A stretch of 35,851 bases of DNA from Bacillota bacterium (GTDB taxonomy: Bacteria > Bacillota > DTU030), in contig JAAYTH010000031.1 in NCBI GenBank assembly GCA_012523785.1, forward strand, positions 1 through 35,851. The letters run 5' to 3'. The notes under the pieces are model-generated. The model was not told the origin of the DNA and ran no database searches. It saw only the letters and a list, made by a program, of their open reading frames with translations. Positions 1 through 35,851 of this stretch are shown here, piece after piece (position 1 is the first letter of the stretch; each line of letters starts with the position of its first letter). Both the position numbers and the translations under genes were made by a program.

Positions 1-9
1 AAAATACCC

Positions 10-294
10 ATGTTAATTAAAACTAATGGCCTGGGGGCAACCCTTGCCTTTATAAAGGCCAAGGGCAGCAAAAATGAGGCCTACCAACTTCTTTACGATC
101 AGACGGCAGAGTGGTTTATGAGGCAAGGGAAGGATTTAATTGAATTGGTAAGGGATGATGATTTAGTAGAAAAAATTGTTGGATTAAATTCTACTGCCTA
201 TCGGGTTGCGACCAGGGAGGTATTAGCCTTGTTTTTCTGGTTGCGCCGTTTTGCCGAGGGGCTAATAGAAGGAGAGGCGGAGGCCAATGACTGA
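10..294 (+). CDS. cmr5: CRISPR-associated protein Cmr5 (type III-B small subunit)
   Basis: 94 aa with Cmr5-like pattern IKTNGLGATLAFIKAK...YQLLYDQTAEWF...YRVATREVLALFFWLRRFAEGL; overlaps the start of a Cmr6 gene. Confidence 0.85.
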   Translation: MLIKTNGLGATLAFIKAKGSKNEAYQLLYDQTAEWFMRQGKDLIELVRDDDLVEKIVGLNSTAYRVATREVLALFFWLRRFAEGLIEGEAEAND

Positions 295-1378
295 GCGGGG
301 GCAAATTAAAAGGTATTTTTCCGATAGGGGTTTTGGGTTTATTGCATGGAAAAAAGAAGAGGATGTTTTCTTCCATATAAGTAATTATGACGAAGAAGGT
401 ACTCCCGTGGAAGGAGATTGGGTGGAGTTTTCCCTAGGGGTTGGCCGAAGGGGAAGACCTGCGGCTGAGGGTGTGAAGAAAACAGCCCCCCCTTTTATTC
501 CCCTGGATGAGGCCCATTACAAAATACCCGCTGATACTAGAAATGTAATTACCCTAAAACAGGTTGACAATTTTTATCTTAAATTAAATCGCCTGGCCTA
601 TTTTCACAAAAGGGATAGTAAAAGTGGCTTTGAACTTTTGCTGACCGATAAGGGTGATGTTTCATATGAACTGGAGCCTAACCTCAGTGGTGTAAATTTT
701 CCCGCCATTATCGCCCGCCAAGAAAAACTGGTGGAAGATCTGGCGGAGGAAACTGTTAAAATAACATTTATCCCGGATGGACGCCTTATCATTGGTTTGG
801 GGCAACCTTCGGTCTATGAAACATCCCTTACCTTACACCACCTGTATGGGATTCCCTACATACCCGCAAGTGCCTTAAAGGGTATAACCAGAAGTTGGCT
901 GCTTTCGGAGGTTTTTGGCCAAAATGAGGAGGAAGCACTGCGCGATGAAGCTTTCCGCCAAATTTTCGGAGGGCCAAAAACCGACAATTTACTGGCCCAA
1001 AGGGGCGCTGTGCGCTTTTTAGATGCCTTTCCCCTGGAGGAGCCAAAGCTGGTCTTTGATATTATAAACCCCCATTATGCCAGCTATTACTCGGACCCCG
1101 AGGGGAAAAAACCGCCCGGGGATTATGATACCCCCATACCCATTGTATTTTTAGCGGTGGAAGCAAAGGCGGGATTTGGCATTGTTCTGACTGTACGGGA
1201 AAACGCCATAATCCAGCAGGGCAGGTTGGCAGGGAAAAGGATCTTAGATATAGTTGCCCAGCATTTAAGGGAAGCCCTAGTTGATCAGGGTATAGGGGCC
1301 AAAACTTCGGTGGGATATGGGTATGCATTGGCCGGGCAGAATTTATCCCCGGCGGATGCCAAGTTTCATACGGATTAG
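287..1378 (+). CDS. cmr6: Cmr6-family RAMP protein with N-terminal cold-shock domain
   Basis: N-term GQIKRYFSDRGFGFIAWKKEEDVFFHIS (RNP1/RNP2-like cold-shock motifs), then Cmr6-like GLGQPSVYETSLTLHHLYGIPYIPASALKGITRSWL, DIINPHYASYY and GIGAKTSVGYGYA. Continuous ORF. Confidence 0.87.
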   Translation: MTERGQIKRYFSDRGFGFIAWKKEEDVFFHISNYDEEGTPVEGDWVEFSLGVGRRGRPAAEGVKKTAPPFIPLDEAHYKIPADTRNVITLKQVDNFYLKLNRLAYFHKRDSKSGFELLLTDKGDVSYELEPNLSGVNFPAIIARQEKLVEDLAEETVKITFIPDGRLIIGLGQPSVYETSLTLHHLYGIPYIPASALKGITRSWLLSEVFGQNEEEALRDEAFRQIFGGPKTDNLLAQRGAVRFLDAFPLEEPKLVFDIINPHYASYYSDPEGKKPPGDYDTPIPIVFLAVEAKAGFGIVLTVRENAIIQQGRLAGKRILDIVAQHLREALVDQGIGAKTSVGYGYALAGQNLSPADAKFHTD

Positions 1379-1467
1379 GGGGCAAATCAGGGAAGGCTAT
1401 AAGGGAAAACCATTAGTGTGCATCGCTACTCCGGATGGGGTGGGGAAATACGGGTCGGGAGGGATTG

Positions 1468-1923
1468 ATGCAGGGTGGGTCGCATATGGAAGAAGTGAGG
1501 AGCATTGATATTGCCCGGGCAGCGTTGAGAATGGCCCTTACAAGCACTAGGGAAGAGGAACATGAGCTGCAAAGGGAATTTGGGCGGGAAAAAATGAAGA
1601 CGGTGGCAGTCGATTATGGGGGCGAATTTATTGCTTCCTTCCAAAGGGTGGTGGAACGGGCTATAGTTGCCGCCAAGCGGGAAGGTGTTATCGAGGCAAC
1701 CCATCTGGAGGAAGGGGCAGTGGCCGGGGCGGCCAGGGAATCACTGTCCCAGGTGCTGCCCAAGGCCATGGGTTTGAATGTGGGGGGTAAAATCGGTATT
1801 GCCCGTAAGGGGGGCCACATAGGTGTGGCGGTGTTTTTTGCTGTGGGTCTGCTCCATTTAGATGAAATTGCGGTGGGGCTTTCCCACCGGGCGGTGCCGA
1901 ATGTAAATAATGAAAAGGCCTAG
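1468..1923 (+). CDS. HutP family protein
   Basis: REEEHELQREF...VDYGGEFIASFQRVVERAIVAAKREGVI...GLNVGGKIGIARKGGHIGVAVFFAVGLLHLDEIAVGLSHRAV resembles HutP-family proteins of clostridia. GGGAGGG lies upstream of ATG 1468; ATG 1486 is an alternative. Confidence 0.75.
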   Translation: MQGGSHMEEVRSIDIARAALRMALTSTREEEHELQREFGREKMKTVAVDYGGEFIASFQRVVERAIVAAKREGVIEATHLEEGAVAGAARESLSQVLPKAMGLNVGGKIGIARKGGHIGVAVFFAVGLLHLDEIAVGLSHRAVPNVNNEKA

Positions 1924-2000
1924 CCTTGGTTTCTACCGGGACATGATCATTACTGGGGTTTTTAATCCTAGAGTTTGGGAGTAATTAAATAATTTATTTT

Positions 2001-2026
2001 CCCCGGCTAGAGCCGGGTTTTTTTCT
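2001..2026 (+). terminator. Rho-independent terminator between hutP-like gene and mraZ
   Basis: CCCGGCTAGAGCCGGG hairpin followed by a T tract. Confidence 0.85.
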
Positions 2027-2096
2027 GCCTAAAAATTATTTTCATAGTTTTGGAGAAAACAGCAGGAGATACAGAAGGGGCGGCGAATGTTAATAT

Positions 2097-2142
2097 GTGG
2101 GGTAAAGTGGGGGAAAGTGGGGATTATGCACCCGAAGTGGGG
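2097..2142 (+). promoter_or_regulatory. Putative MraZ-binding direct repeats upstream of mraZ
   Basis: GTGGGG at 2097, 2107, 2117 and 2137, in 10-bp register, just upstream of the mraZ start. Confidence 0.75.
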
Positions 2143-2150
2143 TGGCTGGC

Positions 2151-2582
2151 ATGTTTATGGGAGAATATCGCCACACTATAGATAGCAAGGGTCGGCTTAT
2201 TATTCCGGCTAAATTTCGGGATGGGCTCGGTCATTCTTTTGTGGCTACTAAGGGATTGGATAATTGCCTTTTTTTATATCCCCAAGAAGAATGGTCCAGC
2301 CTGGAACTAAAGTTAAAATCCCTCCCCTTTACCAAGGCCGATGCCCGGGCCTTTGTTCGCTTCTTTTTTTCCGGGGCCTCAGAATGTGAATTGGATAGAC
2401 AGGGACGTATTCTCTTACCTCCAAACTTGCGGGAGTATGCCGGTGTGGATAAGGATGTGGTGGTAATAGGGGTATCTAGCCGGGTTGAAATTTGGAGTGA
2501 AAAGGGATGGCATGAATACAGCAATAGGGCCGGGGAGACCTATGAGGAAATAGCGGAAAAAATCGTTGGTTTGGAATTATAA
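2151..2582 (+). CDS. mraZ: Transcriptional regulator MraZ
   Basis: [27 protein letters not shown]...[23 protein letters not shown], typical MraZ; first dcw gene. Confidence 0.97.
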
Positions 2583-2608
2583 GATCCCACTGGGGGCTAT
2601 ACATCACT

Positions 2609-3574
2609 ATGGATTTTAAACATAAACCGGTGTTGGCAGCCGAGGCAATTTTTTGGCTTAATTGTAGTCCCGGAGGGGTATATATTGATTGCACCCTGGG
2701 GGGCGGGGGACATGCCCGGGCTATTTTGGAGAAAATTTTACCCGGGGGGTACTTGGTTGGCATTGATAGGGATCCGGCAGCCTTGGATGCAGCACGGAGG
2801 CACTTGGCACCATTTAAAGAGTCGGTTTCTATTGTTCAGGGCAATTTCCGCGATCTAAATTCAATTATTGCTCCCCTGAAATTAGGGAAAATAGATGGCA
2901 TTATCTTTGATTTTGGTGTTTCGTCTTTTCAGTTGGAGTCCCCTGCTAGGGGCTTTTCTTATCAGTTGGATGGGCCCCTGGATATGCGCATGGATCCCCA
3001 ACAAGAAAAGAAGGCATCCCATCTGGTGAATGGGCTTTCAGAAGAAAAATTAACCCACATAATTAGGCAATATGGGGAAGAACGATGGGCGGCCCGAATA
3101 GCCCAATTCATTGTCAAGGCCCGAAGGTCTAAACCCCTCGAAACTACCGCAGAATTGGTGGAGGTTATAAAAGCTGCCATACCGGCTGGAGTACGCAGAG
3201 GGGGGCCCCATCCGGCCCGGCGCACCTTCCAAGCCCTGCGGATAGCGGTCAATGATGAACTTGATTCTATATCCCAGGCATTGAAGGCAGCAGTGGGGGT
3301 ATTGTCACCAGGGGGACGGGTATGTGCCATATCCTTTCATTCCCTGGAGGACAGGATTGTGAAACAGACCTTTAGGGATCTGGCCCGGGAATGTATCTGC
3401 CCACCGGAGTTTCCCGTCTGTGTTTGTGAACAAGAGCCTCAATTGGAGATTTTAACCAGGCGGCCGGTAAGGCCAAGCATTGGGGAATTGCAGGAAAACC
3501 CCAGGGCCCGCAGCGCCAAACTCCGGGCCGGGGCAAAAATCGCAGCTGTTCTAAAGAGGGAAGTGGGTGAATAA
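2609..3574 (+). CDS. rsmH: 16S rRNA (cytosine(1402)-N4)-methyltransferase
   Basis: HKPVL...DCTLGGGGHARAIL...GIIFDFGVSSFQLESPARGFSY..DGPLDMRMD...RRTFQALRIAVNDEL. Confidence 0.97.
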   Translation: MDFKHKPVLAAEAIFWLNCSPGGVYIDCTLGGGGHARAILEKILPGGYLVGIDRDPAALDAARRHLAPFKESVSIVQGNFRDLNSIIAPLKLGKIDGIIFDFGVSSFQLESPARGFSYQLDGPLDMRMDPQQEKKASHLVNGLSEEKLTHIIRQYGEERWAARIAQFIVKARRSKPLETTAELVEVIKAAIPAGVRRGGPHPARRTFQALRIAVNDELDSISQALKAAVGVLSPGGRVCAISFHSLEDRIVKQTFRDLARECICPPEFPVCVCEQEPQLEILTRRPVRPSIGELQENPRARSAKLRAGAKIAAVLKREVGE

Positions 3575-3576
3575 AT

Positions 3577-4056
3577 TTGGTTATGACCAGGGGTAATACT
3601 GCCATTAGCCATCGACAGGTTAAAACAAGCCCAAAAAGGCAGCCCAAAAGGGTTGGACGCCCGGGCCATCGACTACGGGTGGGGCCCATGGCCCTTTATG
3701 GTGTGGCGATTTGCCTGGCGGTAATGATCGCCCTTCTTTACCTCTCTCAATATGCTGTATTGGCCCATTTGAGCCTGCAAATTAACAATTTGCAGGAAAA
3801 AGTAGAGGCTTTGGAGCGGGAAAATTGCAATCTAGAACAACGGTCTGCCTATTTGGCCTCCCTGGATCGGGTGGAAAGAATTGCCCGCGAGGATCTGGGT
3901 ATGGTTCCTTTTCAGGAAATAAGGTATTTGCCAAGGTTAAACACCAATGTGGAAATGGATACCAAAGTTGTAAAATCGGAGGAGGAAAGGGCTGTATCTA
4001 AGTTGGTCAATTGGATAAGGCCGAAAACCGCCCTGGCCGAAGGTTCTGAACAGTAG
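3577..4056 (+). CDS. ftsL: Cell division protein FtsL
   Basis: Small bitopic protein with one TM and coiled-coil (LQINNLQEKVEALERENCNLEQRSAYLASLDRVERIAREDLGM) between rsmH and the PBP. TTG start; ATG 3583 possible. Confidence 0.8.
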   Translation: MVMTRGNTAISHRQVKTSPKRQPKRVGRPGHRLRVGPMALYGVAICLAVMIALLYLSQYAVLAHLSLQINNLQEKVEALERENCNLEQRSAYLASLDRVERIAREDLGMVPFQEIRYLPRLNTNVEMDTKVVKSEEERAVSKLVNWIRPKTALAEGSEQ

Positions 4057-4087
4057 ATTCATGGCGGCTTTTCAAGGAGGTAAACCC

Positions 4088-6178
4088 ATGACTCCGTTGG
4101 TGGTTAAACGACGGATTGTAGGATTATTTCTTTTTATCGCCCTTAGCGTCTTAGCACTGGGAGGGCGTTTATTTTTCCTACAGGTACTGCAAAGTGATGA
4201 TTATCAACAACAGGCCTTGGAAAATCGACTGCGGGAAATATACATCCAGCCCACCCGGGGGACAATTTATGACCGGGAAGGTAAGAAGCTGGCCTTTGAT
4301 ATTAGTGTCGATACGGTGGTTGCTAATCCGGCCCAGGTGGTGGATAAGGAATCAACTGCCCAGCGATTAGCAGAGGTGTTGGGGCTGGATGGCCAAGAGG
4401 TCTTGGAAAAGCTCTCACGCCATTCTGCCTTTGAGTGGGTTAAACGAAAAATTGATCCCGATGTGGCCCAGGAAGTTCGAGAGCTGGGTTTAGATGGTAT
4501 TTATTTGTTGGAAGAAACAAAACGATATTATCCGGAAGGTGTAGTGGCAGCCCATCTCCTGGGTTTTGCCGGTATAGATAACCAGGGCTTAGAAGGGATA
4601 GAGGTAACATACGATGGGCAGCTCCGGGGTTCTTTGGGAAGGGTGTTGGGAGAATCAACTGCCCTGGGTACTGATATTCCCGGTGGCTTTAAGAAGTATA
4701 TTCCCTCCCGAGATGGGCATAATCTTATTTTGACCATTGATAAAGTAATTCAGTATATCGTGGAACGGGAACTGGATCAAATAATGCTGGAATTTGGGGC
4801 CAAGTCGGCAATTATCATTGTAACTGATCCTTCTACTGGCGAGGTGCTGGCCATGGGCACAAGGCCCACTTATAATCCCAATGATCCCCTATCAGCACCG
4901 GATAATTGGCGTAATCTGGCTATTTGGTACAACTATGAACCGGGTTCTACTTTTAAGATCGTGACGGCGGCTGCAGCCTTGGAAGAAGGAGTTGTGTCAG
5001 AAAGTGACGGCTTCTTCTGTAAGGGGGCTATAACCGTTTCGGGTGCTACCATTAATTGTGTGGCAGCCCACGGCAGCCAAAGCCTGGCTGATGTGGTCAA
5101 AAACTCCTGTAATGTTGGCTTTGTTACCATTGGCCAACGGTTGGGCAAGGAAAGTCTGTATAAATATATCGAGGCTTTTGGCTTTGGTAAGCCCACGGGG
5201 GTTTCGCTTCCCGGCGAAGAAGGAGGGATTTTGCTCCCCAAAAATCAGGTGGGGCCAGTTGAACTGGCCAACAACGCCTTTGGGTATGGGGTTGCGGTAA
5301 CTCCCATCCAGATGGTTTCCATGGCCGGGGCGGTGGCCAATGACGGTGTTTTACTCCAACCCCAGATAGTTAGGGAAGTACGTGATCATGAAGGTAATCT
5401 GGTTCAGGGCTTTAAACCTAAGCCCTTTGGGCAGGTTATATCCAAGGAAACGGCCCGGCAACTATCAGGCTATTTGCAGTTGGTGATTGCGGAGGGGACC
5501 GGGAGAAGTGCCGCTGTACCGGGTTATAATCTGGCTGGCAAAACGGGCACGGCGGAAAAACTTGAACAGGGCCATTATACCGGTGATAAACATGTAGCCT
5601 CTTTTCTTGGTTATGGGCCCGTGGATGACCCTAAATTGGCTATTCTGGTTGTGGTTGACGAACCCCAAGGGGCTTACTTCGGTAGCCTGGTGGCTGCCCC
5701 GGCTTTTAAGGCGGTAATGGCGGAGAGCTTACAATACCTGGGGGTTCCTCCGACAGAAAAGTCAACGGAAGAAGAAGAGGCTGAGGTTTATGTACCGGTA
5801 CCTAATGTGGTAAATCTCCCCCTTTCGGAGGCAAAAACCATCCTAGGGGAGGCAGGTTTGGGAAACCGGCTGGAGAGGGAAGGAACCCTAATAATAGACC
5901 AAATGCCCCGGGCCGGGGCCAAGGTGGAAATGGGTACGGAGGTAATCTTATATCTGTGGGATGGGGAGGAACCTTTGCCTCAGCAAGATGAGGGCCAGGT
6001 AATGGTGCCCAACCTAAAAGGAAAAACTATACGGGAAGCGGCCCAAATTTTGAGCGACCTAGATTTATTGCTGCAGGCAGAGGGGACGGGTTTGGCTGTA
6101 TGGCAGGACCCGGCGCCACTAACGGTTGTTTCTGTGGGAAGCTTGGTAGAGGTGAAGTTTGCGCCGCCCACCTCCTGA
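4088..6178 (+). CDS. spoVD: Class B penicillin-binding protein, SpoVD/PBP2 type, with C-terminal PASTA domains
   Basis: Transpeptidase motifs STFK, SCN and KTGTAE; two PASTA-like repeats (VPNVVNLPLSEAKTIL..., VPNLKGKTIREAAQIL...). AAGGAGGT precedes ATG 4088. Confidence 0.9.
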   Translation: MTPLVVKRRIVGLFLFIALSVLALGGRLFFLQVLQSDDYQQQALENRLREIYIQPTRGTIYDREGKKLAFDISVDTVVANPAQVVDKESTAQRLAEVLGLDGQEVLEKLSRHSAFEWVKRKIDPDVAQEVRELGLDGIYLLEETKRYYPEGVVAAHLLGFAGIDNQGLEGIEVTYDGQLRGSLGRVLGESTALGTDIPGGFKKYIPSRDGHNLILTIDKVIQYIVERELDQIMLEFGAKSAIIIVTDPSTGEVLAMGTRPTYNPNDPLSAPDNWRNLAIWYNYEPGSTFKIVTAAAALEEGVVSESDGFFCKGAITVSGATINCVAAHGSQSLADVVKNSCNVGFVTIGQRLGKESLYKYIEAFGFGKPTGVSLPGEEGGILLPKNQVGPVELANNAFGYGVAVTPIQMVSMAGAVANDGVLLQPQIVREVRDHEGNLVQGFKPKPFGQVISKETARQLSGYLQLVIAEGTGRSAAVPGYNLAGKTGTAEKLEQGHYTGDKHVASFLGYGPVDDPKLAILVVVDEPQGAYFGSLVAAPAFKAVMAESLQYLGVPPTEKSTEEEEAEVYVPVPNVVNLPLSEAKTILGEAGLGNRLEREGTLIIDQMPRAGAKVEMGTEVILYLWDGEEPLPQQDEGQVMVPNLKGKTIREAAQILSDLDLLLQAEGTGLAVWQDPAPLTVVSVGSLVEVKFAPPTS

Positions 6179-6379
6179 AAATAATAAAATGAAGGGTCCT
6201 AATGGCAGAGGTAGTTGACAAATAGTTGTCTAAAGGTAGTTTTTGTACCCCAGGCAGGAGAAAAAACTCTCTTCCAGAATTAAGGAGTAGCATTGATTGT
6301 AATGCCTATTTTTTCGACTAAAGGTGATATACTACTAAAAAGGCTTGCTAATGATTCTGGACAACGGACAAGGTAGATT

Positions 6380-7903
6380 ATGGGAAGCAAGGAAAGGGTG
6401 GGAATGATGGAGTTAAAACCGGAAAAACTTTGGCGGGGATTGCAGATCGAAGAGTATTCCGGCGACCCGGATATTATCCCGGCCGGTTTTACCTATGATT
6501 CCAGGCGGGTTGTGCCGGGGGATTTTTTTGTATGTATTGAGGGTTTCCAACATGATGGCCATGATTTTATTTCGGAGGCGGTCGCGGGGGGGTGTGGGGG
6601 CGTAGTAGTGCAAAAGGATGTGCCTGTTCCCCCGGGTGTGAACAAGATTAGAGTTCCCAATACCCGCTTGGCTTTGGCGCACCTTTCTGCCGCTTTCTAT
6701 GATCATCCTTCCCGGAAGTTGCGGCTCATTGGGGTAACGGGCACCAATGGTAAGACTACCACCACCCACCTCATTAACGCTATTCTGCGGGAGGCTGGTT
6801 ATAAAACCGGCTTAATTGGGACCATACATAACCGTATCGGGGAGGAAATACTGCCGGTGGAGCGAACCACCCCCGAATCTTTGGATTTGCAAGAGCTCCT
6901 TTATCGTATGGTTAAGGCCGGGATTGATTATTGCGTCATGGAAGTTTCTTCCCATGCCTTAAGCCTGGGGCGGGTTGCCCGGTGTGATTTTGACATGGGG
7001 GTATTTACTAACATTTCTCAAGATCATTTGGATTTTCACCAGGACATGGATGAATATTTTAGGGCCAAGAAAAAACTATTCACCCAGTTGACCCTAGCTT
7101 CAGTTAAAACAGGGCCTAAAACTGCCATTATCAACATGGATGACCAAAGGGGGCGCGAAATTGCCGGCCATTGTCCTGTTTCTTGGCTGGGCTATGGGGT
7201 GGAAAGGGAGACTGACCTACAAGCAGTGGCAATTGATATTGGCCCCCGGGGGGCAAAATTCTCCGCCCGCAATAAGGGTAAGGCAGTTCCCATATCCATC
7301 AGCCTGACCGGCATGTTTAGTATCTATAATGCTTTGGCGGCGGCCGGTGCGGCCATTGCCGAGGGTATTTCTTTGGAATCAATTGCCAAGGCTTTGGCGG
7401 CGGTACCCGGGGTGGCGGGCCGTTTTGAAAGCATTGATGAGGGACAAGACTTCGGTGTTATCGTGGACTATGCCCATACTCCCGATGGGTTGGAAAACAT
7501 TTTGCGGGCGGCCAATGAGTTTGTACCGGGGAGGAAGATTCTTGTCTTTGGCTGTGGTGGAGATAGGGACCGGACAAAGCGGCCTCTGATGGGGAAAATA
7601 GCCGTCACCCATGCGGATTATGTAGTGGTTACTTCCGATAATCCCCGCAGTGAAGACCCGGTGGCAATAATTGCTGATATTGAACCCGGGCTAAAAGAGG
7701 GTGGTAAATCTAATGGTGAGTATGAAATAATACCGGATCGGCGGCAGGCCATTGCAGCGGCCATCAGGATGGCTAGAAAAGGTGATATGGTTATTTTGGC
7801 GGGGAAAGGCCATGAGACCTACCAAATAATTGGTGAAGAGGTCCTCCCCTTTGATGATGGGGCCGTGGCGCGGGAGGTTTTAAGGGGGAAAAAGGAATGC
7901 TGA
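6380..7903 (+). CDS. murE: UDP-N-acetylmuramoyl-tripeptide synthetase MurE
   Basis: GVTGTNGKTTTTHLI..., DNPRSEDP motif, position in dcw cluster. Alternative starts at 6404/6407. Confidence 0.95.
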   Translation: MGSKERVGMMELKPEKLWRGLQIEEYSGDPDIIPAGFTYDSRRVVPGDFFVCIEGFQHDGHDFISEAVAGGCGGVVVQKDVPVPPGVNKIRVPNTRLALAHLSAAFYDHPSRKLRLIGVTGTNGKTTTTHLINAILREAGYKTGLIGTIHNRIGEEILPVERTTPESLDLQELLYRMVKAGIDYCVMEVSSHALSLGRVARCDFDMGVFTNISQDHLDFHQDMDEYFRAKKKLFTQLTLASVKTGPKTAIINMDDQRGREIAGHCPVSWLGYGVERETDLQAVAIDIGPRGAKFSARNKGKAVPISISLTGMFSIYNALAAAGAAIAEGISLESIAKALAAVPGVAGRFESIDEGQDFGVIVDYAHTPDGLENILRAANEFVPGRKILVFGCGGDRDRTKRPLMGKIAVTHADYVVVTSDNPRSEDPVAIIADIEPGLKEGGKSNGEYEIIPDRRQAIAAAIRMARKGDMVILAGKGHETYQIIGEEVLPFDDGAVAREVLRGKKEC

Positions 7904-9303
7904 CATTGCCTTTTACTGTTGGGGATGCCGTCCGGGTTACCGGTGGGGTACTATTGTCGGGTGACAGGGAGAAGGAAATCACAGGTATTTCCCTTGATTC
8001 ACGACAGACAAAGCCGGGGGATTTATTCGTTGCCCTTAGGGGTGAACGGGTCGATGGGCATAGTTTTGTCCAGGATGCGCTAAAAAAGGGTGCAACGGCT
8101 GCTCTTATCCAACAGGAGGTTCTGATCGGGGAAAATACTGCCGTCCTGCAGGTGGATAATTGCCAAGAGACATTGTTGGAATTGGCAGCCTGGTATCGCC
8201 GCCGCTTTAATGCCGCTGCTGTTGCTATTACCGGCAGTACGGGAAAAACTACAGTAAAGGAAATGGTGGCGGCTGTTTTAACCCAGTCTTTTTGTGTACA
8301 TAAAAATAAAGGAAATTACAATACAGAAATTGGCGTTCCCCTGACAATATTCGAACTGCGGCCAGAGCAAGATATTGCCGTCTTGGAAATGGGGATGCGG
8401 GGGCTGGGCCAAATTCGCCGCCTGGCCCAGGTAGCCGCCCCCGAGATCGGGGTCATAACAAATATCGGTTTAACCCACCTCGAGTTGCTGGAAACGGTTG
8501 AAAATATTGCCCGGGCCAAGGGCGAGCTCCTGGAGGAATTACCCGCCGCCGGGATAGCCATCCTGGATGGTGATGATCCAAGGCTACGGCAATTGGGCCG
8601 GGACTTTGCCGGGCGGGTTATTTTTTATGGCCTTGGGGATGGAAATGATTTCAGGGCTTTAAATATTCGCAGCCACAAAGAGCAGGGAATTAGTTTTACA
8701 GTTAGTACCCCCCAGGGGGCGGGGGAGATGGTATTACCCCTGCCGGGGCGCCATAATGCTGTAAATGCCTTGGCTGCACTGGCGGTGGGACACTGCTTTG
8801 GGATGGCACTTTCGGATATGGCCCCGGGGCTCAAAAAAATGCAGCCAGCTGCCATGCGCCTCAATATTTCTAAAACCCCGGCCGGGATAACAATTATCAA
8901 TGATGCCTATAATGCCAACCCCACCTCTATGCAGAGTGGCCTTCTGACGCTGATGGAGCTGAAGGGGCCCGGACGGGCCGTTGCCGTATTGGGCGATATG
9001 TTGGAGCTGGGACCAGCTGCTGCCCAAGCCCATCGGGAAGTGGGGGGAATGGCAGCCGAGTTGGGGGTAGATTTACTATTAACTATAGGGACTTGGAAAG
9101 ATGAAGTACTGGCCGGTGCCCGGGAAGGGGACATGTCCCGGGAGAATTGCCGGGCCTGGAGCAATAAAGAAGATCTAGTGGCCTTTTTACAAGAATGGCT
9201 AGGGCCCGGGGATGCGGTTTTGGTCAAGGCATCCCGGGGACTGCAATTGGAAGATATAGCTGCAGAATTAAGCCGCCTAGGTGATGATGTATCCGGAGGT
9301 TAG
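7897..9303 (+). CDS. murF: UDP-N-acetylmuramoyl-tripeptide-D-alanyl-D-alanine ligase MurF
   Basis: AITGSTGKTTVKEMV, NKGNYNTEIGVPLT, NDAYNANPTSM. Confidence 0.95.
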   Translation: MLTLPFTVGDAVRVTGGVLLSGDREKEITGISLDSRQTKPGDLFVALRGERVDGHSFVQDALKKGATAALIQQEVLIGENTAVLQVDNCQETLLELAAWYRRRFNAAAVAITGSTGKTTVKEMVAAVLTQSFCVHKNKGNYNTEIGVPLTIFELRPEQDIAVLEMGMRGLGQIRRLAQVAAPEIGVITNIGLTHLELLETVENIARAKGELLEELPAAGIAILDGDDPRLRQLGRDFAGRVIFYGLGDGNDFRALNIRSHKEQGISFTVSTPQGAGEMVLPLPGRHNAVNALAALAVGHCFGMALSDMAPGLKKMQPAAMRLNISKTPAGITIINDAYNANPTSMQSGLLTLMELKGPGRAVAVLGDMLELGPAAAQAHREVGGMAAELGVDLLLTIGTWKDEVLAGAREGDMSRENCRAWSNKEDLVAFLQEWLGPGDAVLVKASRGLQLEDIAAELSRLGDDVSGG

Positions 9304-9307
9304 GATA

Positions 9308-10270
9308 ATGTACAGCCAAATTATTTTCGCAGCCGTCAGTGCCTTTCTTCTTTGTACGGGCCTGGGGCCTTTAGCCATATTCTATTTGCAGCGGTTGAAG
9401 GTGGGCCAGAACATACGGGATCAGGGGCCCCGGCGACATCAAGCAAAGGCCGGAACACCGACCATGGGTGGTTTAGTAATTATTTTTGCCTTTACTTTAG
9501 CGACCCTGTATTTTGCCCCTAAAAATGCCTTTACCTTCTTGGCCCTGGGGTTTACCGTAGGCTATGGAATTTTGGGTTTTTGGGATGATTTTAAAAAAAT
9601 AGCCCTGGACAATTCCCTGGGGTTGCGGGCCCGGGAAAAACTCTTGGGGCAATTCGGCTTAGCGGCTGTTTTGGCCTTGTGGGTAATGGGGCCGGCTGGG
9701 TTAGGGACCTGGATCCTCCTGCCTATTGTGGGGACCCGCCTGGAGCTGGGCTATTTGTATATACCCTTTGTACTGTTGCTGATTGTCTTTGTTTCCAATG
9801 CCGTCAATCTTACCGATGGCTTGGACGGTTTGGCCGCCGGGACTACTTCTATTGCCCTCTTGGCCTATATTCCCATTACCCTTGCCCAGGGGCGTTTGGA
9901 ATTGGCTGTATTTGCCGGATCGGTGGCCGGTGCATGCCTGGGCTTTTTGTGGTTTAATAGCTACCCGGCCCAGATCTTTATGGGGGATACTGGCTCGCTG
10001 GCCCTGGGTGGTGCCTTGACCAGTATTGCAGTTTTAACCAAGACGGAATTGTGGCTGGTAATTATCGGCGGAATTTTCGTTTTGGAAGGGTTATCGGTCA
10101 TTATCCAGGTAATTTTCTATAGACTTACAGGAGGAAGAGTATTTCGCATGAGTCCTATCCATCACCACTTTGAATTATCGGGCTGGCCGGAAAACCGGGT
10201 GGTGACCAGGTTTTGGATCATGGGGGTTGTTTTGGCCCTCTTTGGGATTGGGGTATGCTATTACTCCTGA
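9308..10270 (+). CDS. mraY: Phospho-N-acetylmuramoyl-pentapeptide-transferase MraY
   Basis: RRHQAKAGTPTMGGL, NAVNLTDGLDGLAAG, MGDTGSLALGG, MSPIHHHFELSGW. GGAGGT precedes ATG 9308. Confidence 0.97.
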   Translation: MYSQIIFAAVSAFLLCTGLGPLAIFYLQRLKVGQNIRDQGPRRHQAKAGTPTMGGLVIIFAFTLATLYFAPKNAFTFLALGFTVGYGILGFWDDFKKIALDNSLGLRAREKLLGQFGLAAVLALWVMGPAGLGTWILLPIVGTRLELGYLYIPFVLLLIVFVSNAVNLTDGLDGLAAGTTSIALLAYIPITLAQGRLELAVFAGSVAGACLGFLWFNSYPAQIFMGDTGSLALGGALTSIAVLTKTELWLVIIGGIFVLEGLSVIIQVIFYRLTGGRVFRMSPIHHHFELSGWPENRVVTRFWIMGVVLALFGIGVCYYS

Positions 10271-10305
10271 GCCAGCACGGGCATGGGGGAAGGCAGTGAA
10301 GACAG

Positions 10306-11682
10306 ATGGAGATAAATGGGGAGAAGGTTGTTGTCCTGGGGCTGGGTAAAAGTGGAATTGCGGCCGCCCGCTTTTTAAAGAGGCTGGGGGCCCGGGTTGT
10401 GGCTTCGGATGCCAAGCCCCAAGAGCAACTAAAGGGAATTAGATCCCTCGGGGAAGAGGGAATAGAGTTGGTTTTGGGGAAACATCCCCTGGAAATGCTT
10501 AGGGGTGCCGTCCTGGTGGTCGTGAGCCCGGGAGTTCCGGATTCAATACCTTTCCTCCAAGAAGCCCGCCGGAGGGGTATACAAATATGGAGTGAAATTG
10601 AATTAGCTTACCGCTTTTGCCAGGCTCCTTTTATTGCTATTACAGGTGCCAATGGCAAAACCACCACTACTGCTTGGCTGGGAGAGATGCTGGTGGCCGG
10701 GGGCAAAGAGGTGCTGGTGGCTGGCAATATCGGTATCCCCTTGACAGCTGAAGTTGAAAAGGCCAGGGCAGCCCACCTGCTGGTGGTGGAAGTATCCAGT
10801 TTTCAATTGGAGGGCATTAAAAAATTTCGCCCTTGGATGGCGGCATTACTAAACTTAACCGCCGATCACCTTGATCGTCATGGCAACTTTACTGCCTATG
10901 CTGCGGCTAAAGGGCGTATTTTTGCCAATCAGGGCCCGGATGATTATTGTATTTTAAATGCCGATGATGAGGAGGTACGGCGATTTAGCAAAAAGGTGCG
11001 GGGCCAGATCTACTGGTTTAGCAGCCATAGGGAGTTATCCCGGGGGGCATTTATCCGCCATGGAACCCTCATAATTCAAGACGGGGGGAATTGCTATGAG
11101 CTCTGTCCGGTTGAAAAGTTGGCCTTGCCGGGTGAACATAACCAGGAGAATGCCCTGGCGGCAGCTTTGATGGCCCATCTGGCCGGAGTGCCGGCCCGGG
11201 TCCTGGGCCATGTATTAAGAAACTTCTCCGGTGTGGCCCATCGTTGTGAAACCGTGGCGGAAATAGCCGGGATCCGCTTTGTAAATGATTCCAAAGGAAC
11301 TAATCCAGAAGCAACTATCAGGGCCCTTGAGGCTTTCGGACAGCCAATTATTCTAATCGCGGGGGGGAGGGCCAAGGGAAGTGATTTTACCCAGCTGGCC
11401 CGGGTGATCAAAAAAAAGGTGAAAAAGGTGATTCTTTTGGGTGAGGCGGCTCCTCTGTTGCGCCAGGCATTGTCTAATGTGGGCTACCAAAGTGTACTTG
11501 AGGTTCCCTCCCTGGAGGCTGCCGTAGGTGAGGCTTTTGTTGGGGCCATCCCGGGGGATTGTATTCTTTTGTCACCGGCCTGTGCCAGTTGGGATATGTT
11601 TACTAGTTTTGAAGAGCGGGGAGAGGTTTTTAAGGAGCTAGTTGCACAGTTGGGGAGGGGAGCCGATGAAAAAAAAGCCTAG
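10306..11682 (+). CDS. murD: UDP-N-acetylmuramoylalanine-D-glutamate ligase MurD
   Basis: VLGLGKSGIAAARFL, AITGANGKTTTTAWL, NDSKGTNPEATIRAL, LLSPACASWDMF. Confidence 0.96.
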   Translation: MEINGEKVVVLGLGKSGIAAARFLKRLGARVVASDAKPQEQLKGIRSLGEEGIELVLGKHPLEMLRGAVLVVVSPGVPDSIPFLQEARRRGIQIWSEIELAYRFCQAPFIAITGANGKTTTTAWLGEMLVAGGKEVLVAGNIGIPLTAEVEKARAAHLLVVEVSSFQLEGIKKFRPWMAALLNLTADHLDRHGNFTAYAAAKGRIFANQGPDDYCILNADDEEVRRFSKKVRGQIYWFSSHRELSRGAFIRHGTLIIQDGGNCYELCPVEKLALPGEHNQENALAAALMAHLAGVPARVLGHVLRNFSGVAHRCETVAEIAGIRFVNDSKGTNPEATIRALEAFGQPIILIAGGRAKGSDFTQLARVIKKKVKKVILLGEAAPLLRQALSNVGYQSVLEVPSLEAAVGEAFVGAIPGDCILLSPACASWDMFTSFEERGEVFKELVAQLGRGADEKKA

Positions 11683-12769
11683 TGCCCCGGACTTTATCAT
11701 TTTTTTTGCCGCTGTGACTTTATTGGGGGTTGGTGTCGTCATGGTTTTTAGTGCCAGTTCGGTGACGGCGGCTGGATTACGGGAAGATGCCTATTATTAT
11801 TTAAAAAGGCAGGCCTTGTGGGCTGGTTTGGGCATCATTGCCATGGTAATCTTTATGAACATTAATTACAGGGTTTGGCGCCGGACCGGTAAGTTGGTTC
11901 TACTTATAACAATTATTATGCTGCTTTTGGTATTGGTACCAGAATTGGGCAAGGAAGGCCTAGGTGCCCGCCGCTGGTTAGAATTAGGGCCCATCAATGT
12001 GCAACCATCGGAGATTGCCAAGCTATCTCTGGTGATTTTTCTAGCCGGTTATCTGGCCAACAAAGGTGAGGGCATAAGGGAATTTTGGGAGGGCCTTTTT
12101 CCCGCCCTGATACTGATGGGGGGAACCTTTATCTTGATTTTGAAACAACCGGATCTAGGGACGGCGGCGGCCCTCACCGGGACCTTGGCTTTGATGCTGT
12201 TTTCTGCCGGAGCGAAATTTAGCCATTTGCTAGGACTTGGTCTGGTGGCCGCACCGGGAATATATTTGGCTATTGTTAGTAAAGAATATCGAGCCAGTCG
12301 TTTCCTATCCTTCCTGGATCCGGAGGCGGATCCCCTGGGTTCGGGATATCATCTTATCCAATCCCTTTATGCCCTGGGTTCCGGAGGTCCGGTGGGGTTG
12401 GGTTTAGGACGGAGCCGGCAAAAGTGGTATTATCTGCCGGAGCGCCATACGGATTTTATCTTTGCCATTATCGGGGAGGAATTAGGGTTTTTGGGGGCGG
12501 TTTTTGTCCTCTTGCTTTTTCTTCTTTTTGCCTGGCGCGGTTTTAGAATTGCCATCACTGCCCCAGACAATTTTGGCAGCCTCTTGGCGGTGGGGATTAC
12601 CACCATGATCAGCTTACAGGCCCTTGTCAACATAGGGGTGGTAACTGGTTCTTTGCCCATCACTGGTATACCTCTTCCCCTCATAAGCTATGGAGGTTCT
12701 TCGCTTTTGCCTTCCCTGGCGGGGATTGGTATTCTTTTAAATATCTCCCGTTATAGTCAGATTAGTTGA
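11666..12769 (+). CDS. ftsW: SEDS-family peptidoglycan polymerase FtsW/SpoVE
   Basis: Polytopic; VFSASS, RWLELGPINVQPSEIAKL, RHTDFIFAIIGEELGFLGA, TGIPLPLISYGGSSL. Confidence 0.93.
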   Translation: MKKKPSAPDFIIFFAAVTLLGVGVVMVFSASSVTAAGLREDAYYYLKRQALWAGLGIIAMVIFMNINYRVWRRTGKLVLLITIIMLLLVLVPELGKEGLGARRWLELGPINVQPSEIAKLSLVIFLAGYLANKGEGIREFWEGLFPALILMGGTFILILKQPDLGTAAALTGTLALMLFSAGAKFSHLLGLGLVAAPGIYLAIVSKEYRASRFLSFLDPEADPLGSGYHLIQSLYALGSGGPVGLGLGRSRQKWYYLPERHTDFIFAIIGEELGFLGAVFVLLLFLLFAWRGFRIAITAPDNFGSLLAVGITTMISLQALVNIGVVTGSLPITGIPLPLISYGGSSLLPSLAGIGILLNISRYSQIS

Positions 12770-12781
12770 GGGGGAATCTTA

Positions 12782-13897
12782 GTGCGTGTTTTATTTACCG
12801 GCGGCGGTACGGGGGGACACATATATCCTGCCCTTACCTTGGCGGCAGCTCTACAAAAAAGGAATTATTCCCTTCTTTATGTGGGCACAGCTGGGGGCTT
12901 AGAACAGGAACTTGTTCCCCGGTCTGGCCTTACCCTGCGTACTATTTCAGTATCCGGCCTTGAACGGCGCTTTACCTATAAGAACCTAGTGGCATTTTTC
13001 CGTTTGACCAAAGGTCTTTGCCAGGCCTATCAAATATTAAGGGAATTTGGCCCCCAGGTGGTTGTAGGCACCGGTGGTTATGTAAGTGTACCGGTTGTTT
13101 TTATAGCTTCCCGGCTGGGGGTACCGACATTGATCCATGAACAGAATGCTCTACCCGGATTGGCAAACCGCTTTCTCTCTCGTTTTGTCCGGATGGTTGC
13201 GGTGACCTATGAAGAATCGCGGCACTATTTTCCCCGGGCCGATCACCTGATGGTGACTGGCAATCCCGTGCGGGAGGAAATATTAAACCTAACCCGTAAG
13301 GAGGGGAGAATTAGCCTCGGCATCGAGGAAGGGAAACAGTTGCTTCTGGTCTTTGGGGGCAGCAGGGGAGCCCGTCCCATCAATGAGGCCATGCTAAAGG
13401 CCCTTCCAATCCTAGGGGAGCAGCCGGGGCTATTCATCTATTTTATTACCGGCGCCAAGGATTATGAATATGTGCGGCAAAGATTAGGCCCGGGCATAGG
13501 AAAGGAAAATATGGGAAATATTATAATTGAACCCTATTTGTATGATATGCCGGCCGGCTTGGCTGCCGCCGATCTGGTGGTGGCCCGGGCCGGGGCAACT
13601 ACATTGGCAGAACTCACTGCCCGGGGTATTCCTGCTGTCCTCATTCCGTCACCATATGTCACTGGCAATCACCAGGAAAAAAACGCCAGATTATTGGAGC
13701 GGCAGGGGGCAGCTGTTGTAATGCCGGAAAAGAAACTCACAGGCCCTTCCCTGGCTGAGAAGGCCAGGGAAATCTTACAAAACCCTCCTTTACTTCAACA
13801 AATGAGGAAAAATAGCTATAATCTTGGTAAAAGGGAGGCCAGGGAAGAGCTGCTGTCACTTATTTATAAGCTGGCCCTTGAGAACAAGGGGGGCTGA
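12782..13897 (+). CDS. murG: UDP-GlcNAc:undecaprenyl-PP-MurNAc-pentapeptide GlcNAc transferase MurG
   Basis: FTGGGTGGHIYPALTLA, HEQNALPGLANRFL, GGSRGA, VARAGATTLAELTARGIPAVLIPSP. GTG start. Confidence 0.96.
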   Translation: MRVLFTGGGTGGHIYPALTLAAALQKRNYSLLYVGTAGGLEQELVPRSGLTLRTISVSGLERRFTYKNLVAFFRLTKGLCQAYQILREFGPQVVVGTGGYVSVPVVFIASRLGVPTLIHEQNALPGLANRFLSRFVRMVAVTYEESRHYFPRADHLMVTGNPVREEILNLTRKEGRISLGIEEGKQLLLVFGGSRGARPINEAMLKALPILGEQPGLFIYFITGAKDYEYVRQRLGPGIGKENMGNIIIEPYLYDMPAGLAAADLVVARAGATTLAELTARGIPAVLIPSPYVTGNHQEKNARLLERQGAAVVMPEKKLTGPSLAEKAREILQNPPLLQQMRKNSYNLGKREAREELLSLIYKLALENKGG

Positions 13898-13999
13898 GGG
13901 AGCAAATCTCTTGTGTAACACTTCCCATTCCCTGGGCATAACATGGTGATACATGGTCCATTCCTTATAACATTCATTCTACTATTTTGTGGGGAGGAG

Positions 14000-15382
14000 A
14001 TGACAAAGGTGCTATGTCCGGAAGGTCATATTCATTTCGTGGGAATTGGCGGTGCAGGTATGAGTGCCATTGCCAAGGTATTATTAGAAATGGGTTATAC
14101 TATTAGTGGGTCTGATATAAAACCCTCCGGTACTACTAAACGCTTGGGGGATATGGGCGCAGTTATCCATATTGGCCATAGGAAAGAAAACCTCAACTCC
14201 CCGGATTTACTTGTAGTTTCCTCTGCAATTCCGGGAGCTAATGTGGAAGTGGTAACTGCCCAGGAATTAGGGATACCTGTACTTCAGAGGGGCGAAATGC
14301 TTGCCCACCTGATGGATATGAAACAAGGTATTGCTGTGGCAGGCAGTCATGGTAAGACAACGACTACTTCGATGATATCATTGTTGTTGGAAAAAAACGG
14401 CCTGGACCCCACGGTCCTCATTGGCGGTGAACTAAATGATATCGGTGGCAATGCCAAGCTGGGTAACGGAGAATATTTAGTTGCAGAGGCAGATGAAAGT
14501 GATGGCTCTTTCCTTCGTTTAAACCCTAGGATTGCCGTGGTTACCAACATTGAAAATGAGCACTTAGATTATTATGGTACTGAAGAAAAAATAGTTGAGG
14601 CCTTTGCCAGCTTTATGGCGGCGGTGAAGGAAGAAGGGTTTGCAGTACTATGCACAGATAGTTATTATATGAAGAATATTACCAGTGCTTGCAAGGCGCG
14701 GATTATCACCTATGCCCTCCACAACCAAGATGCCGACCTGACGGCCCGGAATATCACCGTCTCCGGAATGGGCTCTAAATGTAGTGTCTATGATAAGGAT
14801 GGGGAATTGGGGGAATTGGTCCTTAATGTCCCGGGGGAATATAATATTGCCAACAGTTTGGCTGCGGTTGCCATTGGATTAGAATTGGGCCTTTCCTTTC
14901 CCCAAATATCCGGGGCTTTGAAAACCTTCGGGGGAGTCCACCGGCGTTTTGAATTGATTGGGGAAGTCGATGGGATTAGTATAGTGGATGATTATGGGCA
15001 CCATCCCACAGAGATTTCCGCCACCCTTAGGGCGGCTAGACAGGGTAATTTCAATCGAATTATTGCTGTTTTCCAACCCCATCGGTACACGAGGACCAAG
15101 TTTCTTTATAAGGAGTTTGGTCGAGCCTTTGCTGATGCCGATGAGGTGATAGTCACGGATATATATTCTGCCGGTGAAAAACCCCTTCCGGGGATCACCG
15201 GGGCCCTTATCGCCCAAAATATCGTCGATCCGGAACATAAGAAAGTAAAATTTATGGCTGATATGGATTCTGTACCCCGTTATCTAGGGGGGAGGGTAAA
15301 AAAGGGTGACTTGGTGTTGACCCTAGGGGCTGGTGATGTGTGGAAGATGGGTAAAAAACTTGTTGAGTATTTGCAAGCATAG
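14000..15382 (+). CDS. murC: UDP-N-acetylmuramate-L-alanine ligase MurC
   Basis: HFVGIGGAGMSAIAKVLLEMGY, AGSHGKTTTTSMIS, VDDYGHHPTEI, FQPHRYTRTK. GGGAGGAG before ATG 14000. Confidence 0.96.
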   Translation: MTKVLCPEGHIHFVGIGGAGMSAIAKVLLEMGYTISGSDIKPSGTTKRLGDMGAVIHIGHRKENLNSPDLLVVSSAIPGANVEVVTAQELGIPVLQRGEMLAHLMDMKQGIAVAGSHGKTTTTSMISLLLEKNGLDPTVLIGGELNDIGGNAKLGNGEYLVAEADESDGSFLRLNPRIAVVTNIENEHLDYYGTEEKIVEAFASFMAAVKEEGFAVLCTDSYYMKNITSACKARIITYALHNQDADLTARNITVSGMGSKCSVYDKDGELGELVLNVPGEYNIANSLAAVAIGLELGLSFPQISGALKTFGGVHRRFELIGEVDGISIVDDYGHHPTEISATLRAARQGNFNRIIAVFQPHRYTRTKFLYKEFGRAFADADEVIVTDIYSAGEKPLPGITGALIAQNIVDPEHKKVKFMADMDSVPRYLGGRVKKGDLVLTLGAGDVWKMGKKLVEYLQA

Positions 15383-15436
15383 TGGTGGCCTATTGGCAGT
15401 TATTTCTAGTACCGGGCAATGTGTGGGGGGAATGCA

Positions 15437-16246
15437 GTGGCTAAGAAGGGAGGAGAAGTAATACCATTTAAACCGCGCCGGAGGGGCCCGGTAGTATTGC
15501 GCTGGCTCCTTACGGTGGGTATTCTTACTCTACTGGTGGGGATATCATTATTACATATTCCTATTTTTACCCTCCGGGAGATAGAGGTTGTGGGTAATGC
15601 AAGTTTGAGCACTGAGGATGTGATCCGCCTGTCGACATTGGAAGTGGGTACAAATCTCTTCCGCCTGAGGACAGGGCAGCTGCGGGAATGGCTCAAGGTT
15701 TCCCCCTGGGTAAAGGAGGTTTCCATAAGGAGGGTTTTGCCGGATAAACTATCTATAGAGATAGAGGAAAGGGTGCCTTATTTCCTGGTTCCCTACTACA
15801 CATCTTTTTTAGAAGTGGCCGCCGATGGCACTATTCTCTGTCCCGCTAGTGCTGATTTAAAGGATGTCCCATTGCCGATCCTGACGGGTTTGAAAATAGA
15901 AGACCCTGTGCTGCCCGGGCAATCTCTGCATTGCCGGGAGTGGGACAGCCTCATCAGTGTCATGGAGGGTATTCCATCTGATTTTCCCCTAGTAATTGTG
16001 GAGGTGCATTTATCACGTGATAAGGAGTTGGTGTTTTATACCAGTGAAGGTATCCAAATTCTATTTGGACAAGCCGTTGACATTGCACAAAAGATTGCTT
16101 TAATACATAATACTTGCCAGGAAATAGATGACCCCCTGCAGACGATCAATGTGCGAAGTGGGGAAAGGGTCCATGTATTACTAAAACAATATGGTTCTGA
16201 AACCAGGGGGGACTTTTCTCCTGATCTTGGCAAAAATAATACTTAA
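15437..16246 (+). CDS. ftsQ: Cell division protein FtsQ/DivIB
   Basis: N-terminal TM then POTRA-like FTLREIEVVGNASLSTEDVIRLSTLEVGTNLFRL...WVKEVSIRRVLPDKLSIEIEERVP. GTG start. Confidence 0.88.
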   Translation: MAKKGGEVIPFKPRRRGPVVLRWLLTVGILTLLVGISLLHIPIFTLREIEVVGNASLSTEDVIRLSTLEVGTNLFRLRTGQLREWLKVSPWVKEVSIRRVLPDKLSIEIEERVPYFLVPYYTSFLEVAADGTILCPASADLKDVPLPILTGLKIEDPVLPGQSLHCREWDSLISVMEGIPSDFPLVIVEVHLSRDKELVFYTSEGIQILFGQAVDIAQKIALIHNTCQEIDDPLQTINVRSGERVHVLLKQYGSETRGDFSPDLGKNNT

Positions 16247-16377
16247 AAAAAGGAAAACTTTTGCTGGTGTTGAATTACCAGGTAACGACTACATTAGCCA
16301 AGGGCAATCTATCTTTTATTTGCTTAGATAATAATGATGGGTTTGGCAGGTACTAATGATAAGGGAGGGAAGGGGTT

Positions 16378-17421
16378 ATGTTGGAATTTGAAATTGAAAT
16401 GGAAAATTACGCCGAAATCAAGGTGGTTGGTGTGGGCGGTGGAGGCAATAATGCCATCAACCGGATGATAGCGGCTAACCTCAAGGGAGTAGATTTTCTT
16501 TCGGTAAACACCGATGCCCAAGCACTATTACTATCTGATGCCAATCAAAAAATTCAAATTGGGGAAAAATTGACCAAGGGACTGGGGGCCGGGGCTGATC
16601 CGGAGATTGGCAAAAAGGCGGCAGAAGAAAGTAGGGAGAAGCTGCAACAAGCCCTGTTAGGTGCCGATATGGTTTTTATAACTGCCGGAATGGGGGGAGG
16701 GACTGGAACCGGGGCCTGTCCCATCGTCGCCGAGTTGGCCAAGGAAGTGGGTGCACTGACGGTGGGTGTTGTGACCAAACCCTTTACCTTTGAGGGAAGA
16801 AGAAGGCAGGTTCAATCTGAAAAAGGTATTGCAGATTTGAAGGAAAAGGTAGATACTTTGATTATTATCCCCAATGATCGTCTCTTGACGGTGGTGGATA
16901 AGAAAACATCTATTATTGAGGCCTTTCGGGTTGCCGACGATGTTTTGCGCCAAGGGGTTCAGGGAATATCTGATCTCATCGCCGTACCCGGTCTAATAAA
17001 TCTTGATTTTGCCGATGTCAAGACTATAATGCATAATACCGGTTCTGCCCTTATGGGAATAGGGAGGGCCAATGGTGAAACCAGGGCTGCGGAAGCGGCC
17101 AAGATGGCCATCTCCAGCCCCCTCCTGGAGACTTCTATTGATGGTGCCAAGGGGGTCCTTTTGAATATTACCGGCGGTGAAAGCCTGGGGCTTTTTGAGG
17201 TTAATGAGGCGGCCGAAATCATTGCCAATGCCGCCGATCCCGATGCTAATATTATCTTTGGGGCGGTGATTGACGAATCCCTAGAAGAAGAGATTAAGAT
17301 AACTGTTATTGCAACAGGATTCGAACAACGGTTAGCAAAGGGAAAAAGTATGGATGGCTTAGATATTAAATCCTTTGCCAATGACACTTTGGACATTCCA
17401 GCTTTTTTACGGCGGAAATAG
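16378..17421 (+). CDS. ftsZ: Cell division protein FtsZ
   Basis: [49 protein letters not shown]-terminal [10 protein letters not shown]. Confidence 0.98.
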
Positions 17422-17469
17422 GGGCTGGATCTGGATGTAAACTAATTGACTTCCGCGATGGCAGATTGA

Positions 17470-17487
17470 CCCCTGCCAGGGGTTTTA
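17470..17487 (+). terminator. Weak hairpin-T tract after ftsZ
   Basis: CCCCTGCCAGGGG followed by TTTT. Confidence 0.4.
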
Positions 17488-17604
17488 ATAGGGATATTAT
17501 TCAATATTACTGCCGGTATCTCCGGTATTATCCTTCTATGCTCATTTAAAATGAAGGGGGCCTAGTTTGCCGGGGAGATATGATTTGTTCGTAGAAAGAA
17601 GCCG

Positions 17605-17633
17605 GGTGGGGTAAAAACGCCCCGCTTTTTTTA
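17605..17633 (+). terminator. Rho-independent terminator upstream of spoIIGA
   Basis: GTGGGGTAAAAACGCCCCGC hairpin followed by a T tract. Confidence 0.8.
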
Positions 17634-17649
17634 TTTCCCTTTATTCCCC

Positions 17650-17697
17650 TTCTGACAAATTTCTGCGGCCGGGGATATTATAATGGGCATACCCCGG
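17650..17697 (+). promoter_or_regulatory. Candidate Spo0A-dependent spoIIG promoter
   Basis: TTCTGACAAA (17650-17659, 0A-box-like) overlaps a CTGACA -35; TATAAT at 17679-17684 with 21-bp spacer; inverted repeat CCGGGG(A)TAT...ATACCCCGG spans the -10. Confidence 0.5.
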
Positions 17698-17768
17698 ATG
17701 TGTATTTCATAGACATAATGGGAGGAAGTAGTATTTTTATAATTTATGTTCCCGGGGAAATCTAAGGG

Positions 17769-18629
17769 GTGGGGAATTTGCACTATGTTTATGTAGACTT
17801 GTTATTCTTAATAAATTTCATCATGAACTATATATTGCTACATCTAACGGCCACCCTGAGCCAAGTCCGATATACTCCCTGGCATTTGGGGGCCGGTTCT
17901 TTATTAGGGGGTATCTATGCCCTGTCTGTTCTTTTGTTTTCTCTCCCTTGGTTGCAGGGGCCTCTGGTGAAGATACTTGTTTCACTAGTTATGATAGTTA
18001 TCTCCCTCGGCCTGACACCGTGGTTGAATTTACTGCGGCGCCTGGCCTACTTCTATTTTTTCTCTTTCCTTATCGGGGGGGCGGCGCTCTTTTTTTTATA
18101 TTTTGTGCAAACAAGCCCGAAAAACATTTCCTGTTGGTCTCTATTTGCTGCCGTTGCCGTGGCTACGGGTCTAGGTTATCTGGTGTGGGATCATCATATT
18201 CGATATAAGTGGGGGCAGAATAATATAATGACAAGGCTGCGTTTTGATACTACTTGGGTGCAAGTGCTGGCTTTGGTGGATACAGGAAACCGATTGTGTG
18301 ATCCCTGGAGTCTAAACCCTATTATTATAATGGAGGTCAGGGCAATTATTGCAGTTCTACCTCCGGAATTACAAACAATGTATAAGCAGGGTGAGGTGGA
18401 TTTTGGGGGGATTGCCGCCTTGGCGGATACGGGGTGGGCAAGGCGCTGTCGGATAATTCCCTTTTCAAGCTTGGGACGGGAAAAGGGATTGCTTTTGGGT
18501 ATTCGCCCCGATGAGGTTCGTTTTTTTATCCAAAACCGTTGGAAACCGAGTAAACCAACATTAATTGGTGTGGCCAACCAGGACTTTCCAGGTAATTATC
18601 AGGCTTTAGTACCCCCATCTCTTTTTTAG
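17769..18629 (+). CDS. spoIIGA: Sigma-E processing peptidase SpoIIGA
   Basis: VYVDLLFLINFIMNYILLHLTA, polytopic N-term, ALVDTGNRLCDPWS aspartic-protease-like motif; immediately upstream of sigE. GTG start. Confidence 0.92.
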   Translation: MGNLHYVYVDLLFLINFIMNYILLHLTATLSQVRYTPWHLGAGSLLGGIYALSVLLFSLPWLQGPLVKILVSLVMIVISLGLTPWLNLLRRLAYFYFFSFLIGGAALFFLYFVQTSPKNISCWSLFAAVAVATGLGYLVWDHHIRYKWGQNNIMTRLRFDTTWVQVLALVDTGNRLCDPWSLNPIIIMEVRAIIAVLPPELQTMYKQGEVDFGGIAALADTGWARRCRIIPFSSLGREKGLLLGIRPDEVRFFIQNRWKPSKPTLIGVANQDFPGNYQALVPPSLF

Positions 18630-18698
18630 CAATGAATATTGGAGGTGATAGCAGGGAAAAGGCTTTGAGAATAAAAAAACAGAGGAGGGAAGGGTGCT

Positions 18699-19424
18699 GT
18701 GAGGATAGGATTGCGGTTAAGGTTGTCCTGGCATCTTTTGGTGGGCCGATTGATTCAGTTTTTTGAACTGGCAGGTGCCCTTTATTATATAGGCAGCAGT
18801 GAAACATTACCTCCCCCACTGAGCAGTGCAGAGGAATATTTCTTATTGAATCGCCTGGAGCAGGGTGAGAAGGAAGTAAAAAGCACCTTGATCGAACGTA
18901 ACTTACGCCTTGTGGTTTACATAGCACGGAAATTTGATAATACCGGGATTTGTGTTGAGGATTTGGTGTCCATCGGGACCATCGGCTTAATAAAGGCCGT
19001 GAACACCTTTGACCCCGGAAAAAAAATCAAGCTGGCGACCTACGCTTCCCGCTGCATCGAAAATGAGATTTTGATGTATCTGAGGCGCAACAATAAGCTG
19101 CGATCGGAGGTGTCCTTTGATGAGCCCCTGAATATTGATTGGAATGGCAATGAATTGTTACTTTCGGACGTCCTGGGCACCGAGGGTGATATTATCTATA
19201 AAATTATCGAAGAAGAAGTGGACCGGGAGCTCCTTTACACTGCCCTGGAGAGATTAAATGGCCGGGAGAAGAAAATCATCGAACTGCGTTTTGGCCTAAA
19301 GGGTGAAAAAGAAAAAACTCAAAAGGAGGTTGCCGATGTCTTGGGTATTTCCCAATCTTATATATCCCGCCTGGAAAAGCGGATTCTCTGCCGCCTTCGC
19401 AAGGAAATAAGAAGAATGGAATAG
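18699..19424 (+). CDS. sigE: RNA polymerase sporulation sigma factor SigE
   Basis: [22 protein letters not shown]..., [43 protein letters not shown]. Hydrophobic pro-region at N-term. GTG start. Confidence 0.95.
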
Positions 19425-19536
19425 GTAATTTTCATATGCCCTAATGGTTTTTTGCTGATTTAAAGTTTCTATTCATGTTGAATTTAAATAGCTAAAATGA
19501 CTAAAAAAGAAAATAATTGGTGATATCTTCTCTGAA

Positions 19537-19564
19537 GTATAAAAATAAGTATGTGGGCAATACT
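19537..19564 (+). promoter_or_regulatory. Candidate sigma-F-type promoter of sigG
   Basis: GTATA (19537-19541), 14-bp spacer, GGCAATACT (19556-19564, fits GGNNANANT). Confidence 0.4.
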
Positions 19565-19611
19565 TCTTAATGACAAAAGTAATCAGCGGCAAAGGCAAAG
19601 GAGATACCTGG

Positions 19612-20385
19612 ATGCTGCTCAACAAAGTTGAAATTTGTGGTGTAAATACTGCTAAATTGCCCGTGCTCTCCAACAGCAAAATGCGGGAACTCCTTTTAGC
19701 CATGCAAAATGGAGACACCAGTGCCCGGGAGAAGTTGGTCAATGGTAATCTTCGTCTAGTTTTGAGCGTGATCCAACGTTTTAATAACCGGGGTGAATAT
19801 GTGGATGACTTGTTTCAGGTGGGCTGTATCGGGCTGATGAAGGCCATAGATAATTTTGATCTCGATCAAAATGTAAAGTTTTCCACCTATGCTGTGCCGA
19901 TGATCATAGGTGAGATCAGGCGTTACCTAAGGGATAATAACCCCATTCGGGTAAGCAGGTCACTGCGGGATATTGCCTACAAGGCATTGCAGGTACGGGA
20001 CAATTTGATCAAGAAATGTTCCCGGGAACCCAGTATCACCGAAGTTGCCCGGGAGTTGGAACTACCCCGGGAAGAAATTGTCTTTGCTTTGGATGCCATT
20101 CAGGAACCAATTTCCCTTTTTGAGCCCATTTATCACGATGGTGGTGACCCGATTTTTGTTATGGATCAGATTAGTGATGAAAACAACCAGGATGCCAACT
20201 GGTTGGAAGGGATAGCAGTTCGGGAGGCATTGCGGAAGTTAAAACAAAGGGAACGGCTTATCCTCACCCTCCGTTTTTTTGAAGGTAAAACCCAAATGGA
20301 GGTAGCTGATGAAATTGGCATTTCCCAGGCCCAGGTTTCAAGATTAGAAAAGGCAGCACTGTTACGCCTAAGGAAGCACATTTAA
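19612..20385 (+). CDS. sigG: RNA polymerase sporulation sigma factor SigG
   Basis: NKVEICGVNTAKLPVL...NGNLRLVLSVIQRFNNRGEYVDDLFQVGCIGLMKAIDNFDL...RRYLRDNNPIRVSRSLRDIAYKALQ. AAAGGAGAT upstream of ATG 19612. Confidence 0.97.
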   Translation: MLLNKVEICGVNTAKLPVLSNSKMRELLLAMQNGDTSAREKLVNGNLRLVLSVIQRFNNRGEYVDDLFQVGCIGLMKAIDNFDLDQNVKFSTYAVPMIIGEIRRYLRDNNPIRVSRSLRDIAYKALQVRDNLIKKCSREPSITEVARELELPREEIVFALDAIQEPISLFEPIYHDGGDPIFVMDQISDENNQDANWLEGIAVREALRKLKQRERLILTLRFFEGKTQMEVADEIGISQAQVSRLEKAALLRLRKHI

Positions 20386-20402
20386 ATTGGAGGTGAAGGT
20401 CA

Positions 20403-20648
20403 TTGCGATTTACGAAATTATTGATCGGACTGTCTTTGTTAATTACCTTGGGGATGCTGGTGCCACAACCCTTTGGTGCCGCAAAGGCCATAAAGGCCTA
20501 TAATACGGAAAACCTAGTCCAATTAAAAGCTGTTACCGCTGAAGATGATGCTGTTTTTGAGGAAAAAAATCTGCTAAAGCCCTTCCATTCTGGGCCCTAC
20601 CGCTGCGAAAATCTGAACTTGACCCTATTGGAACCACCCCCATGTTGA
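20403..20648 (+). CDS. Small putative exported protein of unknown function
   Basis: 81 aa with signal-peptide-like N-term (LLIGLSLLITLGMLVPQPFGAAKA); GGAGGTGAAGGT upstream of TTG start; ends before a terminator. Confidence 0.6.
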   Translation: MRFTKLLIGLSLLITLGMLVPQPFGAAKAIKAYNTENLVQLKAVTAEDDAVFEEKNLLKPFHSGPYRCENLNLTLLEPPPC

Positions 20649-20671
20649 GGAGTATAAAATACAGAGTGTTT

Positions 20672-20707
20672 AAGCCCTAGGATTTTCTCCGGGGCTTTTT
20701 TCTTTTT
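20672..20707 (+). terminator. Rho-independent terminator
   Basis: AAGCCCTAGGATTTTCTCCGGGGCTTTTTTCTTTTT. Confidence 0.75.
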
Positions 20708-20785
20708 AGGCTATTTTTGTGCACAGGCACTTTTTCGATTCATATATATATAGAGGGAGCACTAATGCCTTGAGGGGGTGGGAAG

Positions 20786-21043
20786 ATGGTGAGGATATCG
20801 GACTTGAAACTGCGGGAAGTGGTCAATGTTCTGGACGGGAAACGTATGGGGACCATTAATGATATTGATGTGGATGTTGAAGAAGGAAGGTTGAATGCCT
20901 TGATCGTACCGGGCACACCCCGGCTGTTTGGATTATTTGGCAAGAATGACGATTTGGTTATACCTTGGGAAAAGATAAAAAAGATTGGAGTTGATGTTAT
21001 ATTGGTAGAGGTTTATACATCAACGGAACCCAGGCATAAATAA
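20786..21043 (+). CDS. ylmC: YlmC/YmxH family sporulation protein (PRC-barrel)
   Basis: MVRISDLKLREVVNVLDGKRMGTINDIDVDVEEGRLNALIVPGTPRLFGLFGKNDDLVIPWEKIKKIGVDVILVE. Confidence 0.88.
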   Translation: MVRISDLKLREVVNVLDGKRMGTINDIDVDVEEGRLNALIVPGTPRLFGLFGKNDDLVIPWEKIKKIGVDVILVEVYTSTEPRHK

Positions 21044-21085
21044 AAATGCCTTTGACATTCATTTAGGTTGTTTGCGGGGTTTTAA

Positions 21086-21115
21086 TTGTGTTTGCCCTGG
21101 CCTTTATACTATAAT
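21086..21115 (+). promoter_or_regulatory. Candidate housekeeping promoter for pgeF
   Basis: TTGTGT (21086-21091), 18-bp spacer, TATAAT (21110-21115). Confidence 0.45.
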
Positions 21116-21254
21116 ATGGGAAGGAAGGGGGACTCCCCCCGGTTCTGGTGGGGGGGTGAACAAGAGTTGCATTGTCGTATTTATTTGCAATATAGCAACT
21201 TCCCCATTGCAACATAACATAATCTGGAAGCAGATAGGCACCTGGGAGGAAGTA

Positions 21255-22076
21255 ATGAGAGGAAATTTTGAACTGATTAAATCTGGCGAATTGCAATATT
21301 TAACAATACCGGCCTTTACCGCTACGGGGTTGGTCACCCATGCTATCAGCACCCGTAAAGGGGGTGTAAGTACCGGGGATTACTCCACCCTAAATCTGGG
21401 TCTGGGGAAAAACGATGGCCGCAAAAATGTACTTGAAAATCGGCGGCGATTTTTGCAAGCACTGGATTTGGACCTGGCCTTATTAGTTGCCGGAAGGCAA
21501 AACCATGGCAGCAGGGTGGCAGTGGTGACGGAAAAGGAACGGGGTCGGGGTAATTGTTCCTATGATAAGGGCCTTCCCGGGATAGATGCTATGGTAACTG
21601 ACAGGCAAGGTGTAGTATTGAGCATTTACTTTGCCGATTGTGTTCCCCTACTTTTTCTGGATCCTCTAGGGAGGGCCATTGGTGTAGCCCATGCCGGTTG
21701 GAGGGGGACCCTGGCCGGTATTGGGCCAAAGACATTGGCCTGCATGCAAAGGGAATATGGAACCGAGGTCCCCCATTGTCTGGCCGGGATTGGTCCCTCC
21801 ATCGGGCCTTGCTGTTATGAGGTTGGCCAACAGGTATTGGGGCCTTTGCGGAGGTTCTTTCCGGACTGGCGTACATATGTTGTTCCCATTGGGGGAGGGA
21901 AATATTATCTAGATCTTTGGGAACTAAACCGCCAGCAATTGCTGGCTGCCGGAGTAAGGGAGAAAAATATTTTTATCGGCAACCTTTGCACGGCCTGCAA
22001 CGAAAAAATGTTTTTCTCTTATCGAGCCCATGGGGGCCATACTGGTAGCTTGGCAGCAGTCCTAACCTTAAAATGA
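21255..22076 (+). CDS. pgeF: Peptidoglycan editing factor / multicopper-oxidase-like YlmD (DUF152)
   Basis: HAISTRKGGVSTGDYSTLNLG, DAMVTDRQGVVLSIYFADCVPLLFLDP, GVAHAGWRGTLAGI, AGIGPSIGPCCYEVG. GGAGG upstream of ATG 21255. Confidence 0.92.
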   Translation: MRGNFELIKSGELQYLTIPAFTATGLVTHAISTRKGGVSTGDYSTLNLGLGKNDGRKNVLENRRRFLQALDLDLALLVAGRQNHGSRVAVVTEKERGRGNCSYDKGLPGIDAMVTDRQGVVLSIYFADCVPLLFLDPLGRAIGVAHAGWRGTLAGIGPKTLACMQREYGTEVPHCLAGIGPSIGPCCYEVGQQVLGPLRRFFPDWRTYVVPIGGGKYYLDLWELNRQQLLAAGVREKNIFIGNLCTACNEKMFFSYRAHGGHTGSLAAVLTLK

Positions 22077-22200
22077 AATCCCGCGGGTATGCACGATAGT
22101 GCCGGTGTTTTACTAGCATTGGCAGGATTTGCAGTACTAATGTGGAAACAAATAGAACAAGGTTCATAATAAGTTCCTCCTGCGAAGGGAAGGGTTTTCC

Positions 22201-23484
22201 TTGTATGTGGGCCGCAACTCTTACCGGAAAAGGGCTAAAGGGCTGGGTCCTGGAGCCGGCCGAAATTTACTTTGGGTTTTGTCCCTTTTTTTTATCCTCT
22301 GGGCCGGGGTGGCTTGGGGAAGGGACAAGCTGCTGCAGTATAATATAGAAACTGTTATTGTGGAAGAGGGTTTTGTCGAGGGAAGATGCTGTGGAACCGG
22401 GTTGCTTTTTACAGAAGAACTGATTTTAACCTCACCCCAAGATGGTATCTTTCAGCCCCTGGTGGCAGAAGGAGAACGGGTTCCGGCTGGTATGAGCATT
22501 GCCCAAGTGGTGACCGTTCCCGACTTGGAGCAAACTGTTGCTAGTCTGGGGAAGGTCAAGGAACGATTGGAGGAATTACAGGAAGAAAATGATATTGGAA
22601 GGGCTGCCATGGAGGAGTTGGTTGCAACACAGACTGTACGGCTTTCTGATAAAATACAGGAGCTTAAGAAAAACTTGCGTGCCGGACAGGCCCTTCAAAC
22701 TCCGGCAATTGCAGAAGACCTAAAGGTTTTATTGGCAGAACGGCAAAGACTTTTGGCGGAATTGGCCCAACACCGGCATTTTTCCCAGGAGGAGAAGGAA
22801 ACCTGGCTGCAGGAACAAGAGAGGTTGGAGGGATTGCTTAGGTCTGCTACAGTTTCCATTGAAGCACCGGCAGCGGGTGTTGTGTCATTTTACCTGTTCG
22901 GAGCCGGGGAGAGATTCACTTTGGGTAAAATGCAGGAGGCTGGGGTTTCTGAATTTGTGGCCTGGGAAAAGCTTGAGACTATTCCTCAAGCTAGCAAAGC
23001 GGGTGATAGGGTAAAGGCGGGCCACCCCATCCTACGCCTAGTAGATAATTTTAACCTAAATTTAGCAGTGGTTTTGCCATCGGAAGATATACGGCTGCTG
23101 GAAAACAAAAGGACCGGCACCATAATTTTTCCGGAATTAGGACAGTGGGAAATTGATTGTCCGGTGGTTTCTTCTAATATCGAAGCTGATACAGGTGTTA
23201 TTATATACAAACTTGCTGCCTATAGGCCCGAGCTATTGAGACAGAGGAAATTATCCGTTCAAATAGTGGGGGGACGGTATCAAGGTTTGGTTATTCCCAG
23301 GAGGGCACTGATAAAACAGGAGCAAGGGGTGGGTGTCTACATCAAACAGAAACAAAGGGTAGTTTTTCAACCGCTTGAGGTGTTGGGGGGAAATGAGGAT
23401 ATGGTGGTGGTGGAGGGCATTTCCCCCTATGAGGAGGTTATCAGCAATACTGCCTGGGTCCAGGAGGGCCAAATGATTAGATGA
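22201..23484 (+). CDS. HlyD-like periplasmic-adaptor-type membrane-anchored protein
   Basis: Single N-terminal TM, coiled-coil hairpin region (LEELQEENDIG...), flanking lipoyl-like strands (ILTSPQDGIFQPLVAEGERVPAGMSIAQV; IEAPAAGVVSFYLFGAGE), C-term LVIPRRALIKQEQGVGVYIKQ. TTG start. Confidence 0.75.
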   Translation: MYVGRNSYRKRAKGLGPGAGRNLLWVLSLFFILWAGVAWGRDKLLQYNIETVIVEEGFVEGRCCGTGLLFTEELILTSPQDGIFQPLVAEGERVPAGMSIAQVVTVPDLEQTVASLGKVKERLEELQEENDIGRAAMEELVATQTVRLSDKIQELKKNLRAGQALQTPAIAEDLKVLLAERQRLLAELAQHRHFSQEEKETWLQEQERLEGLLRSATVSIEAPAAGVVSFYLFGAGERFTLGKMQEAGVSEFVAWEKLETIPQASKAGDRVKAGHPILRLVDNFNLNLAVVLPSEDIRLLENKRTGTIIFPELGQWEIDCPVVSSNIEADTGVIIYKLAAYRPELLRQRKLSVQIVGGRYQGLVIPRRALIKQEQGVGVYIKQKQRVVFQPLEVLGGNEDMVVVEGISPYEEVISNTAWVQEGQMIR

Positions 23485-23590
23485 TAAATAGTATCATGAA
23501 ATGCTGAAAGTGGATAATCTGTATTTCCCCCATGAAATTGCAATGTGTTAATGTTTAATCAGAACCCGGTCCGGGAAGGAGAGGAATGAA

Positions 23591-24283
23591 ATGGAGGATA
23601 TAGCGGATAATATTACCCAGGTGAGACGGAAAATTGCAACTGCCGCCGCCCGCCGGGGAGAGGAGCCAGGGAATATTACAGTGGTCGGTGTGAGTAAAAA
23701 TGTGCCTGTGAAAAGGATGAATGCTGCCATCCGGGCTGGCATTACCGATATTGGCGAAAATAGGGTCCAGGAAGCATTGAAAAAGTACTTTGATGTGGAA
23801 CCGGTCAGCTGGCATTTTATTGGTCACCTGCAGAGAAATAAAGTAAAAGATGTACTCACCCGTTTTGATTTGATCCATTCCCTTGATAGAATTTCCCTGG
23901 CAAAAGAAATACAAAAGCGGGCGGCCCGGCTGGAAATGGTTGTTCCCTGCCTGGTGCAGGTAAATGTTGCTGGTGAGGAAAGTAAATTCGGTATATCTCC
24001 CGCTGAATTGAAGGTTTTTCTGCAGCAGATAGTATCATTTCCTAATATAAAAGTCTGTGGGCTTATGACCATAGCACCTTATTGCACCGATGCGGAAAAA
24101 GTACGGCCCATATTCCGCCGGCTGCGGGAAATGTTTGAGGATGAGGACTACCCGGCCGGGGTATCGATGCAGTTTCTTTCCATGGGTATGAGTGGTGATT
24201 TTGAAGTAGCGGTGGAGGAGGGTGCCAATATGGTCCGTATTGGCACTGCAATTTTTGGCCGTCGGGCTGACAGCGATAAATAA
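23591..24283 (+). CDS. yggS: YggS family pyridoxal phosphate homeostasis protein
   Basis: ITVVGVSKNVPV, DIGENRVQEALKKY, WHFIGHLQRNKVK, LVQVNVAGEESKFGISP, MGMSGDFEVAVEEGANMVRIGTAIFG. Confidence 0.95.
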   Translation: MEDIADNITQVRRKIATAAARRGEEPGNITVVGVSKNVPVKRMNAAIRAGITDIGENRVQEALKKYFDVEPVSWHFIGHLQRNKVKDVLTRFDLIHSLDRISLAKEIQKRAARLEMVVPCLVQVNVAGEESKFGISPAELKVFLQQIVSFPNIKVCGLMTIAPYCTDAEKVRPIFRRLREMFEDEDYPAGVSMQFLSMGMSGDFEVAVEEGANMVRIGTAIFGRRADSDK

Positions 24284-24298
24284 AGGGAGGGCTCTTAA

Positions 24299-24724
24299 AT
24301 GGCAGCAACTCTTATGGACCGGTTTTTACGTTTTATTGGATTTGAGGAGATCCCACTGGAGGAAGATGTATCTGTCAGGCCGGAAATGGAGTTAGTTAAA
24401 GGCAGAAAAAAAGGGAAGGTGATCAGCTTGCATAACCAGACCCGGATGCGAGTAGTGGTCGTGGAGCCTATTTCTTTTAAAGATGCGAAACGAGTTGTGG
24501 ATCACCTAAAGGAAAGGCAGCCGGTTGTCCTCAACCTGGAGGATACCGAGGAGGAATTATGCCAACGGATAATTGATTTTGTCAGTGGAGCCACCTTCGC
24601 CGCCGATGGCGGGGTTCAGAAGGTAGGCGAAGGTATATTTCTTTTTACCCCCAACAATGTCGATATTGCCACAGAGGAAGGGAAACATACCCTTGATGAT
24701 GGGCGGTTTCCGTGGGTTAAGTAA
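24299..24724 (+). CDS. sepF: Cell division protein SepF
   Basis: VVVEPISFKDAKRVVDHLKERQPVVLNLEDTEEELCQRIIDFVSGATFAADGGVQKVGEGIFLFTPNNVDI. Confidence 0.95.
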   Translation: MAATLMDRFLRFIGFEEIPLEEDVSVRPEMELVKGRKKGKVISLHNQTRMRVVVVEPISFKDAKRVVDHLKERQPVVLNLEDTEEELCQRIIDFVSGATFAADGGVQKVGEGIFLFTPNNVDIATEEGKHTLDDGRFPWVK

Positions 24725-24739
24725 ACAGGAGGGTGAAAT

Positions 24740-25555
24740 GTGATGCCAATTGGGGAAAAACGCCTCGGTTTTATCGGTGCCGGTGCCATGGGGAGTGCCC
24801 TAATGAAGGGTGTTTTAGAAAGAGGAATTTTGCCAGCGGCCCAGGTTTATGTCAGTGATCCCGATGGGGAGCGGGTGAAACTCCTAGTATCACAGTTAGG
24901 CATCAATTCGGTACAGGGCAATGAAGAACTGGTAAAAGAAGTCGATGTGGTTGTTCTGGCGGTTAAACCCCAAATTATCACCACGGTGCTGGAGGAATTA
25001 AAGGGGAAATGGTCCAGCAGTCAGTTGGTCATTTCCATCGCCGCCGGGATAACCCTAGGAAAATTGGAAGGGCTCCTAGGGGATATTCCGGTTGCCAGGG
25101 TAATGCCGAATACACCTTGCCTGGTGGGGGCCGGGGCGGCGGGTATTGCCTTGGGGGGTTTTGCGACCCCTGAGCATGGGCAGCTGGCGCAGGAAATCTT
25201 TGCTGCCGTGGGTGAAGCCTTTTTATTGCCGGAGGAACTCCTGGATGCCGTTACCGGATTGAGTGGTTCCGGGCCGGCCTATTGTTATCTATTTATTGAG
25301 GCTCTGGCCGATGCCGGTGTAAGGGAGGGGCTGCCGAGAAAGGTTGCCCAACGGCTTGCTGCCATGACCCTTAAGGGATCTGCCCAAATGGTTTTGGATA
25401 CCAATAAACATCCGGGGGAACTTAAAGACATGGTTACTTCCCCGGCCGGGACCACCATCGAGGCGGTGTCTTTCCTGGAGGATAGGGCCTTTAGAGGTAC
25501 TGTTATGGCCGCCGTTAGAAATGCCGCCCGCAGGTCACGGGAAATGGGGGAATAA
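24740..25555 (+). CDS. proC: Pyrroline-5-carboxylate reductase
   Basis: LGFIGAGAMGSALMKGVL, VVLAVKPQ, VARVMPNTPCLVGAG, LSGSGPAYCYLFIEALADAGV. Confidence 0.95.
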   Translation: MMPIGEKRLGFIGAGAMGSALMKGVLERGILPAAQVYVSDPDGERVKLLVSQLGINSVQGNEELVKEVDVVVLAVKPQIITTVLEELKGKWSSSQLVISIAAGITLGKLEGLLGDIPVARVMPNTPCLVGAGAAGIALGGFATPEHGQLAQEIFAAVGEAFLLPEELLDAVTGLSGSGPAYCYLFIEALADAGVREGLPRKVAQRLAAMTLKGSAQMVLDTNKHPGELKDMVTSPAGTTIEAVSFLEDRAFRGTVMAAVRNAARRSREMGE

Positions 25556-25615
25556 AGGGAGTTGTTATGGGGAAATTGCTATGGGGGGTCAGGATTCTCA
25601 CAGGGGGTGAATGCC

Positions 25616-26071
25616 TTGGCTTTGACACCACTGGATATTGAAAAGAAGGAGTTTAAGCGTACATTCCGGGGTTATAGTGAGGTGGAGGTTGATGAGTTTT
25701 TAGATCTTATAATAAATGATTATGAAGTATTGTATCGGGAGAATATGGATTATAAGGACCGGAATCAGCACCTGCAGGAGCAGTTGGAACAATACCAACG
25801 CTTGGAAGACACCCTGAAAAATACTCTGGTTATGGCCCAACAGACGGCGGAGGAGGCAAAGGATAATGCTCACCGGGAGGTTGAACTCATAATTAAGGAG
25901 GCCCAGGACAGGGCGGCGGCAATAGTTGCTGAAGCCCAAGATCGGGTACAGGAAATTCTGGGAGATTTTCAGGAAACCAAGCAGGAATTAAAGGTATTTC
26001 AAAGTAAGGTGAAGGTCCTGCTGGAAGCCCAAACTGAAATTTTGCAGGAGCTGGAGGAGGAACTGAAATAA
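25616..26071 (+). CDS. divIVA: DivIVA domain-containing protein
   Basis: [38 protein letters not shown] plus coiled coil. Start chosen as TTG 25616 (MALTPLDI) with AGGGGGTG upstream; ORF extends to 25562. Confidence 0.9.
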
Positions 26072-26088
26072 TTCAAAATTTCCGGATG

Positions 26089-26117
26089 TTGTCGCCGAGG
26101 CTTCCTTATGTTATAAT
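26089..26117 (+). promoter_or_regulatory. Candidate sigma-A promoter of rpmE
   Basis: TTGTCG, 17-bp spacer, TATAAT. Confidence 0.6.
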
Positions 26118-26163
26118 AGGACAGTCAGTATGGCCCTTAGAATTAGAAATAGAGGTGAACAAG

Positions 26164-26367
26164 ATGAAAAAAGGTATTCATCCGGAATATCACCGCACTA
26201 AAATAACTTGTGCCTGTGGCGCCACCTTTGACACCGGCTCCACCAAAAAAGACCTTAGGGTTGAGATCTGTTCCCGCTGTCATCCCCTCTTTACGGGTCA
26301 GCAGAAGATCGTCGACAGTGGGGGAAGGGTTGATAGATTCCGGAGAAAATATGGTCTTTCCGAATAG
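26164..26367 (+). CDS. rpmE: 50S ribosomal protein L31 (Zn-binding C+ form)
   Basis: [64 protein letters not shown]. Confidence 0.97.
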
Positions 26368-26452
26368 CAACTTACGGGCGGAGATGTTTTGTTTATTTAT
26401 GGGGAGGGTGCTTGTATCCCATCTCTGTACTGGCTAAAATAAGGCATTGACC

Positions 26453-26485
26453 AGGGGGGAAAGTAACTTCTATTCCCCTTTTTTC
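26453..26485 (+). terminator. Rho-independent terminator after rpmE
   Basis: AGGGGGGAA...TTCCCC followed by TTTTTT. Confidence 0.75.
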
Positions 26486-26552
26486 GCTGCCCAAGACTTC
26501 TATCATAAAAACTGTGGCTGGGTTTTTTGCGATTAGGGGAGGAGGCTGGCTT

Positions 26553-27425
26553 GTGGGCAAGAAATATTATGGCGGGCAAGCGGTGATTGAGGGTGTAATG
26601 ATGCGGGGGAAGGAAACAGCTGCAGTTGCCGTCCGCAAGCCCAACCAGGAAATTGTCGTGCATAAACTCAATGTCTACCCGGCGGCCAAGCGCTGGCCGG
26701 CCCTAAAGTTACCCATATTGCGTGGGATGGTGGCATTGGTCGAATCTTTAACCATCGGCATGGGTGCCCTGACTTATTCCGCCAACCAAGCGGTGGAAGA
26801 AGGGGAGGAGAAACTCAACGCCAAGGAAATGGCCCTTTCGATGGTTATTGCCCTGGTGGTGGGAGTTGGCCTCTTTATCGTGCTGCCAACGGTTTTGGTG
26901 CGCCTTTTGCGCTTCAAAGAAGTAGAGGGTATCCAAATTGTGTACATGAACCTTCTGGAGGGTGGAATACGTATCGGGATTTTCCTCCTTTATATAATAG
27001 GAATATCCCTCCTCGAGGATGTGCAGCGTTTTTTTGAATACCATGGTGCTGAACACAAGGTAATTCATGCCTTTGAAGCGGGCAAACCCTTGGAAACTGA
27101 CCAGATCCTGGCTATGAGCTCCTTACATCCCCGTTGTGGGACGGCATTTTTACTCTATGTCATGGTTGTCAGTATTTTAGTTTTTTCCTTCCTAGGTTGG
27201 CAGAATATATTTATGCGGATTCTATCCCGCCTGGCTTTTTTACCCCTGGTGGCCGGATTGGCTTATGAGTTGATACGTTGGGGTGGAAGTATAAAGTCAC
27301 CTTTACTGGGTTTGCTCCTGGCACCAGGTCTTTTCTTGCAACGTTTAACTACCAGGGATCCCGACCCTAAACAGATTGAAGTAGCGGTCCGGGCCCTAAA
27401 AGAGGTACTGGCCGAGGAGGAATAA
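26553..27425 (+). CDS. DUF1385 membrane protein (YqhQ-like)
   Basis: YYGGQAVIEGVMMRGKETAAVAVRKP, YHGAEHKVIHAFEAG, LHPRCGTAFLL. GGGGAGGAGG upstream of GTG 26553. Confidence 0.9.
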   Translation: MGKKYYGGQAVIEGVMMRGKETAAVAVRKPNQEIVVHKLNVYPAAKRWPALKLPILRGMVALVESLTIGMGALTYSANQAVEEGEEKLNAKEMALSMVIALVVGVGLFIVLPTVLVRLLRFKEVEGIQIVYMNLLEGGIRIGIFLLYIIGISLLEDVQRFFEYHGAEHKVIHAFEAGKPLETDQILAMSSLHPRCGTAFLLYVMVVSILVFSFLGWQNIFMRILSRLAFLPLVAGLAYELIRWGGSIKSPLLGLLLAPGLFLQRLTTRDPDPKQIEVAVRALKEVLAEEE

Positions 27426-27432
27426 TGACGAG

Positions 27433-27963
27433 ATGAATGTACTTTTTGACCTTTTTTACACCTTTTTTAAAATTGGCCTTTTTACCATCGGTGGCGGTTA
27501 TGCCATGATACCTTTGATAGAAAAAGAGGTCGTTGAAACTCATACCTGGCTTACAATGGAAGAATTTATGGATGTTTTAGCAATTGCTGAGATGACCCCG
27601 GGGCCCATTGCCGTCAATACTGCTACCTTTGTTGGTTATCGTTTGGCCAAGATCCCCGGTGCTTTGATTGGCACCTTGGGGGTAATCTTACCATCCCTGA
27701 TCATCATTACTATAATCGCTGCTTATTTTGCCCATTCCAATGTGCCGGGGCTCCCCCGGGTAAAGGGGGCATTTTTAGCCCTCCGGCCCGCTGTAGTTGG
27801 GTTAATTGCCTCGGCGGTATACAAGCTGGGGAATAGAGGAATCATTGACCTTAGATCAGGAATTGTTGCTGCAATCGTCTTTGGTATATTTACCTATAGC
27901 GGCATTCACCCTATATATATTCTTCTCCTTACGGGGACCTTGGGGGCCTTGTTTTTTACCTAA
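27433..27963 (+). CDS. chrA: Chromate transporter, single-domain (half-size) ChrA family
   Basis: FFKIGLFTIGGGYAMIPLIEKEVVE...EMTPGPIAVNTATFVGYRLA; 176 aa. Confidence 0.88.
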   Translation: MNVLFDLFYTFFKIGLFTIGGGYAMIPLIEKEVVETHTWLTMEEFMDVLAIAEMTPGPIAVNTATFVGYRLAKIPGALIGTLGVILPSLIIITIIAAYFAHSNVPGLPRVKGAFLALRPAVVGLIASAVYKLGNRGIIDLRSGIVAAIVFGIFTYSGIHPIYILLLTGTLGALFFT

Positions 27964-28103
27964 ATTCCCCAGATAATTGAAGAAATTGCAGGTTTGTTTT
28001 CCGGGGATGGTGAATGTATGCTCTGGGGGATAGGGAAAATGGTTTTTATTGTTTGTCCCCACAGTTTTCCCCGGGGCTATAAAGTGGTTAGGGGTGATTG
28101 AAA

Positions 28104-29168
28104 ATGTTGGAAAAATTGGCGGAAATGGAAGTGCGCTATAAGGAACTAAGCCTCCTGCTGGCTGATCCCGAGGTTATTGCTAACCAGGCGGAATGGCAAA
28201 AACTCGTTAAAGATCATGCAGGCCTGCAGGAAATAGTCAGTACTTACCGTTCATATAAAGGGGTTCTGGAGGAGATAGGGGATAATCAAGAATTACTTGG
28301 GGATGAACTGGAGGCTGAATTTCGCCAACTGGTGGAGGAGGAACTTGAGGATTTGCTTGAAAAGAAAGAACACTTGGAAGAGGAACTTCAATTGCTGCTG
28401 CTTCCCAAGGACCCTAATGATGATAAGAACGTGATAGTGGAGATTCGCTCCGGGGCCGGGGGGGAGGAGGCTGCCCTCTTTGCCGGTGACCTTTATCGCA
28501 TGTACTCCCGCTATGCTGAATCGCAGCGCTGGAAGACGGATATTATTGACGCCAGTCCCACTGATATCGGGGGCTTTAAGGAGATCATCTTTGTGCTGGA
28601 AGGAAAGGGGGCCTATAGCCGACTCAAGTATGAGAGTGGGGTGCATCGGGTGCAGCGTATTCCTACTACTGAATCCGGAGGTAGAATCCATACTTCGACG
28701 GTGACGGTAGCAGTTCTGCCCGAGGCGGAGGAGGTGGAAGTAGAGATAAATCCCAATGAATTGCGGATAGACACCTTTTGTTCCAGCGGCCCCGGGGGGC
28801 AAAGTGTAAATACTACTTATTCAGCCGTCCGCATTACCCACCTGCCCACCGGGTTGGTAGTATCCTGCCAGGATGAAAAATCCCAGCATAAAAACCGGGA
28901 CAAAGCAATGCGGGTGCTCCGGGCCCGTCTTTTTGACCGGGCCCTGGAAACCCAAAGGGCGGAAGTTGATGAGGCCCGCCGGGTACAGGTGGGAACAGGG
29001 GATAGAAGTGAACGTATCCGCACCTATAATTATCCCCAGGGGAGGGTTACAGACCATCGCATTGGCCTTACTTTGCATAAGTTGGAACAGGTTCTGGATG
29101 GTTCCCTGGATGAAATTGTTGATGTTCTGGTAACTAATGCTCAGGCGGAAAAGTTAAAGGTGGGTTGA
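28104..29168 (+). CDS. prfA: Peptide chain release factor 1
   Basis: [81 protein letters not shown]. Confidence 0.97.
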
Positions 29169-30061
29169 GGATGATAACGCGGCGGGAGGCCCTGAAGTTG
29201 GGTAAAGAAACACTTAAAACTGCTAATGCACGCAGGGATGCAGAGGTTTTATTAATGCACCTGTTACGGGAAAGCCGGGCCGAACTTTACCGCAACATGG
29301 ATAAAGAGGTACCGGCTTTATTATTATCCCGCTACCGCGAACTTCTGGCCCGCCGGTTGAAAGGACACCCCATCCAATATTTGACTGGTTATAGAGAGTT
29401 TATGGGCCTGGATTTTATGGTAACCAAGGATGTCCTGATACCCCGTCCCGAAACGGAAATTTTGGTGGAATTGGCAATGGACCTGATACAAAATAAAATA
29501 AAAGCGGCAGATAAAAAAAACGATATTCCACTAATCACTGCCGTTGACCTGGGTACCGGTTGTGGTGTCATCGCCATCAGTTTAGCCAAATTTCTAGCTG
29601 GGATAATGATTTATGCCCTGGATGTTTCCCGGGCCGCCCTGGCTGTTGCCCGGGAAAATGCCCGGCTACAAGGGGTATCGGACCGCATTACCTTTCTCGG
29701 GGGGGATTTTTTAACCCCCCTAAATGCAAAATCAAATTATGCCGGGATCGATTTCCTCCTCTCCAACCCTCCTTATATTCCCTCTGAAGAACTAGCCAAG
29801 TTATCTCCCCAGGTGCGGAATTTTGAACCCCACCAGGCTTTAGATGGGGGTGGGGATGGTTTGGATTTTTATCGGCGAATAGCCTCTGAGGCCCCGAGTT
29901 ATCTTCGCCCGGGGGGCTGGCTTGTGGTGGAAATAGGACAGGGTCAGATGGCAACAGTCGAGGAAATCCTAGAGGGCAGTGGAATTTTTACTTTTTTCCA
30001 GGTTGCCCCGGATTTAGCCGGGATACCCCGGGTTATTGCTGCAAAAAGGGGCGACCAATAA
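29165..30061 (+). CDS. prmC: Release factor glutamine methyltransferase PrmC
   Basis: [61 protein letters not shown]; overlaps prfA stop. Confidence 0.96.
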
Positions 30062-30201
30062 AATCGTATTCATAGGATAGGGCCTTGTGCTAATAAAATC
30101 CTTATTCTGGTTTATAATAGATAAAGAACAAGTGGAAAGGAGCGGGGGGCGCCTTTCATTTGCCTGCTAGACAATGCCCTGCCAGCGGGACATGGATTGC
30201 C

Positions 30202-30471
30202 CTAGGGGCGGCTTGCCACCAGGATAAGGAGAATGCCGAGGAGCAGAAGTGCTATTTTGTTGGGGGTAATACGTCCCAAAAGGCCCACTAAACCCAGGCC
30301 GCTGACTAAAAGAAATATCAATGGCCCCAAAAGTCCCAACAGGGCGTTAATTCGAAAGGCCGTCTCCACCCTTTTAAAGGCTAACATCAGAAAGGCCCCG
30401 GTTAGTTCGAAACTACCGGCCAGGAGCCGGGTCAGAGCCATGACAATAACAAGTTTATCAGGGGATTTCAT
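30202..30471 (-). CDS. yqhV: YqhV/DUF2619-type small membrane protein
   Basis: MKSPDKLVIVMALTRLLAGSFELTGAFLMLAFKRVETAFRINALLGLLGPLIFLLVSGLGLVGL..., YqhV-like. Confidence 0.75.
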   Translation of the reverse strand: MKSPDKLVIVMALTRLLAGSFELTGAFLMLAFKRVETAFRINALLGLLGPLIFLLVSGLGLVGLLGRITPNKIALLLLGILLILVASRP

Positions 30472-30964
30472 TTTGTTACCTCCTTGGGGACAATGGTGCA
30501 CTTTGCTTTATTTATATTCGGGGAAAATAGAAATTAAACCTGAGTAAATCGTGAAGCATAGAAGGGCCTGAAATAACATTTGGATTTCCATATGTTTGGG
30601 GTCTAGGAATGCGGCGCCTTTTATTATTAGCGGAAATTTGTAGCCTGTATGGATTTATTTGCTAACAAGATAAAATTAATCCTTTAGGCAGGTATTAGCG
30701 GCCTCTTTGTTGAATATTCAACCGTTTGAAAGTATTCCTTTTCGTTTATTTAACGGGGTGCGCCGACCAATAGCCCGGGAAAAATATTATGGAAAGGGGG
30801 TACAAATTCTTCTTTCGGCCCAAAGGAAAAAGGCGATGCCTGAGGACCGAAGGGTGGGTGTGGTACCGTCACGGAAGGATTTGCTGTTACTGGGGGGAAG
30901 GGGAAAAGGTGGCAGATCCTGTGGGCAGTGATAATAATTTGAGACGGAACTGAGGTGTTGTCCA

Positions 30965-32230
30965 TTGCAAAACAGGAAAGTGGATATTGTGGTGGTTGGT
31001 GGTGGGCCGGCGGGAATGAGTGCTGCTTTATCTGCCTGGGAACAGGGTATACGCGATGTTCTTATTATAGAACGGGATGATGAATTGGGCGGCATACTGA
31101 ATCAATGCATACACCCAGGTTTTGGTCTCCATCTTTTTAAGAAAGAAATGACCGGGCCCGAATACGCCGAGTATTATATAAATAAGCTCCGGGAATGTAA
31201 CGGTATTTCCACCCTAATGAACACTATGGTTCTGGATATAACAACGGACCGGAGGATAATTGCACTTAACCGTACAGAGGGGTTGTTGGAGATAGAGGCG
31301 GGTGCCATTATTCTGGCCATGGGCTGCCGGGAACGACCCCGGGGAGGGATACCGGGTATGCGTCCCGCAGGAATATATACCGCCGGTTTGGCTCAGCGGC
31401 TTATGAACATTGAAGGCTTCCTACCGGGCAAAGAAATTGTAATGTTGGGCTCGGGGGATATTGGGCTGATCATGGCTAGGCGGATGACCTTAGAAGGTGC
31501 AAAGGTGAAGGCGGTTTTGGCACGGCGCCCCTATGCGTCGGGTCTGAAACGAAATGTTGCCCAGTGTCTTGATGATTACGATATTCCCCTTTTAGTACGA
31601 CATAATATTATTGCCATCCACGGGGAGGAACGGGTGACGGGTGTTACTATCTGCCGTCTCGACGAGGAAGGTAAGCCCCGGCTGGAAACGGCTGAACTGG
31701 TGCCCTGTGATACTGTCCTTCTTTCCCTGGGTTTGATCCCGGAGACCGAACTTTGCCGTTCGGCCGGTATAGAGCTTGATCCGGTAACCAATGGTCCGGT
31801 TGTCGATGAAAATATGATGACAAAAACCCCCGGTGTCTTTGGCTGTGGAAATGTAGTACATGTCCATGATGTGGTGGATTTTGTGACCATGGAAGGTGAA
31901 AAGGCCGGGCTAGGTGCTGCCCGCTATGTCCGGGAAGGTTTGGTGCCGGCTAAACAAATTTATTTTCATGGTGGCCGCAACGTGCGTTATGTTGTACCTC
32001 AGGTGGCTGATCCTACTGCAAAAGAAGGAATTACCGTTTCTTTCCGTGTTAGCAACATTGAAAGGAACGTCCGTGCTCATATTTCAGTGGAGGGCAGGAA
32101 ATTGAAAAGCAGGAAATTCCGTATTGTATTGCCCAGTGAAATGATCAGGATAGATATGGATCCAGAGATACTTTCCACAATAACCCCGGGATCAGAGGTT
32201 GAAGTTGCGGTGGAAGGGGAGGCGGTCTAG
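30965..32230 (+). CDS. FAD-dependent NAD(P)/disulfide-type oxidoreductase of glycerol-3-phosphate-dehydrogenase-associated type
   Basis: DIVVVGGGPAGMSAALSAWEQGI..., LGGILNQCIHPGFGLH, AIILAMGCRERPRGGIPGMRPAGIYTAG, followed by a DUF1667 gene. TTG start. Confidence 0.88.
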   Translation: MQNRKVDIVVVGGGPAGMSAALSAWEQGIRDVLIIERDDELGGILNQCIHPGFGLHLFKKEMTGPEYAEYYINKLRECNGISTLMNTMVLDITTDRRIIALNRTEGLLEIEAGAIILAMGCRERPRGGIPGMRPAGIYTAGLAQRLMNIEGFLPGKEIVMLGSGDIGLIMARRMTLEGAKVKAVLARRPYASGLKRNVAQCLDDYDIPLLVRHNIIAIHGEERVTGVTICRLDEEGKPRLETAELVPCDTVLLSLGLIPETELCRSAGIELDPVTNGPVVDENMMTKTPGVFGCGNVVHVHDVVDFVTMEGEKAGLGAARYVREGLVPAKQIYFHGGRNVRYVVPQVADPTAKEGITVSFRVSNIERNVRAHISVEGRKLKSRKFRIVLPSEMIRIDMDPEILSTITPGSEVEVAVEGEAV

Positions 32231-32620
32231 GTGAAAAGGGAAAAGAAAGAAATAACCTGTATTGTCTGTCCGGTTGGCTGCCTAATGGAGGTAATCATAG
32301 AAGATGGCAAAGTAGTTGAGGTAAGGGGTAATGAATGCAAGCGGGGTGTGGATTATGCCCACCAGGAGGCTATAATGACGAAGCGGACCTTAACTACTAC
32401 CGTGAGGGTTAAGGGCGGTCTCCTCCCTCTGGCTCCGGTTAAAACCCATCTACCAGTTCCCAAGAGAAAAATTAAGGCCATTACTGAACTAATAGCCCAG
32501 GTTGAAGTAGAGGCTCCGGTTGCAATTGACGAAATAATTGTAGCTGATGTCTTGGGCACCGGGGCTAATATTGTTGCTACCAGGAGTATACCTGCTAAAG
32601 TTGAGGATGCGGTGGGTTAA
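32231..32620 (+). CDS. DUF1667 domain-containing protein
   Basis: ITCIVCPVGCLMEVIIEDGKVVEVRGNECKRGVDYAHQEAIMTKRTLTTTVRVKGG...PVKTHLPVPK. GTG start. Confidence 0.9.
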   Translation: MKREKKEITCIVCPVGCLMEVIIEDGKVVEVRGNECKRGVDYAHQEAIMTKRTLTTTVRVKGGLLPLAPVKTHLPVPKRKIKAITELIAQVEVEAPVAIDEIIVADVLGTGANIVATRSIPAKVEDAVG

Positions 32621-32743
32621 CTACCGTCTGCAGCAGTTAGAATTAAAAAAGGCCGCGCCCGGATCTTGATTTACTCCGCAAATACAGCCTTTTTGTGGGT
32701 ATTAGATTAGACAATAATCAAAGGGCGGACGGGAGGGAAAAAA

Positions 32744-33334
32744 ATGTCCTTTGGCAAGGGATATGTTCAGGTTTATACTGGTAACGGCAAGGGTAAAACT
32801 ACCGCTGCCATTGGGTTGGCAATCCGGGCCTTGGGGGCCGATAAAAGGGTCCTTTTTCTCCAGTTTATGAAGGATAAGACTTACAGTGAGCATAATTTAC
32901 TCCCCCATGTATCACCTGCCATTACATTACATACCCTGGGAAAACCCTTCTTTGTTGCCCGGGAAGGTGATATTGATGAGGAGAGTTTGGAGAAATGGAA
33001 GGATCGGATAGTAATATTTCCCCCGGGCCAGCCGCCTCAGGAATATGTTGATCTTCTTGCGAAGGGGCTTGAAATGGCAAAGGAAGCCTTAAATGGTGGG
33101 GATTATGATCTGGTTGTATTAGATGAAATTAATGTGGCCCTGCACTACGGGTTGATTGCAACTAGGGATGTTTTGGCGGCACTGCGAGGGAAACGGAAGG
33201 GGGTAGAAGTGGTCCTTACCGGTAGAAATGCACCACCGGAAATTATCGAATATGCTGATTTAGTAACGGAGATGCGGGAAATAAAGCATTATTATGAGCA
33301 GGGTATCAATGCCCGCAGGGGTATTGAAAGTTAG
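32744..33334 (+). CDS. cobO: Cob(I)yrinic acid a,c-diamide adenosyltransferase
   Basis: GYVQVYTGNGKGKTTAAIGLAIRALG, LVVLDEINVALHYGL, VVLTGRNAPPEIIEYADLVTEMREIKHYYEQGINARRGIE. Confidence 0.95.
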   Translation: MSFGKGYVQVYTGNGKGKTTAAIGLAIRALGADKRVLFLQFMKDKTYSEHNLLPHVSPAITLHTLGKPFFVAREGDIDEESLEKWKDRIVIFPPGQPPQEYVDLLAKGLEMAKEALNGGDYDLVVLDEINVALHYGLIATRDVLAALRGKRKGVEVVLTGRNAPPEIIEYADLVTEMREIKHYYEQGINARRGIES

Positions 33335-33388
33335 AAAATGAAAACAAACAGCCTCCGGAAGATGTTTTTACTAATAATTTTAGTTTGA

Positions 33389-33404
33389 AGTTAGCATGCT
33401 AACT
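33389..33404. repeat. 16-bp perfect palindrome AGTTAGCATGCTAACT
   Basis: Read directly; 35 bp upstream of the AbrB-like start. Confidence 0.9.
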
Positions 33405-33439
33405 AGGCATTGAAATATATTTCCGGAGGAGGTAAAATT

Positions 33440-33625
33440 ATGGCTGAATATGTAGTGGAAATCGACCAGCATGGCAATGTCAACCTGCCCCAGGGAGTTA
33501 GGGAAGAGCTACAAGTGCGAGAAGGTGATAATTTAATCTTCCGTGCTAAAGAGGGGAAGATAGAAGTGGAAAAATACCCTCAGAATATTTACGATCACCA
33601 AGATATATTGACCATGGTCGAATAG
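33440..33625 (+). CDS. AbrB/SpoVT/MazE-type swapped-hairpin DNA-binding protein
   Basis: VVEIDQHGNVNLPQGVREELQVREGDNLIFRAKEGKIEVEKY; GGAGGAGGT upstream. Confidence 0.75.
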   Translation: MAEYVVEIDQHGNVNLPQGVREELQVREGDNLIFRAKEGKIEVEKYPQNIYDHQDILTMVE

Positions 33626-33699
33626 TTGAAATCCGGTACTGTCTAAAGTATTATATAATGGGAACCGGGGAAAAATATTATAGACTGGGAGATGATCAC

Positions 33700-33891
33700 A
33701 TGAAGGTATATGTTGATCAGGACTTGTGTATAGCTTGTGGGCTTTGTATAGACATATGCCCCACCGTTTTTGACTGGAATGAAGATGGAAATGCTGAAGC
33801 CATTGAAGAAGAGGTTCCAGAAGATGTGGAGGAAGAAGTGCAGGAGGCAATGGATAGCTGTCCGGTAGATGCCATTCAGGAAGTTGAGTAA
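33700..33891 (+). CDS. Ferredoxin (4Fe-4S)
   Basis: MKVYVDQDLCIACGLCIDICPTVFDWNEDGNAEAI...AMDSCPVDAIQ. Confidence 0.93.
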   Translation: MKVYVDQDLCIACGLCIDICPTVFDWNEDGNAEAIEEEVPEDVEEEVQEAMDSCPVDAIQEVE

Positions 33892-33914
33892 GGGGCAAGA
33901 CATATTATAATTAT

Positions 33915-33938
33915 GAGGCCGCCGGAAAAGGCGGCCTC
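33915..33938. terminator. Hairpin between convergent ferredoxin and tenA genes
   Basis: GAGGCCGCC-GGAAAA-GGCGGCCTC perfect 9-bp stem; weak T tracts. Confidence 0.6.
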
Positions 33939-33967
33939 CGCTTTAGATACCTTTGACAGAAAGAATA

Positions 33968-34645
33968 TCAATATTTCCACTCTTCCAGAATGTGGGCCAT
34001 TTCCCAGAACATGGACTCATATTTACTGCTGATTAAGAAGGCCTCCTTCATGGCCTCCCTTTCCTCTGCACCGGCATCTAGAGCGTACTTCTCTGTTAAT
34101 CTTTTGCTCCACTCAACCAGATCAGCGAATTCCGGAGAGGAATACATTTTTATCCAGTCCCGATATGGATTGTTCTCAGTAGTATCCCCAACGGCCTGCA
34201 GCCTGGTGCCTATCTCATAAAAACCCCAAAAACAAGGAAGTAGGGCAGCTATGGTAATTCCAACTGTTTCAATAGCACCGGTCCGGACCAAAAAATCGGT
34301 ATAACCTTGACATGTGGGTGATTTCTCTAATGTGTCCAGTTCTTGCACATCGATCCCAAACCGAGAACAGTAGCTCCGATGAAGGCTCATTTCAGTGTTG
34401 AGGACCCCATCCACCAATCTGGCGAAATCCTGCATGTCCGCCAATTCCCGGGCTTTAGCCCCGGCCAGCGCAAAAACCCGTGCATAGTCCTTCAGATATA
34501 CATAATCCTGTTTGATCCAGTATATGTACTTCTCCCTTTCAAGGGAGCCATCCCCGATACCGGTTATAAAGGGATGGTGGTGCCAGTTGTCCCAGACATC
34601 CTGGGCGTAATTGCGCAATTCGTTGCAGAAGCTCACAGTACTCAC
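33968..34645 (-). CDS. tenA: Thiaminase II / TenA family protein
   Basis: FCNELRNYAQDVWDNWHHHPFITGIGDGSLEREKYIYWIKQDYVYLKDYARVFALAGAKA..., TenA-like; downstream of a TPP riboswitch. Confidence 0.95.
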   Translation of the reverse strand: MSTVSFCNELRNYAQDVWDNWHHHPFITGIGDGSLEREKYIYWIKQDYVYLKDYARVFALAGAKARELADMQDFARLVDGVLNTEMSLHRSYCSRFGIDVQELDTLEKSPTCQGYTDFLVRTGAIETVGITIAALLPCFWGFYEIGTRLQAVGDTTENNPYRDWIKMYSSPEFADLVEWSKRLTEKYALDAGAEEREAMKEAFLISSKYESMFWEMAHILEEWKY

Positions 34646-34761
34646 CTCCTTTTGTTATGTAATTCTATATGTTTTCCGGATTTCCACCTGCCGACGACAT
34701 ACCTTTGGGTCACCTTGGCGTGATACCATACTGGAAACAGATGTTACTTACCACAAGAAGG

Positions 34762-34794
34762 CAATAAAAATACTCTCCCTATTGTGGAGAGCTA
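34762..34794 (-). terminator. Candidate riboswitch expression-platform terminator
   Basis: Minus strand CTCTCC-ACAATA-GGGAGAG followed by TATTTTTATT. Confidence 0.6.
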
Positions 34795-34880
34795 TTGTTT
34801 AAAATGCCTTTAGGGTTTGGGTATAATCATTGTCTTACCCTTTAGCCGGGCAAAAGTGCTTACAAGATTATAATTATATA

Positions 34881-34966
34881 TCCCTCCGCTGGTATTACCC
34901 AGATCAGGTAATATGGGTCTGAACCTATTTAGGCCCACTCTCAGCTGTGATTTAGCTCCCCATCCC
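34881..34966 (-). ncRNA. TPP riboswitch (THI element)
   Basis: Minus strand GGGGAGCTAAATCACAGCTGAGAGTGGGCCTAAATAGGTTCAGACCCATATTACCTGATCTGGGTAATACCAGCGGAGGGA has GCTGAGA, ACCTGATCTGGGTAATACCAGCG and AGGGA signatures. Confidence 0.95.
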
Positions 34967-35011
34967 ATGTATTTAGTTAGAAGGAGGCAATAGTATATTT
35001 CCACCATCTAA

Positions 35012-35040
35012 AAGCTATCACACCGTGGAGTGGCTGTCAA
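35012..35040 (-). promoter_or_regulatory. Candidate promoter of the TPP riboswitch-tenA transcript
   Basis: Minus strand TTGACA, 17-bp spacer, TAGCTT; about 45 bp upstream of the aptamer. Confidence 0.4.
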
Positions 35041-35081
35041 GGGCTAAAAGGGGGCAAAAATTTGTTAGAAAGGGGATTTAG

Positions 35082-35825
35082 ATGGAAAAGGTTTTTAAGG
35101 GAAAGGAAATTGATCTTGCCGTGGGTGAGTTGGCATCATTACTTAAGAAGGCAAAAAAAACAGTTATTCTTACCGGGGCCGGTATGGATACAGAAAGCAA
35201 TATTCCCGATTTCCGCAGCAAAAATGGTTGGTGGAAGAAGATTGATCCCAGGATGGTGGCAAGTACTGAAAGCCTTTACAATGATTATTCCTTATTTCAC
35301 GAATTCTATCTTATGCGTATTAAGCTATTGGAAGGAATTGTGCCCCATGAAGGTCATTATATTATAGCCGATTTAGAAAAAAGAGGGATGATTAAAAGCG
35401 TTGTTACTCAAAATGTGGCTGGCTTACACACAGTAGCAGGAAATCAAAATGTGTACGAACTTCATGGGAATATTAAAAGCATCCGCTGCGACGGCTGCAA
35501 TCAAGGAGCAAAACTGGAGGATTTCTTTGCCGGAAAGGACTGTACATCCTGTGGCGCAAGGGCTCTACGACCCAATGTCGTTTTGTTTGGTGAAACTTTG
35601 CCTCCCCAGGTCTGGGAAGATGCGGTGGGTGATATTAAGTCTTGTGATTTACTAATAGTGATAGGAACTAGCTTAGAGGTTTATCCGGTTAATCAGCTGC
35701 CGCTATGGGCCAGGGGAAAGACAGTCTTTATTAACAATGAAGACCGGGGTGCCGGTTATCCCTTTGACCTTAGAATTATTGGTAAAGCGGGGGAGGTTCT
35801 AAGAAAGTTGCAGGAAAAGTTATAA
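35082..35825 (+). CDS. Sir2-family NAD-dependent deacetylase-like protein (divergent motifs)
   Basis: TGAGMDTESNIPDFRSKNGWW, TQNVAGLHTVAG, VYELHGNIKSIRCDGC...CTSCG, RPNVVLFGETLP, VIGTSLEVYPVNQLP. Confidence 0.92.
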   Translation: MEKVFKGKEIDLAVGELASLLKKAKKTVILTGAGMDTESNIPDFRSKNGWWKKIDPRMVASTESLYNDYSLFHEFYLMRIKLLEGIVPHEGHYIIADLEKRGMIKSVVTQNVAGLHTVAGNQNVYELHGNIKSIRCDGCNQGAKLEDFFAGKDCTSCGARALRPNVVLFGETLPPQVWEDAVGDIKSCDLLIVIGTSLEVYPVNQLPLWARGKTVFINNEDRGAGYPFDLRIIGKAGEVLRKLQEKL

Positions 35826-35851
35826 TTTGCCCCGGGTATGTTATTATGATG

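Follow-up and report, generated by a model that had tools for sequence, protein, structure and literature searches.

The window analysed here, a 35,851-nucleotide stretch of a Bacillota genome, raises the question of why a Cmr6 protein of a type III-B CRISPR system should begin with a cold-shock domain (CSD), and whether such a fusion is genuine. The gene occupies positions 287-1378 of the plus strand, runs from an ATG start to a TAG stop, and encodes 363 amino acids (ORF list and sequence), exactly the coordinates that a sequence-only reading had assigned to a CSD-Cmr6 fusion. Just 5′ of the ATG lies a purine-rich, Shine-Dalgarno-like stretch, GGAGAGGCGGAGG (271-283, plus strand), recognized by reading the sequence. 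The start of cmr6 is overlapped by 8 bp by cmr5 (10-294, plus strand), which has lost its 5′ end to the contig edge; its profile matches are PF09701 (6e-23, starting at profile position 35) and TIGR01881 (1.7e-10). The intact cmr5 of the congeneric locus L002 encodes 138 aa.

The ORF at 287-1378 is confirmed as a single protein composed of a cold-shock domain and then Cmr6. The CSD comprises residues 1-68 (287-490, plus strand; PF00313, structural model, and superposition) and contains an RNP1-like motif, KRYFSDRGFGFI, and an RNP2-like motif, DVFFHIS, with FFH where FVH is usual. PF00313 matches residues 4-64 at 2.5e-10, with 40.5 bits against the Pfam gathering cutoff of 27, and the match rises to 1.5e-11 when residues 1-78 are the sole query. 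This match bears out the CSD signature that had been read in residues ~1-65 and excludes the possibility, raised with it, that residues 1-70 would give no CSD hit. A linker of residues 69-77 (491-517, plus strand; pLDDT below 50 at residues 70-76 in the model) leads to Cmr6 proper, residues 78-346 (518-1324, plus strand; TIGR01898, PF03787, and alignments). The type III-B Cmr6 profile TIGR01898 matches residues 164-346 with an E-value of 7e-42 and 143.8 bits against an equivalog cutoff of 51.1, and the RAMP superfamily profile PF03787 matches residues 167-346 at 3e-15. Sequence conserved among Cmr6 proteins starts near residue 78 (YKIPADT...DNFYLKLN), and the RAMP core extends from about residue 164 to its end at GIGAKTSVGYGY (residue 346). 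Cmr6 had been said to follow the CSD without interruption, which holds in that both lie in the same chain, but a short low-confidence linker intervenes.

The AlphaFold model, built from a 20-row alignment, is of moderate confidence overall (mean pLDDT 74, pTM 0.61). It predicts a five-strand OB barrel at residues 2-66, with block-mean pLDDT of 77-92, a poorly resolved linker at ~70-76, and a RAMP fold C-terminal to it. In Foldseek searches of the PDB, the whole model retrieves Cmr6 chains and the N-terminal part retrieves cold-shock proteins. The CSD model superposes on solved cold-shock proteins with a TM of about 0.85 at 1.5-1.7 Å. It shares with CspB and CspA a five-strand barrel and the RNP1 and RNP2 core (TM about 0.85, 1.6 Å); those proteins are free-standing, whereas the window CSD is fused and has W8, F30, and F38 replaced.

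The genome assembly is fragmented into 227 contigs, so a sequencing error that fuses two genes, or a start codon beyond the CSD, has to be considered. Conservation of the fusion in other genomes excludes the first. The congeneric L002 (contig G004:C1) encodes the same architecture at 75% identity to the window protein, CSD-Cmr6 proteins above the Pfam cutoff also occur in three further genera (G347, G344, and G540), and the identical fusion is present in one solved chain, PDB 9arw_H. Between the window gene and L002, omega is about 0.21 in the CSD and in the Cmr6 part alike (NG86), and the CSD is under purifying selection equal to that on the Cmr6 part. A downstream translation start is unlikely from the sequence, which has no ATG or methionine beyond Met1, has sparse GTG and TTG codons, and has a CSD under selection. 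An assembly artefact is ruled out by the other genomes, 9arw_H, and the selection on the CSD; taken together, artefactual explanations are highly improbable.

The fusion is also present in deposited structures. By phmmer, residues 1-346 of the window protein align with residues 1-372 of 9arw_H at an E-value of 1e-67, an end-to-end homology. This chain is titled "CSD domain-containing protein Cmr6", and the identical sequence occurs in 9z7q, 9z7v, and 9z7x. None of these entries was among the matches listed by Foldseek, whose library covers PDB releases up to 2026-04-08. The 9arw entry also holds Cas10/Cmr2 and its sister entries hold Cmr1, so a Cmr complex containing a CSD-Cmr6 has been solved; the Cas10/Cmr2 of this group matches L002 Cmr2 over its length (4e-105). 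9arw_H resembles the window protein in its two-domain order and in its loss of W8, F30, and F38 with retention of F15, F17, F27, and H29, but its sequence is divergent. In 9z7q, 9z7v, and 9z7x, Cmr1 is named Cmr1-MntA, in contrast to the unfused Cmr1 of 287-300 aa in the window genome and L002. The RAMP fold and conserved blocks of the window protein recur in Cmr6 from Pyrococcus furiosus (4w8v) and from the solved Cmr complexes 3x1l, 9l7c, and 9x25, but the sequence match to these chains is confined to its Cmr6 part.

No paper on CSD-Cmr6 or Cmr1-MntA was found among openly licensed PMC papers. The architecture is already in the PDB, though undescribed as far as was found in that literature, and the window protein adds one more example to a known, little-described arrangement. 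The idea that such proteins are uncharacterised holds only in part: no publication came to light, but structures exist (9arw, 9z7q, 9z7v, 9z7x). A partial parallel is CnuB of type I CoCoNuT, a defense system predicted to target RNA, which has N-terminal CSD-like domains (PMC11090510). Both proteins have a CSD-like OB fold at the N-terminus of a defense-system protein, but CoCoNuT is an unrelated GTPase system and not CRISPR (PMC11090510).

Cmr6 proteins above cutoff are encoded in 53 of 399 genomes of the phylum, four of which have a canonical CSD (G000, the window genome, and G004, G344, and G347) and four a decayed one (G184, G362, G381, and G278). G540 (canonical) and G454 (CSD-like) came from class searches and lie outside this phylum count. 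In a quick 87-sequence Cmr6 tree, with N-terminal domains excluded, the five canonical CSD proteins fall inside one 17-member subclade (SH-aLRT 90, not starred), and 68 of the 87 sequences have no CSD, CSD-like, or KMPLP-type domain. Sixteen subclade members carry an N-terminal extension, whether a canonical CSD, a decayed CSD, or another small domain. Of all 17, five are canonical, three are decayed-CSD loci (one of which, G070, retains a mere remnant in frame), two are of the G399/G400 type, six are of the KMPLP type, and one, L020 (G155), is bare. The tree is compatible with a single origin of the CSD but does not show one.

The N-terminal variants differ in their resemblance to the CSD. 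In hhalign, as raw pairwise profile comparisons from few sequences, the decayed G184/G362/G278 type matches the CSD with a probability of 87% and the G399/G400 type with 36%. The former is likely kin to the CSD, and kinship of the latter is weakly suggested. The RNP2 histidine is missing in the decayed or CSD-like domains of G184, G362, G278, and G454. Homology of the KMPLP domain to the CSD is not supported (4% in the same comparisons). This domain of ~70 aa stands at the start of Cmr6 in L030, L034, L053, L097, L100, and L101, has the consensus GKL.V.K...G.V....K.MPLP..YE..D.S.N..ECEVEREKGQI..I.V.G.ELPRR, and had no Pfam match in the members scanned (L034 and L053). Carriage of CSD-Cmr6 by phages or plasmids was considered and rejected: no phage match to window residues 1-178 was found, viral contigs gave no confirmed relative, and no plasmid record reached 80% coverage. 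The Cmr6 proteins of Runella and Aureispira plasmids match only from window residue 79.

The nucleic-acid-binding face of the CSD is half retained. The reference was the B. subtilis CspB sequence, whose ligand positions we take to be W8, F15, F17, F27, H29, F30, and F38. All five canonical Cmr6-CSDs and 9arw_H retain K7, F/Y15, F17, F27, and H29 (CspB numbering), and each of them has other residues at the stacking-surface positions W8, F30, and F38. The retained face corresponds to F16, F18, F28, and H30 of the window protein. The window CSD consequently lacks the full CspB stacking surface, a trait of well-studied cold-shock proteins that is not required for membership of the fold family. The same genome also encodes a free cold-shock protein, which has the complete ligand set, with Y for F at 15 and 30. 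Replacement of W8, F30, and F38 makes an affinity like that of ordinary cold-shock proteins doubtful, and the half-retained face fits a weak or guided RNA contact better than such binding. Subclade relatives with a decayed CSD, other domains, or none indicate that RNA binding by the N-terminal part is inessential to Cmr6. A role for the CSD as a nucleic-acid clamp, as the sequence-only reading proposed, is possible on the strength of the retained RNP1/RNP2 aromatics and histidine, and is weakened by the three replacements common to all canonical copies and by the decay or absence of the domain in relatives. That reading is upheld in that the fusion is real and conserved, but the arrangement was already in the PDB and the clamp is still putative.

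Cmr1 and Cmr6 lie at the crRNA 3′ end, the site of the exposed seed (PMC8376896). In the favored explanation, which we hold with slightly better than even confidence, the CSD is an accessory cap at this pole of the Cmr complex with a modest RNA contact. The window protein is the Cmr6 of a type III-B effector and would occupy, with Cmr1, its usual place at the crRNA 3′-end pole; the CSD would be an add-on seated there on its short linker. Through the retained RNP1/RNP2 face, it may make a weak or position-limited contact with exiting RNA, either the crRNA 3′ tail or the target RNA flank beside the seed end, and it perhaps also touches a neighboring subunit. The position and RNA contact of the CSD are what we infer from the domain matches, the full-length match to 9arw_H, conservation, selection, the RNP core, and the complete cmr1-6 of L002; the absence of cmr4 from the assembly and the inferred contig order count against this explanation.

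Alternatively, the CSD might be mainly structural, packing on Cmr6, Cmr1, or the last Cmr4 or Cmr5, or docking a partner with no need for RNA. This is possible but falls short of probable. Domains lacking the RNP2 histidine, and CSD-like or unrelated small domains (G399/G400 and KMPLP), occupy the same place, and the loss of W8, F30, and F38 in all canonical copies points the same way; however, a pure scaffold would not need the H29 and three RNP aromatics that those copies retain. It is unlikely that the CSD contributes little to the complex and is merely a passenger, either captured recently or dispensable. The majority of Cmr6 proteins, which have no such domain, and the bare L020 within the subclade would fit a passenger, but selection on the CSD as strong as that on Cmr6 (dN/dS about 0.2) and a constant domain order across four genera and 9arw_H would not.

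A broader and more speculative proposal is rather doubtful. One Cmr6 subclade may possess a socket at its N-terminus into which small OB-like domains have been placed time and again, the CSD being the RNA-binding-competent state. Such domains would tune the hold on the crRNA 3′ end or target RNA, and so let each lineage control how long the crRNA is or how the target enters its type III-B complexes. Little is yet understood about what sets and holds the 3′ end of type III crRNAs, or about the entry of target RNA there. A domain of the 3′-end subunit that can be dispensed with and exchanged would offer a clean handle on crRNA length, target binding, and signaling.

The gene belongs to a cmr operon: cmr5 lies beside cmr6 in the window, cmr1-3 are on contig C65, and the congeneric L002 has a complete cmr1-6 operon; cmr4 was not found in the window assembly. 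Contig C14 (L132, G000:C14:1-8197) carries a type I-C operon, cas3-cas5c-cas8c-cas7-cas4-cas1c, which ends in a small gene interpreted as cas2 and has an array behind it. An array also opens contig C65 (L081, G000:C65:1-4349), which continues into cmr1-cmr2-cmr3. The repeat GTCGCGCCCCCCGCGGGCGCGTGGATTGAAAC is identical in both arrays, which suggests that the I-C and III-B systems share one array. The inferred contig order is C14, C65, window, and in this genome the array of the type I-C cas operon apparently precedes the cmr operon. From that adjacent array, which the Cmr module apparently shares, the Cmr complex would probably draw its crRNAs. Past the last full repeat of C65 (L081:287-395), a 44-nt unit occurs twice (98%), with a hairpin-like GGGCGACC...GGTCGCCC and a degenerate repeat end.

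On the 3′ side of cmr6, the ORF list and domain matches give HutP and then a division and cell-wall cluster. The HutP-family antiterminator (window 1435-1923) stands between the cmr operon and this cluster. In L002, a DUF2103 gene on the minus strand (L002:9577-9864) lies between cmr6 and hutP and is apparently missing there in the window.

G540, G344, and G347 have a Cas_APE2256 CARF gene, which is read as lying between cmr3 and cmr4; none was found in G000 or G004. Given the short Cas10, it was considered whether the CSD reflects a SAM-AMP/CorA link, and this was set aside; G540, G344, and G347 carry the Cas_APE2256 CARF instead. In this genus, as in G347, the Cas10 palm motif reads YAGGEDF, not YAGGDDF (L081:1495-3207, L002:4054-5766, and L042:13560-15272), and G344 has GGDD. 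A HepT/MntA toxin-antitoxin pair lies near the G347 CSD-Cmr6 operon (L042:6351-6987), which, together with the Cmr1-MntA of 9z7q, hints at a recurring link between Cmr and MntA.
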